Part shown: positions 1 to 56,999 of the stretch, piece by piece
Layout of the letters: the number at the start of each line of letters is the position of its first letter
Position numbering within the stretch: position 1 is the stretch's first letter
Source of the DNA: Fusobacterium perfoetens
GTDB taxonomy: Bacteria > Fusobacteriota > Fusobacteriia > Fusobacteriales > Fusobacteriaceae
DNA: 56,999 nucleotides
Reading direction: 5' to 3'
NCBI RefSeq assembly: GCF_021531475.1
Contig: NZ_JADYTX010000008.1
Coordinates: 1-56,999 of the forward strand
Notes under the pieces: generated by a model
Told to the model about the DNA's origin: nothing
Seen by the model: the letters and a program-made list of their open reading frames with translations, nothing else
Database searches by the model: none
Program-made: the position numbers and the translations under genes

Positions 1-113
1 CTTTAAAAGAAAAATATAATATAGTACAAATTATTCCTATTAAAATACAACTATTAATTAAAAATTTAGAGAAAGATATTTTATTATCTGTAACTAAAAA
101 TAAATTTTTTATT

Positions 114-932
114 TTAATCATCTCCTAAGTAATTTAAATCAAAAAACCACTTAAAACCAAGTTTATCAAAATTTTCTTTTTCTTTTGATAAATATTTTTC
201 TGTTAATTTATCAAATCCCTTTTCTTTGTTAAATTTATCTATAAATTCATTCATTTTTTCAACTAACTCAATGTCATTTTTTCTAAAGGCAACACCCCAC
301 TTTTCAGGATTTTGAAAAGGAATAAAAATAGCTTTTGTAGTATCTTGATTTTTTTGCCAATTACGATATATAGTAAGTTGATCATATAAAAATACATCGG
401 CTTTTCCTTGAACAACTTCTGTGACGCAAGCACTTTCATCAGTAAAAGAACTTATTTTTGAATTGGTTAAATTATTTTTTGCATAGATAAAACCAGTAGA
501 ACCTGTTTTTACAGCTATAGTGATATTAGGATTATTCAGGTCTTTAGCAGTTTTTATATCTGAACTTTTATTTACTAACATACCAAGTAGGGAATTTGCA
601 TAAGGTTTAGAAAATTCTACTACTTTTTTTCTATCATCAGTAATTGTCATAGAAGATACAATCATATCTATTTTTTTTGTTTGGAGTGAAGGGATAAGAC
701 CGTCCCAAGCTATATTTTCTACTTTTACCTCTTTACCGATAAATTTCCCAAATTCTTTTGCAAAATCAACACTTATTCCAACTGGATTTCCATTAGAATC
801 TTTTGTCTCAAAAGGTGGATACGCAAGTTCCATACCAACGATTAAAATATTATTATTTTCTTTTTGATTGCAACTTATAAAGAAAGCTCCAAAAATCAAA
901 GTTATAAATAAAAAAAATAATTTTCTTCTCAT
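114..932 (-). CDS. Amino-acid-type ABC transporter substrate-binding lipoprotein
   Basis: This is a 272-residue extracytoplasmic solute-binding protein of the SBP_bac_3 family, which delivers polar amino acids or similar solutes to an ABC permease. It starts with a lipoprotein signal: basic MRRK, a hydrophobic core, then FFISC with the lipidated Cys at residue 21. The family core follows, including the YPPFE segment near residue 38, the SMTITDDR segment near residue 95 and a KTGSTG loop in the second lobe. The start is preceded by an AGGAGG site and a good promoter. No permease or ATPase gene lies inside the window, so partners may be beyond the left edge or this may be an orphan receptor. 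The ligand cannot be read from sequence. The remaining left-edge bases 1-113 hold nothing I recognise. Confidence 0.88.
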   Translation of the reverse strand: MRRKLFFLFITLIFGAFFISCNQKENNNILIVGMELAYPPFETKDSNGNPVGISVDFAKEFGKFIGKEVKVENIAWDGLIPSLQTKKIDMIVSSMTITDDRKKVVEFSKPYANSLLGMLVNKSSDIKTAKDLNNPNITIAVKTGSTGFIYAKNNLTNSKISSFTDESACVTEVVQGKADVFLYDQLTIYRNWQKNQDTTKAIFIPFQNPEKWGVAFRKNDIELVEKMNEFIDKFNKEKGFDKLTEKYLSKEKENFDKLGFKWFFDLNYLGDD

Positions 933-982
933 ATTTTTTCCTCCTGTATTACACTGTTGAAATTAAAAAATGTTACAAGAAT

Positions 983-1011
983 ATTTTATCATTTAGAAGT
1001 TAAGTTATCAA
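983..1011 (-). promoter_or_regulatory. Promoter for the binding lipoprotein
   Basis: On the minus strand TTGATA (1006-1011) and TAAAAT (983-988) are separated by 17 bases, about 50 bases upstream of the lipoprotein start. The match to the sigma-70 consensus is by eye. Confidence 0.6.
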
Positions 1012-1109
1012 CAAAATACTTTGAAATAAAATTTTTTCTAAAAAGCAAATAAAAAGTTAAAAATAATAGATAAAAATATTGAAAAATATAAAAAAACTAT
1101 AGGAATAGT

Positions 1110-1138
1110 TTGATTTTTTTGATGAAATATGTTATAAT
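1110..1138 (+). promoter_or_regulatory. Promoter of the rimP-nusA-infB operon
   Basis: TTGATT (1110-1115) and a perfect TATAAT (1133-1138) lie 17 bases apart. The predicted start near 1145 leaves an untranslated leader of roughly 80 bases before rimP, which contains a terminator-like hairpin. Confidence 0.7.
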
Positions 1139-1170
1139 AACGATGAATTAGATTATACTGGCTTGTGGAG

Positions 1171-1197
1171 AGAGTGGGGCGACCCACTCTTTATTTA
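1171..1197 (+). terminator. Terminator-like hairpin in the rimP leader
   Basis: AGAGTGGG (1171-1178) pairs perfectly with CCCACTCT (1183-1190) around a GCGA loop, followed by TTATTTA. It lies between the promoter and rimP. It can therefore act only on this operon, as an attenuator or partial terminator. NusA, encoded downstream, is a termination factor, so feedback is plausible but inferred. Confidence 0.55.
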
Positions 1198-1227
1198 TGG
1201 CTAAAAATGAAAGTGAGGTGACGGCTT

Positions 1228-1704
1228 TTGTCAAAAGAAAATACAAACGAAATAATAGGAAAAATTGAGAAGATAGTTCTACCGGTGTTAAAAGATTTAG
1301 GTTTAGAATTGGTTGATGTTGAATATCTTCAAGAGGGTGGATACTTTTATGTAAGAGTTTACATAGAGTTTTTAGACAAAGAGGTTTCATTAGATGATTG
1401 TGCAAAAGTAAGCACATTAGTTGAAGATGATATTGATAAGATTATTGATGAAAAGTTTTTCTTAGAAATTTCTTCTCCTGGAGTGGAAAGGCCATTAAAG
1501 AAAGAAAAAGATTACATAAGATTTACTGGGAATAAAATAAAAGTTAGTTTAAAACATAAATTAAATGATAACAAAAATTTTGAAGGAATTTTAGAAAAAT
1601 TTGAAAATGAAACTGTAACGTTAGATACAGGAAAAGAAAAATTAGAGATACCATTTAAAGAAATTAGAAAAGCTAATTTAGTTTATGAATTTAAAAATAT
1701 TTAA
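1228..1704 (+). CDS. rimP: Ribosome maturation factor RimP
   Basis: RimP (158 residues) assists 30S subunit maturation in the cytoplasm. The N-terminal domain carries the family's GLELVDVEY segment near residue 27 and the DDCAKVSTLVEDDID region. The motif EISSPGVERPL near residue 83 is the clearest family marker, and a C-terminal SH3-like domain follows. Translation appears to start at TTG 1228, placed just after a GAGGTGA ribosome site. No ATG exists nearby in frame. It is the first gene of the operon and sits 26 bases upstream of nusA, the conserved order in many bacteria. Confidence 0.95.
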   Translation: MSKENTNEIIGKIEKIVLPVLKDLGLELVDVEYLQEGGYFYVRVYIEFLDKEVSLDDCAKVSTLVEDDIDKIIDEKFFLEISSPGVERPLKKEKDYIRFTGNKIKVSLKHKLNDNKNFEGILEKFENETVTLDTGKEKLEIPFKEIRKANLVYEFKNI

Positions 1705-1730
1705 ATTGAGTCTACTTTAGGAGGAAAAAA

Positions 1731-2783
1731 ATGAAAGGAAAAGATGGAAAAATATTTCTTGATGCGTTAACTGCTTTAGAAAAAGAAAAAGGAATAAGCA
1801 AAGAAAGTTTATTAGAAACAGTTGAGCAAGCATTACTTGCTGCTTATAAAAAACACTTCGGAGAAGAAGAAAATGTTGAAGTAGAAATCAACAGAGAAAG
1901 TGGAGAAATAAACGTTTACGAAGTAAAAACAGTAGTAGATGACGTTTATGACGCAGCACTTGAAGTAACACCAGCTGATGCAAAAGAAGCTACTAAGAAA
2001 AATTATAAAATTGGAGATATAGCAAGAATCCCTGTTAACTGTGAAGAGTTCAGAAGAAATGCTATCCAAAATGGAAAACAAATAGTTATTCAAAAAGTAA
2101 GAGAAGCTGAAAGAACAAATATCTATGATAAATTTAAAGCTAGAGAATTTGATATTATGACTGGTATCATCAGAAGAATAGATGAAAAAAGAAGTATCTT
2201 TATCGAATTTGATGGAACAGAAGCTTTCTTACCAACATCAGAACAATCACCAGCAGATGTTTACAGAGTTGGAGATAGAATAAAAGTTTATGTAGCTGAA
2301 GTTGAAAAAACAAATAAATTCCCTAAAGTTGTGATTTCAAGAAAAAATGAAGGATTATTAAAAAAATTATTTGAGTTAGAAATACCAGAAATTGCTGAAG
2401 GGTTAATTGAGATAAAATCAGTGGCTAGAGAAGCTGGTTCAAGAGCTAAAATAGCTGTATATTCTCAAGATAAAAACATAGATACAATCGGAGCTTGTAT
2501 AGGACAAAAAGGTCTAAGAATAAAAAATATAGTTGATGAATTAAACGGAGAAAAAATAGATATCGTTGAGTGGAAAGAATCTATGGAAGAATTTGTATCA
2601 GCAGTTCTTAGCCCAGCAAAAGTAAATAGCGTAGAATTGTTAGAAGATGGAACTACTGCAAGAGTAATAGTTGACCCATCACAACTTTCTTTAGCTATTG
2701 GTAAAAATGGACAAAACGCAAGACTAGCAGCAAAACTTACAGGAATGAGAGTAGACATAAAGGTTGCTGAAAAAAATGACTAA
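1731..2783 (+). CDS. nusA: Transcription termination/antitermination factor NusA
   Basis: NusA (350 residues) binds RNA polymerase and nascent RNA and modulates pausing, termination and antitermination. The order is an N-terminal polymerase-binding domain (about 1-125), an S1 domain (about 135-200) and two KH domains (about 205-345), with IGAC..GQKG and LAIGKNGQNARLA as the KH signatures. There is no C-terminal acidic repeat region, as in Firmicutes-type NusA. The start follows a perfect AGGAGG site. The end overlaps the next gene by eight bases, suggesting coupled translation. Confidence 0.97.
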   Translation: MKGKDGKIFLDALTALEKEKGISKESLLETVEQALLAAYKKHFGEEENVEVEINRESGEINVYEVKTVVDDVYDAALEVTPADAKEATKKNYKIGDIARIPVNCEEFRRNAIQNGKQIVIQKVREAERTNIYDKFKAREFDIMTGIIRRIDEKRSIFIEFDGTEAFLPTSEQSPADVYRVGDRIKVYVAEVEKTNKFPKVVISRKNEGLLKKLFELEIPEIAEGLIEIKSVAREAGSRAKIAVYSQDKNIDTIGACIGQKGLRIKNIVDELNGEKIDIVEWKESMEEFVSAVLSPAKVNSVELLEDGTTARVIVDPSQLSLAIGKNGQNARLAAKLTGMRVDIKVAEKND

Positions 2784-3300
2784 TCACCCAGAAAGAACTT
2801 GCATAATATGTAAATCTAAAAAAATGAAATCAGAACTTTTTAGAATTGCAGAAAAAGATGGAAGCTATATCTTTGATGAAAAACAAGTTGTGCAAACTAG
2901 AGGACAGTATATTTGTAAAGAACATAATTGTATAGAAAGACTTTCTAAGCATAAAAAAATAAAAGTTCCAGTAGAGGAGCTTTTAAAGATGCTTAATTTA
3001 TTAAAAAAAGAGTCCAAAGATTACCTGAACATTTTAAAAGCAATGAAAAATTCAAAAGAACTTGTTTTTGGAATAAATATGATATTAGATGAGATTGATA
3101 AGATACATTTTATAGTGATAGCTAGTGATATAAGTGATAAAAATAATACAAAACTTATAGACAAAGCCAGAGAAAAAAATATTCCTTTTGTTCATTATGG
3201 AAAGAAAGAGCAGTTAGGAGAGATTTTTGGCAAGAATGAAGTAAATGTTATCGCCATAAAAAATAAAAAGGTAGCCCGAGGACTTATTGAGAGATCGTAA
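2776..3300 (+). CDS. Fused RnpM (YlxR) and YlxQ (L7Ae-like) RNA-binding protein
   Basis: The N-terminal half (residues 1-75 from ATG 2776) is a YlxR/DUF448 domain, with RTCIICKSKK and ELFRI near the start. B. subtilis YlxR is now described as the RNase P modulator RnpM. The C-terminal half (about 85-172) looks like the L7Ae/L30e-type fold of YlxQ, with an alternating hydrophobic FIVIASDIS strand and a KNKKVARGL tail. In Firmicutes these are two adjacent genes between nusA and infB; here they are one reading frame with no internal stop. A TTG at 2764 could add four residues, but the purine-rich ribosome site (2759-2763) is spaced properly only for ATG 2776. The fusion is seen; its functional meaning is inferred. 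Confidence 0.85.
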   Translation: MTNHPERTCIICKSKKMKSELFRIAEKDGSYIFDEKQVVQTRGQYICKEHNCIERLSKHKKIKVPVEELLKMLNLLKKESKDYLNILKAMKNSKELVFGINMILDEIDKIHFIVIASDISDKNNTKLIDKAREKNIPFVHYGKKEQLGEIFGKNEVNVIAIKNKKVARGLIERS

Positions 3301-3314
3301 GTAGGGAGGTATAA

Positions 3315-5435
3315 ATGGTAGGAAAAGTAAGAGTACACGAATTAGCTAAAAAATATGAGATGGGAAATAAAGATTTCTTAAGCTTACTTCAAGAATTAGG
3401 GATAGAGGTTTCATCTCATTTAGCAGGACTTACAGAAGAACAAGTTGATAAGATAAAAAACCACTTTGTTAAAGAAGAACCAGAAGATGATGATGAAGAG
3501 GTTGCTGATCATAAGAAAAAGAAAAAATCTAAAAATAAATTAAAAACTAAAAAAAATGACGATTCTGAAGATAAAAAAGAAAAAAATAAGAAAAAGAAAA
3601 AAGGTAGAAGGACAGACTTTGTAGTTAAAAAAGTTGAGTCTGAAGCTGGAAAAGTTATCGAAGAAGACGGAATTAAAATAATAAAAATGAAAGGTGAAAT
3701 GACTTTAGGTGATTTTGCTGAAAAATTAAATGTAAACAGTTCTGAAATCATAAAAAAATTATTTATGAAAGGAAAAATGTTTACTATAAACAGTCCTTTA
3801 GGAATCGAATTAGCTGAAGAGATTGCAGCTGATTATGATGTATTAGTAGAGGAAGAAGTAGAAGAAGAATTAGCATTTGGAGATAAATTTGCTCTTGAAA
3901 TAGAAGATAAAGAATCTGACCTTGAAGAGAGAGCTCCAGTTATAACAATAATGGGACACGTTGACCACGGTAAAACTTCATTACTTGACGCCATAAGAAG
4001 TACACAAGTAGTTGAGGGAGAAGCTGGAGGAATTACACAAAAAATTGGTGCTTATCAAGTAGTAAAAAATGGAAAGAAAATAACTTTTGTTGATACTCCA
4101 GGTCACGAAGCTTTTACAGATATGAGAGCTAGAGGAGCACAAGTAACAGATATAGCTATATTAGTAGTAGCTGCTGATGACGGAGTAATGCCTCAAACAA
4201 TAGAAGCAATATCTCACGCAAAAGCTGCCAATGTACCAATTATAGTTGCTATCAACAAAATTGATAAACCTGAAGCAAACCCAATGAGAGTAAAACAAGA
4301 ACTTATGGAACACGAACTTGTTTCTGTTGAGTGGGGAGGAGACGTAGAGTTTGTTGAAGTATCAGCAAAAGCTAAAATAAATCTAGATGTATTACTAGAA
4401 ACAATTCTACTTACAGCGGAGATCTTAGAATTAAAAGCTAACCCTAAAAAAAGAGGAAAAGCTGTTGTTCTTGAATCAAAACTTGATTCAAAAGTTGGAC
4501 CAGTTGCTGACATTTTAATTCAAGAGGGAAATATCAAAATCGGTGACGTTGTAGTTGCTGGAGAATCTTATGGAAAAGTAAGAGCAATCATCGACGACAA
4601 AGGAAATAAAATAAACAGAGGGGAGATGTCTCAACCAGTTGAGATAATCGGATTCAACAGCGTTCCAGATGCTGGAAATACTGTTTATGTAATTCAAAAT
4701 GAGCAACACGCAAAAAGAATAGTTGAAGAGATGGCAAAAGAAAGAAGACTTGGAGAACAATCTAAGAGAACTATAACTCTTGAGTCATTATCTGAAAGTT
4801 TAGAAAATCAAGAAGTAAGAGAACTTAACTTAGTAGTAAGAGCAGACTCTAAAGGTTCAGCTCAAGCGTTAAAAGATTCATTAATGAAACTTAATAACAA
4901 CGAAGTTGCAGTTAATATTATCCAATCAGCTCCAGGAGCTATCACAGAAAGTGATATTAAACTTGCAGAAGTATCTCAAGCTATCATCATTGGATTTAAC
5001 GTAAGACCTACAACAAAAGCTATAAAAGAAGCTGAAACTTCTGGAATAGAAATCAGAACTTCTTCAATAATTTACGAAATTATAGAAGACGTTGAAAAAG
5101 CTTTAACGGGTATGTTAAAACCAGAATTTAAAGAACAATACTTAGGAAGAATAGAGATAAAACAAATATTCAGAGTGGCAAAAGTTGGAAACGTTGCTGG
5201 TTGTGTTGTTGTTGACGGAAAAGTTAGAAGAGATTCTAATATAAGAATAGTAAGAAATGGTACAATCATATATGAAGGAAAACTTGCATCACTTAAGAGA
5301 TTTAAAGATGACGCAAAAGAGGTTGTAGCAGGACAAGAGTGTGGACTTGGTATTGAAAACTTTAATGATATTAAAGATGGAGATATAGTAGAAGCATTCG
5401 ATATGGTAGAAGTAAAAAGAACTCTATCAAAATAA
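3315..5435 (+). CDS. infB: Translation initiation factor IF-2
   Basis: IF-2 (706 residues) is the GTPase that recruits fMet-tRNA to the 30S subunit and promotes subunit joining. An IF2 N-terminal domain (1-50) is followed by a Lys/Glu/Asp-rich linker (about 55-100) and a second IF2_N domain (about 125-180). The G domain carries GHVDHGKT at 214-221, DTPGHE at 260-265 and NKID at 314-317. The beta-barrel and C-terminal fMet-tRNA-binding domains follow. The linker is short and very lysine-rich, making this a compact IF-2. It starts 14 bases after the RnpM-YlxQ gene with its own GGGAGG site. Confidence 0.97.
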   Translation: MVGKVRVHELAKKYEMGNKDFLSLLQELGIEVSSHLAGLTEEQVDKIKNHFVKEEPEDDDEEVADHKKKKKSKNKLKTKKNDDSEDKKEKNKKKKKGRRTDFVVKKVESEAGKVIEEDGIKIIKMKGEMTLGDFAEKLNVNSSEIIKKLFMKGKMFTINSPLGIELAEEIAADYDVLVEEEVEEELAFGDKFALEIEDKESDLEERAPVITIMGHVDHGKTSLLDAIRSTQVVEGEAGGITQKIGAYQVVKNGKKITFVDTPGHEAFTDMRARGAQVTDIAILVVAADDGVMPQTIEAISHAKAANVPIIVAINKIDKPEANPMRVKQELMEHELVSVEWGGDVEFVEVSAKAKINLDVLLETILLTAEILELKANPKKRGKAVVLESKLDSKVGPVADILIQEGNIKIGDVVVAGESYGKVRAIIDDKGNKINRGEMSQPVEIIGFNSVPDAGNTVYVIQNEQHAKRIVEEMAKERRLGEQSKRTITLESLSESLENQEVRELNLVVRADSKGSAQALKDSLMKLNNNEVAVNIIQSAPGAITESDIKLAEVSQAIIIGFNVRPTTKAIKEAETSGIEIRTSSIIYEIIEDVEKALTGMLKPEFKEQYLGRIEIKQIFRVAKVGNVAGCVVVDGKVRRDSNIRIVRNGTIIYEGKLASLKRFKDDAKEVVAGQECGLGIENFNDIKDGDIVEAFDMVEVKRTLSK

Positions 5436-5465
5436 TAAAAAAACTAGTAAAGGAGGTTAGCTTAA

Positions 5466-5828
5466 ATGAGAAAACAAAGATTAGCTGCCATAGAGAAAGA
5501 AGTAATGAGAGTTATATCTAAAACTTTACTAGAAGATGTAAAGAACCCTAAGGTAAAGGGACTAGTTTCTTTAGTAAAAGTTAGAGTAACTGAAGATTTA
5601 AAATTTGCAGACCTATATTTTACAATCTATTCTGGAGAAAATAATCAAGTGAATAGAGATAGAGTTGAAGAGGGTCTTAATGAGATAAAAGGATTTTTAA
5701 GAAAAAGAATATCTGAGGAGTTATCACTTAGATATGTTCCTGAAGTTAGAGTAAAAATAGATGATTCTATTGAGTATGCTGTAAAAATTTCAAAATTACT
5801 AGATGATCTAAAAAGTCAACAAGAGTAG
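5466..5828 (+). CDS. rbfA: Ribosome-binding factor A
   Basis: RbfA (120 residues) is a single KH-like domain protein that binds the 30S subunit during late 16S maturation. The opening with basic residues (MRKQRLAAIEKEV), the VSLVKVRVTEDLKFADLYFTI strands and the ending around VRVKIDDSIEYAVKISKLL are typical. It follows infB by 30 bases with an AAAGGAGG site, in the conserved operon order. Confidence 0.95.
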   Translation: MRKQRLAAIEKEVMRVISKTLLEDVKNPKVKGLVSLVKVRVTEDLKFADLYFTIYSGENNQVNRDRVEEGLNEIKGFLRKRISEELSLRYVPEVRVKIDDSIEYAVKISKLLDDLKSQQE

Positions 5829-5834
5829 GTTGAT

Positions 5835-7529
5835 GTGAAGATGATATGGAAGGTAAGTGAAGTATCAGATTCTATCATAGAAGAAAAATCAAAGGAATGG
5901 GAAACATCAAAGATTTTGACAAAACTTTTACTGAATAAAAAGATTTTGGAGAAAGAGGAAGTAGAGAAATTTATTAATTCAGATATGTCACTACTAAGAG
6001 ATCCTTTTGATTTTGAAAAAATGGAAGAAGCTGTTGAGAAAATCATAGATAAAAGAAATAAGAAACAAAAAGTATATATCTATGGAGATTATGATGTAGA
6101 TGGAATAAGCGCAGCCTCTTTTCTGGTAAAAGTTTTTAGAGAAATAGGAATAGATACAGGATATTATATTCCTAGTAGAATGGAAGAAACTTATGGTTTT
6201 GATAAAAAATCAGCTGATTATATAAAAAGAAGAAATGGGAGGTTGGCTATAACTGTTGATACAGGAGCCAACTCCATTGAAGATATAAGATATGCAAAAA
6301 GTATTGGGATAGACCTTATAGTCACAGATCATCACAAATCTATCAAAGAAAAATTTGACGAAGAGTATGTGATGATAAACCCCAAACTGAGTGAGAACTA
6401 TAAGTTCAAATATCTTTCTGGTGCTGGAGTGGCTTTGAAACTAGCACAAGCTCTACTAAAAAAACTAGGAAAGTCAGAAGATATATTGTACAAATATCTT
6501 GATATAGTAATGATAGGGACTGTGGCAGATGTAGTACCTATGATTGATGAAAATAGAATAATCATAAGCAACGGATTAAAAGTTTTAAAAGATACAAATG
6601 TAAAAGGTCTTACTTATCTTTTAAAGTATCTTAAGTTTCAAAATAAAAATATCACAACAACAGATGTAAGTTATTTTATATCGCCTCTTATAAATTCATT
6701 GGGAAGAATAGGAGTTTCAAAAGTTGGAGCAGATTTTTTTATTGAAGATGATGAATTTAAGATATATAATATAATCGAAGAAATGAAAAAGATGAATAAG
6801 ATAAGAAGAAAGCTTGAGAAAAAAATATATGATGAGGCTTTGGAGTTTTTAGAAAAAAGAGATAAAACAAAGGAGCTTGAATATATTTTCCTATCTTCAA
6901 AAGAGTGGCACCCTGGTGTAATTGGAGTAGTTTCTTCAAGACTTTCTATAAAATATGAAGTTCCTGTTGTGTTAGTTGCTACTAGTAAAGGGGTAGGAAA
7001 AGCCTCTTGTAGAAGTGTAGCAGGGATAAATATTTTTAATATTTTTACAAAGATAAAGGATAGATTAATAAGATATGGAGGTCACGATTTAGCAGCTGGA
7101 TTTATAGCAAAAGCTGATGAACTTCATAATATAGAGAGATTATTTTCGGAAGAAGTAAAGAAAATAGACAAAGAAAAAGAGGATAAAATAATAAACGTAG
7201 ATATGGAACTTCCAATCACTTCAATAGATGAGGAACTTATAAATGATATGAAAAGTTTATCCCCTTATGGTTTAGAAAATTTACAACCTTTATTTGTTGA
7301 TAAAGATATAAAAATCAAATGGATAGAAAAATTTGGTGTAGAGGATAGACACTTTAACGGAATGTTAGAAAAAGATGGAAAGGATTTTTCATTTATAGCA
7401 TTTAATCTATCAAATGAGATAAAGAAAATAGATTTAGATAAAAAAGTAGATATAGTTTATTATCCTGAAAAGATAAATATCAAAGGTAGAGATAGATATA
7501 ATATCAGAATAAAAAGTATTAAGCAGTAA
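5835..7529 (+). CDS. recJ: Single-stranded-DNA-specific exonuclease RecJ
   Basis: RecJ (564 residues) is a 5'-3' single-strand DNA exonuclease of the DHH phosphoesterase family, used in recombination and mismatch repair. YGDYDVDG lies at 83-90 and the DHH triad at 165-167. A GAGVALKLAQ region and the DHHA1 segment RYGGHDLAAGF come next, then an OB-like C-terminal domain. The length matches the family. The start is either GTG 5835 or ATG 5841, two codons later; spacing from the weak AGGTTG site slightly favours the ATG. It begins within seven bases of the rbfA stop and is probably the last gene of the rimP operon. Confidence 0.95.
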   Translation: MKMIWKVSEVSDSIIEEKSKEWETSKILTKLLLNKKILEKEEVEKFINSDMSLLRDPFDFEKMEEAVEKIIDKRNKKQKVYIYGDYDVDGISAASFLVKVFREIGIDTGYYIPSRMEETYGFDKKSADYIKRRNGRLAITVDTGANSIEDIRYAKSIGIDLIVTDHHKSIKEKFDEEYVMINPKLSENYKFKYLSGAGVALKLAQALLKKLGKSEDILYKYLDIVMIGTVADVVPMIDENRIIISNGLKVLKDTNVKGLTYLLKYLKFQNKNITTTDVSYFISPLINSLGRIGVSKVGADFFIEDDEFKIYNIIEEMKKMNKIRRKLEKKIYDEALEFLEKRDKTKELEYIFLSSKEWHPGVIGVVSSRLSIKYEVPVVLVATSKGVGKASCRSVAGINIFNIFTKIKDRLIRYGGHDLAAGFIAKADELHNIERLFSEEVKKIDKEKEDKIINVDMELPITSIDEELINDMKSLSPYGLENLQPLFVDKDIKIKWIEKFGVEDRHFNGMLEKDGKDFSFIAFNLSNEIKKIDLDKKVDIVYYPEKINIKGRDRYNIRIKSIKQ

Positions 7530-7597
7530 AACTCAAAATTTTTTTGAGAGAAAAATATAAAAATAAATTTTTCATATAAAATAATTAAGGAGGAAAA

Positions 7598-8884
7598 ATG
7601 AAACACGAAATCAAAAAACTTGAAAAATCAGCTTTAGAAGTTACTATGACTTTAACTAAAGAAGAGTACAACCCTATCGAAAGAGCAGTATTAGCAAAAG
7701 CTCAAAAAGAGGTAGAATTACCAGGATTCAGAAAAGGACACGCTCCAGTAGAGCAAATAAAAGCTAAATATGCTAAAGAAACAGAAGATGAAATCTGTGA
7801 TGAAATCATAAAAAAATATTTTGGTGATGTTATAAAAGCAGAAAACCTAAGACCAGTTAGCCCATTATACAATGGAAAATTAGTTGAAGGAGAAGAAACT
7901 ACTTTAACAGTTCACGTTGATATCTTCCCTGAATTTGAATTAGGACAATACAAAGGATTAGAAGCTGAAAAAGTTGAATTCCAAATGAACGATGAAAAAT
8001 TAGAAGAAGAAATCCAAACTATCTTAAAAAGAAAATCTACTTTAACTGACTGTGAAGAAGGACATAAAGCAGAAATGGGAGATACAGTAGAATTAGCATT
8101 TGAAGGATTCATCGACGGTGTTCCATTTGAAGGTGGAAAAGCTGACACTCATATGTTACAATTAGGAAGCCACTCTTTCATCGATACTTTTGAAGATCAA
8201 TTAGTAGGATATGTAGCAGGACAAGAAGGAGAAGTAAACGTTACTTTCCCTGAACAATACCATTCTCAAGAATTAGCTGGAAAACCTGCTGTATTCAAAG
8301 TAAAAGTAAAAGCTATCAAATATGATAAAACTCCAGAATTAAACGACGAATTTGCAAAAACTTTAGGATTTGAAAACGTAGAAGATATGAGAGTAAAAAC
8401 TAGAGAAACTGTTGAAGCTAGAGAAACTGAAAGAGCTAGAAATCAATACAGAGGAGAATTACTTAAAAAAGTAGTTGAAGGAACTGAAATCGAAGTACCT
8501 AGATCTTTAGTTTACAGAGAAGTTGAAGGAAGATTAGCAGAACTTGAACAACAATTAATGGCTCAAGGAATGGATTTAAAATCTTACTTAGCTATGACAG
8601 GAATGACTCAAGAAGCTATATTTAATCAATTAGCACCAATGAGCGAAAGCAAAGTTAAAATGGATATAATCCTAGACAAAATAGCTGAAATCGAAAAAAT
8701 TGAAGCTAGCGAAGAAGAATTTACAGCTAAAATGGAAGAAATCGCTAAAATGTATGGAATGACAGCTGAAGCATTAAAAGAAGAATTAGTAAAAAATAAA
8801 AACTTTGAAAACTTTGAAATCAACGTTAAAAACGAAATAATCTTAAATAAAGCTATAGATTTCATCGTTGCTAACGCAAAATAA
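7598..8884 (+). CDS. tig: Trigger factor
   Basis: Trigger factor (428 residues) is the ribosome-associated chaperone and prolyl isomerase that meets nascent chains. The ribosome-docking signature GFRKG is at 43-47. A central FKBP-type domain (about 150-235) includes [20 protein letters not shown], and a long helical C-terminal chaperone domain follows. Codon usage is regular and the ribosome site is a perfect AGGAGG, consistent with high expression. It heads a run ending in proteases, the common tig-clpP-clpX-lon order. Confidence 0.97.
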
Positions 8885-8892
8885 TTTTTTTA

Positions 8893-8947
8893 GGACATTG
8901 GACTTCCTCCAATGTCCCTTTAAGTGGAATCTGTTAAAAAATAACAG
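8893..8947 (+). terminator. Paired hairpins between tig and clpP
   Basis: GGACATTGGA (8893-8902) pairs perfectly with TCCAATGTCC (8908-8917), followed only by CTTTAA, a poor U tract. A second small hairpin pairs CTGTTA (8931-8936) with TAACAG (8942-8947). The first could be a weak terminator setting clpP below tig, or an RNA-processing or stability element. I see no convincing clpP promoter in the gap. Confidence 0.4.
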
Positions 8948-8981
8948 GTTCTTCCTAAAGCTAAAAAGGAGGTTAAAAAAG

Positions 8982-9563
8982 ATGTATAATCCAATAGTTA
9001 TAGAGAATACAAGTTATGGAGAAAGATCCTATGATATATATTCAAGACTTCTTAAAGATAGAATAATATTTTTAGGTACAGAGATAAATGATAATGTAGC
9101 CAACGCAATAGTAGCTCAACTTTTATTTTTGGAAGCTGAAGACCCTGAAAAAGATATCACTATGTATATAAATAGTCCTGGAGGAGTAGTTACTTCTGGA
9201 ATGGCTATCTACGATACTATGAACTATATAAAACCAGATGTGCAAACTGTTTGTATAGGTCAAGCTGCTAGTATGGGAGCATTTTTACTTTCAGCAGGAG
9301 CTAAAGGAAAAAGATTTGCCCTACCAAATTCAAGAGTGATGATTCATCAACCTTTAGGTGGAGCTCAAGGACAAGCAACAGATATTGAGATACAAGCTAA
9401 AGAGATATTAAAAATAAAAGATAAATTAAGTGAAATATTGGCTCAAAATTGTGGAAAAACAAAAGAAGAAGTATTGAGAGATACTGAAAGAGATAATTTT
9501 ATGACAGCTCAAGAGGCTTTAGATTATGGAATTATCGACAAAGTTTTTGTTAAAAGAGATTAG
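8982..9563 (+). CDS. clpP: ATP-dependent Clp protease proteolytic subunit
   Basis: ClpP (193 residues) forms the tetradecameric serine protease chamber fed by ClpX. The catalytic triad is visible as Ser97 in GQAASMGAF, His122 in RVMIHQP and Asp171 in ERDNFM, the same spacing as in E. coli. The frame is open upstream to 8868, but ATG 8982 is preceded by AAAGGAGG at 8965-8972 and gives the normal N terminus MYNPIVIE. It lies 14 bases upstream of clpX. Confidence 0.97.
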
Positions 9564-9577
9564 AAAGAGGTGATATA

Positions 9578-10846
9578 ATGAACGAGGTAGTTTGTTCTTT
9601 TTGTGGAAGACCTCAGGATAAAGTTGAACAGATGTTTTCTGGAAAAAATGGTGTGTATATTTGTGATAGATGTGTAGAAACTTGCTATGATCTGCTTTTC
9701 CCAGAAGACGACTTAGATGATATAGATGAGGGTGTAAAAAATATTCAATCTCCTAAAGGAGAGGTAGAAATTTTAACACCAAAAGAGATAAAAGCAAAAT
9801 TAGACGAGTATGTAATCGGACAAGAGGAAACAAAAAAAGTTTTATCAGTGGCTGTTTATAACCACTATAAAAGAATTAAAAATTTGGAAAATCAAGACAG
9901 TGGAGATATTGAGTTACAAAAATCAAATGTATTAATAATCGGACCTACTGGTTCTGGTAAAACTTTGATGGCTCAAACTCTTGCAAAAATTTTAAATCTA
10001 CCATTTGCCATAGCAGATGCCACAACTTTAACAGAGGCTGGATATGTGGGAGATGATGTAGAAAATGTTTTAGTAAGACTTTTACAAGCTGCAGATTATA
10101 ACGTTGAAGCAGCTGAAAAAGGAATAATTTTTATAGATGAGATAGACAAAATAGCTAGAAAATCAGAAAATATGTCTATCACAAGAGATGTATCTGGAGA
10201 GGGGGTTCAACAAGCTCTACTTAAAATAATCGAAGGAACAAAATCTCAAGTGCCTCCACAAGGAGGAAGAAAACACCCTAACCAACCACTTATAGAGATA
10301 GATACAAAAAATATTTTATTTATAGTGGGAGGAGCTTTTGAGGGACTTGAAAAAGTTATCAATAAAAGAACTCTTAATAAAAATATGGGATTTGGCGGAG
10401 ATGTAACAAAGGAAAAAGCTGGAGAAGAGGGAAAAGTATTTGCTAAAGTTACTCCAGAAGATTTAGTAAAAAGAGGAATAATTCCAGAATTAGTAGGAAG
10501 ATTACCACTTATTACAACTTTAGAAAATTTAAGCGAAGAAATTTTACTTAAAATCTTAGTTGAACCTAAAAATGCCATAGTAAAACAATATAAAAAATTC
10601 TTTGAGATGGAAAATATAGAGCTTGAAATTACAGAAAATGCTTTGAAAGAAGTGGCAAAAAGAGCTTTAGCAAGAAAAATTGGAGCTAGAGGTCTAAGAG
10701 CTATTTTAGAAAATACAATGATGGAGCTTATGTTTGAAATACCATCTATGAAAGATATAGAGAAAGTTATTGTAGATGTAGAGGGACTTGACGACTACAA
10801 AAAAGTAAAATTAGTAAAAAGAGGAGGAGAAACTATTGAGCAATAG
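9578..10846 (+). CDS. clpX: ATP-dependent Clp protease ATP-binding subunit ClpX
   Basis: ClpX (422 residues) is the AAA+ unfoldase that selects substrates for ClpP. The N-terminal zinc-binding domain has Cys6, Cys9, Cys29 and Cys32. Walker A GPTGSGKT is at 122-129, followed by Walker [10 protein letters not shown] and the GGRKHPNQP pore-loop region. The stop codon lies inside the start region of lon (11-base overlap), so translation is probably coupled. Confidence 0.98.
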
Positions 10847-13151
10847 ATTACCATTTTTACCGACTAGGGATTTAGTTATCTTCCCAGGTGTGGTAACTCC
10901 TGTATATGTAGGGAGAGATAAAAGTATAAAAACTCTTGAGAGAGTTATGGATAACGAAGATAGTAAAATGTTGTTTGGTATGCAAAAGGATTCTTTAATA
11001 GAAAATCCAGAGTTACCAAAAGACGTTTACGAAATAGGAGTAATAGTAAATATATTACAAACTGTAAAAATGCCAAATAATACAATAAAATTATTGGTAG
11101 AGGCTGAAAATAGAGTAACAATCATAGATCCAAGAGAAGTTGATGGGGAATATGATGCTGAATACTCTGTTATTGAATGTATAAATCAAGATAATAAAGA
11201 AACAGTGGCTATTTACAGAAAAGTTTTAGAATATTTTGAAAGATATTCAAAACTAGGAGGAAAAGTTTTACCAGAACTTTTAATCAGTCTTAAAACAACA
11301 AAAGATATAAATAACGCTTTAGATATTATTGCAAATAATCTTTATGTTGATAATCAAGAAAAGCAAAAAATTCTTGAAACTTTTGATAGTAAAGAAAGAG
11401 GGTATTTAATTCTTGATATATTATCAAAAGAGATTGAAATAAATGAAATAGAAAAAAAAGTTGAAGATAAAGTCAGAACAAAGATGAATGATGCTCAAAA
11501 AGCTTATTACATCAGAGAAAAAATAAATGCGATGAAAGATGAAATACAAGATTATACTCCAGAAGATGATAATTCTGACTTAAAAGAAAAAATAGAAAAA
11601 GCAAAACTTCCAGCAGAGGTTAAGAAAAAAGTAGATGAAGAATTAAGAAAAATGAGTAAAATGCCAGCATTCTCAGCTGAAGCATCAGTTTCAAGAAACT
11701 ATATTGATGTACTTTTAGACTTACCTTGGAAAAAAATGACAAAAGATGATCTTGATATAGAAAAAGCTAGTAAAATATTAGAAAGAGATCACTATGGATT
11801 AAAAGAAGTAAAAGATAGAATACTTGATTACTTAGCAGTTAAAAAACTTAATCCAAAAATGAGAGGAACTATAATATGTCTAGTAGGACCTCCAGGGGTT
11901 GGAAAAACATCAATAGCTAGATCAATAGCAGATGCTATGGGAAGAAAATTTGTAAGAGTTTCTCTTGGTGGAGTAAGAGACGAAGCTGAAATAAGAGGAC
12001 ACAGAAGAACTTATATTGGATCTATGCCTGGTAGAATAATGAAAGCAATGAAACTTGCTGGAACTAAAAATCCATTTATATTATTAGACGAGCTTGATAA
12101 AATGGCTAGTGATTTTAAAGGAGATCCAGCATCAGCAATGCTAGAAGTATTAGATCCAGAGCAAAATATACATTTTGAAGATCATTATGTAGATGTGCCA
12201 TTTGATTTATCAGAAGTATTTTTCTTAGGAACAGCTAATGATCTTAGAAATATTCCAGAACCATTAATTGATAGAATGGAAATAATTCACTTGTCTTCTT
12301 ATACAGAATATGAAAAATTACATATTGCAAAACAGTATTTAATTAAACAAATTCAAGAAGAAAATGGATTAAAAGATATAAAAGTATCTATTTCAGATAA
12401 AGTTATACTAAAAATAATAAACGAATACACAAGAGAAGCTGGAGTTAGAAACTTAAAAAGAGAAATAAATAATCTATTTAGAAAAATAGCTAGAAAAGTA
12501 GTCAAAGAAAATGTAGAAAAAATTACAATCAGCACTACTAACTTAGAAAAATATTTAGGAAAACCTAAATTTAGACCAGAAAAATTAAAAGAAAGAGAAT
12601 ATAAAGTTGGTATAGTTAACGGACTTGCTTGGACAGCAGTTGGTGGAGTTACATTGGAAGTACAAGGAGTTCTTATCCCAGGAAAAGGACAATTAAGTCT
12701 AACTGGTACTCTTGGAAATGTAATGAAAGAGTCTGGAGAAGTAGCATTTACTTATGTAAAATCTAATTTCCAAAAATATAATATTAACGAAAAAGATTTC
12801 TTAGAAAATAAAAATATTCACTTACACTTCCCTGAAGGTGCCACTCCAAAAGATGGACCATCAGCAGGAATTACAATAACAACAGCTATATTATCAGTTC
12901 TTACTGGTAGAGAAATAAGACAAGATATAGCTATGACAGGAGAGATAACAATCACTGGTGAAGTTTTAGCAATCGGTGGAGTAAAAGAAAAAGTAATAGG
13001 AGCTTATAGAGCAGGAATAAGAGAGGTAATTTTACCTGAAGATAATAGAGTAGATACTGATGATATTCCAGCAGAAGTTAAAAAAGATATTACTATCCAC
13101 TATGCAAAAACTTATGATGATGTAGAAAAATTAGTTTTTAAACAAGATTAA
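10836..13151 (+). CDS. lon: ATP-dependent protease Lon
   Basis: Lon (771 residues) is the soluble AAA+ serine protease for misfolded and regulatory proteins. An N-terminal substrate-binding domain (about 5-200) and coiled helices are followed by the AAA+ module with GPPGVGKT at 351-358. The protease domain carries the Ser676-Lys719 dyad (KDGPSAG and GGVKEK). The start is TTG 10836, correctly spaced after an AGGAGGAG site that lies within the end of clpX. Length is normal for LonA. Confidence 0.97.
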
Positions 13152-13175
13152 TTTTAGTTTAGTATAGGAGAAAAG

Positions 13176-13793
13176 ATGATAGTAAAACAAGCAGAATTTG
13201 TAAAATCAGCTGTATATGAAAAAGATTATCCAGAAGAGCTTGGAAATATAGAATTTGCTTTTGTTGGAAGATCAAATGTTGGAAAATCTTCTCTTATAAA
13301 TAGTATCACTGGAAGAAATAAACTTGCTAGAACAAGTAAAACTCCAGGGAGAACACAACTTATAAATTATTTTCTTATCAATAGGGAGGTCTTTTTTGTG
13401 GACCTTCCTGGATATGGATTTGCAAAAGTTCCAAAATCTATGAAAGCTGAATGGGGACAAACAATGGAAAGATACCTTGCAAGCAATAGAAAGAAAATGG
13501 TTTTTGTACTTTTAGATATCAGAAGAGTACCAAGTGGAGAAGATATAGAGATGTTAGAATGGCTTGACCATTTTAATGTTCCTTTCAAAATTATATTTAC
13601 AAAAATAGATAAAGTATCAAATAATGAAAAATTTAAATGTCTAAAAGACATCAGAACAAAATTAGATTTTGCTAACGAAGATGTATTTTTCCATTCTTCA
13701 CTAAAAAATACAGGAAAACAAGATATTTTAGATTTTATAGATGAAGTTTTGGAAGAATCAAAACCAAAAGAATTAGCAGAAGAAAATAAATAA
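13176..13793 (+). CDS. engB: Ribosome biogenesis GTPase EngB (YsxC/YihA)
   Basis: This 205-residue GTPase acts in 50S subunit assembly. The P-loop GRSNVGKSS is at 31-39. It is followed by the effector region TSKTPGRTQLINYF, then DLPGYGFAK (G3) and TKIDK (G4). It follows lon by 24 bases, the conserved position of ysxC in low-GC bacteria. The C-terminal tail is acidic and lysine-rich. Confidence 0.95.
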   Translation: MIVKQAEFVKSAVYEKDYPEELGNIEFAFVGRSNVGKSSLINSITGRNKLARTSKTPGRTQLINYFLINREVFFVDLPGYGFAKVPKSMKAEWGQTMERYLASNRKKMVFVLLDIRRVPSGEDIEMLEWLDHFNVPFKIIFTKIDKVSNNEKFKCLKDIRTKLDFANEDVFFHSSLKNTGKQDILDFIDEVLEESKPKELAEENK

Positions 13794-13826
13794 TATACAA
13801 AAACTTTTAATATAGGAGGCTATTGA

Positions 13827-16484
13827 ATGAAGGAGTTAGAGAAGATATATTCTCCCAGTGAAATAGAAAAAAAATGGTATAAACATTGGGAAGAATCAAA
13901 GTATTTTAGAGCTACAATGGACGAGGGAAAAGAGAATTACTCTATAATGATCCCACCACCAAACGTAACAGGAATACTACATATGGGACACATATTAAAT
14001 AATAGTATTCAAGATACTTTAATTAGATACAAAAGAATGTCTGGGTTTAATACTTTATGGATGCCTGGAATGGACCACGCTGGAATAGCTACTCAAAACA
14101 AAGTTGAGAAAAAATTAGCTGAAGAGGGATTAACTAAAGAAGATTTAGGAAGAGAAAAATTTATCGAAGAAACTTGGAGATGGAAAGAAAAACACGGTGG
14201 AATTATCACATCTCAACTTAGAAAATTAGGAGCATCTCTTGACTGGGATAGAGAAAGATTTACAATGGACGAAGGACTTTCTCAAGCAGTTAGAGATATA
14301 TTTGTAAGATTATATAATGATGGATTAATTTACCAAGGTGAATATATGGTAAACTGGTGTCCAAGATGTGGTACAGCTCTTGCAGATGATGAAGTTGAAT
14401 TTGAAGATCAAGCAGGAGGATTCTGGCATGTTAGATACCAAATAAAAGATAGCGATGATTATTTAATAATTGCTACGACAAGACCAGAAACAATGTTAGG
14501 TGACGTTGCTATAGCTGTTCATCCAGATGATGAAAGATATAAAAAATTTGTTGGTAAAAAAGCAATACTTCCATTAGTAGGAAGAGAAATTGAAATAGTT
14601 GCTGATAAATATGTTGATATGGAATTTGGAACAGGAGCTTTAAAAATTACTCCAGCTCATGACCCTAACGACTTTGAAATAGGAAATAAATTCCATTTAC
14701 CAATAATCAATATTTTCACACCTGATGCAAAAATAGTCGAAGGATATGGAAAATATTCTGGACTTGATAGAGTAGAAGCAAGAAAAGCTATTGCTGAAGA
14801 TTTAAAAGAACAAGGTTACCTTGTAAAATTTGAACCATACTCTCACAATGTTGGTACTTGTTATAGATGCCACACTGTAATTGAACCAAGGGTATCAAAA
14901 CAATGGTTTGTAAGAATGAAACCATTAGCTGAAAAAGCTCTTGAAGTAGTAAGAAACGGTGAAGTAAAAATAATGCCTAAGAGATGGGAAAAAGTTTACT
15001 ATAACTGGTTAGAAAATATAAGAGATTGGTGTATCTCAAGACAAATTTGGTGGGGACATAGAATACCAGCTTGGTATGGACCAGATAAAAAAATGTTCGT
15101 AGCTCACAATGAAGAAGAAGCTCATCAACAAGCAAGAGAATTTTATGGAAAAGATATTGAACTAGAACAAGAACAAGATGTACTTGATACTTGGTTCTCA
15201 TCAGCACTTTGGCCTTTCTCAACTTTAGGTTGGCCACAAAAAACTAAAGAACTTGAAATGTTCTATCCAACATCAACTCTAGTAACTGGAGCAGATATAT
15301 TATTCTTCTGGGTAGCTAGAATGATAATGTTTGGAGAATACACTCAAGGAGAAAAACCATTCAGTAATGTATATTTACACGGAATAGTAAGAGATGAAAT
15401 CGGAAGAAAAATGTCAAAATCTTTAGGAAACTCTCCAAATCCATTAGATTTAATAGATAAATATGGAGCAGACGCAATAAGATTTACAATGCTTTATAAC
15501 ACATCTCAAGGACAAGACGTTCACTTCTCTGAAAAATTACTAGAAATGGGAAGAAACTTTGCTAACAAAATATGGAACGTGTCAAGATTTGTTATAATGA
15601 ACCTTGATGGATTTGATGTTACAAAAGTAGATAGATCAAAATTAAAATATGAACTAGTAGATAAATGGATATTCTCAAGACTTAATGAAACTGCAAAAAA
15701 TGTAGCTAGCGAATTAGATAAATTCCAATTAGACGAAGCTGCAAAATCAGTTTATGAGTTCTTAAGAGGAGATTTCTGTGACTGGTATGTAGAGTTAGCA
15801 AAAATTAGACTTTACAATTCAGAAGATGAAGATTCTAAAATGACAGCTCAATATGTTTTATGGACAATACTTGAAGCTGGAATGAGACTTTTACATCCAT
15901 TTATGCCATTCTTAACAGAAGAAATTTGGCAAATAATCAAAACATCAGGAGAAACAGTAATGCTTGAAAAATATCCTGTATGTGATGAGAAAGAATTAGA
16001 TTTAGAAGTTGAAAAATCTTTTGAATATATTCAAGAGATAGTATCATCTCTAAGAAATATAAGAGCAGAAGCTGGAATATCACCAGCAAAATTTGCAAAA
16101 GTAGTAATAAAAACTGCAAATGAAAAAGAACTTGAAACAATAAAAGACAACTACAAATTTATAACAAAACTTTGTAACCTAGAAGAGATTACTTATGGAA
16201 AAGATGTAGAAAAACCTTCACAAAGTGGATTTAGAGTTGCAAAAGATTCTGAAGTATATATGGTACTTACTGGACTTCTAGATATTGAAGCTGAAGTTAA
16301 AAAATTAGAAGCTCAACTAGAAAAAGTATCAAAAGAATTAGAAAAAATGAATGCAAAACTATCTAATGAGAAATTTACATCAAAAGCACCTGCACACATC
16401 TTAGAAAGAGATAGAAGAATTCAAAAAGAGTATCAAGATAAATACGACAAAATATTGGAAAACATAAAAGAGTTAAGAGGATAA
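13827..16484 (+). CDS. valS: Valyl-tRNA synthetase
   Basis: ValRS (885 residues) charges tRNA-Val and edits threonyl-tRNA. The class I signatures are HMGH at 52-55 and KMSKS at 528-532. An editing domain contains the TTRPETMLGD segment, and two Cys pairs (WCPRCG, CYRCH) may bind zinc. An anticodon-binding domain and a C-terminal coiled coil (about 810-885) complete the normal architecture. It has an AGGAGG site 33 bases after engB. I see no T-box leader, and no clear terminator follows. Confidence 0.97.
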   Translation: MKELEKIYSPSEIEKKWYKHWEESKYFRATMDEGKENYSIMIPPPNVTGILHMGHILNNSIQDTLIRYKRMSGFNTLWMPGMDHAGIATQNKVEKKLAEEGLTKEDLGREKFIEETWRWKEKHGGIITSQLRKLGASLDWDRERFTMDEGLSQAVRDIFVRLYNDGLIYQGEYMVNWCPRCGTALADDEVEFEDQAGGFWHVRYQIKDSDDYLIIATTRPETMLGDVAIAVHPDDERYKKFVGKKAILPLVGREIEIVADKYVDMEFGTGALKITPAHDPNDFEIGNKFHLPIINIFTPDAKIVEGYGKYSGLDRVEARKAIAEDLKEQGYLVKFEPYSHNVGTCYRCHTVIEPRVSKQWFVRMKPLAEKALEVVRNGEVKIMPKRWEKVYYNWLENIRDWCISRQIWWGHRIPAWYGPDKKMFVAHNEEEAHQQAREFYGKDIELEQEQDVLDTWFSSALWPFSTLGWPQKTKELEMFYPTSTLVTGADILFFWVARMIMFGEYTQGEKPFSNVYLHGIVRDEIGRKMSKSLGNSPNPLDLIDKYGADAIRFTMLYNTSQGQDVHFSEKLLEMGRNFANKIWNVSRFVIMNLDGFDVTKVDRSKLKYELVDKWIFSRLNETAKNVASELDKFQLDEAAKSVYEFLRGDFCDWYVELAKIRLYNSEDEDSKMTAQYVLWTILEAGMRLLHPFMPFLTEEIWQIIKTSGETVMLEKYPVCDEKELDLEVEKSFEYIQEIVSSLRNIRAEAGISPAKFAKVVIKTANEKELETIKDNYKFITKLCNLEEITYGKDVEKPSQSGFRVAKDSEVYMVLTGLLDIEAEVKKLEAQLEKVSKELEKMNAKLSNEKFTSKAPAHILERDRRIQKEYQDKYDKILENIKELRG

Positions 16485-16555
16485 AATTTAATTTTGGTAT
16501 AGTTGATAATTTTCTAAATAAATAGGGATAAATGCAAAATAACTTGGGAGGATAA

Positions 16556-18190
16556 ATGTTAGAAATTTTAATGAAGGTTGTAGGTGGATTGGGGCTGTTC
16601 CTGTATGGAATGGATAATATGTCTAGTGGAATGCAAAAGATAGCTGGAAAAAGACTAAAAAAAGTTTTGACAGTTATAACTAAAAATAGATTCCTTGCTA
16701 TAGGGGCAGGAATTTTTACCACAATGCTTGTTCAATCATCATCAGTAAGTACAGTTATGGCAATAGGGTTTGTTAACGCATCTCTTTTGACATTAAACCA
16801 AGCTTTAGGATTGATTTTAGGAGCTAATATAGGGACAACAGTTACTGGTTGGTTACTTGCTTTAGATATGGGAAAATTTGGTTTACCAATAGCAGGAGTT
16901 GGAGCAATAGCTTATATGTTTTCTAAAAATGAAAAATTAAAAATAAAAGCTTCAACACTTTTAGGACTTGGACTTATTTTCTTTGGATTACAGTTAATGA
17001 GTGATGGATTAAAACCAATAAGATCTATGCCAGAATTTATAGAATTATTTAGTCTATTTACAGCTGATTCATATTTTGGAGCATTAAAAGCAGCACTTGT
17101 TGGGGCTTTAATTACTTCAATAGTTCAGTCATCAGCAGCAACTTTAGGGATTACAATAACTTTAGCAACACAAGGACTTATTAGTTATCCAACAGCAGTA
17201 GCACTAGTTTTAGGAGAGAACGTAGGTACTACAATAACAGCTTTCTTAGCTTCTTTTGGTGCTAATTCAAATGCTAAAAGAGCTGCGTATGCACATACAA
17301 TAATTAATATTGTAGGAGTATGTTGGGCAATATCAATATTTCCATTTTATTTAAAATTTTTAAATTTTGTGGCAAATCCAGAAGTTAATATAAATCTTGC
17401 AATAGCCACAGCTCATACAATGTTTAATATAATAAACGTAATTTTGTTTATACCATTTGTAAACCAATTGGGAAGATTCTTATGTAAAATAGTAAAAGAT
17501 GATGGAAAAGAAGTTATAAAAGTAACTAAACTAGATAAATTAATGGTAAAAACTCCATCAGTTGTAATAGGTCAATCAACTCAAGAAGTTATAAATATGA
17601 ATACTGAGATAAAAGGTATGCTTGATATTTTATCAGCATTCTTTGATGATAATAATAAAAATCATTTGACAGCAGATAAATTACAGGAATTACAAGTTAT
17701 CGAAGAAAGAATGGATCTGTATCAAAAAGAGATAACAGACATCAACTATATGATATTATCAACAGATATGAGTGATGATATGAAAGATGATACTAGAAAA
17801 AATATAGAAATATGTGATGAGTATGAAACTATCAGTGACTATGGAGTTAGAATTGGTAAAGTATTAAATAAATTTGAGGAGTCTGAGATAAAACTTACTG
17901 AAAATGAAAGAACAAGACTTAGAAAATTAAATAGAGATATTGTTAATCTTTATGAATTAATAAATGTAGGTTATAAAAATAAAGATAAAACAATATTTGC
18001 TATCGCTAACGAAAAAGCTAACATTATTCTTAAAGAGTTTAGAAAAGGAAGAGAAACTCACTTAGAAAATGTTTCTAAAATAGGAATATCAGTTACTCAA
18101 AGTATAGGTTATATGGATATATTAAACTACTATAGAAGACTTAGAGATCATATAGTAAATATTATAGAATTATATTTAATAGAAGGTTAA
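16556..18190 (+). CDS. Na+/phosphate cotransporter with PhoU-like tail
   Basis: This is a 544-residue member of the PNaS family (NptA/YjbB-like), which moves phosphate with sodium across the inner membrane. The two inverted transport repeats carry the diagnostic QSSS (60-63) and QSSAA (191-195) motifs within a membrane domain of about eight helices ending near residue 310. The C-terminal 220 residues are helical and PhoU-like, a common fusion in bacteria. It is separated from valS by 71 bases and ends at a clear terminator. Direction of phosphate transport cannot be decided from sequence. Confidence 0.88.
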   Translation: MLEILMKVVGGLGLFLYGMDNMSSGMQKIAGKRLKKVLTVITKNRFLAIGAGIFTTMLVQSSSVSTVMAIGFVNASLLTLNQALGLILGANIGTTVTGWLLALDMGKFGLPIAGVGAIAYMFSKNEKLKIKASTLLGLGLIFFGLQLMSDGLKPIRSMPEFIELFSLFTADSYFGALKAALVGALITSIVQSSAATLGITITLATQGLISYPTAVALVLGENVGTTITAFLASFGANSNAKRAAYAHTIINIVGVCWAISIFPFYLKFLNFVANPEVNINLAIATAHTMFNIINVILFIPFVNQLGRFLCKIVKDDGKEVIKVTKLDKLMVKTPSVVIGQSTQEVINMNTEIKGMLDILSAFFDDNNKNHLTADKLQELQVIEERMDLYQKEITDINYMILSTDMSDDMKDDTRKNIEICDEYETISDYGVRIGKVLNKFEESEIKLTENERTRLRKLNRDIVNLYELINVGYKNKDKTIFAIANEKANIILKEFRKGRETHLENVSKIGISVTQSIGYMDILNYYRRLRDHIVNIIELYLIEG

Positions 18191-18199
18191 TACAATAAA

Positions 18200-18236
18200 G
18201 AAAGTTATCGGGATTTTATCTCGGTAACTTTTTCAA
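18200..18236 (+). terminator. Intrinsic terminator after the phosphate cotransporter
   Basis: AAAGTTATCG (18201-18210) pairs with CGGTAACTTT (18222-18231) around an 11-base loop, with one G-T wobble and following Ts. Confidence 0.75.
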
Positions 18237-18273
18237 AAAATAGAAAATTTTTATTATTTAAAAAAGGAGAATT

Positions 18274-19380
18274 ATGGTAAATATAGGAATTGCAGGAATC
18301 GGAGCTATTGCTGAACAATATATAAAACTTATAACTTCTAATAAAATAAAAAATTGTAAAATAACAAGTTTTTCAAGCAGAAATAGACAACATATGGAAG
18401 GGATTTGTGAAAAATACAATCTCAAAGAAGTAAAGCTTTTTACTGACTATGAAGAAATGTTAAAAAGTAAAGAAATTGATATGGTTATGATATGTACTCC
18501 TCATTTTTTACATCCTTCAATGGCAATAAAAGCAGTTGAAAATGGAATACATACATTAGTTGAAAAACCAGTAGGAGTTTTTTCTGATGAAGTTGAAACT
18601 TTATTAAAAAAATTAGATGAAAATCCAAATATAAAAAATGGGGTTTTATATTGTAGAAGAACAAGCAAAGCATTTAACAAAATAAAAAAAATTATAGATT
18701 GTGGAAAAATAGGAGATTTAAAAAGAGTTTGTTGGATAATAACAAATCTTTATAGAACAGATAGTTATCATAAATTTCAATCTTGGAAAGGAACCTACAA
18801 GCAAGAAGGAGGAGGACTTTTAATGACTCAAGCTTCCCATCAATTAGATTTATTAGTTTGGTTATGTTCTATGCCCAAAAAAATAAATGCTTTTTGTTAT
18901 TGTGGAAGAGAAAGAGATATTGAAGTTGAGAATGATGTTACAATTCAAATGGAATTTGAAAATGGAGCAACAGGACAATTTATAAGTTCTTCAAGAGAGT
19001 TTCCTGGTACAAATAGACTGGAAATAATAGGAAGTAAAGGTCAAATTATTTTGAATAATGATTCAGAACTTATAATAAGAGAACTTTCCCAAGATGAAAA
19101 AATATATTCTAAAACAACAAAAGAATTATACGGAACTATTCCTTATACAGAAAAAACATTATATTTTGATGATGCAGATAACTCAATTCAACAATCTGAA
19201 ATTGTAAATAATTTTATAAATGGGATAGAAAATAATGAGAAAATATTATGTTCTGTTAAAGATGCTTTAGAATCTCTTTATTTGATAAATGGAGCTTATC
19301 TTTCTAGTTGGGAGAAAAAAGAGATAGAATTTCCAATGAATAACAAAGAATTTAGAAAAAAATTAGAAGAAAAATTTTAA
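18274..19380 (+). CDS. Gfo/Idh/MocA-family NAD(P)-dependent oxidoreductase
   Basis: This is a 368-residue dehydrogenase of the glucose-fructose oxidoreductase/inositol dehydrogenase superfamily. The Rossmann start is GIAGIGAIAEQY. The family EKP motif is at 97-99, its lysine being the usual catalytic residue. A GGGLLMTQASHQLDLL segment marks the substrate domain. It is monocistronic between two terminators, so neighbours give no hint of substrate, which could be a sugar, an inositol or a sugar-like acid. The start follows AAAGGAGA. Confidence 0.85.
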   Translation: MVNIGIAGIGAIAEQYIKLITSNKIKNCKITSFSSRNRQHMEGICEKYNLKEVKLFTDYEEMLKSKEIDMVMICTPHFLHPSMAIKAVENGIHTLVEKPVGVFSDEVETLLKKLDENPNIKNGVLYCRRTSKAFNKIKKIIDCGKIGDLKRVCWIITNLYRTDSYHKFQSWKGTYKQEGGGLLMTQASHQLDLLVWLCSMPKKINAFCYCGRERDIEVENDVTIQMEFENGATGQFISSSREFPGTNRLEIIGSKGQIILNNDSELIIRELSQDEKIYSKTTKELYGTIPYTEKTLYFDDADNSIQQSEIVNNFINGIENNEKILCSVKDALESLYLINGAYLSSWEKKEIEFPMNNKEFRKKLEEKF

Positions 19381-19383
19381 ATT

Positions 19384-19419
19384 AAAAAGACCTAAGTATT
19401 TTAACTACTTAGGCTTTTT
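19384..19419. terminator. Bidirectional terminator between the dehydrogenase and DUF4250 genes
   Basis: CCTAAGTA (19391-19398) pairs perfectly with TACTTAGG (19406-19413). Flanking AAAAAG and CTTTTTT give a U tract on both strands, serving two convergent genes. Confidence 0.85.
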
Positions 19420-19421
19420 TA

Positions 19422-19607
19422 CTATTTTTGAATAAATTGGTTTGTATTTTCATTGTAGATAAAACCATTTTTTTCAAAATGTTCTAAAATATCAGATTTG
19501 CTTATATCCATATCATCACACATATCATCAAGAGATGAATAAAAATCTCTTAGTTTCATATTTATCATACTGTAAGCTATATTTATGTCCATACTTAAAA
19601 AATTCAT
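19422..19607 (-). CDS. Small DUF4250 protein
   Basis: This is a 61-residue cytoplasmic protein of unknown function. The stretch LRDFYSSLDDMCDDMDI and the ending around FIYNENTNQFIQ match what I recall of the DUF4250 family, short proteins common in clostridia and fusobacteria. The gene is real rather than a chance frame. It has its own strong promoter at 19646-19674, a purine-rich ribosome site and a shared terminator at its end. No function can be inferred from its neighbours. Confidence 0.8.
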   Translation of the reverse strand: MNFLSMDINIAYSMINMKLRDFYSSLDDMCDDMDISKSDILEHFEKNGFIYNENTNQFIQK

Positions 19608-19645
19608 TTTTCTGTTTCCTTTTTCAAAAAATATAAATTATTTAT

Positions 19646-19674
19646 ATTTTAAAATATATAATTTTATTTGTCAA
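19646..19674 (-). promoter_or_regulatory. Promoter of the DUF4250 gene
   Basis: On the minus strand a perfect TTGACA (19669-19674) and TAAAAT (19646-19651) are 17 bases apart, 38 bases before the start codon. Confidence 0.7.
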
Positions 19675-19712
19675 ATATATAAAAAATGATAAGATATAAA
19701 CCTTAAATAAAA

Positions 19713-19741
19713 TTGTATTATTGATTATTTTATGCTAAAAT
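19713..19741 (+). promoter_or_regulatory. Promoter of the butyrate CoA-transferase gene
   Basis: TTGTAT (19713-19718) and TAAAAT (19736-19741) are 17 bases apart, with an extended -10 TG at 19733-19734. It lies about 50 bases upstream of the TTG start. Confidence 0.65.
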
Positions 19742-19792
19742 ATTATTTAAGGAATTAAAAATATACATTAGATATTTAAGGAGGGTACTATC

Positions 19793-21142
19793 TTGTTAAC
19801 AAATTATGAAAATGAATACAAAAGCAAATTAGTTTCTGCTGAAGAAGCTGCTAAAGTTATCAAATCAGGAGATTTCGTTGATTATAGCTGGTGTGGAACT
19901 ACAACAGATGCAGTAGATAGAGCTTTTGCTAAAAGACTTACAGAAGTAGAAGATGTTAATATCTTTGGAGGAGTTTTATTAAAACAACCTGAAATATTTA
20001 AAGTTGAAGGTGGAGAAAAACATTTCACTTGGAATACTTGGCACGCAAGTGGAATTGAAAGAAAAAGAATAGCTGCTGGAAATGCTTATTATTCTCCAAT
20101 GAGATACTCTGAATTACCAAGATTTTACAGAGATGGAGCTCAAAAAATAGATGTAGCTATATTACAAGTTACACCAATGGATAAATTTGGATATTTCAAC
20201 TTCAGCGTAAGTCCAAGCCACTCTATGGCAGTTTGTGAAACAGCTAAAGTTGTAATAGTTGAAGTAAATAAAAACTTACCACTTTGTTTAGGTGGATTTG
20301 AAAATGGAATCCATATCTCTCAAGTAGATATGATAGTTGAAGGAGATAATCCAGAAACTTCTATTCTTCCAGGACCAGGAGCAGCTACAGATGTAGACAA
20401 CGCAGTTGCAAACTTAATTGTTGAAGAATTAAATGACGGTTGCTGTATTCAATTGGGAATTGGTGGAATGCCAACAGCAGTAGGTTCTTTAATCGCTAAA
20501 TCAGATTTAAAAGATTTAGGAGTTCACTCAGAAATGTACGTTGACTCTTTTGTTGAAATGGCGCAAGCTGGAAAAATCACAGGAGCTCACAAAACAATAG
20601 ATAGATTTAGACAAACATTTGCATTCGCTGCTGGTGGAAAAGATCTATACGATTACTTAAATAACAACCCAGAAATAATGGCAGCACCAGTTGATTATGT
20701 AAATGATGTAAGAGTTGTTTCTCAAATAGATAATTTTATATCAATAAACAATGCTGTTGACTTAGACTTATTTGGTCAAGTAAATGCTGAGTCAGCTGGG
20801 GTAAAACATATAAGTGGAGCTGGAGGACAATTAGACTTTGTACTTGGAGCTTACTTATCAAAAGGTGGAAAATCTTTCATCTGTTGTTCATCTTCATTTA
20901 TAGGAAAAGATGGAAAATTACAATCAAGAATCCGTCCTACATTAACTGAAGGTTCAATAGTTACAGATACAAGAGCAAATACTAACTATGTAGTTACTGA
21001 ATATGGAAAAGCTAACTTAAAAGGAAAAACTACTTGGCAAAGAGCAGAAGCTTTAATTAATATTGCTCACCCAGATTTTAGAGAAGAATTAATAAGAGAA
21101 GCTGAAAAAATGAAAATCTGGAGAAAATCAAACAAAAAATAA
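19793..21142 (+). CDS. but: Butyryl-CoA:acetate CoA-transferase
   Basis: This 449-residue enzyme belongs to the acetyl-CoA hydrolase/transferase family. It moves CoA from butyryl-CoA to acetate, releasing butyrate as a fermentation end product. The HFTWNTWH segment (about 82-89) and SFVEMAQAG (about 251-259) match the two regions I recall as used to recognise butyrate CoA-transferases. Glu247 in HSEMYVDSF is the candidate catalytic glutamate, and a [13 protein letters not shown] segment near 342 is typical. It starts at TTG 19793 after AAGGAGGG. A 4-hydroxybutyrate or propionyl-type transferase is the main alternative. Nothing separates its stop from the cobalamin riboswitch. Confidence 0.85.
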
Positions 21143-21144
21143 TA

Positions 21145-21292
21145 AGATTAAAGAAATGTGGAAACTGGTGAAAATCCAGTACAGGCTTACCCCTACTGTG
21201 TTTATAGATTTTTCTATATTAAGTCAGGTCGCATAATATTAACCATATTTTTGGGTGGGGAAATATGGGAATTATCATATTTAGAGAATTAT
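21145..21292 (+). promoter_or_regulatory. Compact cobalamin riboswitch ahead of the cobalt uptake operon
   Basis: The conserved core is present in order: GGAAACTGGTGAAAATCCAG (21162-21181), then ACAGGCTTACCCCTACTGTG (about 21182-21201), then AGTCAGGTCGC (about 21221-21231). Downstream, CCATATTT (21243-21250) pairs with AAATATGG (21261-21268). The loop between them is G-rich (TTGGGTGGGG) and complementary to ACCCC in the core, fitting the L5-L13 kissing loop of this class. Peripheral helices are short, suggesting a class-II-like form. The boundaries are approximate. The expected role is to shut off cobalt uptake when cobalamin is abundant. Confidence 0.85.
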
Positions 21293-21315
21293 TTTAGATA
21301 TGAAATTTTTATAAT

Positions 21316-21350
21316 GCACACAATTCTTATGGGTTGTGTGCTTTTATTTT
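21316..21350 (+). terminator. Riboswitch expression-platform terminator
   Basis: GCACACAA (21316-21323) pairs perfectly with TTGTGTGC (21334-21341), followed by TTTTATTTT. It lies between the cobalamin aptamer and the cbiQ ribosome site, so control is probably by premature termination. Confidence 0.8.
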
Positions 21351-21362
21351 GGAGATAGTTGA

Positions 21363-22220
21363 ATGAAAATATCTGTATTTATATTAATAATAATTTTTTT
21401 ATCTATTTTTTTTGTAAGAAGAAAAAAGAAAGAATTTTATAAAAAAGATGATGAAAAAACATTAGAATATTATAGCTATAATTCAAAAATAAATAGTTGG
21501 AATCCCCACTTAAAATTTTGGTATTCAATGGTGTTGATAGTTTTAGGAATAATTTTATCAAATATTTATATATCAATTTCAATTGTTTTTATCTGTGGTT
21601 TTATTATAATATTTCTTGGGAAAATCTCTTTAAAAAAATATATAGATTTTTTTAAAGTTCCAATAATTTTTTTATTAATTAGTGTGGCTGTAATAAATAT
21701 AAATTTTTCAAAAAATATAACTGGCTTTTATTATTTTAATATTGGAGATTTATATATTTATACAACTGATGAAAATATCAAGAAAAGTTGTATTTTATTT
21801 TGGAGAGCTTTAAGTGGAGTGAGTTCAATGTATATGTTGGCACTTTCAACACCTCTGAATGAGATTATCTATGTGATGAAAAAAGTAAGAACTCCCAAAA
21901 TAATTATAGAACTTATGTATTTGGTATATAGATTTATTTTTATTATGAGAGATAGTTATAAAAGTATGAGAAAATCTATTGAATCTAGACTTGGATTTAG
22001 AGATTATAGAATATCTTTATTATCTTTTGGAAAAATCATATCAAATATTTTGATTGTATCTTTGAGAAAGTCAAACTTTTTTTATGATTCTATGGAGTCG
22101 AGATGCTATAGAGGGGAGATAATATTTTTTATAAAAGAAAAAAGAATAAATAAAAAAGTTATTATTGGAATGGGACTATCCATTATTTATTTGATAGTTT
22201 TATATATTTTTATTAAATAA
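21363..22220 (+). CDS. cbiQ: Cobalt ECF transporter transmembrane component CbiQ
   Basis: CbiQ (285 residues) is the T component that couples the substrate-specific CbiM/CbiN to the ATPase in an energy-coupling-factor cobalt importer. Several membrane helices are visible, followed by the cytoplasmic coupling region with SRLGFRDYR (about 209-217) and SMESRCYRG (about 240-248), the latter resembling the A-R-G coupling motif. An extra hydrophobic segment at residues 3-18 plus a basic linker precede the usual start of the family at about residue 45. It is the first gene after the cobalamin riboswitch. The order here is Q-O-M-N rather than the commoner M-N-Q-O. Confidence 0.85.
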   Translation: MKISVFILIIIFLSIFFVRRKKKEFYKKDDEKTLEYYSYNSKINSWNPHLKFWYSMVLIVLGIILSNIYISISIVFICGFIIIFLGKISLKKYIDFFKVPIIFLLISVAVININFSKNITGFYYFNIGDLYIYTTDENIKKSCILFWRALSGVSSMYMLALSTPLNEIIYVMKKVRTPKIIIELMYLVYRFIFIMRDSYKSMRKSIESRLGFRDYRISLLSFGKIISNILIVSLRKSNFFYDSMESRCYRGEIIFFIKEKRINKKVIIGMGLSIIYLIVLYIFIK

Positions 22221-22242
22221 AATTTTGATTGGAATGGTATCT

Positions 22243-23070
22243 ATGGAAGAAAAAATTATAAAAATAGAGGGATTAAAATTTTCTTATGAAAAGGGAAAAG
22301 AGATATTAAAAGGGATAGATGTTGAAATAAAAAAAGGGGAAAAAATAGCGGTTTTAGGAAATAACGGCTCTGGAAAAACTACTTTTTTTATGAATCTAAA
22401 TGGAGTTTATCTATTTGATGAGGGAAATATTTATCTAAAAGGCAGAAAAATAGAAAAAAATAAAAAAGATTTGAATTATTTGAGAGAAAATATTGGGATA
22501 GTTTTCCAAAATCCTGATAATCAAATAATAGGATCTACTGTGTATGAAGAGTTATCCTTTGGACTTATAAATCTAGGACTTTCTAAAAAAGAAATAGGAG
22601 AGAGAATAGAAGAAATATCTCAAAAATTAAATTTAAAAAAATACTTAGACACTCCTCCTCATTATTTAAGTGGTGGAGAGAAAAAAAGAGTATGTATAGG
22701 AGATATTGTGGCTATGAATCCAGAAATAATAATCTTTGATGAGCCTACTGCTGAACTTGATCAATTAAATGTAAAAATTTTAGAAGAGATTTTAAATGAT
22801 TTATCTATAGAGAAAAAAACGATAATCCTATCAACTCATGATATAGATTTTGCTTTTAGATTTGCAGATAGGATTTTGGTATTTTCAGATGGAGAGATAA
22901 TAGGAGATGGAACATCAGAGGAGATATTTAAAAATACAGAACTTTTAAAAAAGGCTAATCTAAAAAAACCAATTGTATTTGAAATCTATGAAGAACTTTT
23001 GAAAAAAAATATTATAAAGAATTGTGGAAATATCCCAAGGACTGTTGATCACTTGAAAAAAATTATATAA
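22243..23070 (+). CDS. cbiO: Cobalt ECF transporter ATPase CbiO
   Basis: This is the ABC ATPase of the cobalt importer, 275 residues from ATG 22243. Walker A is GNNGSGKT and the Q-loop is VFQNPDNQ. The signature is YLSGGEKKRV and Walker B is IIIFDEPTAELD, with an H-loop STHDIDF. A TTG at 22225 or ATG at 22234 could add three to six residues; 22243 is chosen because the GGA at 22231-22233 is suitably spaced and the product then starts like other CbiO proteins. It follows cbiQ by about 22 bases. Confidence 0.92.
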   Translation: MEEKIIKIEGLKFSYEKGKEILKGIDVEIKKGEKIAVLGNNGSGKTTFFMNLNGVYLFDEGNIYLKGRKIEKNKKDLNYLRENIGIVFQNPDNQIIGSTVYEELSFGLINLGLSKKEIGERIEEISQKLNLKKYLDTPPHYLSGGEKKRVCIGDIVAMNPEIIIFDEPTAELDQLNVKILEEILNDLSIEKKTIILSTHDIDFAFRFADRILVFSDGEIIGDGTSEEIFKNTELLKKANLKKPIVFEIYEELLKKNIIKNCGNIPRTVDHLKKII

Positions 23071-23113
23071 AAAACTGAAGTATTTTATTTTAAATCTAAA
23101 AAAGGAGAAAAAA

Positions 23114-23836
23114 ATGAAAAAAATAAAAATGATGAAGTTATTACCAATATTTATGGTAATGATGTTTTCAACTGCTAATGCAATGCACATTATGGAAGGA
23201 TATTTACCTGTAAAATTTAGTATAGGTTGGATAGTTGCTTCACTACCATTTGTATTATTAGGAATGAAATCAATAAAAACAAAGCTTAATGAAAATCCAA
23301 GAAATATAACTTTAATAGCTATGGCAGGAGCTTTTATCTTTGTTATTTCATCACTTAAAATACCATCAGTGACAGGAAGTTGTTCTCATATGACAGGGAC
23401 AGGGCTTGGAGCAATTTTATTTGGACCACTAGCTGTAAGTGTTTTAGGATTAATAGTTTTACTTTTCCAAGCTCTTTTATTAGCTCATGGAGGAATCACA
23501 AGCATAGGAGCAAATACTTTTTCAATGTGTATAGCAGGACCAATTGTTAGTTTTTTAATTTATAAACTTTGTATAAAAATGAAATTAAGTAGAAGAGTTG
23601 GAATATTTTTGGGAGCCATGCTTGGAGATATAATTACTTACTGTGTAACAAGCATACAACTTGCAATGGCTTTTCCATCTCAAGATGGTGGAGTAATGGT
23701 ATCAGCTGTTAAATTTTTAGGAGTTTTTGCACCAACACAACTTCCACTAGCAATAATTGAGGGAATATTAACCGTTATTATTATGATTGGTTTAGAAAAA
23801 TATGCAAGAAAAGAATTAAGAAATATAGGATTTTAG
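23114..23836 (+). CDS. cbiM: Cobalt ECF transporter substrate-binding component CbiM
   Basis: CbiM (240 residues) is the integral membrane S component that binds Co2+. The N terminus is a signal peptide ending STANA. Cleavage there leaves MHIMEGYLP, the invariant CbiM start whose amino-terminal Met-His contributes to metal binding in characterised relatives. A GSCSHMTGTGLG segment (about 92-103) and several membrane helices follow. The ribosome site is AAAGGAG. CbiN follows within ten bases. Confidence 0.93.
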   Translation: MKKIKMMKLLPIFMVMMFSTANAMHIMEGYLPVKFSIGWIVASLPFVLLGMKSIKTKLNENPRNITLIAMAGAFIFVISSLKIPSVTGSCSHMTGTGLGAILFGPLAVSVLGLIVLLFQALLLAHGGITSIGANTFSMCIAGPIVSFLIYKLCIKMKLSRRVGIFLGAMLGDIITYCVTSIQLAMAFPSQDGGVMVSAVKFLGVFAPTQLPLAIIEGILTVIIMIGLEKYARKELRNIGF

Positions 23837-23845
23837 GAGGAAAAA

Positions 23846-24163
23846 ATGAGTAAGGATAAAAAATTAGTTATTAGTTTATTAATAGTTGTAATGCTTATGG
23901 CAATAACACCGATATTTGTTTTAAAAGATGCAGAGTTTGGTGGTTCTGATGATGCTGGAAGTGTTATGATAGAAAGTATTCAAGAAGGATATGAACCTTG
24001 GTTTACTCCAGTTTTAGAAAATTCTATAGGGGGAGAATTACCAGGGGAAGTTGAAAGTTTATTTTTCTGCTTACAAACTGCCATTGGTGTAGGAGTACTT
24101 GCTTTTTGTATGGGACGTATGTATGAAAGAAAAAAACTAGGAAAAGAGGAAGAAGATTTATAA
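23846..24163 (+). CDS. cbiN: Cobalt transport accessory protein CbiN
   Basis: CbiN (105 residues) has two membrane helices (about 6-26 and 76-93) flanking an extracytoplasmic loop. That loop includes EFGGSDDAG and EGYEPWFTP, both typical of the family. It partners CbiM in metal loading. It has an AGGAGG site and ends the operon. No strong terminator is visible in the 40 bases before the next promoter. Confidence 0.9.
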   Translation: MSKDKKLVISLLIVVMLMAITPIFVLKDAEFGGSDDAGSVMIESIQEGYEPWFTPVLENSIGGELPGEVESLFFCLQTAIGVGVLAFCMGRMYERKKLGKEEEDL

Positions 24164-24204
24164 GAAATATTTTATTAATTTTAGACAACTGAAAAGTTTT
24201 CTTC

Positions 24205-24233
24205 TTGAAATAACCTTTTAATTGATGTATAAT
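24205..24233 (+). promoter_or_regulatory. Promoter of the GntR regulator gene
   Basis: TTGAAA (24205-24210) and a perfect TATAAT (24228-24233) are 17 bases apart. The promoter overlaps the upstream in-frame ATG at 24222, which therefore cannot be the real start of the regulator. Confidence 0.7.
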
Positions 24234-24272
24234 AGAACTTGTACTAAAAAATATGTAAAAGGTGTGTTATTT

Positions 24273-25016
24273 ATGGAAGAAAAATTAGATGTATTTAATA
24301 GTGGAAATAAAAAGTTGCCAAGATGTGTAGCTGTTTATGATAAACTTTTTGAGATGATAAAAGAGGGGGAGTTTTCAAGAATAACTCAACTGCCATCTGA
24401 ACCAGAGCTAGCAAAAATAATGGGAGTTAGTAGAATGACTCTTAGACAAGCTCTATCACTTTTGCAAGAAGATGGAATAGTAAAAAATATCAGAGGAAAA
24501 GGAAATTTTATAACAAGAACAGAAGTCTTTAGTGAAAAGGGTTTAGAAATTTTAGACCACCCTCTTTATACAAGTATTACTGAAAAAATAGATAGTGTTG
24601 AACTTGAATTTAAATTAGAGCCATCAACAGAATATACAAATAAAATATTAGAGAGAAAATCTCCTGTCGTAGTTTTTGTAGATAGATGGTACAAATCTCA
24701 AGATAAGATTGTAGCTTATACATTATCTATTATTCCAATAGAAACTATTGTAGAAAAATCAATTGACTTAAATGAAAAAGAAAATCTTATAAAATTTTTA
24801 GAAAAAGAAGTTTATGAAGAGGCTACTCATTCATCTATAAAACTTAATTTCTCATCTGCAGGGAACTTTTCTTCTATGAAAAATATATCAGACAGTAAGA
24901 AATTTTATCTTTTGGGAGAAACTTTATATTATAAAAATAAATATCCAGTTCTTCATAACAAACATTATATTCCAATAGAATATGGAAATATAATAATAGA
25001 GAGAAAAAGAAAATAA
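24273..25016 (+). CDS. GntR-family (HutC/UTRA) transcriptional regulator
   Basis: This 247-residue regulator has an N-terminal winged helix (about 15-85), with LPSEPELAKIMGVSRMTLRQAL as the recognition region and IRGKGNFI as the wing. The C-terminal UTRA-type effector-binding domain spans about 100-245. ATG 24273 is chosen: it follows AAAAGGTG and lies downstream of the promoter. The gene directly precedes the deoxyribonucleoside salvage operon on the same strand but is separated by a terminator. It is probably that operon's repressor, with a nucleoside or deoxyribose phosphate as inducer (inferred). Confidence 0.88.
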   Translation: MEEKLDVFNSGNKKLPRCVAVYDKLFEMIKEGEFSRITQLPSEPELAKIMGVSRMTLRQALSLLQEDGIVKNIRGKGNFITRTEVFSEKGLEILDHPLYTSITEKIDSVELEFKLEPSTEYTNKILERKSPVVVFVDRWYKSQDKIVAYTLSIIPIETIVEKSIDLNEKENLIKFLEKEVYEEATHSSIKLNFSSAGNFSSMKNISDSKKFYLLGETLYYKNKYPVLHNKHYIPIEYGNIIIERKRK

Positions 25017-25026
25017 AAAATTAGGA

Positions 25027-25055
25027 AAGAAGATTTGAAAAAATCTTCTTTTTTG
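25027..25055 (+). terminator. Terminator after the GntR regulator
   Basis: AAGAAGATTT and AAATCTTCTT form a stem around a short A-rich loop, followed by TTTTTG. It isolates the regulator gene from the salvage operon. Confidence 0.75.
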
Positions 25056-25128
25056 TTTGTAAACTCAGAATATAATTTAAAATCAGTACAAAAACTTCTG
25101 TAAAGACAATAAGAAATCAAAAAAAATA

Positions 25129-25158
25129 TTGACATATAAAGGTTTCTTATGCTATTAT
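25129..25158 (+). promoter_or_regulatory. Promoter of the deoxyribonucleoside operon
   Basis: A perfect TTGACA (25129-25134) and TATTAT (25153-25158) are 18 bases apart, with an extended -10 TG at 25150-25151. Confidence 0.65.
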
Positions 25159-25165
25159 TAAAATA

Positions 25166-25185
25166 TAGACAAGTTATTAGACAAG
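25166..25185 (+). promoter_or_regulatory. Possible GntR operator repeats
   Basis: TAGACAAG occurs twice with a 12-base period (25166-25173 and 25178-25185), just downstream of the operon -10 box. TTAGACAA also occurs at 24181-24188, upstream of the regulator's own promoter. HutC-type regulators such as DasR/YvoA recognise sites built on a TAGACCA half-site, so these are candidate half-sites. The match is partial. Confidence 0.35.
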
Positions 25186-25219
25186 AATAAAAATAATAAA
25201 CAAGTAGATGGAGGTTTTT

Positions 25220-25999
25220 ATGAAATACGCAGAAGAAGGATTACAATATCACATAGGTTTAAGAAATGGAGATGTAGGAAAATATGTAATATTACCTGGA
25301 GATCCAAAACGTTGTGCAAAAATAGCAAAATATTTTGATGATGCAAAATTAGTAGCAGATAACAGAGAATATGTAACATACACAGGATATTTAGACGGAG
25401 TAAAAGTAAGCGTTACTTCAACTGGAATTGGAGGACCTTCTGCGTCAATAGCTCTTGAAGAATTAGTAAACTGTGGAGCAGATACTTTCTTAAGAGTTGG
25501 TACTTGTGGAGGAATGCAAACTGAAATAATGGGTGGAGACTTAGTAATTGCAACTGGTGCCATAAGAATGGAAGGAACTAGTAAAGAATATGCGCCAATA
25601 GAATATCCAGCAGTAGCAAATTTAGATATAACAAATGCTTTAGTACAAGCAGCTAAAACTTTAAAAGAAACTTATCATGTTGGAGTTGTTCAATGTAAAG
25701 ATGCTTTCTATGGTCAACACGCACCTTCAACAAAACCAGTAAGTTATGAATTAGAAAATAAATGGGAAGCTTGGATAAGAATGGGTTGTAAAGCTTCTGA
25801 AATGGAATCAGCAGCACTATTTATAGTTGGAGATTATTTAAAAGTTCGTGTAGGTTCATCATTCTTAGTAGTGGCAAACCAAGAAAGAGAAAAATTAGGT
25901 CTTGATAACCCAGTTGTTCACGACACAGATAAAGCTATAAGACTAACAATAGAAGCAATTCGTAATTTAATAAAAGCTGACCAAGCGGAAGCTAAATAA
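25220..25999 (+). CDS. udp: Uridine phosphorylase
   Basis: This 259-residue enzyme converts uridine (and deoxyuridine) plus phosphate to uracil and (deoxy)ribose 1-phosphate. The segments [37 protein letters not shown] and VGTCGGMQ are uridine-phosphorylase type, and the purine-phosphate family Glu lies in [12 protein letters not shown] 25220 is chosen because GGAGG sits directly before it. The earlier ATG at 25208 overlaps that ribosome site. It is the first gene of the salvage operon. Confidence 0.93.
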
Positions 26000-26032
26000 T
26001 TTTGAGATTAGATTTAGGAGAAGATAAGATAG

Positions 26033-27259
26033 ATGAAAACTGTTATAATAAGTATTTTAGGTATAGTTATTGTTTTAGCAGCAATGGTATTAATATCAAA
26101 AGATAGAAAGGCTATAAAAAAAGAGATAGTAATAAAAGCTTTAATAGGACAATTTATAATTGCATTTTTATTAGTAAAGTTTCCATTAGGAAAATTTGTA
26201 GTATCAAAAGTTTCTGACGTAGTAACACAAGTTTTAGACTATGGAAAAAATGGAATAGGATTTGTATTTGGTAGTCTTGGAATGGCTTCAGCTCCAACAG
26301 GATTTATATTTGCAACACAAGTTTTAGGAAATATTATATTCCTATCATCTTTAGTTGGTGGATTATATTATCTTGGAGTTTTAGGTTGTATAGTAAAAGT
26401 TATAGGAAAAGGAGTTGGAAAAGTTTTAGGAACTTCTCACGTTGAAAGTTTTGTTGCAGTGGCAAATATGTTCCTTGGACAAACTGACAGTCCAATCCTT
26501 GTTAGTAAATATCTAAGACTTATGACTGATAGCGAAGTAATGGTTGTTTTAGTTTCAGGAATGGGAAGTATGTCAGCAACAATTATTGGTGGATATGTAG
26601 CTCTTGGTATTCCGATGGAACATCTTTTAATAGCTTGTACTCTTGTACCATTAGGAAGTATAGCTGTATCAAAAATAATTTATCCAGAAACAGAAGTTGC
26701 AAAAGAAATATCAGAAGTAAAAATGGATAATAAAGCTGGAAATGAAAATCTTATAGAAGCAGTTACCGAGGGAGCTATGAATGGAATGAGCTCAGCTTTA
26801 GCAATAGGAGCATCTTTAATTGCTATAATAGGTCTTGTGGCTTTACTTAATGGAATTCTTTCAGGAATTGGAGCAATGTTTGGATTTAATGGACTTACTC
26901 TTGAGAAAGTATTCGCCTATGTATTTTCACCGTTAGGATTTATAATGGGACTTTCAGGAGATGAGGTTTTACTAGCAGGTCAACTTTTAGGAAGTAAATT
27001 AGTTTTAAATGAGTTTGTTGCTTTCCAAGAGCTTGGAAATGTAATCCAAACTTTAAATCCAAGAACAGCTTTACTTCTATCAATCTCTCTTGCAGGATTT
27101 GCTAATATCTCTAGTATGGGAATTTGTATAGCAGGTATATCAGCTCTTTGTCCTGAAAAGAAAAATGTATTATCAAGACTTGTATTTAAAGCAATGATAG
27201 GTGGATTTGTAGTAAGTCTTTTAAGTGCTATTATTGTAGGAGTTATTACAGCTTTTTAA
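26033..27259 (+). CDS. nupC: Concentrative nucleoside transporter, NupC family
   Basis: This 408-residue inner-membrane carrier imports nucleosides with a cation. About ten hydrophobic helices are visible. The conserved segments include NMFLGQTDSPILV (about 146-158), GSMSATIIGGYVALG (about 180-194) and a C-terminal FANISSMGICIAG region. The transport motif carries Asp (GQTDSP) where many relatives have Glu. It sits between udp and cdd, so its cargo is almost certainly the nucleosides used by the operon. Confidence 0.92.
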   Translation: MKTVIISILGIVIVLAAMVLISKDRKAIKKEIVIKALIGQFIIAFLLVKFPLGKFVVSKVSDVVTQVLDYGKNGIGFVFGSLGMASAPTGFIFATQVLGNIIFLSSLVGGLYYLGVLGCIVKVIGKGVGKVLGTSHVESFVAVANMFLGQTDSPILVSKYLRLMTDSEVMVVLVSGMGSMSATIIGGYVALGIPMEHLLIACTLVPLGSIAVSKIIYPETEVAKEISEVKMDNKAGNENLIEAVTEGAMNGMSSALAIGASLIAIIGLVALLNGILSGIGAMFGFNGLTLEKVFAYVFSPLGFIMGLSGDEVLLAGQLLGSKLVLNEFVAFQELGNVIQTLNPRTALLLSISLAGFANISSMGICIAGISALCPEKKNVLSRLVFKAMIGGFVVSLLSAIIVGVITAF

Positions 27260-27281
27260 TAAAAAATATAAAGGTGATAAA

Positions 27282-27680
27282 ATGGAAAAATATAAAGATA
27301 TTTTAGATAAAGCTTATGAAGCAATGGATAACGCTTACGCTCCATATTCAAACTTTCACGTTGGAGCTTGCGTCAAAACAAAAGATGGAAAATATTTTAT
27401 AGGCGCTAATATAGAAAATGCTTCTTATGGACTTACAAATTGTGCTGAAAGGAATGCTATTTTCCAAACATATTCACAAGGTTATCGTCAAGATGATATA
27501 GAAGCTCTTGCAATAGTAGGACAAGGAAATACTTTAATAACACCTTGTGGAGCTTGTAGACAAGTTTTAGTAGAACTTTTAAAAAGAGATACTCCAATTG
27601 TTCTTGGAACTGGAGAAAAAGTATTAGTAACAAATATTGAAGAATTAATGCCAATGGCTTTTACAAACGAAGCGTTATAG
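27282..27680 (+). CDS. cdd: Cytidine deaminase
   Basis: This 132-residue zinc enzyme deaminates cytidine and deoxycytidine to (deoxy)uridine, which then feeds uridine phosphorylase. The zinc/proton-shuttle motif is Cys54-Ala-Glu56, with Cys89 and Cys92 in PCGACRQ. NFHVGACV near the start binds substrate. It is the short homotetrameric form. The ribosome site AAGGTGATAA precedes ATG 27282, and deoD follows after 11 bases. Confidence 0.96.
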   Translation: MEKYKDILDKAYEAMDNAYAPYSNFHVGACVKTKDGKYFIGANIENASYGLTNCAERNAIFQTYSQGYRQDDIEALAIVGQGNTLITPCGACRQVLVELLKRDTPIVLGTGEKVLVTNIEELMPMAFTNEAL

Positions 27681-27691
27681 GAGGAAAAAAT

Positions 27692-28396
27692 ATGCCAACA
27701 CCACATAATCAAGCAAAAGTAGGAGATATTGCAAAAAATGTTTTAATGCCTGGAGATCCATTAAGAGCAAAATTTATAGCAGAAACATTCTTAACTAATG
27801 TAAGACTTGTTAACTCTGTAAGAAATATGCTTGCTTTTACAGGAGAGTATAAAGGAAAAGAAATAACAGTTATGGCATCAGGAATGGGAATGCCATCAAT
27901 AGGAATTTATTCATATGAATTATATTCACAATATGGAGTTGAAAATATAGTTCGTGTTGGTTCAGCAGGAGCTTATGCAGCTGATTTAGATATTTATGAT
28001 GTTGTTTTAGCTGATAGTGCTTGGAGTCAATCAACATTTGCAAAAACTCAAAATGGATATTCAGAAGATAAAACTTATCCAAGTGAAGAGCTAAATAATA
28101 AAATAATTGAAACAGCTAAAAGATTAGAGATGCCACTTCATGTTAGAACTATTCATTCAAGTGATGTTTTCTATACAGAAGAAAGTGTTTATGAAGAAAT
28201 AAGAGATAAACATAATTGTGCTTGTGTAGAGATGGAAAGCTTTGCACTTTTCCACAATGCAAAAGTTTTAGGAAAAAATGCAGCTTGTCTTCTTACAATC
28301 TCTGATTCATTTACATCTAGTAAACAAACTACACCAGAAGAAAGACAGACAGCTTTTGTTAATATGATGAAAATTGCCCTTGAAACTTTCTGTTAA
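27692..28396 (+). CDS. deoD: Purine nucleoside phosphorylase, DeoD type
   Basis: This 234-residue hexameric enzyme splits purine (deoxy)nucleosides with phosphate. It opens MPTPHN, followed by the MPGDPLRAKFIAE phosphate-binding segment, SGMGMPSIGIYSYEL and VRVGSAGAY. The base-binding VEMESFALFHNA and LTISDSF complete the family set. The ribosome site is AGGAGG. Its product (deoxy)ribose 1-phosphate is the substrate of the next gene's mutase. Confidence 0.97.
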   Translation: MPTPHNQAKVGDIAKNVLMPGDPLRAKFIAETFLTNVRLVNSVRNMLAFTGEYKGKEITVMASGMGMPSIGIYSYELYSQYGVENIVRVGSAGAYAADLDIYDVVLADSAWSQSTFAKTQNGYSEDKTYPSEELNNKIIETAKRLEMPLHVRTIHSSDVFYTEESVYEEIRDKHNCACVEMESFALFHNAKVLGKNAACLLTISDSFTSSKQTTPEERQTAFVNMMKIALETFC

Positions 28397-28420
28397 TTTT
28401 GAAAGAGAAGGAGAATTAAA

Positions 28421-29611
28421 ATGAAAAAATATAAAAGAATATTTACAATAGTAGTAGATTCTTTAGGAATTGGAGCTATGGAAGATTCTTATAAATTTGG
28501 AGATATTGGTGTTGATACTTTAGGACATATATCAGAGTCAGTTGAGAATTTTAATATACCAAATCTTCAAAAACTTGGCCTTGCTAATCTTCATCCAATG
28601 AAAAATGTAAATTCTATTGAAAAACCATTAGGTTATTATATGGAAATGGAAGAAACAAGTGTTGGGAAAGATACAATGACAGGACATTGGGAAATGATGG
28701 GACTTAATATTGATAAACCTTTTCAAACTTTTACAGATACAGGTTTCCCAAAAGAGTTGATTGAGGAACTTGAAAAAAGGACAGGTCATAAAGTTATAGG
28801 AAATAAAAGTGCCAGTGGTACAGAGATTTTAGATGAGTTAGCTGAAGAAGAAATTAGAACTGGGAATATGATAGTTTATACTTCTGCTGATTCTGTTCTT
28901 CAAATCTGTGGAAATGAGGAAACTTTTGGACTTGATGAACTTTATAGATGTTGTGAAATTGCTAGAGAACTTACATTGAAAGATGAATGGAAAGTTGGAA
29001 GAATTATTGCAAGACCTTATGTAGGAAAGAAAAAAGGTGAATTTAAAAGAACAAGTAATCGTCATGACTATGCACTAAAACCTTATGGAAGAACAGCTTT
29101 AAATGCCTTAAAAGATAATGGATTTGATGTCATCTCTGTTGGAAAAATAAATGATATTTTTGATACAGAGGGAATAACAGAGGCTCATAAATCAAAAAGT
29201 TCTGTTCATGGAATGGAACAAACTATTGAGATAGCAGAGAAAGATTTTACAGGACTTTGCTACGTAAACTTAGTTGACTTTGATGCTCTTTGGGGGCACA
29301 GAAGAGATCCTATCGGTTATGCTAATGAATTAGAAAAATTTGACAAAAATCTTGGAGTATTACTTGAAAAACTAAAGGAAGATGATCTTTTAATAATTAC
29401 AGCTGACCATGGAAATGATCCTACTTATACAGGAACAGATCATACAAGAGAAAAAGTTCCATTTATTGCTTATTCTCCATCAATGAAAAATAGTGGAGAA
29501 TTAGAGAGTGTTTCTACTTTTGCAGTAATTGGGGCTACAATAGCTGATAACTTTGATGTAAAAATGCCAGAAAATACAATAGGAACATCAGTTCTTAATA
29601 AATTAATATAG
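28421..29611 (+). CDS. deoB: Phosphopentomutase
   Basis: DeoB (396 residues) isomerises (deoxy)ribose 1-phosphate to the 5-phosphate. It is a manganese enzyme of the alkaline phosphatase superfamily. It shows the opening [13 protein letters not shown], the [13 protein letters not shown] segment with the phosphorylated Thr, and metal ligands in [13 protein letters not shown] and [18 protein letters not shown]. Length is standard. It lies between the phosphorylases and the aldolase, in pathway order. Confidence 0.97.
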
Positions 29612-29628
29612 GTTTAAGGAGATAAAAA

Positions 29629-30303
29629 ATGGATAGAGAAAAAATACTTTCTGCTGTTGACCATACATTACTAGGACAAACAGCTACTTGGGAAGATATA
29701 AAAGAAATATTAGACGATTCTATAAAATATAACGCAGCTTCAGCTTGTATACCTACTTATTATGTAAAACCAGCTAAAGAATATGTAGGAGATAAACTAC
29801 CTATTTGTACAGTAATTGGTTTCCCAAATGGATATAGCACAACAGCAACAAAAGTTTTTGAAACTAAAGATGCTATTGAAAATGGAGCTAGCGAAATTGA
29901 TATGGTTATCAATGTAGGAATGTTAAAAGATAAAAAATATGATTTAATAGAAGATGAAATCAGACAAATACACAAAGCTTGTAATGGAAATATATTAAAA
30001 GTAATAATTGAAACTTGTCTTTTAACTGAAGACGAAAAAATAAAAATGTGTGAAATTGTTACTAAATCAGGAGCTGAATATATAAAAACTTCAACAGGAT
30101 TTTCAACAGGAGGAGCTACTTTTGACGATATAGCTCTTATGAAAAAATATGTTGGAGAAAATGTAAAAATAAAAGCAGCTGGAGGAATTTCATCTTTTGA
30201 TGATGCTGAAAAATTTATGGAACTTGGAGCAGATAGACTTGGAACAAGCAGACTTGTAAAAATAGCAAAAACAAATGCTCCAGTAAATGACAACTCATAT
30301 TAA
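29629..30303 (+). CDS. deoC: Deoxyribose-phosphate aldolase
   Basis: DeoC (224 residues) cleaves 2-deoxyribose 5-phosphate to acetaldehyde and glyceraldehyde 3-phosphate. The Schiff-base lysine is Lys153 in KTSTGF, and the helper lysine is in IKAAGGI. DHTLLG near the start and EIDMVINVG are family motifs. It ends the operon at a strong terminator. With the preceding genes it makes a complete route from exogenous deoxynucleosides to central metabolism. Confidence 0.97.
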
Positions 30304-30310
30304 TAAACAA

Positions 30311-30350
30311 AAGGGGATATTGTAATTTTTATTACATATCCCCTATTTTA
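30311..30350. terminator. Terminator shared by deoC and the M20 gene
   Basis: AGGGGATAT, TGTAAT and their complements form a long stem around a T-rich loop. TTTTA follows on the plus strand and a T-rich run follows on the minus strand. It separates two convergent genes. Confidence 0.85.
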
Positions 30351-30353
30351 GAT

Positions 30354-31541
30354 CTATCTATTTTTTAAGAATTCATAAGCTTTAAAAATATTTAAAACTT
30401 GCATTTTTATTCCAAGAGGAATAGAAGTTTCATCTATTTTAAACTTATCATTATGAAGAGGTTCACAAGCATTTAATTCTTCATTACCAGTTCCTAATAA
30501 GAAAAATGCTCCAGGAACTTTTTCTAAATAATATGCAAAATCTTCAGCTCCCATTTCAGATTTAGGTATATTTATGACATTTTCTTTAGAAAGCAATTCT
30601 TCTCCAGAAGATTTGATTATATCAACAAAGGAGTCGTGGTTAATAAGAGCGTCATAACTATCTCTAAAATTAACTTCTGCACAAGCTCCATAACCTTTTG
30701 CAACGAACTCAGCCATCTCTTTAATTCTTGTTTTGGCAAAAACTCTCATATCTTGTGAAAGAGTACGAATAGTTCCTGTAAGAGTAACTTCATTAGCTAC
30801 AATATTTTCTTTGGTTCCTCCATTTATAGTTCCAAAAGTAATAACCAAAGAATCTCTAGAATCTGTATTTCTTGAAACAATAGATTGAATAGAACTAACT
30901 ACTTGGCAAGCAGTAACAATGGCATCTACTCCATCACTTGGAAAAGCTCCATGAGTGCTTTTTCCAATAATTTTTATATTTACAGTGGTAGAAGCAGCAA
31001 ACATTGGTCCGTATTTTACACCAATTTTTCCAACATGAAGAGAAGGATGAACGTGAAGTCCAAATATTGCATCAACATTATCTAAAACTCCATCATTGAT
31101 CATAGGTAAAGCTCCTCCAGTGGTTTCCTCTGCTGGTTGGAAAATAAGTCTTACATTACAAGGCAGCTTTTCTTTTATTGTTGATAAGACTTTTACTACT
31201 CCAAGTAGAACAGAACAATGTACATCGTGTCCACAAGCGTGCATTTTTCCAATATGTTCTGACTTAAAAGGGCAATCTGAATTTTCAAGAATAGGTAAAG
31301 CATCAATATCAGCTCTTAAGGCGATAGTTTTAGTTGTATCTTTTCCAATAAAATCAGCAACTATTCCACTTTTTCCGATATTTGTCTTATAATTGACACC
31401 AAGTTCATCTAGAATAGTTGTAATGTATTTTGTAGTTTTAGGTAAATCAAAATCAAGTTCAGGAATTTTGTGAAGTTCTCTTCTATTATTTATGAACCAT
31501 TCGCTATTTATATCTATATTTTTTAAAATATTTTCTATCAT
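30354..31541 (-). CDS. M20 amidohydrolase, probable N-acetyldiaminopimelate deacetylase
   Basis: This 395-residue zinc hydrolase of the M20D (HipO/Dap deacetylase-like) family removes acyl groups from amino acids. HACGHDVH, the LIFQPAEE segment with its catalytic Glu-Glu and GAEDFAYYLE are the metal and active-site motifs, and a dimerisation domain is inserted (about 185-290). The lysine operon starting 0.5 kb away uses an N-acetyl route and otherwise lacks the deacetylase, so that role is likely. Hippurate-like or peptide-acyl hydrolysis remains possible. It is transcribed away from the riboswitch, so lysine may not control it. Confidence 0.75.
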   Translation of the reverse strand: MIENILKNIDINSEWFINNRRELHKIPELDFDLPKTTKYITTILDELGVNYKTNIGKSGIVADFIGKDTTKTIALRADIDALPILENSDCPFKSEHIGKMHACGHDVHCSVLLGVVKVLSTIKEKLPCNVRLIFQPAEETTGGALPMINDGVLDNVDAIFGLHVHPSLHVGKIGVKYGPMFAASTTVNIKIIGKSTHGAFPSDGVDAIVTACQVVSSIQSIVSRNTDSRDSLVITFGTINGGTKENIVANEVTLTGTIRTLSQDMRVFAKTRIKEMAEFVAKGYGACAEVNFRDSYDALINHDSFVDIIKSSGEELLSKENVINIPKSEMGAEDFAYYLEKVPGAFFLLGTGNEELNACEPLHNDKFKIDETSIPLGIKMQVLNIFKAYEFLKNR

Positions 31542-31573
31542 AAGAGTCCTCCTAAATAATTTATTTATTAAAA

Positions 31574-31602
31574 ATTATAACAAAAAAATTTTTTTAAAAC
31601 AA
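31574..31602 (-). promoter_or_regulatory. Promoter of the M20 deacetylase gene
   Basis: On the minus strand TTGTTT (31597-31602) and a perfect TATAAT (31574-31579) are 17 bases apart, about 33 bases before the start codon. Confidence 0.6.
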
Positions 31603-31718
31603 ATAAAAAATTAGGAAAGAAAAATATTTTTTAGAAATAAAGTTAATAAAAGATAAAGAATAAAAAGAAATTATCCGTAAGTATATATAAATTAAACATA
31701 TAGTATATAAAATATATA

Positions 31719-31746
31719 TTTTTATTTTTTTAGTTTTTGTTATAAA
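31719..31746 (+). promoter_or_regulatory. Probable promoter of the lysine operon
   Basis: TATAAA (31741-31746) lies 20 bases before the riboswitch P1 helix. The best -35 candidate is a poor TTTTTA (31719-31724) with 16-base spacing. The placement is sensible but the -35 is weak. Confidence 0.4.
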
Positions 31747-31766
31747 ATGACCGCAATAAAATAAAA

Positions 31767-31934
31767 AACGGATTGAGGAGCGATTGACAATAGTAATTAT
31801 ATGGAGTTACCTAACGCTGATATATAATGAAAGGGGAGATTGCCGAAACCTAAAAGTAAGGGTGGTGCTTTTTGGTTGGGTTTATGGATAATATCTGTAA
31901 AACTGTCATTGGTAACAATGTTGTGCTTTCTGTT
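31767..31934 (+). promoter_or_regulatory. Lysine riboswitch (L box) aptamer
   Basis: P1 pairs AACGGA (31767-31772) with TCTGTT (31929-31934). Inside are the L-box landmarks in order: TGAGGAGCGA, then AGTA, then GAAAGGGGAGATTGCCGAAA, then a GGTGG...TTGGGTTT arm. ACTGTCATTGGTAACAATG follows, with a CATTG/CAATG helix. These resemble the B. subtilis lysC leader closely. It precedes an aspartokinase/DAP operon, as expected for a lysine sensor. Lysine binding should stabilise P1 and lower expression. Confidence 0.88.
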
Positions 31935-31988
31935 GAGTAATTTATTCATTCTTTACATATTCTTAAATGGAAATTATGAAAATATTAA

Positions 31989-32020
31989 CCAACAGATAGG
32001 TCTGTTGGCTTTTTTATTTT
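31989..32020 (+). terminator. Lysine riboswitch terminator with built-in antiterminator
   Basis: CCAACAGA (31989-31996) pairs with TCTGTTGG (32001-32008), followed by CTTTTTTATTTT. Its left arm CAACAGA is also exactly complementary to TCTGTTG at 31929-31935, the 3' strand of P1. The two pairings are mutually exclusive, giving a lysine-off switch. Confidence 0.85.
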
Positions 32021-32046
32021 AAAAATTAAAAAGGAGAGATATTTTT

Positions 32047-33249
32047 ATGAGAGTAGTATTAAAATATGGTGGTTCAAGTGTTGCCACTATTGAAAAAATC
32101 AAAGCGATTGCAGAATATGTAGTGAATCTTAAAAAAACAAAATATGATGATGTAATAGTAGTTGCCTCTGCAATGGGAAAAACAACAAATGCTCTTATAG
32201 CTATGGCAAAAGAGATAACTTCTTCTCCAAGTCAAAGAGAGTTAGACTCACTTCTTTCTACTGGAGAACAACAAACAGTATCTTTACTTTCAATGGCTAT
32301 AAATTCTATGGGACAAAAAGCTGTATCACTTACAGGATATCAAGCTAATGTAAAAACAGTGGGAGTTCATACAAAAAGTAAAATTAAAAGGATAGATACA
32401 GAAAGAATAGAAGAATATCTAAAAGATGATAATGTAGTTATTGTAGCTGGATTCCAAGGAATAAATGATCATGGAGATATCACAACTTTAGGAAGAGGGG
32501 GATCAGATACAAGTGCTGTGGCTTTAGCTGCATCTTTAAATTGTGAATGTAGAATTTATACAGATGTTGAGGGAATATATAGTGTAGACCCAAGACTTTA
32601 TAAAAATGCAAAATTTTTAGATAAAATCTCTTATGAAGAGATGATGGAAATGGCAAACTTAGGTGCTGGAGTAATGGAAACAAGAGCAGTAGAAATTGGA
32701 AAAAAATATAATATTCCTATATTTGTTGGAAAAACTTTAAGCGAAACAGGGGGGACTTGGATAATGGATATGAACGATATTTTAGAAGATAAATTAGTAA
32801 CAGGAATAAGTGTAACAAGGGAGATAATAGTAACAACACTATCTCAAATAGAATATTCTAGTGAAAGAATAGCAAAAATATTTACAATAATAAATGAAGT
32901 TGGATTAAATATAAATATGATTTCTCAAAATGTAACTAATGATGGAAAAGCAAAAATATCATTTAGTTGTGTAGAGGGAGAAAGATATTTACTAGAACAA
33001 GCAATTACAAAAATAAAACAAGATATAGAATGTGAATTAGATTATAAAGATGATATGGCAATGCTTTCAATAGTTGGAGTTGGAATGATAAATAACTCTG
33101 GAGTTTCTGGAAAATTTTTCTCTGCTCTAAGCAAAGCAGGTGTAAATTTTTATCAAGTAACAACATCAGAAATAAGTGTTTCTTGTAGTATAGGAAGAAA
33201 TGATATAAATAAAGCTGTTGATGTAGTAGCAAGAGAATTTAATCTATAA
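32047..33249 (+). CDS. lysC: Aspartate kinase
   Basis: Aspartokinase (400 residues) phosphorylates aspartate, the entry to lysine, diaminopimelate, threonine and methionine synthesis. The kinase domain starts KYGGSSVAT, and its GRGGSDTSAVALA and YTDVEGIYSVDPR segments are diagnostic. Two C-terminal ACT domains (about 265-400) suggest feedback by an amino acid. It is first in the lysine-riboswitch operon, so lysine is the likely effector at the RNA level too. The start follows AAGGAGAG. Confidence 0.96.
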   Translation: MRVVLKYGGSSVATIEKIKAIAEYVVNLKKTKYDDVIVVASAMGKTTNALIAMAKEITSSPSQRELDSLLSTGEQQTVSLLSMAINSMGQKAVSLTGYQANVKTVGVHTKSKIKRIDTERIEEYLKDDNVVIVAGFQGINDHGDITTLGRGGSDTSAVALAASLNCECRIYTDVEGIYSVDPRLYKNAKFLDKISYEEMMEMANLGAGVMETRAVEIGKKYNIPIFVGKTLSETGGTWIMDMNDILEDKLVTGISVTREIIVTTLSQIEYSSERIAKIFTIINEVGLNINMISQNVTNDGKAKISFSCVEGERYLLEQAITKIKQDIECELDYKDDMAMLSIVGVGMINNSGVSGKFFSALSKAGVNFYQVTTSEISVSCSIGRNDINKAVDVVAREFNL

Positions 33250-33268
33250 TTTTTGGAGAGGAAATAAA

Positions 33269-34264
33269 ATGAGAGTAGCAATAGTAGGAGCAACAGGATT
33301 AGTAGGAAGTACATTTTTAAAAGTTTTAGAAGAAAGAGATTTAGGAATAACTGAGTTATACCTTTTTGCATCAGCTAGAAGTGCTGGTAAAAAAATAAAT
33401 TTTAGAGGAAATGAATATACAGTAGAAGAATTAACTGAAACAAGTTTTGATAGAGGAATAGATGTAGCATTATTCTCAGCAGGTGGAGATATAAGTAAAA
33501 AATTTGCACCAATTGCAGCATCAAAAGGGTGTCTAGTAGTAGATAACTCTTCAGCTTGGAGAATGGATCCAGAAGTTCCTTTAGTAGTTCCTGAAGTAAA
33601 TAAAGACGCAGCTTTTGGAAATCATGGAATAATAGCAAATCCAAACTGTTCAACAATTCAATGTATGGCACCACTTAAAGCGTTAGCTAATAAATATGGT
33701 TTAAGAAGAGTAATATATAATACTTATCAAGCTGTATCTGGTACAGGTCAAAAAGGTGTAGAGGATTTACAAAATGGTTTAAAAGGGTTAGAACCAAAAG
33801 TATATCCACATCAAATAGTAAACAACTGTTTACCACATATAGATTCTTTCTTAGATAATGGATATACAAAAGAAGAGATAAAAATGATAAACGAAACTAG
33901 AAAAATATTAGAATTACCAGAACTTCCAGTAACAGCTACTTGTGTAAGAGTACCAGTTATAAACTCTCACTCAGTATCAATTACAGCAGAACTTGCAAGT
34001 CCATTTGATATAGAAGATGTAAAAAAAGTTATTGGAGAATTTGAGGGAGTAGTTTTAGTAGATAATCCTAAAAATAATGAATATCCATTAGCAACAGATG
34101 CAACAGGACAAGATAAAGTATTTGTAGGAAGAATTAGAAGAGATTTTAGTACAGAAAATAGTGTAAACCTTTGGACAGTTGCTGATAATATAAGAAAGGG
34201 AGCAGCAACAAACGCAGTTCAAATAGCTGAACTTTTTAGAGATATAAAAAATAAATTGGCTTAA
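33269..34264 (+). CDS. asd: Aspartate-semialdehyde dehydrogenase
   Basis: This 331-residue NADPH enzyme reduces aspartyl phosphate to aspartate semialdehyde. The N-terminal GATGLVGSTF nucleotide motif, SAGGDISKKFAP, the catalytic Cys127 in NPNCSTIQ and the later RVPV.NSHS segment with the active-site His are all present. It follows lysC by 19 bases with a GGAGAGG site. Length is normal for the Gram-positive-type enzyme. Confidence 0.96.
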   Translation: MRVAIVGATGLVGSTFLKVLEERDLGITELYLFASARSAGKKINFRGNEYTVEELTETSFDRGIDVALFSAGGDISKKFAPIAASKGCLVVDNSSAWRMDPEVPLVVPEVNKDAAFGNHGIIANPNCSTIQCMAPLKALANKYGLRRVIYNTYQAVSGTGQKGVEDLQNGLKGLEPKVYPHQIVNNCLPHIDSFLDNGYTKEEIKMINETRKILELPELPVTATCVRVPVINSHSVSITAELASPFDIEDVKKVIGEFEGVVLVDNPKNNEYPLATDATGQDKVFVGRIRRDFSTENSVNLWTVADNIRKGAATNAVQIAELFRDIKNKLA

Positions 34265-34273
34265 GGAGGAAAT

Positions 34274-35161
34274 ATGTCAATATTTGTTGGTTCAGGAGTA
34301 GCTCTTGTAACTCCTTTTGATAAAAGTGGAAATGTAGATTATGAAAAATTAGGTGAACTTTTAGAGTTTCATGTAGAAAATAAAACAGATGCAATCGTTA
34401 TAGTTGGTACAACTGGTGAAGCATCTACAATGACTGAATCTGAAAAATTATCTGTTATAAAATATACAGTTGAGAAAATAGATAAAAGGATACCAGTTAT
34501 TGCAGGAACAGGTTCTAATTGTACAGCAGGAGCTTTAGATTTTAGTAAAAAAGTAGAAAAACTAGGAGTTGACGGATTTTTAGTAGTAACTCCATATTAT
34601 AATAAAGGAAATGAAAGAGGAATCTATGAACATTATAAAATGATAGCTGAAAATGTAAATCTTCCAATTATTTTATACAATGTTCCCGGAAGAACAGGAG
34701 TAAATCTTTCAGTGTCACTTGTAAAAAAATTAGCACAACTTAAAAATGTAGTGGCTATAAAAGAGGCAAGTGGAAATATCTCTTATGCAGCAGAGATAGC
34801 TAGACTTGTGCCAGAACTTGATATATATTCTGGAAATGATGATATGACAGTGCCAATTTTATCCCTTGGTGGAAAAGGTGTAATATCTGTATCAGCAAAT
34901 ATTATCCCAGAAGTTATTCATAATATGGTAATGGCTTTCTTAAATGATAATCCAAAAGAAGCTTGTAGATTACAACTTGGATATAATGAACTTTCTAACG
35001 GAATGTTTATAGAAACAAATCCAGTACCAGTAAAAGAAGCTATGAACTATCTTGGATATGAAGTTGGAGGTTGCAGATTACCATTAGGAGAGATGTATGA
35101 GGAAAATATTTCAAAATTACACTCAATTATTGATAGACATGAGGTAAAAAGATGGAAATAA
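34274..35161 (+). CDS. dapA: 4-Hydroxy-tetrahydrodipicolinate synthase
   Basis: DapA (295 residues) condenses pyruvate with aspartate semialdehyde. The Schiff-base Lys163 lies in VAIKEASGN, Tyr135 in YNVPGRTGV, and the GTTGEASTMT segment binds substrate. The TIM-barrel length is standard. It has a perfect AGGAGG and its end overlaps the dapB start by ten bases. Confidence 0.97.
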   Translation: MSIFVGSGVALVTPFDKSGNVDYEKLGELLEFHVENKTDAIVIVGTTGEASTMTESEKLSVIKYTVEKIDKRIPVIAGTGSNCTAGALDFSKKVEKLGVDGFLVVTPYYNKGNERGIYEHYKMIAENVNLPIILYNVPGRTGVNLSVSLVKKLAQLKNVVAIKEASGNISYAAEIARLVPELDIYSGNDDMTVPILSLGGKGVISVSANIIPEVIHNMVMAFLNDNPKEACRLQLGYNELSNGMFIETNPVPVKEAMNYLGYEVGGCRLPLGEMYEENISKLHSIIDRHEVKRWK

Positions 35162-35856
35162 TTATACATGGAACAGGAGCTATGGGAAATGTTGTAAAAA
35201 ATCTAGCTTCTGAAGATGAAAATTTAAAAGTAACAGGATTTGCTGATGAATTAACTAATGAAACTGGAGATGTGATAATAGATTTTTCACATTTTTCAAG
35301 GTTAGATACATTACTTGATTATGCAAATTCAAAAAAAATACCATTAGTTATAGCAACTACTGGATATTCAGATAAGATTTATGATAAAATAGTAAAGGTT
35401 TCAAAAAATATTCCAATACTTCTATCATCTAATATGTCTTTAGGTGTAAATCTTATGCAAGATATCTTAGAAAAAATAGTTCCTATTCTTTATGGAAATT
35501 ATGATATAGAACTTATAGAAAAACATCATAATAAAAAAGTTGATTCTCCGAGCGGAACAGCAAAAACTATCTTAGATGTAATCGAAAAAGGTTGCGATGA
35601 AAAAATGGAAAGAGTTTATGGTAGAGAGGGAATCAAGAAAAGAGAGAAAAATGAAATAGGAGTTCATGTTGTTAGAGGTGGAACAATAGTTGGAGAACAT
35701 TCTGTAATGTTCTGTGGAAATGATGAAATTATAGAGATAAAACATACAGCTCTTTCTAAAAAAATATTTGGAATGGGAGCTTTGCAAGCTGGAAAATTTT
35801 TAGCAAAACAAAAGCCAGGACTTTACGGAATGAAAGATATATTTAATAATTTATAG
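35152..35856 (+). CDS. dapB: 4-Hydroxy-tetrahydrodipicolinate reductase
   Basis: DapB (234 residues) reduces the DapA product to tetrahydrodipicolinate using NAD(P)H. The Rossmann start is [11 protein letters not shown] and the catalytic signature [15 protein letters not shown] is intact (about 122-136). At 234 residues it is shorter than the roughly 270-residue E. coli type, a compact form also seen in other anaerobes. ATG 35152 lies within the dapA end, preceded by GAGG. Confidence 0.95.
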
Positions 35857-35866
35857 TGGAGGAAAA

Positions 35867-36571
35867 ATGAACGGAGTAAATACAGCAGAAGAGATAATAG
35901 CTTTTATAAAAAATTCTACAAAAAAAACACCAGTGAAAGCATATATAAATGGAGTTTTAAATAATTTAGAAACTAGTGCAAAAGTTTTTAAAGGAGATGG
36001 TTCATATATAATCATTGGTGAATCAACAGAAATAGAAAAAATATTAGAAAATAATAAAGAAACTATAACAGATGTTTATTTAGAAAATGATAGAAGAAAT
36101 TCTGGTGTACCTATGCTAGATATAAGAAATATCAATGCTAGAATAGAACCAGGAGCAATCATAAGAGATAAAGTAACTATTGGAGATAATGCTGTTATAA
36201 TGATGGGAGCTGTAATAAATATAGGTTCAGTTATTGGGGACGGAACTATGATAGATATGGGAGCAGTTCTTGGAGGAAGAGCAACAGTTGGTAAAAATTG
36301 TCACATTGGAGCAGGAGCAGTTTTAGCAGGTGTTGTAGAGCCACCTTCAGCAACTCCAGTTATAGTAGAAGATGGAGTTTTAATAGGAGCTAATGCTGTT
36401 GTTATCGAAGGAGTAAGAATCGGTAAAGGAGCAGTAGTTGGAGCAGGAGCAGTAGTTACTCAAGATGTTCCAGCAGGAGCGGTTGTAACAGGAAATCCTG
36501 CAAAAATAATAAAAATGGTAGATGAAAAAACTTTAGGTAAGACACAGCTGGTGGACGACTTAAGGAAATAG
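35867..36571 (+). CDS. dapH: Tetrahydrodipicolinate N-acetyltransferase
   Basis: This 234-residue enzyme is of the left-handed beta-helix family. It acetylates tetrahydrodipicolinate and so commits the operon to the acetylase variant of the DAP pathway. Hexapeptide repeats run from about residue 90 to 215. The segment [22 protein letters not shown] closely resembles Bacillus DapH (YkuQ) and its length is also the same. A succinyltransferase (DapD) is less likely because the N-terminal region is DapH type. It starts ten bases after dapB with GGAGGA. Confidence 0.92.
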
Positions 36572-36598
36572 TTTTTTAGAAATAAATAGGAGGAATTT

Positions 36599-37741
36599 AT
36601 GGAGATTAACCAAAATATAGCAAAAGTTCAATATTCTTTAATAAGACTTTTGAACGAGGAGGCTAGAAAATTTGAAGATTCAATAGACTTAACTATTGGA
36701 GAACCTGACATTGCTACAGAAAAGGGGATAGTAGAAGATGCTTGTGAATATGCTATGACTCACAAACTTGGATATCCACCAACAGGGGGAGGACCAAAAT
36801 TAAGAGGAATATTAGCAGATTATTATAACGATAAATATGGGTCTTCTTACCAAGCTGATAATGTAATAGTAAATGTTGGAGCCTCTGAGGCTATTTGTTC
36901 TTGTTTTAGAGCTTTACTTAATATTGATGATGAGGTAATAGTATTCACACCATTTTATGCTGGGTATCTTCCAATGATACAAATGGCTTATGCTAAACCA
37001 GTATTTGTGGATATTTCTAAAACAGATTTTACAGTTACTCCAGAACTACTTGAAAAATATATTACTGATAAAACAAAGATAATTTTATTCTGTAACCCTT
37101 GTAACCCATCTGGGAATGTAATGGGAAGAGAGGAAATAGAAAATATAGCAAACTATTTAGCTAATAAAGATATATTTATCGTATCAGACGAAATATATAG
37201 TGAACTTTCATTTGGAGAATTTACTTCATTTGCAAGTTTCCCACAAATTCAAGATAAATTAATAATTATAAACGGATTTTCAAAATCTCACTCAATGACT
37301 GGTTGGAGGGTTGGATATACTATATTCCCTCTTGAATATAGAAAACCACTTCTTAATACAACTCTTTTCACATTGAGCTCACCAATGGCTGTATCTCTTG
37401 CTGCTGCAGAATCAGCTATAACAAAATATAGAGATAGATCTCATGTAAGAAAAATCTATCAAGAAAGAGCTGAGTTCATGTATGAAAAACTTGTAGAACT
37501 TGGATTCAAAGTTGTAAAACCTAAAGGAGCTTTCTATATTTTTGCAGATTACACAGATATATCTGACTTAAACTCTTTTGATTTTGCAATGGACGTATTA
37601 AAAGAAGTACAAGTTGCTTTAGTGCCAGGAATTTCTTTTGGAAGTGAGGGATATTTTAGAATATCTTTAGTTTCTGATATTCCAAGACTTGCTGAGGCAG
37701 CTGAAAGACTAAAAAAATATGTAGAAAATCATAAAAAATAA
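36599..37741 (+). CDS. patA: PLP aminotransferase, probable N-acetyl-LL-2,6-diaminopimelate aminotransferase
   Basis: This 380-residue class I/II aminotransferase has its PLP lysine at Lys229 in GFSKSHSMTGWRVGY and the NPCNPSGNV and SDEIYS motifs upstream. It resembles the PatA/DapX group that converts N-acetyl-2-amino-6-oxopimelate to N-acetyl-LL-diaminopimelate. Its position right after dapH, before the operon terminator, supports that reaction. A general aspartate or aromatic aminotransferase is the alternative. The ribosome site is AGGAGG. Confidence 0.82.
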   Translation: MEINQNIAKVQYSLIRLLNEEARKFEDSIDLTIGEPDIATEKGIVEDACEYAMTHKLGYPPTGGGPKLRGILADYYNDKYGSSYQADNVIVNVGASEAICSCFRALLNIDDEVIVFTPFYAGYLPMIQMAYAKPVFVDISKTDFTVTPELLEKYITDKTKIILFCNPCNPSGNVMGREEIENIANYLANKDIFIVSDEIYSELSFGEFTSFASFPQIQDKLIIINGFSKSHSMTGWRVGYTIFPLEYRKPLLNTTLFTLSSPMAVSLAAAESAITKYRDRSHVRKIYQERAEFMYEKLVELGFKVVKPKGAFYIFADYTDISDLNSFDFAMDVLKEVQVALVPGISFGSEGYFRISLVSDIPRLAEAAERLKKYVENHKK

Positions 37742-37754
37742 ATATAATTAAAAT

Positions 37755-37796
37755 AAAAAGGATTGATATCTTGTAGTGAGATTTCAATCCTTTTTT
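37755..37796 (+). terminator. Terminator of the lysine operon
   Basis: AAAAAGGATTGA and TCAATCCTTTTTT form a long stem around an internal partly paired loop. The U tract is strong. The A-rich outer arm may also terminate the opposing flavoprotein transcript. Confidence 0.85.
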
Positions 37797-37812
37797 GTAG
37801 GGTATTTTAAAT

Positions 37813-39462
37813 TTATTTTAGGTATTCTTTTTCTAAAATAAATTCATTATTTTTTCTTGAAATTATAATTTTGTAAGTTTTATCTAAAGTATATGGAAAA
37901 TCCTCTCTATAATGAGCTCCACGGCTTTCCTCTCTTGTCAACATACTTTTTATAAGCATTTTACTTAATTGAAGCCTTAAATATGTTTCTATGGAATTAG
38001 AATCTAAATTTTCTTTTATATTATATTGATTTCTTAAAAGTTCAATTGATTTTAATCCATCTTCAAGAGAAGTTTTAGTTCTTTTTATACCAGCACATTT
38101 TGTTGTTATAGATTTTAAATTTTCTAAAACTTTAGAAGTTGAAAGTTTATTAACTTTATCATTTAAAGAAATTTCTTCTAGCCAACTGTTAAACTTTTCT
38201 TCAAAATCTTCTTTTGAATAAATTTTATTTTTATAATTTTCTAGATAAATATTTGCATCATCAACAGCTCTTTTTCCAAAAACTAAAGCTCCACCAACAG
38301 AGTTTCCTCCAAGTCTATTTGCCCCCTCAATAGCTGAAGAAAGTTCTCCTATAGCATATAATCCATCAACATCAGTTTTTCCATTTTCATTGACTTTTAT
38401 ACCACCATTACAGCTATGAGCAAAAGGAGAAATAACAACTTCATCACGACACATATCTATTCCCATTGTATTTTTTAACCAATCAAGATAAACTCTATAA
38501 AATTCCCCCTCATCTTTATATAAATCTTCAGAATATTTTAAAATCACTCCTTGATTTTTTTCATCATCGAACTCAACCATTTTTAAATCAATAAGATGAC
38601 TTTTAAAATCAAAACTGAAAGGAGCATAACCACTTCTCTCTATCCAAAGATCTTTATATTCTGGTGAGTTCACTCCGTCTAAAATAAGTTTTTTATCAAG
38701 AGAATACATACCTAAGCAATATTTTGCTGTATGTTCTCCAAATAGAGTATTATATTTAGGTTTTAAAAATGCTGGGATAAATTGGATAAACTCCATATTT
38801 TGAGCTTTTGCACCAGCATCTAATGCCACTATATGTCCAGTTCCAGTTATCTCTTCAGGATATAATTTATGTTTAAAATTCCCTGCCACTCCACCAGTTG
38901 CCATTATAACAACTGGTGAATTTATAGCAAAGAACTTTTTATCTTTTTGGAAGACAGCTCCCATAATTTTATCATTATCTTTTAAAATTTTTAAGATAGA
39001 TGAATCTTCAATAATCTCTAAATTTTCTAATTTTCCAAATATTTCTTTTGCCTTTTGACGAGCTTTATCCCAATCTTTTATAAGATAGATATTTCTTGGA
39101 TATTTAGCAAAACAAGCTGGTCTTTTATCATTTCTTAACCAAGGTTCAAAACCGATTTCTTCAAGAGAAGAGATTGAATCACAAATATCTTCAATATATG
39201 TGTTTATCATATGAGGATTTTCCATTTTATTTCCAATTTTTGAAATATCTTCATAAAATAATTCTTTGTCTTTTTCTCCGTCTGTTCCTTGTATACCCAA
39301 AGTTCCTTTTAATGGAAAATAACTAGCTCCACCACAAAATTTACCATTTGTAACAAGGCAAACTTTTTTTCCTTTAGAGATAGCTTTTTTTGTTGCAACG
39401 AGACCTCCAATACCAGTTCCCACTACTAAAATATCGCAGTTTAAAACAAAATCTAAATTCAT
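37813..39462 (-). CDS. FAD-dependent oxidoreductase of the fumarate reductase/aspartate oxidase superfamily, altered active site
   Basis: This 549-residue flavoprotein has an N-terminal FAD motif (VVGTGIGGLVATKKA), a second FAD segment EGANRLGGNSVGGALVFG and an ESRGAHYREDFP tail, the fold of SdhA/FrdA/NadB. The two dicarboxylate-binding histidines of SdhA are absent: QFHP is QFIP (Ile229) and VHGANR is IEGANR (Glu379). No covalent-FAD His is evident either. It therefore probably oxidises or reduces a different substrate. ATG 39462 is chosen because GGGAGG precedes it; an upstream TTG overlaps that site. It follows the ROK kinase by 26 bases and is probably cotranscribed with it. Confidence 0.8.
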   Translation of the reverse strand: MNLDFVLNCDILVVGTGIGGLVATKKAISKGKKVCLVTNGKFCGGASYFPLKGTLGIQGTDGEKDKELFYEDISKIGNKMENPHMINTYIEDICDSISSLEEIGFEPWLRNDKRPACFAKYPRNIYLIKDWDKARQKAKEIFGKLENLEIIEDSSILKILKDNDKIMGAVFQKDKKFFAINSPVVIMATGGVAGNFKHKLYPEEITGTGHIVALDAGAKAQNMEFIQFIPAFLKPKYNTLFGEHTAKYCLGMYSLDKKLILDGVNSPEYKDLWIERSGYAPFSFDFKSHLIDLKMVEFDDEKNQGVILKYSEDLYKDEGEFYRVYLDWLKNTMGIDMCRDEVVISPFAHSCNGGIKVNENGKTDVDGLYAIGELSSAIEGANRLGGNSVGGALVFGKRAVDDANIYLENYKNKIYSKEDFEEKFNSWLEEISLNDKVNKLSTSKVLENLKSITTKCAGIKRTKTSLEDGLKSIELLRNQYNIKENLDSNSIETYLRLQLSKMLIKSMLTREESRGAHYREDFPYTLDKTYKIIISRKNNEFILEKEYLK

Positions 39463-39488
39463 TTTTCCTCCCAAAACTATCTTAGATT

Positions 39489-40403
39489 TTAATTAAAATG
39501 TTTTATTTTTTTTAATAATAAATATTCAGCCCCAAGCATACCTGCATTATTTCCAAGTTCAGCAAATTTTATTTGAAGATTTTTCTTGTAATTTATTCCA
39601 ACTTTTGATTCAAAGCTTTCTTTTATCTTATCTAAAAGATAGTCACCTTGTTTTGTAACTCCTCCACCAATAACAACAAGAGGTGGATTGAAAATATATG
39701 TAATAGTGCTAAGTCCATCAGTGAAATAATCTACCCACTCTTTTATAATATTTACAAAAACTTCCTCTCCAGCTTTCTCTCTATCAAAAATTTCTTTTCC
39801 ATTAAGAGTTTCTCCAGTTCTTTCTTTTGCCATATTTACAAGAGCAGTAGCAGAGGCATATCTTTCATAACAACCTTTTTTACCACAAAGACATTCTTTA
39901 CCATTTTTTTCTATTTGTATATGTCCAAATTCTCCAGCTACACAAGTATCTCCTCTAAAGATATCTCCATTAAGGACGACTCCTCCACCAATACCAGTTC
40001 CTATAGTAACACAAACAAAATTATCTTGTCCTTTTCCAGCTCCTAGCCATTTTTCTCCAAGAGCAGCACAATTTACATCATTTTCTAAAACTGCAGGAAT
40101 ATTAAATTTATTTTCAAGTTTTTCTACAAGGTTTGTTCCTATCCAACCAGGAATTATTGGATTTCCTCCTATAACTTTACCAATACTTCCATCTATTTGA
40201 CCTGTACCAGAAACAGCAATTCCTAAAATTTCATTATCTTTAGAAAAATTATCTACAATGTTACATAATTTCTCAAATAAAATATCTATTCCTTTAGAAG
40301 CTTCTGTATCAACTTCTCCACTTTCAAGAATTTTTCCCTCTAAAGTTAGAAGCCCAAACTTAATCATTGTTCCACCAATATCAATTCCAACTACTTTTTT
40401 CAA
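39489..40403 (-). CDS. ROK-family sugar kinase
   Basis: This 304-residue ATP-dependent kinase phosphorylates a hexose or amino sugar. It opens VVGIDIGGTMIKFGLL (phosphate loop), has LENDVNCAALGE with the catalytic Asp, TIGTGIGGG, and the zinc signature GHIQ...CLCGKKGCYERYAS. The frame is open to 40451, but TTG 40403 follows AAGGAG and gives the normal ROK start. Glucokinase and N-acetylmannosamine kinase look alike here. The divergent symporter resembles sialic-acid carriers, which favours an amino sugar, yet no nanA or nanE is nearby. Confidence 0.85.
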   Translation of the reverse strand: MKKVVGIDIGGTMIKFGLLTLEGKILESGEVDTEASKGIDILFEKLCNIVDNFSKDNEILGIAVSGTGQIDGSIGKVIGGNPIIPGWIGTNLVEKLENKFNIPAVLENDVNCAALGEKWLGAGKGQDNFVCVTIGTGIGGGVVLNGDIFRGDTCVAGEFGHIQIEKNGKECLCGKKGCYERYASATALVNMAKERTGETLNGKEIFDREKAGEEVFVNIIKEWVDYFTDGLSTITYIFNPPLVVIGGGVTKQGDYLLDKIKESFESKVGINYKKNLQIKFAELGNNAGMLGAEYLLLKKIKHFN

Positions 40404-40456
40404 TTTATTCTCCTTTATAAAATTATAACTGTAATAAAAAATTATATGCAAAAAAT

Positions 40457-40470
40457 TGTTCTCGTGTACA
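40457..40470 (-). promoter_or_regulatory. Operator-like palindrome at the ROK kinase promoter
   Basis: TGTTCTCGTGTACA matches 12 of 14 positions of the perfect palindrome found at the symporter promoter. It lies immediately downstream of the minus-strand -10 box, the same relative position. The shared site suggests one repressor controls both transcripts. Confidence 0.6.
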
Positions 40471-40479
40471 TAAATAATA

Positions 40480-40506
40480 TAACTTTTTACATAATTTTGT
40501 CAATAC
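40480..40506 (-). promoter_or_regulatory. Promoter of the ROK kinase-flavoprotein operon
   Basis: On the minus strand a perfect TTGACA straddles 40501, with TATATT 16 bases or TATTAT 18 bases downstream. The transcript would begin close to the operator-like palindrome. Confidence 0.55.
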
Positions 40507-40716
40507 CTAAAATTTTTTTATAAAAAATAATCTTATGAAATCATATAAGTATAATTTAAATATATTATTATTGTATACAAAAAAAGCATAGATAAAAATA
40601 TTTTTTTAAAAAATTCCCAAATTTTTTATAGTGTTATGAACGCGTTATTATTAGGGATAGCAAGTATTTTTTAAACTGTTATTCCTAAAAAAGTACAAGT
40701 GTTTAGAAAAAAAATA
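40507..40716. other. AT-rich divergent intergenic region
   Basis: This is the middle of a 413-base gap between the kinase and symporter genes, with no coding frame. It holds two further palindromes, TTGTATACAA (40571-40580) and AACGCGTT (40639-40646), of unknown significance. Confidence 0.4.
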
Positions 40717-40745
40717 TTGACAAAATCTGAAAAATAAATTATGAT
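40717..40745 (+). promoter_or_regulatory. Promoter of the symporter gene
   Basis: A perfect TTGACA (40717-40722) and TATGAT (40740-40745) are 17 bases apart, followed at once by the operator palindrome. Confidence 0.7.
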
Positions 40746-40758
40746 ACAGAAAAAATAA

Positions 40759-40772
40759 TGTTCTCGAGAACA
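40759..40772 (+). promoter_or_regulatory. Perfect operator palindrome at the symporter promoter
   Basis: TGTTCTCGAGAACA is a perfect 14-base inverted repeat with a central CG, located about 14 bases after the -10 box, where a bound protein would block transcription. Central-CG palindromes are typical of LacI-type repressors, but no such regulator gene is in the window. Confidence 0.65.
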
Positions 40773-40816
40773 GAAAAACACAAAATATTTTTTAGATTTT
40801 TAGGAGGTTTAATTTA

Positions 40817-42352
40817 ATGAATTGGCATTGGGTCAACTGGGCTGTTATTGTACTTTATTTCTTTGGAATGTTTATGGTTGGAGTTTATTTCTCAAAAAGA
40901 ACTACTTCAACAGAAGATTATTTTAAAGCTGGTGGAAGAGTTCCATCTTGGGTAACAGCTTGTAGTATATATGCAACAGCACTTTCTTCAATTTCTTTTA
41001 TAGCTATACCAGCATCTGTATTTAGTAAAGGTTGGTTACTTGGAATGGCACCTTTAGGAATTATTCCTATCGTTTGGGTAGCTGCTGTTATATTTGTTCC
41101 TTTCTTCAGAAGAGTTAATGTAACTACTGCTTATGAGTATTTAGGAAAAAGATTTGATAACAAATTTAGATTAATAGGAAGTTTAGCATTTATTTTATTC
41201 CACGTTGTTAGAATGGCGATAGTATTATATCTTCCAACTCTTGCTTTACAACAAGCTTTACCATCACTTAATCCTGTTATCTTAACAGTTGGAGTAGCAG
41301 TATTCTGTGTTGCTTATACATCAATGGGTGGAATTGAAGCTGTTTTATGGTCTGACGCAATTCAAACTATAGTTTTATTATTTGGAGCTATGTTAATTAT
41401 AATAGTTGGATTTACTTCTGCACCAGAAGGAATTGGACAAGGATTCCAAGCTTTACATGATGGAGGATTAGTATTAAACTCTGACTTCTTATCACTTGAT
41501 TTTGCAAAAATCAGTTTATGGACAATGTTAATAGGAGGATTTGTAAACTCAATCTACTCTTATGTAGGAAGCCAAGATATCGTTCAAAGATACAATACAA
41601 CTAAAAATGAAACTGAAGCTAAGAAAAGTTTATTTATGAATATTCCACTATTATTAACAAGTATATTTATCTTTGTTGGAATGGGTTCAGCTCTATATAT
41701 TTTCTTCAAATATAATTCAAAATTACCTGAAGGAATCAACGGAAACGCAATATTACCATATTTCGTAATTAAATATATACCAACTGGGGTTTCTGGATTA
41801 GTTCTTGCTGCTATATTTGCTGCTGCACAATCAACAGTTTCTTCATCTTTAAACTCTGTATCAACTTGTATGACAGCAGACGTTTTAGAACATTTAAGAC
41901 CAGATATGACAGACGCTCAAAAATTAACTTTTGCTAAAGGTGTAAGCTGGGTAGTTGGAATCACAAGTACAATACTTGCAGTACATTTCTTATACGCAGG
42001 TCAGGGAGATATGTTCTTATACTTCCAAGCTATAACAGGACTTTTAGGAGGACCAATAGCAGGAGTATTCTTAGTAGGAATCTTCTTTGATAAAGTTAAT
42101 ACAAAAGCTGTTTGGGTTGGATTTATAGCATCTATATTAATCGCTCTTTATTTAACTAACCCAATGGGAATGGCCGCTGCAGTAATTCCTAATTATGTAA
42201 GACCTCAAGTATTTGAGTTTATGATATCTGTTTTAATAATCGGAGGAAGCGTAGTATTCTCTCTACTAGCATCTTTAGTAACTGGAAAAGAAGATCCAGC
42301 TAAAGTAAAAGGTCTAACTTACTCAACAGTAAAAGATATGGAAGCTAGATAA
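40817..42352 (+). CDS. Sodium:solute symporter (SSS family), sialic-acid-transporter-like
   Basis: This 511-residue inner-membrane carrier has about 13 hydrophobic helices. The opening VGVYFSKRTTSTEDYFKAGGRVPSW, then TALSSISFIAIP, YEYLGKRFD, GGIEAVLWSDAIQ, SQDIVQRY and FAAAQSTVSSSLNS, are SSS-family landmarks. They recall the Proteus SiaT sialic-acid symporter more than the glucose or proline branches. With the divergent ROK kinase it probably forms an uptake-and-phosphorylation pair for a sugar or amino sugar. The cargo is inferred only. Confidence 0.83.
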   Translation: MNWHWVNWAVIVLYFFGMFMVGVYFSKRTTSTEDYFKAGGRVPSWVTACSIYATALSSISFIAIPASVFSKGWLLGMAPLGIIPIVWVAAVIFVPFFRRVNVTTAYEYLGKRFDNKFRLIGSLAFILFHVVRMAIVLYLPTLALQQALPSLNPVILTVGVAVFCVAYTSMGGIEAVLWSDAIQTIVLLFGAMLIIIVGFTSAPEGIGQGFQALHDGGLVLNSDFLSLDFAKISLWTMLIGGFVNSIYSYVGSQDIVQRYNTTKNETEAKKSLFMNIPLLLTSIFIFVGMGSALYIFFKYNSKLPEGINGNAILPYFVIKYIPTGVSGLVLAAIFAAAQSTVSSSLNSVSTCMTADVLEHLRPDMTDAQKLTFAKGVSWVVGITSTILAVHFLYAGQGDMFLYFQAITGLLGGPIAGVFLVGIFFDKVNTKAVWVGFIASILIALYLTNPMGMAAAVIPNYVRPQVFEFMISVLIIGGSVVFSLLASLVTGKEDPAKVKGLTYSTVKDMEAR

Positions 42353-42378
42353 TAAATATATTAACAACAGTTTTAGTA

Positions 42379-42420
42379 AAATGTCGGAAGGATTTAATTC
42401 TTTTCGGCATTTTTTATTTT
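42379..42420 (+). terminator. Terminator after the symporter
   Basis: AATGTCGGAAGGA pairs with TCTTTTCGGCATT (with G-T wobbles) and is followed by TTTTATTTT. Confidence 0.8.
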
Positions 42421-42454
42421 GTAAAAATTAATGGCAAAAAATATAAATAAGGGC

Positions 42455-42460
42455 TATAAT
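42455..42460 (+). promoter_or_regulatory. -10 box for the P1 peptidase gene
   Basis: A perfect TATAAT lies 35 bases before the peptidase start, immediately after the symporter terminator. The -35 region (TGGCAA, 42432-42437) is poor. Confidence 0.4.
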
Positions 42461-42494
42461 AGAAAAAAGTCACAAAATGATTAGGAGAGATTAG

Positions 42495-43460
42495 ATGAAA
42501 GAGATAAAAATAACTGATATAGAAGGAATAAAAATAGGAAATTCTGAAAATAAAATAACTGGGACAGGTTGTACTGTTATAATTTGTGAAAAAGGTGGAG
42601 TAGCTGGAGTAGATGTAAGAGGAGGAGGTCCAGCATCTCATGAGACAGAACTTTTAAATCCAATAAATACAGTTGATAGAGTTCATGGAATATGTTTATC
42701 TGGAGGAAGTGCTTTTGGGCTTGAAGCAACAGCTGGGGTAATGAAATATCTTGAAGAAAAAGAAATAGGATTTAAAGTAGGAGACATAACTGTACCAATA
42801 GTTTGTGGAGCATCACTTTTTGATTTAGCTGTGGGAGATTCAAAAATCCGTCCTGATAAAGAGATGGGATACTTGGCATCACAAAATAGTGAAAAAAATA
42901 TTGTATGTGAGGGAAATTTTGGAGCAGGAACAGGAGCATCTGTTGGAAAATACAGAGGAATGGAAAGAGCTATGAAATCAGGTTTGGGAACATATGCAGT
43001 CCAAGTTGGAGATTTAAAAGTTGGAGCAATAGTGGCTGTCAATGCTGTTGGAGATGTAATAGATATAGAAAATAATAAACCTCTTGCAGGAATTTTAAAT
43101 GAGGAAAAAACTAAAATATTAAGTACAAGAGAGGAAATTTGGGAAGATTTTGAAAAAATTGGTGGAAAATTTACAGGAAATACAACAATAGCTTGCCTTG
43201 TAACAAATGGAAATTTTACAAAAGCTCAAGCTACTAAGATAGCAGGAATGACACATAATGGATTTGCAAGAGCAATATGTCCAGTTCATACATCTTTAGA
43301 TGGAGATACAATTTTTGTATTGGTAACAGGAGAAGTTGAAACTAATGTAGATACTGTTGGAACTTTAGGAGCCTATGTAATGGCAAAAGCTATCAATAGA
43401 GCAGTGAGAGAAACAGAGGGAGCTTATGGGCTTATTTCTTTAAAAGATTTAGAAAAATAA
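42495..43460 (+). CDS. P1-family (S58) aminopeptidase, DmpA-like
   Basis: This 321-residue N-terminal-nucleophile hydrolase resembles DmpA/BapA aminopeptidases. VDVRGGGPASHETELL, GGSAFGLEA and GAGTGASVGKY are family segments. Family members self-cleave before the nucleophile. Here the cleavage site is probably Asn-Thr in GNTTIACLVTN (about residue 235), giving a Thr nucleophile instead of the Ser of DmpA. The later THNGFARAICPVHTSLDGDT is also typical. It is monocistronic between two terminators. The natural substrate is unknown. Confidence 0.85.
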   Translation: MKEIKITDIEGIKIGNSENKITGTGCTVIICEKGGVAGVDVRGGGPASHETELLNPINTVDRVHGICLSGGSAFGLEATAGVMKYLEEKEIGFKVGDITVPIVCGASLFDLAVGDSKIRPDKEMGYLASQNSEKNIVCEGNFGAGTGASVGKYRGMERAMKSGLGTYAVQVGDLKVGAIVAVNAVGDVIDIENNKPLAGILNEEKTKILSTREEIWEDFEKIGGKFTGNTTIACLVTNGNFTKAQATKIAGMTHNGFARAICPVHTSLDGDTIFVLVTGEVETNVDTVGTLGAYVMAKAINRAVRETEGAYGLISLKDLEK

Positions 43461-43477
43461 ATTTTATAATTAAAGTA

Positions 43478-43508
43478 AGGGGTGAAAAAAATCACCCCTA
43501 ATTTTTTA
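43478..43508. terminator. Terminator between the peptidase and MATE genes
   Basis: AGGGGTGA (43478-43485) pairs perfectly with TCACCCCT (43492-43499). T runs follow on both strands, so it serves the convergent genes. It includes the MATE stop codon. Confidence 0.8.
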
Positions 43509-44865
43509 TATTTTTATCTAAAATTTTTCTGAAAACAAATAAGAAAATAAATATAGTTGCACAAGCAGAGAGAACATCAGAGATAAGCTCTGCATAAAAT
43601 ACTCCCATTACCCCAATATATTTTGGTAAGATTATTGCAAGAGGGATAAGAAGTAATATTTTTCTAAATAGAGCAAGAAAAATAGAAGTTTTTGCAAGTC
43701 CAATTCCTAAAAATACAGGTTGTCCACTTGATTGAACTCCAAAGATTAACATTCCTCCAATAAATATAGGAAGCGTTTTATCTAAAAGATTAAGTAAAGC
43801 CATATCCTGTGTAAATATAGATGAAACTAAAATTGGGAACTTCATAATAAATAGAGTAACTAAAAATAAAATAGATGTAGAGTATCCAACAATTATTTTT
43901 GTAGCTTTTAAAACTCTAGGTTTATTTTTTGCTCCATAGTTGTAACTGATAATTGGTTGAGAGCCATATGTAAATCCTCTTATTGGAATAGAGATAAGTT
44001 GCATGATACTTTGGCTGATTGCCATAGCTCCAACATACAGATCTCCTCCATAAATTTGTAAATTTTTATTTAGAGTAACTCCGAGCATACTTTCTGTTAT
44101 TTGCATAGTGAAAGATGAAGTTCCAAGAAATAGAATACTTTTTATTATTTTTTTATCAGGAATTAAATTTTTTAATCTTATTTTCAAAAAAGATTTGTTT
44201 GAGGTTAAAAAATAAACTATCCAACAAGCACTTATAGCTTGAGAAATAACTGTAGCAATAGCAGCTCCCTTAATTCCCATAAAAAATTTGAAAATAAAAA
44301 CATAATCAAGAATAATATTTAAAATAGCTCCAATCAAAATAGAAAGCATTGCCTCTTTTGCAAAACCTTGTCCAGAAATAAAAGGATTAAGTCCAAGAGC
44401 TAAAAGAACAAACACTGTACCAAAAAGATAAATATTAAGATAATCTAAAGAGTAAGGCATAATAGTTTCACTTGCTCCAAAGTTTAATAAAAGTTTTTCT
44501 CGAAAAATATATATTATAACAGGAATAGTGAATGAGAAAAAAAGAGTTAGAAAAACACTATTACCAAGTATTTTTTCAGCCTTTTTAAAATCTTTTCTTC
44601 CAAGCTCAATAGATGATAAAGGAGCTCCTGCATAACCAGAAAAAGCACTAAAAGATGAAATTCCCACAATCAATGGAAAAGTAACTCCAATTCCAGTAAG
44701 TGCTAAAGTTCCAATATTTTCTAAATGTCCAAGAAAAATTCTATCTATAATATTATAAAGTACATTTACGATTTGAGCTATAATAGCTGGTGTAGAAAGT
44801 TTAACAATGAGTCTTCCTATTGGTTCTTTTCTTAATTTTTCATTTAATTTTTGTTTATCGTCCAT
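43498..44865 (-). CDS. MATE-family efflux transporter
   Basis: This 455-residue multidrug/toxin extrusion protein exchanges organic cations for Na+ or H+. Twelve helices are visible. The first repeat begins GRLIVKLSTPAIIAQIVNVLYNIIDRIFLGH, and the second carries the conserved GSQPIISYNYGA segment (about 295-306). It resembles the MepA-like branch of Gram-positive bacteria. The leader contains a terminator-like hairpin between promoter and start codon, so expression may depend on readthrough. The substrate is unknown. Confidence 0.88.
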   Translation of the reverse strand: MDDKQKLNEKLRKEPIGRLIVKLSTPAIIAQIVNVLYNIIDRIFLGHLENIGTLALTGIGVTFPLIVGISSFSAFSGYAGAPLSSIELGRKDFKKAEKILGNSVFLTLFFSFTIPVIIYIFREKLLLNFGASETIMPYSLDYLNIYLFGTVFVLLALGLNPFISGQGFAKEAMLSILIGAILNIILDYVFIFKFFMGIKGAAIATVISQAISACWIVYFLTSNKSFLKIRLKNLIPDKKIIKSILFLGTSSFTMQITESMLGVTLNKNLQIYGGDLYVGAMAISQSIMQLISIPIRGFTYGSQPIISYNYGAKNKPRVLKATKIIVGYSTSILFLVTLFIMKFPILVSSIFTQDMALLNLLDKTLPIFIGGMLIFGVQSSGQPVFLGIGLAKTSIFLALFRKILLLIPLAIILPKYIGVMGVFYAELISDVLSACATIFIFLFVFRKILDKNIKN

Positions 44866-44891
44866 AAAATCACAACCTTATAAAATCAGAA

Positions 44892-44921
44892 GAAAAGCTC
44901 TCAAAATTCTGAGAGCTTTAA
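44892..44921 (-). terminator. Attenuator-like hairpin in the MATE leader
   Basis: On the minus strand AAAGCTCTCA pairs perfectly with TGAGAGCTTT around GAATTT, followed by TCTTC. It lies between the MATE promoter and the start codon, so it can only affect the MATE transcript. The U tract is moderate. Confidence 0.5.
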
Positions 44922-44945
44922 TAAACTAAAATATTTTTCATTGGT

Positions 44946-44974
44946 ATTTTAACATTTTTTTTATAAAAAGTCAA
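44946..44974 (-). promoter_or_regulatory. Promoter of the MATE gene
   Basis: On the minus strand TTGACT (44969-44974) and TAAAAT (44946-44951) are 17 bases apart, upstream of the leader hairpin. Confidence 0.65.
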
Positions 44975-45031
44975 AAAGATGGAACGAAACAAAATAAAAG
45001 TTTTTAAAATTTTATTAGAATAAACTTTTAA

Positions 45032-45060
45032 TTGTTTTAATTCTTTTATTGTAGTAAAAT
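45032..45060 (+). promoter_or_regulatory. Promoter of the AEC-NhaC-helicase operon
   Basis: TTGTTT (45032-45037) and TAAAAT (45055-45060) are 17 bases apart, 33 bases before the AEC start. Confidence 0.6.
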
Positions 45061-45093
45061 ATTATTGAAATATTATTTTAAAGGGGAAAGATT

Positions 45094-46011
45094 ATGGGAT
45101 TTCAAAAAGTTATGACTTTGCAAGGAATGTTGTTTTTACTTATAATGATGGGAGTTTTTGCAAAAAGAAAAAAGATACTGCCAGATAATGCCAACGGAGT
45201 TTTGACAGATTTTTTAATAAATATAATTTTGCCGTGCAATATTATAAACTCTTTTAGAGCAGAACTTCAGATAGATGTATTGATAAATTTTATAAAAATA
45301 TTTTTATTGGCTTTTGGGATACAATTTTTTGCAATAGGTCTAAATTTTTTCTTATATAAAAATCAACCTGTGGAAAGGCAAAAAGTTTTAAGATATGCAA
45401 CTGTAATCTCTAATGCTGGTTTTATGGGAATGGCAGTTGTAGAGGGAGTTTTTGGAATGGAAGGGGCAATGTATGCCTCAATCTCTTTAATTTCTCAAAG
45501 AGCTTTGCTGTGGTCAGCGGGACTTGCTTATTTTACAAAGGCTGATACTAAAAAAGAGTTGTTAAAAAAAATTCTCACTCACCCTTGTTTAGTAAGTGTT
45601 TATATAGGGCTTATTATTATGATTTTCCAAATCCCTCTTCCAGAATTTTTAGGAAGAACAATAAGAAGTGTGGGAAATACTACAACTCCTGTTTCAATGA
45701 TTTTAATAGGATTAATTCTTGGAGAGATAAAAGAGCTTAAAAATTTCCTAACAAAAACAGTTATGTTTTATACTACAATGAGACTTTTAATTCTTCCATT
45801 GATAGTATTTTTAGTGGGAAGTTTCTTTGGATTTGATAAAATTTTAATTGGGGTGCAAGTTTTAATAACAGGAATGCCAGCAGCAAGTACAACAGCTATA
45901 CTTGCTGGAAAATATAATGGAGATGTTGAGTTTGCCACAAAATGTATCTTAGTTAGCTCGGCACTTTCTATGGTTTCTATACCGATTTGGTGTTTATTCT
46001 TAAAAATTTAG
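45094..46011 (+). CDS. AEC-family (auxin efflux carrier type) transporter
   Basis: This 305-residue inner-membrane protein has about ten hydrophobic helices in two halves. NANGVLTDFLINIILPCNIINSF near the start, the central SNAGFMGMAVVEGVFG (about 109-124) and the C-terminal GMPAASTTAILAGKYNGD are AEC family marks. Bacterial members move small carboxylates such as malate or other organic anions. The ribosome site is AAAGGGGA. It is followed after 12 bases by an NhaC-type gene, suggesting a linked ion and anion exchange role. Confidence 0.86.
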   Translation: MGFQKVMTLQGMLFLLIMMGVFAKRKKILPDNANGVLTDFLINIILPCNIINSFRAELQIDVLINFIKIFLLAFGIQFFAIGLNFFLYKNQPVERQKVLRYATVISNAGFMGMAVVEGVFGMEGAMYASISLISQRALLWSAGLAYFTKADTKKELLKKILTHPCLVSVYIGLIIMIFQIPLPEFLGRTIRSVGNTTTPVSMILIGLILGEIKELKNFLTKTVMFYTTMRLLILPLIVFLVGSFFGFDKILIGVQVLITGMPAASTTAILAGKYNGDVEFATKCILVSSALSMVSIPIWCLFLKI

Positions 46012-46023
46012 TGGGGAAAAATT

Positions 46024-47352
46024 ATGAAGAAATCAATATTTTTAATGTTAGTTTTAGTTGTAATAATCTATGTGGCAAATACAAAATTTTTATTGGGAGC
46101 TGGAGTTTTAGGAGTTTATGCTATCTCTTTTTTGATTGCTTTATCTCGGAAAAAAACTTTTGGAGAGCTTTTAGAAACTTCAATAAAATATAGTCAAAAA
46201 TCTAAAATAGTTATATTTGTATTTGTTTTTGTGGGAGCTTTGACTTCAAGTTGGATAGCCTCTGGGACAATTCCCGGGATAATATATTATGGAATAAAAT
46301 TTATAAATCCAAAAATATTTATTTTGTTTTCTTTTTTAATAAGTAGTCTTGTGGCATTTTTCTTAGGAAGTTCATTTGGCTCTGCTAGTACAATCGGAGT
46401 ATCATTGATGGCAATAGCAAGAAGTGGAAATATTGATTTGGATATTGTAGGAGCAAGTATAATCTGTGGAATATATTTTGGTGATAGATGGTCCCCTCTT
46501 TCTTCAAGTGCTAATTTAGTGGCAAGTCTTACAGAAGTTGATATTTATTCAAATCTAAAAAATATGATAAAGTCAATGATAGTTCCATATCTTTTGACAG
46601 CTGTATTTTATTTTTTCTTGTCAAAAAATTATATTTTAAATACAAGTGAAAGTAATCTTACAAATCTTATTTTAGAAAATTATAATTTAGATATAAGATT
46701 TATATTTATACCTGTTATCTCTATAATTATTTTTTCAATTTTTAGGATAAATATAAAAATATCTATGGGAGTTAGTATTTTTATTGCATCAGTGGTCGCT
46801 ATATTTGTTCAACAGGAAAAATTTATAGATATTATTAATTATTTGATTAAAGGATTTTATAAATTCGATGGAACTGCTCTTGAAAAAATTATAAAAGGTG
46901 GTGGAGTAGCCTCAATGCTTAATGCCACATCATTGGTTTTTATCTCCTGTGCTTTAGTTGGGATTTTTGAAGAATTAAATATTTTAAATTTCATAAAACA
47001 AAAAATAATAGATGTAAAAACAAGAGCAGAACTTTTTAGAAATACAGTAATCGTAAGTATTGTGGCTGGAATGGTAGGAGCAAATCAAACAATCGCTGTT
47101 GTAATGACAGAACAGATTATAGAAAATATCTATGATGAGAAAAAAATAAAAAGAATAGATTTGGCAAAGGATATAGAAAATAGTGCTATAGTTTTACCGA
47201 GTATCACCCCTTGGAATATAGCTTGTTATATTCCTTGTACAATGTTTGGAATAACAGGTGTAAAATTTATTCCTTATGCTACATATATTTGGCTTATTCC
47301 ACTTTGTACATACATATATTATAGATTTTTCTTAAAAGAAAAAAATATTTAA
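46024..47352 (+). CDS. NhaC-family Na+/H+ antiporter
   Basis: This 442-residue carrier of the NhaC group has around eleven helices. IASGTIPGIIYYG, the glycine/serine-rich FFLGSSFGSASTIGVSLMAIA (about 114-134) and GIYFGDRWSPLSSSANLVA (about 155-173) match the conserved transport segments. Relatives exchange sodium for protons or couple malate with lactate, which would fit the AEC neighbour. It ends 19 bases before the helicase start. Confidence 0.87.
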   Translation: MKKSIFLMLVLVVIIYVANTKFLLGAGVLGVYAISFLIALSRKKTFGELLETSIKYSQKSKIVIFVFVFVGALTSSWIASGTIPGIIYYGIKFINPKIFILFSFLISSLVAFFLGSSFGSASTIGVSLMAIARSGNIDLDIVGASIICGIYFGDRWSPLSSSANLVASLTEVDIYSNLKNMIKSMIVPYLLTAVFYFFLSKNYILNTSESNLTNLILENYNLDIRFIFIPVISIIIFSIFRINIKISMGVSIFIASVVAIFVQQEKFIDIINYLIKGFYKFDGTALEKIIKGGGVASMLNATSLVFISCALVGIFEELNILNFIKQKIIDVKTRAELFRNTVIVSIVAGMVGANQTIAVVMTEQIIENIYDEKKIKRIDLAKDIENSAIVLPSITPWNIACYIPCTMFGITGVKFIPYATYIWLIPLCTYIYYRFFLKEKNI

Positions 47353-47371
47353 AAGTTTGGAGGGACTTTGT

Positions 47372-50146
47372 ATGGAAAATTTAAACGAAAGACAATTAGA
47401 GGCAGTAAAACAGATAGACGGACCTCTTTTAATCCTTGCAGGTCCCGGTTCTGGAAAAACAAAAACTATAATAGAAAGAACAGCATATATTCTAAATCAA
47501 AAGGGAGTTTTGCCAGAAAATATTTTTCTTTCTACTTTTACAGAAAAAGCTTCTAATGAGCTTATAAGTAGAATTTCTAAAAAAATAAAAAATAGTCTTG
47601 ATATTAGTCAGATGTATATTGGGACAATTCACTCTCTTTGTCATAGAATAATAGACGAGAATTTAGAATATTCTTTTTTGGAGAAAAATTATAGAATTTT
47701 TGATGATTTGGAGCAAAGATTTTTTATCTATTCAAAGCTAAAACATTTTGAAAAAATAGATGGTTATAAAGATTTTATGATGAAAATGGAAGGCGGAAAT
47801 AGTTGGCAAAAAGCTGGACGTTTACAAAAATGGATAGATAGAATAAATGAGGAAAAAATCTCTAATACAAAAATTTTTGAAACAGATAATATAGATATAC
47901 TTTTTTTGAAAGAATTAAATAAAAAATATTTAGAGCTTTTGTATGAAGAAAACGGTGTGGATTTTTCAAATCTTCAGCTTGAATGTTATAATATCTTAGC
48001 CACTAACAAAAATATTTTAAAAAAATACCAAGAAAAAATAAAATATATAATGATAGATGAGTATCAAGATACAAACTCTATCCAAGAAAAGATTTTTTTC
48101 TTACTAGCAGGAGATAGAAAAAATATCTGTGTAGTGGGAGATGACGACCAAGGACTTTATCGTTTTAGGGGAGCCACTGTAAAAAATATTTTAGATTTTC
48201 AGAAAAATTTTTCTGAAGGACAGTGTAAAAAAATAGAATTAAATATAAATTACCGCTCCAATGAAGATATAGTTAGGTTTTGTAATGATTGGCTAAAAAC
48301 TATTGAATGGAATGGTTGGCGTTATGATAAAAATATGATTTCTGGTAGAGTTGATGATAATAATTCATTGGGAGTTGTAAAAATATCCTATCAAGGGTCT
48401 GATAAAAAATGGCAGGAGAAAATCTATAGATTTTTATCATATCTAAAAAGTACTCAAAAAATAAAGGATTTTAATCAAATCGCTTTTTTATTTAAAAGTT
48501 TAAAAGATAAGAAAGCAAAATATCTAGCAGAATATTTGGAGGAAAAAGGGATAGATATTTATTCTCCGCGTTCTGGAAAATTCTTTGAACGTGATGAAAT
48601 AAGGTTTGTTCTGGGGATTTTTCTTTGTATATTTCATCAAGATAAAAATTATCAAAAATATGATTATTACAATGAGTGTTATGAGTTTGCCAAAAAAGAG
48701 ATAAGGGAAGATTTAGAAATAAGAGATTATATAGTAGAAAAAAGAGAAAATATTCAAAAAATATTAGGGGGAAATGAAGAAGTAGAACTTGGAAATATGC
48801 TAACAATTTTTTATGAGCTTTTTAATTTTGAAAGTTTTAGAAAATATATAGATATTTCAGAAAATCATATTTTAAAAAATAGAAAAACATATAATCTAGG
48901 GATTTTTTCTAGTTTGCTTTTAAAATTTGATACTCTTTGTAAAGTAAAAAGATTAAATAGTAAAAATTATAAAAAAACTATAGATTATTTTTTTGAAAAT
49001 CACTTTAATTTTTTACAAATGCACAATATAAACGAATATGAAAGTAAAGATATATCTCCAAGTGGAGCTGTATCATTTTTGACAATTCATCAATCAAAAG
49101 GTTTAGAGTTTCCTTTTGTGGTTATAGGCTCTTTGAACAAGGGAGTTGAAATAAAAAATACAACTGAAAGACAGTTAGAACTTGAAATTTCCCAAGAATA
49201 TGAACCTAAAGATCGAAGAGAGGAGTTTGATTTCTTTAGACTTTTTTATACAGGTTTTTCAAGGGCAAAAAATCTTTTAGCACTGGCTTGTGTAGAGAAT
49301 AACTATGTTCCAACACCTATTTTTAAAAAGGTATATAAAGATTTAAAAGATATAAAAAGTGAAGAGTTTAATTATAAAGATTTGAGTTTTGATGATGTGG
49401 AAGAATCAAAAGTAAAAAAAATAATTTCTTTTACTTCTCATGTGGCACTTTTTGAAAGATGCCCTATTCTTTATAAATTTTTTAGAAAATATGAATTTTC
49501 AAGAGAAAATAATTTTGGAGAGTTTGTAGGAACTTTAATTCACGAAACTTTGGAAGATATAAATAAAAAATTAAAGGATAAAAATCCTATAGACATAGAA
49601 AATATAAGAGAGATTTATAATAAAAATTATAAAAATCTTTTGAAAAAAATAGATATAATCCCTAATGAAGATTATATTGAGTATGGTTTTGAGAGTATAG
49701 TTGACTATTTTAAAAATTATAAAGAGATTTATCAAAATATAAAAGATTGTGAGATAAAAGTTTCATTTATAAGAGATGAATATATAATTGAGGGGATAGC
49801 TGACTTAGTTATTGAAAAAAATGGTGAGCTTGAGATAATAGATTTTAAGACAGGAAAATTAGGAAAAAATATAGAGGAGTATAAATCTCAACTTAGAATT
49901 TATGCAATGCTTTTAAGTGAAAAATATCAAAGAAAGATAAAAAAAGTTAAACTTTTTTATATAACAGAAAAAAGAGAGAATAAAATAATTGAGGTATCTA
50001 TTAATGAAGATGAGATAGAAAATACAATTAAAAATTTTGATATTGTTGCTAAAAAAATAGTAAACAATGATTTTGAAGTAGAGTATACACCTAAAAAACT
50101 TTGCGAAAATTGTATTTTAAAAAAATATTGTGAAAAAATTTTGTGA
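47372..50146 (+). CDS. UvrD/PcrA-like helicase fused to a RecB-family nuclease
   Basis: This 924-residue fusion joins a superfamily 1A helicase to a C-terminal PD-(D/E)XK nuclease. Helicase motifs in order are GPGSGKT (24-30), MIDEYQDTN, VGDDDQGLYRFRGA, NYRSNEDI, TIHQSKGLEF and RLFYTGFSRA. The nuclease shows EGIADLVIE and IIDFKTGKL. FERCPILYKFF upstream and CENCILKKYC at the end supply four cysteines in the arrangement of AddB/Cas4-type iron-sulfur nucleases. It could serve in double-strand-break processing. ATG 47372 is chosen after a GGAGGG site; an earlier TTG at 47357 overlaps it. Its place behind two transporters is odd. Confidence 0.88.
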   Translation: MENLNERQLEAVKQIDGPLLILAGPGSGKTKTIIERTAYILNQKGVLPENIFLSTFTEKASNELISRISKKIKNSLDISQMYIGTIHSLCHRIIDENLEYSFLEKNYRIFDDLEQRFFIYSKLKHFEKIDGYKDFMMKMEGGNSWQKAGRLQKWIDRINEEKISNTKIFETDNIDILFLKELNKKYLELLYEENGVDFSNLQLECYNILATNKNILKKYQEKIKYIMIDEYQDTNSIQEKIFFLLAGDRKNICVVGDDDQGLYRFRGATVKNILDFQKNFSEGQCKKIELNINYRSNEDIVRFCNDWLKTIEWNGWRYDKNMISGRVDDNNSLGVVKISYQGSDKKWQEKIYRFLSYLKSTQKIKDFNQIAFLFKSLKDKKAKYLAEYLEEKGIDIYSPRSGKFFERDEIRFVLGIFLCIFHQDKNYQKYDYYNECYEFAKKEIREDLEIRDYIVEKRENIQKILGGNEEVELGNMLTIFYELFNFESFRKYIDISENHILKNRKTYNLGIFSSLLLKFDTLCKVKRLNSKNYKKTIDYFFENHFNFLQMHNINEYESKDISPSGAVSFLTIHQSKGLEFPFVVIGSLNKGVEIKNTTERQLELEISQEYEPKDRREEFDFFRLFYTGFSRAKNLLALACVENNYVPTPIFKKVYKDLKDIKSEEFNYKDLSFDDVEESKVKKIISFTSHVALFERCPILYKFFRKYEFSRENNFGEFVGTLIHETLEDINKKLKDKNPIDIENIREIYNKNYKNLLKKIDIIPNEDYIEYGFESIVDYFKNYKEIYQNIKDCEIKVSFIRDEYIIEGIADLVIEKNGELEIIDFKTGKLGKNIEEYKSQLRIYAMLLSEKYQRKIKKVKLFYITEKRENKIIEVSINEDEIENTIKNFDIVAKKIVNNDFEVEYTPKKLCENCILKKYCEKIL

Positions 50147-50169
50147 TTTTTTAGAAAAAGTTATATAAT
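50141..50169 (+). promoter_or_regulatory. Promoter of the DAHP synthase gene
   Basis: TTGTGA (50141-50146) overlaps the helicase stop codon, and a perfect TATAAT (50164-50169) lies 17 bases downstream. Confidence 0.6.
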
Positions 50170-50202
50170 ATTGTGGAGATTAAAAATAGAAAGAGGAAAA
50201 AA

Positions 50203-51225
50203 ATGTATATTAAGTTTAAGAAAAATATTACAAATGAGGTAGTTGAAAAGGCTAAAAAAATAATCGAGAGTTGTGGGCTAGGAACTTTAGATATTTTTGA
50301 TGAAGAGATAAGAAAAGTAGGGATATTAGGAAATAATAAAAAAAATCTGGTGGAGCTTTTGGAAGATGACAAAGAAGTTTCACAAGGGATAGATAAAATA
50401 ATGGAGATAAGTGTTCCTTATAAATTTTCTAGTCGTGAATTTAAAAAATCAGATACAATTATAAAAATAAAAGATGTTGAGATAGGTGGAGATGATTTTA
50501 TTCTTATTGCTGGACCTTGCTCTGTTGAAAATAGAGAAATGGTAATGAAAATCGCCAAAGAAGTAAAAGAAAATGGCGGAAAAATCCTAAGAGGTGGGGC
50601 TTTTAAACCAAGAACTTCTCCTTATGATTTCCAAGGTCTTGAAGAAGAGGGACTTATTTATTTGAGAGAGGCTTGTGATAAATATGGTTTACTTCTTTGT
50701 ACAGAGATAATGGACGGAAAAAATATAGATAAAGTATGTAAGTACGCTGATATTTTACAAGTTGGAACAAGAAATATGCAAAACTTTTCTTTATTAAAAG
50801 ATTTGGGAAAAGCCGATAAACCTATTTTTTTAAAAAGAGGTATGAGTGCTACTATAACAGAATTTTTAATGGCTGTTGAATATTTGATTGCCTATGGAAA
50901 TAAAAATATAATTCTTTGTGAAAGAGGTATCAGAACTTTTGAGAGAATGACAAGAAATACAATAGATATAAATGCTATTGCTATGATAAAAGAGATTTGT
51001 CATTTTCCAATACTTATTGATGCAAGTCACGGAACAGGAATAAGAACTCTTGTTGAGCCAATAACTCTTTCAGGCATTATGGCAGGGGCTAGTGGTTGTA
51101 TGATAGAAGTTCACGAAAATCCTTGTTGTGCTTTATCAGATGGTGACCAAACTTTAAATTTTGAAGATTTTTCAAAAACTTGTAAAAAAATCTTTAAAAC
51201 TTATGAATTTAAAAAAAGTTTATAA
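50203..51225 (+). CDS. aroF: 3-Deoxy-7-phosphoheptulonate (DAHP) synthase, type I-beta
   Basis: This 340-residue enzyme makes the first committed intermediate of the shikimate pathway from phosphoenolpyruvate and erythrose 4-phosphate. A short N-terminal ferredoxin-like regulatory domain (about 1-70) precedes the barrel, as in the Thermotoga-type enzyme. The barrel shows LIAGPCSVE, RGGAFKPRTSPY, QVGTRNMQN, LKRGMSAT and DASHGTGIR. A GTG at 50173 is open, but ATG 50203 follows AAAGAGG and gives the normal length. No other aromatic pathway gene is adjacent. Confidence 0.94.
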   Translation: MYIKFKKNITNEVVEKAKKIIESCGLGTLDIFDEEIRKVGILGNNKKNLVELLEDDKEVSQGIDKIMEISVPYKFSSREFKKSDTIIKIKDVEIGGDDFILIAGPCSVENREMVMKIAKEVKENGGKILRGGAFKPRTSPYDFQGLEEEGLIYLREACDKYGLLLCTEIMDGKNIDKVCKYADILQVGTRNMQNFSLLKDLGKADKPIFLKRGMSATITEFLMAVEYLIAYGNKNIILCERGIRTFERMTRNTIDINAIAMIKEICHFPILIDASHGTGIRTLVEPITLSGIMAGASGCMIEVHENPCCALSDGDQTLNFEDFSKTCKKIFKTYEFKKSL

Positions 51226-51228
51226 AAA

Positions 51229-51270
51229 TAAAATCCAAGTGACTGAAATTTCAGAAACTTGGATTTTTTA
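51229..51270. terminator. Terminator between the DAHP synthase and XRE-cupin genes
   Basis: AAAATCCAAGT pairs with ACTTGGATTTTTT around an inner CTGAAATTTCAG palindrome. It serves two convergent genes. Its ATCCAAG stem recurs in the terminator at 54402-54440. Confidence 0.85.
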
Positions 51271-51804
51271 TTATTTTTTACTAGAGAACCAGTAAACTAC
51301 AGATTGACAATCTTGAGGATTTCTATATCTATGAGGAGTATTTTCTTTTATAAAAATAGAATCTCCCTCATAAAGATGGTATAGAGTTTTGTCAAGTTCT
51401 ATTTCAAGCTCGCCTTTTATAACTACACCGATTTCATCATAACCATGTCCCCAAGAAAGATCATGAAAAGCTCCTTTTTCATCAATGGTGATTGCAATTC
51501 CGTTAAGGCTCTCTTTACCACTTAAAAGACGTTCAACTTTTAAAGAAGTTTTGTTGTTGTTAAATATTTCTTCCCTTTCTTTAGTACGAGTTACAGGTTT
51601 TTCTTCTTGTTCTTCACTTAAAATTTCCATTAAATTTATTCCTAAAGCTTGGCAGATTTGTTGAAGATTACTGATAGATGGACTGTTTAGATCTCTTTCT
51701 ACATTGCTAAGAAATCCTAAAGAAAGTCCAGTCATATCTGACAAATCTTTTAAAGTATACTCTTTGCTTTTTCTAATATTTTTTATTTTCTCCCCCAAAT
51801 TCAT
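51271..51804 (-). CDS. XRE-family regulator with C-terminal cupin domain
   Basis: This 177-residue regulator has an N-terminal Cro/CI helix-turn-helix (about 5-60, with DLSDMTGLSLGFLSNVERD). A hinge follows, then a C-terminal cupin (about 105-175) with SWGHGYDEIGVVIKGELEIELD, EGDSIFIKENTPHRYRN and VVYW. Such proteins sense a small molecule in the cupin and often control amino-acid or polyamine metabolism. It diverges from a membrane protein and L-serine dehydratase, its likely targets. GGGAGG precedes the start. Confidence 0.88.
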   Translation of the reverse strand: MNLGEKIKNIRKSKEYTLKDLSDMTGLSLGFLSNVERDLNSPSISNLQQICQALGINLMEILSEEQEEKPVTRTKEREEIFNNNKTSLKVERLLSGKESLNGIAITIDEKGAFHDLSWGHGYDEIGVVIKGELEIELDKTLYHLYEGDSIFIKENTPHRYRNPQDCQSVVYWFSSKK

Positions 51805-51835
51805 AGATTATTCCCTCCCGTCAAATATCTATAAA

Positions 51836-51864
51836 ATTATATCACAAAAAAAGATTAATGTAAA
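51836..51864 (-). promoter_or_regulatory. Promoter of the XRE-cupin gene
   Basis: On the minus strand TTTACA (51859-51864) and TATAAT (51836-51841) are 17 bases apart, about 32 bases before the start. Confidence 0.6.
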
Positions 51865-52040
51865 TTTAAGAATAACAGGTATATTTTAAAATTCATAATA
51901 CTGAAAAAATATAAAAAATACTAAATTCAAAATAATGAAAAATATTTCAGAAATTATATCTTAAAAATAGTAAATATATTAAAAATAATACTAAAAAAAT
52001 AAAAAATAAAATAAAAAAATTCATTTTAATAAAAAAGTTG
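51865..52040. other. Extremely AT-rich divergent spacer
   Basis: This is the middle of a 359-base gap with no coding frame. It has repeated AAAATA/TAAAAA tracts and almost no G or C. I see no structured RNA in it. It may act as a flexible or UP-element-like region for the divergent promoters. Confidence 0.4.
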
Positions 52041-52069
52041 TTGCAAGAAAATGAAATTCATGGTATACT
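52041..52069 (+). promoter_or_regulatory. Promoter of the EIIC-like/sdaA operon
   Basis: TTGCAA (52041-52046) and TATACT (52064-52069) are 17 bases apart. The start point falls within the adjoining inverted repeat. Confidence 0.65.
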
Positions 52070-52088
52070 TTTTCACGTATGTGAAAAA
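52069..52088 (+). promoter_or_regulatory. Inverted-repeat operator at the EIIC-like/sdaA promoter
   Basis: TTTTTCAC (52069-52076) and GTGAAAAA (52081-52088) are perfect complements separated by GTAT, covering the expected transcription start. This is where a repressor would sit, and the XRE-cupin protein encoded divergently is the obvious candidate. No second copy is evident at the regulator's own promoter. Confidence 0.6.
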
Positions 52089-52163
52089 ATAAAGTTTTGT
52101 CAATAGATAATACACTATGTTAATTTTTATTGAACAAATAGAAAAAAATAAGGAGAAAAAGAA

Positions 52164-53183
52164 ATGGACGTAATTAAAGGAGTAGTATTATTATTTTTAG
52201 TTTTAGGAGGATTTTCATTCTTTAGTATGAAAATGCCAAAGGGAATGAAAGCAATGGGAGCTTTAGCAGGAGCAGCGACAGCTAGTTTTTTAGTTGAGGC
52301 TTTTCAATTATATGTTGGTGGAGATCTTTTTGGGATACCATTTTTAGGAGAAGTTGGAAAAGCAGCTGGAGGTTTAGGAGGAACTGCCGCAGCGATTCTT
52401 GTACCAATAGCTTTAGGAGTTAATCCAACTTATGCAGTTTTAATTGGAGTTTCTGTTTCAGGATTTGGAATATTACCAGGATTTTTAGCAGGATATATTT
52501 TATCTTTCTTAATTCCAAAATTAGAAGAGAAAATACCTCAAGGTTTAGATTTAATAGTTGTAATTTGTTTTATCGCACCACTTGCAAGACTTATAGCATC
52601 AATATCAAACCCAATAGTTAACTCTACTCTTTTAAATATAGGAAGAATTTTAGAAAGTGCATCTCACTCAAGTCCTATTTTAATGGGAATTATTTTAGGA
52701 GGAGTAATCACAGTTGTAGCAACAGCACCTTTATCATCAATGGCTCTTACAGCTATGATGGGATTAACTGGAGTGCCTATGGCAATAGGAGCTTTATCTG
52801 TAATGGGATCATCTTTTATGAATGGAGTTTTCTTCCACAGAATGGGATTTGGAGATAGAAAAACAACAATAGCAGTTGCGATTGAGCCATTAACACAAGC
52901 GGATATAATTTCAGCAAACCCAATTCCAGTTTATATAACTAACTTTATCGGTGGAGCTTTAGCAGGAGTTGTAGTATCTTTATTTGGTCTTGTAAATAAT
53001 GCAACAGGAACAGCTACACCAATAGCAGGTTTAATGGTAATGTACGGTTTCAATGATGCAATCACAGTTACAAAAGTTGCTTTAATGTGTGCTGGGTCAG
53101 GAATTTTAGCAGGATTTTTAGGTTCAGTAATATTTAAAAATTATAAAATAAAAACTGTAAATGAGATAAGAGGTGTTAACTAA
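52164..53183 (+). CDS. EIIC-like integral membrane protein (PTS_EIIC_2 type)
   Basis: This 339-residue protein is almost entirely hydrophobic, with about nine helices rich in Gly and Ala. GIPFLGEVGKAAGGLGGTAAAILVPIALGVNPTYAVLIG (about 52-90) and GSSFMNGVFFHRMGFGDRKTT are its clearest motifs. They resemble the stand-alone phosphotransferase IIC-like family rather than classical sugar IIC subunits. No IIA or IIB domain is fused or adjacent, so PTS-type transport is doubtful. Its stop overlaps the sdaA start by one base, so it is probably a carrier for serine or a related compound (inferred). AAGGAG precedes it. Confidence 0.7.
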   Translation: MDVIKGVVLLFLVLGGFSFFSMKMPKGMKAMGALAGAATASFLVEAFQLYVGGDLFGIPFLGEVGKAAGGLGGTAAAILVPIALGVNPTYAVLIGVSVSGFGILPGFLAGYILSFLIPKLEEKIPQGLDLIVVICFIAPLARLIASISNPIVNSTLLNIGRILESASHSSPILMGIILGGVITVVATAPLSSMALTAMMGLTGVPMAIGALSVMGSSFMNGVFFHRMGFGDRKTTIAVAIEPLTQADIISANPIPVYITNFIGGALAGVVVSLFGLVNNATGTATPIAGLMVMYGFNDAITVTKVALMCAGSGILAGFLGSVIFKNYKIKTVNEIRGVN

Positions 53184-54391
53184 TGGATAGTTTAAGAGAA
53201 TTATTTAAAATTGGTTGTGGACCATCAAGTTCTCACACAATGGGACCAGAGAGAGCAGCTAAAAAATTTAAAAGTGAAACACCTGAGGCATTTTCTTATA
53301 AAGTTGAACTTTATGGAAGTTTGGCAGCTACTGGAAAAGGACATTTAACAGACTGGATAATAGAAGAAACTTTAAAACCAAAATATACAGAGATAGTTTG
53401 GATGCCTGAATTTGTTCATGAATATCATACTAATGGAATGAAATTTATGGCTCTTGATGAGAATGAAAATGTTATAAAAGATTGGTTAGTTTTCTCTGTT
53501 GGTGGAGGAACTATAAAAGAATTAACAGACAAAAGAAGTGGAGCTGGAGAATGTTATAACCTAAAAAAAATGGACGACATTATGGCTTGGTGTAAAGAAA
53601 ATAATAAAGAGCTTTGGGAATATGTTGAGTTTTGTGAAGGAAAAGAGATTTGGGATTATTTAAAAACAATTCTTGATGCAATGAATCAAGCTGTTGATAG
53701 AGGAATAAAAAAAGATGGAGTTCTTCCTGGAAAATTAAGATACCCAAGAAGAGCAAAAGAGATTTATGATAAAATCGACAAAAGAAGAAATTATTTAGTT
53801 TTAACTAAAAAAATATTTGCTTATGCACTAGCAGTTTCTGAAGAAAATAGTAGTGCAGGAACAATAGTTACAGCTCCAACTTGTGGTTCAGCAGGAGTAA
53901 TTCCAGGACTTTTAAGAGCTTTAATTGAAGAGTGGGAGTTAGATGAAACAACATCTTTAAGAGCTTTAGCAATAGCTGGACTTATAGGAAATCTTATAAA
54001 AGAAAATGCAACAATCTCTGGAGCAGAGGGAGGTTGTCAAGCTGAGATTGGTTCTGCTTGTTCGATGGCAGCTGGAATGGCAGTTTATATTTTAGGTGGA
54101 ACAACAGAGCAAATCGAATACGCAGCTGAAATGGGAATGGAACATCATCTTGGAATGACTTGTGACCCTGTTGGAGGGTATGTTCAAATCCCTTGTATAG
54201 AAAGAAATGCTATTGTGGCAGTAAGATCTTTAAATACAGCTGATTATGCACTTTCAACAGATGGAGCTCATACAATAAGTTTTGACCAAGTAGTTGTAAC
54301 AATGAAAGAAACTGGTTGTGATATGTGTTCTTCTTATAAAGAAACATCTACTGGTGGGCTTGCAAAATACTATGATAAATTTTTAAAATAA
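53183..54391 (+). CDS. sdaA: L-serine ammonia-lyase (dehydratase), iron-sulfur type, single chain
   Basis: This 402-residue enzyme converts L-serine to pyruvate and ammonia with a [4Fe-4S] cluster. The beta-domain signature GPSSSHTMGPERAA is at 13-26. The alpha domain carries APTCGSAG, GGCQAEIGSACSMAAG and GGYVQIPCIERN, whose cysteines are the likely cluster ligands. Both domains are in one polypeptide, somewhat shorter than the roughly 455-residue E. coli enzymes. It is translationally coupled to the EIIC-like gene and ends at a terminator, so it is the catabolic half of this module. Confidence 0.93.
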   Translation: MDSLRELFKIGCGPSSSHTMGPERAAKKFKSETPEAFSYKVELYGSLAATGKGHLTDWIIEETLKPKYTEIVWMPEFVHEYHTNGMKFMALDENENVIKDWLVFSVGGGTIKELTDKRSGAGECYNLKKMDDIMAWCKENNKELWEYVEFCEGKEIWDYLKTILDAMNQAVDRGIKKDGVLPGKLRYPRRAKEIYDKIDKRRNYLVLTKKIFAYALAVSEENSSAGTIVTAPTCGSAGVIPGLLRALIEEWELDETTSLRALAIAGLIGNLIKENATISGAEGGCQAEIGSACSMAAGMAVYILGGTTEQIEYAAEMGMEHHLGMTCDPVGGYVQIPCIERNAIVAVRSLNTADYALSTDGAHTISFDQVVVTMKETGCDMCSSYKETSTGGLAKYYDKFLK

Positions 54392-54401
54392 TATAGAAAT
54401 A

Positions 54402-54440
54402 AAAAATCCAAGTTACTAAGCTTAGTTTCTTGGATTTTTA
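54402..54440. terminator. Terminator after sdaA
   Basis: AAAAATCCAAG (54402-54412) pairs with CTTGGATTTTT (54429-54439) around an inner ACTAAGCTTAGT palindrome. It also serves the convergent small exported protein gene. Confidence 0.85.
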
Positions 54441-54444
54441 TTTA

Positions 54445-54846
54445 TTATATTAAATTTAGATAATCAAACATAGTTTCATCGTTATAAAAATATGGAATTT
54501 CAGTTCCAAGGATATTTTCTATCTCTTGAAGTCTATAAAACCTTATAAATTCCATCTCATCTTTTAAAAGACCAATCTCTTCCATAAGAGTTTTATATTT
54601 ATTTTCATTATTTTCTTTTAAAGCTATGTTTGAGAGAGAACGAAGTTCAATAAAACGATTTCTAAAATTAATCTCATCATTTAATATATTTTTTTTAACA
54701 TTGATAAGAGCTTTTATTTTATCTTGTGGAAGTTCAGATAAAATTTTTTTAGTTTTGTAAACATCTACCTCTTTTTGAGAAGCGACTTCTTCAGCTAAAG
54801 AGATAGTTGAAAAAGCTATTAAAAAACTAAATATTAAATTTTTCAT
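54445..54846 (-). CDS. Small exported helical protein linked to a two-component system
   Basis: I do not recognise a named family. This 133-residue protein has a clear Sec signal (MKNLIFSFLIAFSTISLA, cleavage probably after ISLA). The mature part is almost wholly amphipathic helix with many Lys/Glu and regularly spaced Leu/Ile. The layout, about 115 residues with LPQDKIKALINVKK, a long central helix and a final EIENIL segment, recalls periplasmic CpxP/Spy-type proteins, though no clear LTxxQ motif is present. It overlaps the kinase end by four bases, so it is cotranscribed and perhaps feeds back on the sensor (inferred). Confidence 0.7.
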   Translation of the reverse strand: MKNLIFSFLIAFSTISLAEEVASQKEVDVYKTKKILSELPQDKIKALINVKKNILNDEINFRNRFIELRSLSNIALKENNENKYKTLMEEIGLLKDEMEFIRFYRLQEIENILGTEIPYFYNDETMFDYLNLI

Positions 54847-56177
54847 TTATCTCCTCCTTTAAGCCAAAAAATAATATACTCTTTCTCTTTATAAGTACCA
54901 AAAACAAATTTTTGTTTTTCAAGTAGATCTTTTACAATAGCAAGCCCTAAACCTGTTCCATTTTTTCTTTCACGAGCTGTATCAGCTCTATAAAATGGAA
55001 TCCATAAATTTTTTAAATTTTCTTCTGGGATAGAAGAACGATTTTTTATAGCAAAATAGTTATCACTAGTAGTGATTTCAATATTATCATCTTCTGAATA
55101 TTTACAAGCATTATCCAAAAAGTTTTTTATTATCATAGAAAATTGATCCACATCACCAAAGAAACGATGTCCTTTAAAAATTAATCTAAACTTTTTCTCC
55201 GGATAGATTTTGTTTAATCTTTTTATTTCGCTTTTTATAATTTCACGAATATCAAAGTTAACTAAATTAAATTCTAAAAAATTTCTCTCAGAACGTGATA
55301 AAAACAATAAGGAATTAACAAAATCATTCATATTTGCCGTTTCTTCCAAAATAGTATCAAGATAAAAATTACGAGATTCTTCATCATCAGCAATTCCCTC
55401 TTTTAATCCCTCTGCATAATTGTTAATTATCGCAATAGGAGTTTTTAGCTCATGACTTATATTTGAGATAAACTCTTTTCTCATTTTGTCGTTTTCTTTT
55501 TCAAGCTCAATATCTTTTTTTAAAATATCGAAGTTTCTTTTTAGATTCATCTCCATTATATTAAGATTTCTACCAAGCTCACCAATCTCATCGTTTGATG
55601 AAAAATTAAATTTTTCAGAGAAATCCATATCAGCAACTTTTTTAGCTGTATTTCCCATTGAAATAATTGGCTCACTTAATATTCTAGATAATATTAGCGA
55701 TAAAAGATACCCAAAAGCTAGAGCTATCAAAATAATTCTTATATAGATTCTATTTATTGCCTCAACAGGTTCAATAACAGAAGTAAGAGAGGCAACCATA
55801 ACTAAAAGAAGTTCTTTATCATATTTTGTAACAAGAAGAAGTTTTCTATCTGGAGAATACTCTTCGTTGGTAATTTTATAAATAACACTTTTTTTTGTTA
55901 AAATATCATTGATTTCTGTTTTGTTAAGAGGGAAGTTTGATTCATCTAAAAATTCATGTTTTGTAAGAAATATTTTTATATTATTTTCTTCCTCTACCTT
56001 AGCAAAATCAATATAGATATTTGGATTTTTTAATTTTTCTGCCACAGTTAAAAGATTTTTTTTCTTAACACTAAGATAGTATTTTTCAAAAGTAAAATGG
56101 TTAAATCCTAAAATTCCTATTAGAATAACTGTTATAACTGAAGAAACTAATAAAAGAATTTTATTTTTGATTTTCAT
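54843..56177 (-). CDS. Sensor histidine kinase with HAMP domain
   Basis: This 444-residue membrane sensor has a first helix at about 7-28, an extracytoplasmic region of roughly 110 residues and a second helix near 143-165. HAMP (about 166-220), HisKA with the phospho-accepting His242 in SNISHELKTPIA, and an HATPase domain follow. The ATPase domain has NACKYSED (N box) and KNGTGLGLAIVKDLL (G box). It follows the response regulator by three bases and overlaps the small exported protein gene. The signal is unknown. Confidence 0.92.
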   Translation of the reverse strand: MKIKNKILLLVSSVITVILIGILGFNHFTFEKYYLSVKKKNLLTVAEKLKNPNIYIDFAKVEEENNIKIFLTKHEFLDESNFPLNKTEINDILTKKSVIYKITNEEYSPDRKLLLVTKYDKELLLVMVASLTSVIEPVEAINRIYIRIILIALAFGYLLSLILSRILSEPIISMGNTAKKVADMDFSEKFNFSSNDEIGELGRNLNIMEMNLKRNFDILKKDIELEKENDKMRKEFISNISHELKTPIAIINNYAEGLKEGIADDEESRNFYLDTILEETANMNDFVNSLLFLSRSERNFLEFNLVNFDIREIIKSEIKRLNKIYPEKKFRLIFKGHRFFGDVDQFSMIIKNFLDNACKYSEDDNIEITTSDNYFAIKNRSSIPEENLKNLWIPFYRADTARERKNGTGLGLAIVKDLLEKQKFVFGTYKEKEYIIFWLKGGDK

Positions 56178-56180
56178 TAA

Positions 56181-56840
56181 TTATTCCTCCTCAATTTTAT
56201 AACCAGCTCCTCTAACAGTAACAATGTACTTACTATTTAATTTTTTTCTAAGTCTTTTTATTTGAGAATCAACAGCTCTTAAATCTCCTTCGTAGTCGTA
56301 TCCCCAAAGAGATGTTATAATTTTATCTCTAGATAAAACTTGACCTCTATTTTTAATAAGTAGCATAAGAAGCTCAAACTCTTTTGATGATAGATCAAGA
56401 GTTTCATCGTTCATTGTAACTTCCATACTTCCTTGATTTATTTTTAGCTCTCCAAACTCAATAGTTTCAAGACCATTTTTATTTCTTAAAAAAGCTTTTA
56501 TTTTAGCAACTAATATTTTTAAACTTACAGGCTTTATAATATATTCGTCGACATTTAGATCATATCCCTTTAAAATATCCTCTTCATTTGCACGAGCAGT
56601 GAGCATAATAACAGGGATAGTTTTATCAAATTCTCTTATTTCTTTAAGAACTTCAAATCCATCTAATTTTGGCAACATAACATCTAAAACTATTAGATTT
56701 GGTTTTTCAGAGAAAAACAGATCACAAGCTTCTTCTCCATCACTTGCCTCAATAACTTTATAATTTTCTTTTAGAAGAAAATCTTTCATAATTCTTCTTA
56801 ATTTGTATTCATCTTCAACTATTAAAATTTTATTTTCCAT
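56181..56840 (-). CDS. OmpR/PhoB-family response regulator
   Basis: This 219-residue regulator has a receiver domain with the phosphorylated Asp53 (VLDVMLPKLDG), acidic pair Glu9-Asp10 and Lys102 in IIKPVS. A winged-helix DNA-binding domain (about 125-217) contains LSSKEFELLMLLIKN and VDSQIKRLRKKL. It is the first gene of the three-gene operon. The 159 bases to the right edge (56841-56999) are AT-rich and I could not assign a confident promoter there. Confidence 0.93.
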   Translation of the reverse strand: MENKILIVEDEYKLRRIMKDFLLKENYKVIEASDGEEACDLFFSEKPNLIVLDVMLPKLDGFEVLKEIREFDKTIPVIMLTARANEEDILKGYDLNVDEYIIKPVSLKILVAKIKAFLRNKNGLETIEFGELKINQGSMEVTMNDETLDLSSKEFELLMLLIKNRGQVLSRDKIITSLWGYDYEGDLRAVDSQIKRLRKKLNSKYIVTVRGAGYKIEEE

Positions 56841-56999
56841 AAATTTGCTCCTTCAAAAAAACTAGTTTCTACCTATATTGTAACAAAAAAAATAGAAGAA
56901 ATCTATTATCTCCTATTCTTATTTTAAAACTTTTATAAATAATTTTTTTGAAAAATTTGAAAATAAAAAAATAAAGAGAAAAGACAACAAAAATAATAT

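What the first reader, a model, noticed from the sequence alone, without database searches (positions are those of the whole stretch)
37813..42352. Candidate undescribed regulon: ROK kinase, divergent flavoprotein and SSS symporter under one operator
Two divergent transcripts, ROK kinase plus flavoprotein and an Na+:solute symporter, each have a TTGACA promoter. Each is followed at the same place by the same palindrome: perfect TGTTCTCGAGAACA at 40759-40772, and 12 of 14 positions at 40457-40470. A kinase and a symporter make a sugar uptake pair, but pairing them with an SdhA/NadB-fold oxidoreductase is not a standard sialic-acid or glucose locus: nanA, nanE and nagA are absent. The operator and layout are seen; the joint pathway is inferred.
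Basis: partly seen in the sequence, partly recalled or inferred. Interest (0 to 1): 0.62.

Follow-up and report, generated by a model that had tools for sequence, protein, structure and literature searches.

The report
LacI-controlled sialic acid regulon with flavoenzyme
The three genes belong to a regulon with which fusobacteria scavenge sialic acid (a host-surface sugar), linked by one 14-base repressor site to transporter, kinase, epimerase and lyase genes elsewhere in the genome; the odd member is an uncharacterised flavin enzyme that also sits in sialic-acid operons of unrelated Bacillaceae, where its job is still unknown.

Summary
The layout is real and the palindrome is a genuine, conserved operator. 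The pathway is not undescribed: it is sialic-acid (nan) catabolism, split over contigs. In the window's own genome the same box lies before nanM–lacI–siaPQM–nanK–nanE on contig C25. In relatives the box also precedes nanM, the lyase, YhcH/nanE and a sialidase, and a LacI-family gene lies beside it. The symporter is SiaT-like (Arg135 kept); the kinase is closest to FnNanK. Two parts look new: a LacI-type regulon for sialic acid (no description found in papers searched), and the flavoprotein. It has the FrdA/NadB fold but lacks the catalytic Arg loop. It occurs in 13 of 98 phylum genomes, always with the SSS symporter (0 of 82 genomes without it), and inside nan operons of four Bacillaceae. NanOx is absent from all 13. 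Unproven leading guess: it prepares a non-standard sialic acid imported by the symporter, as NanOx does with NAD.

The parts
37813..39462 (-). Flavoprotein of FrdA/SdhA/NadB fold without the catalytic Arg loop; second gene of the ROK transcript (ATG 39462 behind GGGAGG; the ORF listing gives TTG 39474)
39489..40403 (-). ROK kinase, best matched by F. nucleatum N-acetylmannosamine kinase 5NCK (start TTG 40403; the ORF listing gives 40451)
40457..40470 (.). Operator 2, TGTTCTCGTGTACA, 5 bases after the -10 of the ROK promoter
40476..40503 (-). Promoter of ROK-flavoprotein transcript, TTGACA-16-TATATT
40717..40745 (+). Promoter of the symporter gene, TTGACA-17-TATGAT
40759..40772 (.). Operator 1, perfect palindrome TGTTCTCGAGAACA, 13 bases after the -10 of the symporter promoter
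40817..42352 (+). SSS-family Na+:solute symporter, closest solved relative SiaT of P. mirabilis (5NV9)
42378..42413 (+). Terminator-like hairpin that closes the symporter transcript
   Evidence: one found, 1.5 expected in shuffles, so weak by itself

Best explanation
The locus is the symporter arm of a LacI-repressed sialic-acid (nan) regulon. SHOWN by sequence: a conserved 14-base box TGWWCNCGNGWWCA sits just after the -10 of both promoters; the same box precedes a nanM-lacI-siaPQM-nanK-nanE operon on another contig of the same genome; in relatives it precedes symporter, kinase-YhcH-nanE, lyase, nanM and sialidase genes and lies beside the lacI gene. INFERRED: the LacI-family protein (C25) binds the box and blocks transcription until a sialic-acid metabolite is present; the symporter imports a sialic acid; the lyase cuts it to pyruvate and ManNAc, the ROK kinase makes ManNAc-6-P, NanE makes GlcNAc-6-P. 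INFERRED and weaker: the flavoprotein, which follows the symporter rather than the lyase, converts a sialic acid variant brought in by that symporter, or a product of it, into a form the pathway can use. Its substrate is not fumarate, succinate or aspartate by the usual mechanism.
For: Motif: 4 sites v 0 control in own genome, 46 v 4 in 15 genomes. Own C25 operon and its operator after TTGACA; DctP best hit is F. nucleatum SiaP 4MMP/4MNP, 456 bits; start of nanE at contig end; lyase fragment at start of C13, 87% identical to an L040 protein whose best PDB hit is 6RAB, R. gnavus NanA. Box in front of lyase (L059, L061), YhcH/nanE, lacI, nanM, sialidase in relatives; exact TTGACA 28-47 bases upstream at 27 of 42 listed sites. 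ROK: 364 bits to FnNanK v 191 to a glucokinase. Symporter: SiaT 328 bits, next 174; Arg135 and Ser60 kept. True nanA (over cut-off) beside the same trio in L025, L029, L031. The F. nucleatum operon of the same order, with an unnamed regulator FN1471, is induced by Neu5Ac (PMC4045943). Flavoprotein: nested in SSS presence; in nanE-nanA-SSS-flavo-nanK-rpiR operons of four Bacillaceae.
Against: No binding or expression data for this organism. The lacI gene is unlinked here, and C25/C13/C55 are only contigs, so operon continuity across the gaps is inferred. In nine or so relatives the flavoprotein gene is not next to nan genes and has no box, once next to a MurNAc operon. The ROK protein stays below NCBIfam NanK cut-offs. 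Symporter residues for the anomeric OH and glycerol tail are replaced (T58A, Q82P), so Neu5Ac itself may not be the substrate.
Confidence: 0.86

Rival explanations
1. The flavoprotein is a flavin counterpart of NanOx/NanY: the symporter imports 2,7-anhydro-Neu5Ac or 2-deoxy-2,3-dehydro-Neu5Ac and the FAD enzyme turns it into Neu5Ac by an internal redox cycle.
For: E. coli pairs a second transporter NanX with NanY in the same way (PMC7535918). NanOx is absent from all 13 flavoprotein genomes (found in 2 of 98). The symporter lost the residues that hold the anomeric OH (Thr58) and glycerol tail (Gln82) and kept those for the carboxylate. Genomes hold SiaPQM for ordinary Neu5Ac as well.
Against: Absence of NanOx is the rule in this phylum, so it says little. 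Thr58Ala doubles Neu5Ac uptake in SiaT. Bacillaceae symporters keep Gln82. No sequence or fold link to NanOx (Gfo/Idh). Reaction is my inference.
Confidence: 0.2
2. The flavoprotein is a redox sink for the pathway's three-carbon product or for NADH (an anaerobic reductase or dehydrogenase), not a sialic-acid enzyme.
For: FrdA/NadB fold. It sits next to murQ-murP-mupG-rpiR in L024/L032, whose pathway also yields a three-carbon acid (lactate), as lyase yields pyruvate.
Against: The catalytic Arg and the His of QxHPT in NadB are replaced in all clade members. No partner FrdB or haem protein beside it. It tracks the symporter, not lyase-positive genomes in general.
Confidence: 0.25
3. The flavoprotein is a passenger: ROK and symporter landed beside an unrelated gene in this lineage.
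For: In the same genus the flavoprotein lies alone at the same place, beside the dap operon (L023) or the P1-peptidase/MatE block (L022, L030), so adjacency to ROK here is recent.
Against: Linkage to nan genes arose with different gene orders in L025, L029, L031 and Bacillaceae; 13/13 flavoprotein genomes hold the symporter (Fisher 1e-13, not corrected for phylogeny).
Confidence: 0.2
4. The box is a general catabolite (CcpA-type) site rather than a pathway operator.
For: LacI-family boxes share a central CG; the C25 regulator scores weakly with the CcpA model (43 bits, cut-off 442).
Against: Only 4 sites in a 2-Mb genome; the assignable ones are before nan genes; the lacI gene lies next to the box in relatives.
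Confidence: 0.04

Closest known systems
F. nucleatum nan operon FN1470-FN1476 (PMC4045943)
   Same: Order NanM - regulator - TRAP transporter - NanA/K/E matches contig C25; induced there by 20 uM to 2 mM Neu5Ac
   Different: Paper names no regulator family, no operator, no SSS symporter and no flavoprotein; it is one operon, here the regulon has several arms
SiaT sialic-acid symporter, P. mirabilis (5NV9)
   Same: SSS family, carboxylate-binding Ser60 and Arg135 kept, Thr63 replaced by Ser
   Different: Thr58 to Ala, Gln82 to Pro, Phe78 to Leu, Asn247 to Ser: anomeric-OH, glycerol-tail and N-acyl contacts changed
N-acetylmannosamine kinase FnNanK (5NCK)
   Same: Best solved relative by far (364 bits)
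   Different: Window kinase has the CxCGxxGC zinc motif that 5NCK lacks; two paralogs in this genome (72% identical)
L-aspartate oxidase NadB / fumarate reductase FrdA
   Same: Fold and FAD-binding parts, GANRLGGNS and His of HSxNGG motif; TM 0.7-0.8
   Different: No LRGEG arginine, no HPT, HGANR becomes EGANR; not the NadB of this genome, which lies next to nadA and nadC on C19
NanOx/NanY with NanX or SAT2 transporter
   Same: Redox enzyme coupled to a second sialic-acid transporter in nan loci
   Different: NanOx is an NAD-dependent Gfo/Idh-type enzyme; this is an FAD protein of another fold
NanR regulators (GntR type in E. coli, RpiR type in Clostridium, Vibrio, Streptococcus)
   Same: Repress or activate nan genes
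   Different: Regulator here is LacI family; Bacillaceae relatives of the locus use RpiR

Membership tests
Bacterial sialic-acid (nan) regulon | N-acetylneuraminate lyase in the same genome and regulon | tested here: met
   Fragment at start of C13; its full-length relative's best PDB hit is R. gnavus NanA; box before this lyase in L059 and L061. Box before the own-genome copy lies in the assembly gap, not seen
Bacterial sialic-acid (nan) regulon | NanE epimerase | tested here: met
   First 77 bases at end of C25 read MNRLEEVKGKLIVSCQALPDEPLHS, matching NanE starts of relatives; rest is in a gap, so the family search found none in G000
Bacterial sialic-acid (nan) regulon | Sialic-acid transporter | tested here: met
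   SiaP-type DctP with DctQM on C25 and SiaT-type SSS in window
Bacterial sialic-acid (nan) regulon | Expression induced by sialic acid | not testable with these tools
   Shown only for the F. nucleatum operon of the same order (PMC4045943)
SiaT-type SSS sialic-acid symporters | Arg135, Ser60, Thr63 that hold the carboxylate | tested here: met
   R, S and S (conservative) in all 18 relatives of this family but one T
SiaT-type SSS sialic-acid symporters | Thr58 and Gln82 that hold anomeric OH and glycerol tail | tested here: not met
   A and P in window protein; so works like SiaT on a carboxylated sugar, exact substrate open
ROK N-acetylmannosamine kinase | NCBIfam NanK cut-off (PRK05082 283 bits; NF047821 450 bits) | tested here: not met
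   141 and 127 bits; but best solved relative is FnNanK and operon mates in relatives are YhcH and NanE
Fumarate reductase / succinate dehydrogenase / L-aspartate oxidase | Catalytic Arg in the LRGEG loop | tested here: not met
   Replaced by A, L or F in GEHTxKY of the whole clade; present (VRGEG) in the genome's own NadB
Fumarate reductase / succinate dehydrogenase / L-aspartate oxidase | Curated NCBIfam score | tested here: not met
   Best TfrA 207.5 bits, cut-off 718; NadB 189, cut-off 453
NanOx / NanY | NAD-dependent Gfo/Idh/MocA-type fold | tested here: not met
   Pfam FAD_binding_2 and Succ_DH_flav_C only; fold FrdA
LacI-family repressor with pathway operator | LacI HTH plus sugar-binding domain, gene beside box | tested here: met
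   Relative in L035 and L025: PF00356 and PF13407; own copy on C25 is 56% identical with box 1.2 kb upstream before nanM; box directly before lacI in L166 and L167. DNA binding not tested

The most novel reading that the evidence does not exclude
A new enzyme class for sialic-acid scavenging: an FAD-dependent, FrdA-fold protein that converts a non-standard sialic acid (for example 2,7-anhydro-Neu5Ac or dehydro-Neu5Ac) imported by a dedicated SSS symporter, doing by flavin what NanOx does by NAD, in fusobacteria and Bacillaceae, in fusobacteria under a LacI-type sialic-acid repressor.
Probability: 0.2. Interest if true: 0.72.

Novelty: new variant of a known kind. Interest (0 to 1): 0.52.

Why it matters
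Sialic acid from mucus feeds many mucosal bacteria, and fusobacteria among them are tied to periodontal disease and colonisation of host tissue. The operator gives a simple sequence handle on which fusobacterial genes (two transporters, sialidase, mutarotase, lyase) answer to it, with a regulator family not reported for this sugar in the papers I searched. The flavoprotein marks an uncharacterised redox step that recurs in nan loci of at least two phyla and can be assayed directly.

Tried and rejected
Rejected: true aspartate oxidase or fumarate reductase (active-site loop and scores fail; the genome has a separate NadB next to nadA/nadC). Rejected: the nearby DapA (34274-35161) as the lyase; it scores as DapA (342 bits, cut-off 206) and only 167 as NanA. 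Rejected: glucose locus; kinase and symporter are both nearer to sialic-acid proteins. The C43 palindrome hit lies inside a coding gene and is taken as chance. First search for nanA with the TIGR00683 profile at 1e-80 found none in this genome and almost led to 'no lyase'; the divergent RgNanA-type lyase was found only with a relative's protein. Own-genome sialidase search found none, but the assembly has gaps. Paper searches for FAD oxidoreductase with nanA and operon found none, and those for LacI with fusobacterial sialic acid found nothing relevant.
Full report
Observation. The ROK gene most likely starts at TTG 40403 and the flavoprotein at ATG 39462, 26 bases after the ROK stop. The perfect box lies 13 bases after the symporter -10; the 12/14 box lies 5 bases after the ROK -10. 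In the window the two are the only matches with up to 2 mismatches (0.22 expected).

The box is an operator. In the own genome the symmetric motif TGWWCNCGNGWWCA occurs 4 times and its reversed control never; over 15 fusobacterial genomes 46 against 4. Orthologous symporter loci (83-90% identity; L033-L041) carry a box before the symporter and, in most, a second before the divergent ROK or lacI transcript, about 240-315 bases apart. At 27 of 42 listed sites an exact TTGACA starts 28-47 bases upstream of the box, so a bound protein would cover the start site: a repressor layout.

The regulon. On contig C25 of the own genome a box follows a TTGACA promoter and precedes nanM (kelch mutarotase), a LacI-family gene, a SiaP-type DctP, a fused DctQM, a second ROK kinase (72% identical to the window's) and the first bases of nanE, where the contig ends. 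Contig C13 begins inside a lyase whose relatives' best solved match is R. gnavus NanA 6RAB. YhcH lies elsewhere on C25 without a visible box. In relatives the box is found before the lyase (L059, L061), the ROK-YhcH-nanE part, nanM (L159, L161-L163, L165), lacI (L166, L167) and a BNR-repeat, autotransporter-type sialidase (L160, L170, L171). The C25 order is that of the F. nucleatum operon FN1470-FN1476, which answers to 20 uM Neu5Ac; its regulator FN1471 is not further described in that paper (PMC4045943). That FN1471 is the LacI ortholog is inferred from gene order only.

A second version of the system. In three genomes of other genera (L025, L029, L031) symporter (63-65% identical), ROK and flavoprotein lie with a nanA that passes the curated cut-off, and in two of them with a LacI gene (37% identical to C25's); boxes there read TGTTCGCGCGTTCA or TGTTCACGAGAACA.

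The flavoprotein. AlphaFold model pLDDT 90, pTM 0.92; nearest folds SdhA/FrdA and aspartate oxidase. In the alignment with the genome's own NadB, the NadB stretch QIHPT...SESVRGEG becomes QFIPAF...GEHTxKY in all clade members, so the catalytic Arg and a substrate-binding His are gone, while HSxNGG (His), EGANRLGGNS (Arg) and the C-terminal SRGAHYRED remain. It is found in 13 of 98 genomes of the phylum, all of which hold the symporter; 0 of 82 without symporter; among 51 lyase-positive genomes 13 of 16 with symporter and 0 of 35 without (Fisher 1.2e-9; not corrected for phylogeny, and dependent on the E-value limits used). Outside the phylum, homologs lie in Brachyspira (57%, short contig) and, at 35-38%, in Lentibacillus, Halobacillus, Bhargavaea and Bacillus aerolatus within nanE-nanA-SSS-flavoprotein-nanK-rpiR(-nagA) runs, and in Neobacillus between YhcH and a DHDPS-family gene. 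In Bhargavaea the nanE frame was not resolved by my ORF call. Within the window's genus the flavoprotein sits alone at the same chromosomal place in other species (L022, L023, L030), so ROK and symporter joined it, or left it, recently. Repeated linkage with different gene order speaks for a functional tie.

What it may do. The symporter keeps Ser60 and Arg135 of SiaT (carboxylate) and has Ser for Thr63, but Ala for Thr58 (anomeric OH), Pro for Gln82 (glycerol tail) (residue roles from PMC5931594). A sialic acid without a free anomeric OH, such as 2,7-anhydro-Neu5Ac, would fit, and NanX/NanY of E. coli is a precedent for a second transporter with its own redox enzyme (PMC7535918). NanOx is absent from all 13 genomes. 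This is inference: Thr58Ala in SiaT even raises Neu5Ac transport, and the Bacillaceae symporters keep Gln82. A redox-sink role is about as likely.

Verdict. The pathway is known (sialic-acid catabolism); the LacI-type operator and its regulon, and the symporter-linked flavoprotein, appear undescribed in the papers I could search, which leave out most subscription journals.

Noticed in passing
G000:C55:9664-9677 (L158:3165-3178): Fourth copy of the motif, TGAACACGAGTACA, 15 bases from a contig end; the gene it would serve is not in the assembly.
   Followed up: partly
L054:12953-13029 and L055:3-380: Contig breaks C25/end and C13/start both fall inside nan genes (nanE, lyase), so automatic annotation would call this genome negative for both.
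   Followed up: yes
L024:9036-15097, L032: Flavoprotein gene directly upstream of murQ, murP-type PTS, mupG and an rpiR gene (MurNAc use) in two related genomes.
   Followed up: no
L160:1434-3527, L170:1258-3363, L171:1-1280: BNR-repeat sialidase-like proteins, one with an autotransporter domain, preceded by the box; the F. nucleatum genome studied in PMC4045943 is reported to lack sialidase.
   Followed up: partly
L162:555-1421, L173:2202-3143 and similar: Outer-membrane-type proteins divergent from or next to boxed nanM genes; possible porin for sialic acid; no Pfam match for the one tested.
   Followed up: no
window 40457-40772; L034, L037-L041: The two boxes of the divergent promoters lie about 290-315 bases apart in most species, which would allow looping by a tetramer; not tested.
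   Followed up: no
window 33269-36571: Lysine pathway genes (dapA and neighbours) just beside the locus; dapA is DapA, not a lyase.
   Followed up: partly
window 42495-43460: Family S58 (DmpA-like) peptidase gene downstream of the symporter; has its own place in a conserved block with MatE and other transporters and is not part of the regulon.
   Followed up: partly
L031:14198-15142: Acetyl xylan esterase family gene directly after nanA and symporter; could be a sialate O-acetylesterase.
   Followed up: no

Follow-up and report, generated by a model that had tools for sequence, protein, structure and literature searches.

A candidate serine catabolism module joining an EIIC-fold membrane protein to L-serine dehydratase in Fusobacterium perfoetens

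In the window, the whole 56,999-nucleotide stretch of Fusobacterium perfoetens DNA analysed here, positions 51271-54391 hold a regulator gene (REG) divergent from a pair formed by a membrane-protein gene (IIC) and a serine dehydratase gene (SDA), with terminator-like hairpins on both sides of the set. On balance, it is somewhat probable that these genes constitute a two-unit serine catabolism module composed of the REG switch, the IIC carrier and SDA. In such a module, REG would bind the TTTCA-N6-TGAAA sites that lie around the promoter of IIC-SDA; it would most likely keep the pair repressed, with relief coming when its cupin domain detects serine or a closely related metabolite. IIC, folded as an EIIC but working alone, would carry its substrate, in all likelihood L-serine, with no phosphorylation step, and SDA would deaminate serine to pyruvate and ammonia. 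Given a pairing with serine dehydratase that recurs in distantly related bacteria, IIC is likely a new kind of serine importer. The features of the locus are as follows.

51226-51275, both strands: terminator-like hairpin separating the DAHP synthase gene (+) from REG (-); -17.2 and -17.7 kcal/mol, z about -6
51271-51804, minus strand: REG, 177 aa, XRE helix-turn-helix and cupin regulator; HTH_3 and Cupin_2 above cut-off
51836-51864, minus strand: REG promoter-like site, TTTACA-17-TATAAT, 11/12 in the consensus scan
52019-52034, no strand: O1, degenerate palindrome copy, 8/10 here, upstream of the -35
52041-52069, plus strand: IIC-SDA promoter-like site, TTGCAA-17-TATACT with extended TG, from the consensus scan; conserved in the 14-locus alignment
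52071-52086, no strand: O2, operator-like palindrome TTTCA-N6-TGAAA, core of the TTTTTCACGTATGTGAAAAA repeat, just 3' of the -10
52164-53183, plus strand: IIC, 339 aa, PF13303 membrane protein with EIIC fold and no EIIB domain
53183-54391, plus strand: SDA, 402 aa, one-chain iron-sulfur L-serine dehydratase with shortened beta part
54398-54450, both strands: terminator-like hairpin in the gap between SDA (+) and a 133-aa ORF (-); -16.2 and -13.9 kcal/mol, z about -5

Gene order and the dehydratase

Open reading frames and domain matches bear out the gene order proposed in the sequence-only reading, namely an XRE-cupin gene divergent from an EIIC-like gene that overlaps sdaA by one base: IIC ends and SDA starts at 53183, so one base is common to both frames. 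This overlap and the flanking hairpins are compatible with IIC and SDA forming a single transcription unit. Profile searches found SDH_beta and SDH_alpha domains in SDA, and its score against TIGR00720 (395.2 bits, cut-off 345.1) places it among the curated single-chain iron-sulfur L-serine dehydratases. In addition, SDA is identical to L-serine dehydratase 4rqo in its SSSHT motif and in the GCQ, TCDP and IPC cysteines, which we take to be the iron-sulfur cluster ligands. A second fused sdaA is present in the genome, beside Rnf-like genes.

A comparable pairing of carrier and dehydratase is found in E. coli sdaC-sdaB. The sdaCA operon of Campylobacter jejuni, which encodes a serine transporter and a dehydratase, likewise places a membrane carrier gene directly before an iron-sulfur L-serine dehydratase gene (PMC3511319, in excerpt). 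However, SdaC belongs to another family, whereas the carrier here has a PTS EIIC fold and is accompanied by a divergent XRE-cupin regulator. By analogy, IIC would most likely be a serine importer in the slot filled by SdaC in sdaCA operons.

An EIIC fold without phosphotransferase partners

IIC belongs to PF13303 (PTS_EIIC_2), which it matches over residues 28-333 with 198.2 bits (cut-off 28.9), and no other Pfam family matched it at E 0.001. The earlier statement that it is unrelated to known serine transporters stands in that it has no match to PF03222 or PF00375, presumably the families of SdaC and SstT, respectively. PF03222 has no match in the genome, and six SDF-family carriers, from the superfamily of SstT, are present, so IIC would not be the sole possible serine route.

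The AF2 model of IIC (mean pLDDT 89.4, pTM 0.83) aligned with the solved PtsG structure 8qsr at Z 14.5 (rmsd 4.6 Å, 298 residues aligned) and with 6bvg at Z 14.1 (307 aligned), while all ranks below 8 in the list had Z of at most 6.4. These values assign IIC, as a predicted model rather than a solved structure, to the EIIC fold of the glucose superfamily. No amino-acid carrier fold stood above EIIC in the aligner's list, an absence that proves nothing, and sequence searches of solved structures found no relative. The structure alignment covered the window and 51 of 78 loci. IIC thus resembles the EIICs of PtsG and MalT in fold over about 300 residues, and the GITE glutamate may be common to them; it differs from them in lacking an EIIB domain and partner genes, in the apparent absence of the His-His loop, and in an identity of only about 12-15%. 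A profile comparison between IIC and EIICs with 64 rows was weak (probability 59-68%, the E-values being those of one comparison) and serves only as a motif hint; it paired E241-P242 of IIC with E298-P299 of PtsG, within the GITEP motif, and set PtsG H211-H212, of the GLHH motif invariant in five aligned EIICs, opposite a 37-column gap. A narrower comparison with 52 rows gave nothing (probability 0.4).

PF13303 is the sole domain match within the 339 residues of IIC, with no EIIB domain, and no EIIA or EIIB gene turned up in the neighbour scans, one of which covered the top 25 of 191 families; the missing partners pointed out from the sequence alone are confirmed for the protein and its scanned surroundings. 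IIC falls outside a PTS defined by EIIB and EIIA parts in the same protein or in neighbouring genes, and we read it as a carrier that would be independent of the PTS. It could instead be a true EIIC that borrows EIIB and EIIA from elsewhere and phosphorylates a sugar-like substrate, given its fold, the glutamate-proline pair aligned with GITEP, and the ordinary PTS parts in the genome (six PF02378 and nine PF00359 matches). Considering the absent EIIB domain, the lack of EIIA and EIIB genes among the neighbours scanned, the gap opposite GLHH, and the usual neighbours of IIC, which are not sugar genes, this possibility is improbable. A role as membrane sensor or regulator rather than carrier is suggested by the old name PfoR: some PF13303 members are annotated as toxin regulator PfoR, and the pfoR product is presumably a family member itself. 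In excerpts of two reports, the original proposal for pfoR was that it regulates pfoA, and a S. aureus gene bears the name too (PMC4448169; PMC13227979). However, pfoA expression was unchanged by pfoR mutation, as told in PMC4448169, and the whole of IIC follows a transporter fold in the model, with no extra domain, which makes a sensor role very improbable.

PF13303 members are annotated as PTS sugar subunits, and the literature searched around PF13303, PfoR and serine yielded no tested or published function for the family. A lead, and only a lead, is offered by S. epidermidis, in which a gene named 'PTS sugar transporter subunit IIC' may be a PF13303 member next to sdaAB. After a glucose spike, sdaAA, sdaAB and this gene drop jointly, by about 6- to 10-fold (PMC11298487, in excerpt). 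The reading of S. aureus SA2320 as a pfoR beside sdaAB was dropped, as PMC3733780 lists SA2320 as glcA.

Pairing with serine dehydratase and the substrate

Among the findings that would speak against its proposal, the sequence-only reading named IIC lying next to sdaA only rarely. At 31 of 80 named loci, and at 21 of 35 Fusobacteriota loci (20/33 among the fetched ones), the IIC relative has a serine dehydratase gene on the same strand within about 300 bases. On this point the survey favours the proposal, with many relatives standing alone: 49/80 named, 14/35 Fusobacteriota and 21/33 Bacilli loci have no adjoining dehydratase. In an evenly drawn Bacilli sample, IIC occurred in 23 of 151 genomes (33 loci), and 12 of the 33 loci had a dehydratase on the same strand within 3 kb, as compared by hand between two listings; without the sample centre G098, picked for having the module, the figure is 11/32. 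By our estimate, fewer than 1 in 100 such loci would have a dehydratase that near by chance. Among Clostridia, IIC was found at E 1e-20 in just 3 of 196 genomes, and the one dehydratase-adjacent case is the sample centre, picked for that feature.

Three arrangements were observed: IIC followed by fused SDA, IIC followed by split beta/alpha genes, and split beta/alpha genes followed by IIC. Over a tree of 72 hand-picked rows, built in quick mode and with long-branch warnings, 13 changes in adjacency are counted, of which starred branches force at least 8, and adjacency is present on either side of the longest inner branch. The pairing is broad and recurrent, in three arrangements over the family tree, and is not a chance neighbourhood. 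Gene order long kept in close relatives, together with the many solitary family members, would suit a loose neighbourhood kept by descent without shared function, to which we give hardly any credence in view of the forced changes, the three arrangements, the one-base overlap here and the adjacency in the sampled Bacilli.

No other metabolic neighbour of IIC comes near serine dehydratase in frequency; RidA and NhaC-type genes occurred four times each among 105 other neighbours scanned, out of 124 flanking ones (the 19 left out were mostly repeated Staphylococcus neighbours). These counts exclude ORFs above 1000 aa and ORFs labelled SDA or IIC, and draw on 78 of the 80 loci, the IIC of L092 and L093 having been lost by the ORF picker. 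RidA is divergent from IIC in Cetobacterium, and AGCS symporters are among the other neighbours; both fit amino-acid use. In two further fetched loci, sdaA, pth, Rnf-like genes and IIC all lie on one strand.

We infer that IIC transports and that its substrate is serine. Many relatives have no dehydratase beside them, which leaves room for a different substrate or a looser link. A PTS-independent carrier might instead handle a different small amino acid or a small hydroxy acid, or move serine or an SDA product such as pyruvate out of the cell. In 14 of the 35 Fusobacteriota loci, orthologues of 67-75% identity stand without SDA and have NhaC-type and AGCS carriers among their neighbours, glycine reductase genes adjoin a relative at 50% identity, and the genome holds other candidate serine carriers. 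Against this stand the prevalence of the dehydratase as neighbour and a pairing that spans the deepest split of the tree; such a substrate is unlikely while carrying appreciable weight. Returning to serine import, a wider proposal, to which we give somewhat less than even odds, is that PF13303 is of PTS origin, has given up phosphoryl transfer and now serves as an amino-acid transporter family that works without phosphorylation, carrying L-serine in the dehydratase-linked branches. It would be the first amino-acid carrier on the EIIC fold, placed here under a dedicated XRE-cupin protein via two phased operators. IIC shares its Pfam family with the PfoR-type membrane proteins and differs from the others in that its subgroup is tied to serine dehydratase. 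Should serine prove to be the cargo of PF13303 members, many transporters of Firmicutes and Fusobacteriota bear the wrong name, and the EIIC fold acquires a role beyond sugar phosphorylation.

The regulator and its operator-like sites

In the IIC-SDA promoter-like site, the -35-like TTGCAA at 52041 and the -10-like TATACT at 52064-52069 are consensus matches, in a scan whose total of promoter-like sites was no more than in shuffles. The perfect 8+8 repeat TTTTTCACGTATGTGAAAAA described earlier over the promoter start is present at 52069-52088, with the predicted start inside it, although its full 8+8 form is perfect only at this locus. A scan of the window that allowed up to 2 mismatches found it once, and 13 of 100 shuffled windows had at least one such match; taken alone, the repeat is only mildly surprising. 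The view of it as a conserved 8+8 palindrome was rejected: conservation covers 5+5 bases around a spacer of 6, at two positions. In 12 of 14 close promoters this core, TTTCA-N6-TGAAA, is matched perfectly at one or other of these positions, which lie some five helical turns from each other, as against a mean of 0.05 and a maximum of 1 in shuffles, and no perfect pair of half-sites was found at any other spacer of 0-12 (the count leaves out L040, a near copy of L039). The O1 position is perfect in 10 of the 14 loci and 9/10 in three more, and the O2 position is perfect here and in L042, 8-9/10 in ten more and 4-5/10 in two. Conservation of the core between loci is stronger evidence than the repeat itself. 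In 10 more distant REG loci the pattern was no better than in shuffles.

Genome-wide, there are 8 exact sites as against 31 for the reversed pattern, and those outside this locus lie mostly in coding sequence, with one near a gene we take to be likely thiC; a whole-genome regulon was therefore rejected, and no wider REG regulon is claimed.

We infer that REG binds the palindromes and represses, and that it responds to a ligand of the kind proposed above. Its HTH_3 and Cupin_2 architecture is that of PuuR-type regulators, its best NCBIfam match; at 63.3 bits against an equivalog cut-off of 211, REG is not itself PuuR, and it has other neighbours and presumably another ligand. The REG alignment comprises 24 distinct rows. 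Beyond Fusobacteriota, a different regulator, or none that was recognised, accompanies most named IIC relatives, and among the fetched Fusobacteriota loci REG is divergent from IIC in all 20 that have SDA and absent from all 13 that do not.

Gene set and its dehydratase

The regulator, carrier and dehydratase genes that the sequence-only reading had placed at 51271-54391 were found at exactly those coordinates, and are bordered as follows:

51226-51275, hairpin and T-rich stretch separating REG from the DAHP synthase gene
51271-51804, minus strand, REG, 177 aa, XRE helix-turn-helix plus cupin regulator
52164-53183, plus strand, IIC, 339 aa, EIIC-like PF13303 membrane protein
53183-54391, plus strand, SDA, 402 aa, one-chain serine dehydratase sharing one base with IIC
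54398-54450, hairpin and T-rich stretch 3' of SDA

Because these hairpins, both folding 5-6 standard deviations below shuffles, close both ends, the set appears to consist of a REG-only unit and, diverging from it, an IIC-SDA unit. The stem ATCCAAG/CTTGGAT is nearly identical in the two hairpins, as if copied.

SDA passes the curated L-serine ammonia-lyase model (395 bits, cut-off 345.1). Aligned to L-serine dehydratase 4rqo, it retains the SSSHT motif and the cysteines of GCQ, TCDP and IPC, and its beta part is without one stretch present in 4rqo. Serine deamination by SDA is very likely. The genome holds four PF03313 matches in total. A second fused-type sdaA lies between pheT and pth (pheS, pheT and pth named by Pfam), 5' of genes that, from gene order and sequence, are presumably Rnf-like; the remaining two matches are putatively of the CyuA type.

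A probable EIIC-shaped carrier

The predicted structure of IIC, built with 52 sequences, reached a mean pLDDT of 89.4 and a pTM of 0.83, and its top two Foldseek matches were the integrative EIIC models 9a6a and 9a3b. A second aligner matched it to PtsG 8qsr (Z 14.5, rmsd 4.6, 298 aligned), MalT 6bvg (Z 14.1, 307 aligned) and ChbC 3qnq (Z 11.3), with Z at or below 5.6 for all entries ranked after the PTS ones; chance Z can reach 13 for helical bundles, yet every entry at the head of the list is a PTS carrier. In the model, the EIIC match spans almost the entire protein. A wider but weak profile comparison with seven EIICs (probability 59-68%) aligned E241-P242 of IIC to E298-P299 in the GITEP motif of PtsG. 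In this same weak alignment, which is not a residue-level structural one, H211-H212 of PtsG, invariant in five EIICs aligned, stood opposite a 37-column gap of IIC. E241, P242 and Q245 are invariant across the 52 IIC sequences. Together, the E241-P242 match and the gap opposite the histidine pair offer a sequence-level hint. As had been claimed, no EIIA or EIIB gene was seen next to IIC; PTS genes are present elsewhere in the genome. Most plausibly, IIC keeps the EIIC shape but no longer belongs to the PTS; that it acts as a carrier independently of that system is likely.

A second PF13303 protein of this genome (G000:C13:12414-13367; L001, L073) belongs to a distant subfamily, scoring 15 bits to IIC. 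Its gene lies 3' of an ORF named by eye as LysM/M23-peptidase-like and 5' of several small genes, with no dehydratase labelled in the stretch fetched.

Pairing of carrier and dehydratase

The survey suggested by the sequence-only reading, of how often this family sits beside sdaA, was carried out in several sets. A dehydratase gene lay beside IIC at 21 of 35 Fusobacteriota loci (SDA directly downstream). In the best 80 of 226 named loci it occurred 31 times, no more than about 300 nt from IIC and in the same orientation, and in evenly drawn Bacilli 12 of 33 loci had it on the IIC strand within 3 kb.

The closest named IIC among the matches listed was that of Fusobacterium mortiferum, at 90% identity. 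The 35 Fusobacteriota loci have at least 67% identity and come from 98 genomes searched; the 21 with SDA comprise the window and 20 fetched loci. SDA was absent next to IIC in the other 14, Cetobacterium among them, six of which were viewed with only about 1.5 kb per side. Among 33 loci fetched with wider flanks, including five at about 50% identity (SDA in 0/5), a divergent REG accompanied 20/20 loci with SDA and 0/13 without. At two loci fetched further out (L175 in G009, L176 in G003), the SDA gene (sdaA) lies about 6-7 kb upstream of IIC; pth and Rnf-like genes stand in the interval, pheT precedes sdaA, and all of these genes share one orientation. Gene positions in two further genomes agree. 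A RidA gene lies divergently between the Rnf-like genes and IIC at L175. Contig C1 of the window's genome has the identical pheT-sdaA-pth-Rnf order, with no IIC in the stretch fetched. A relative at about 50% identity (L067:7459-8745) lies a few kb from a glycine/sarcosine/betaine reductase component B gene. Several Fusobacteriota matches contain one counted TAA; since mapped loci show a full-length ORF, these matches apparently run past the stop.

The 31 paired named loci comprised five with a fused dehydratase downstream, 19 with split beta/alpha genes downstream and seven with split genes upstream. As Fusobacteriota account for 12 of the 80 loci, five of them with SDA, adjacency outside this phylum is 26/68. 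REG-like proteins occurred at nine of these best 80 loci, four of which lack SDA (Tepidibacter, Metaclostridioides). Bacilli were sampled evenly because the best-hit list is biased. IIC occurred there in 23 of 151 genomes, and comparison by hand with PF03313 matches of the same genomes gave the adjacency count, which is 11/32 without the genome around which the sample was built; ten of the 12 adjacent loci fall in one group of 39-46% identity (12 members in the sample). In a Clostridia sample, only 3 of 196 genomes carried IIC, with a dehydratase in the flanks of one, the central genome. A 72-row tree, built in quick mode and with long-branch warnings, required 13 adjacency changes, of which starred branches make at least eight unavoidable; the mean after shuffling was 24.4.

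Substrate and control

Carrier-plus-dehydratase operons are already known, sdaCA being a precedent in the accessible part of PMC3511319. In the reachable literature, no description of this carrier family in a serine operon was found, nor any transport or binding experiment on it; PF13303 turned up in one paper, where the accessible part uses it only as an EIIC label (PMC6952197). RidA removes 2-aminoacrylate, an intermediate of serine dehydratases, and its presence beside IIC orthologues therefore counts toward serine. With the dehydratase pairing and the sdaCA analogy, this tilts the balance modestly toward L-serine as the substrate that IIC would import here. Counting against serine, most sampled family members have no adjacent dehydratase (21/33 Bacilli loci; 49 of the best 80 named loci), the window's genome encodes six SDF-family carriers (the superfamily of SstT), and the Bacillus subtilis serine transporter YbeC belongs to a different family, according to the accessible part of PMC8226366.

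The inverted repeat noted earlier in the IIC-SDA promoter is perfect in the window and nowhere else; aligning 14 close promoters revealed the common element to be TTTCA-N6-TGAAA, a palindrome with arms of 5+5. Twelve of the 14 carry it without a mismatch (shuffled regions: mean 0.05, at most 1), and none of the 14 has a perfect palindrome at any other spacer from 0 to 12. The element sits at two positions. O1 starts 45-46 nt 5' of the -10, upstream of the -35, and is perfect in ten of the 14 loci, with 9 of 10 positions matching in three and 8 in the window. O2, the core of the earlier repeat, starts 5-8 nt past the beginning of the -10 and is perfect in the window and L042, with 8-9 of 10 in ten loci and 4-5 in two. 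Their starts are 50-54 nt apart, near five helical turns. Sequence 5' of O1 is unalignable between loci, so recent common descent does not by itself account for the conservation of O1. From position and shared occurrence, we infer that REG binds the O1/O2 region. In the proposed route, L-serine would enter through IIC independently of the PTS and be deaminated by SDA, with REG repressing IIC-SDA via O2 and O1 until released by a serine-related signal; we give this mode of control an even chance.

Ten more distant REG loci had no perfect palindrome, and none stood clearly above shuffles; their REG proteins differ too. Among 105 scanned IIC neighbours were eight YheO-type PAS_6/HTH_22 regulators (e.g. 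L088:4849-5589) and five of the SarA/Rot type, and other lineages appear to have swapped the regulator of the same carrier.
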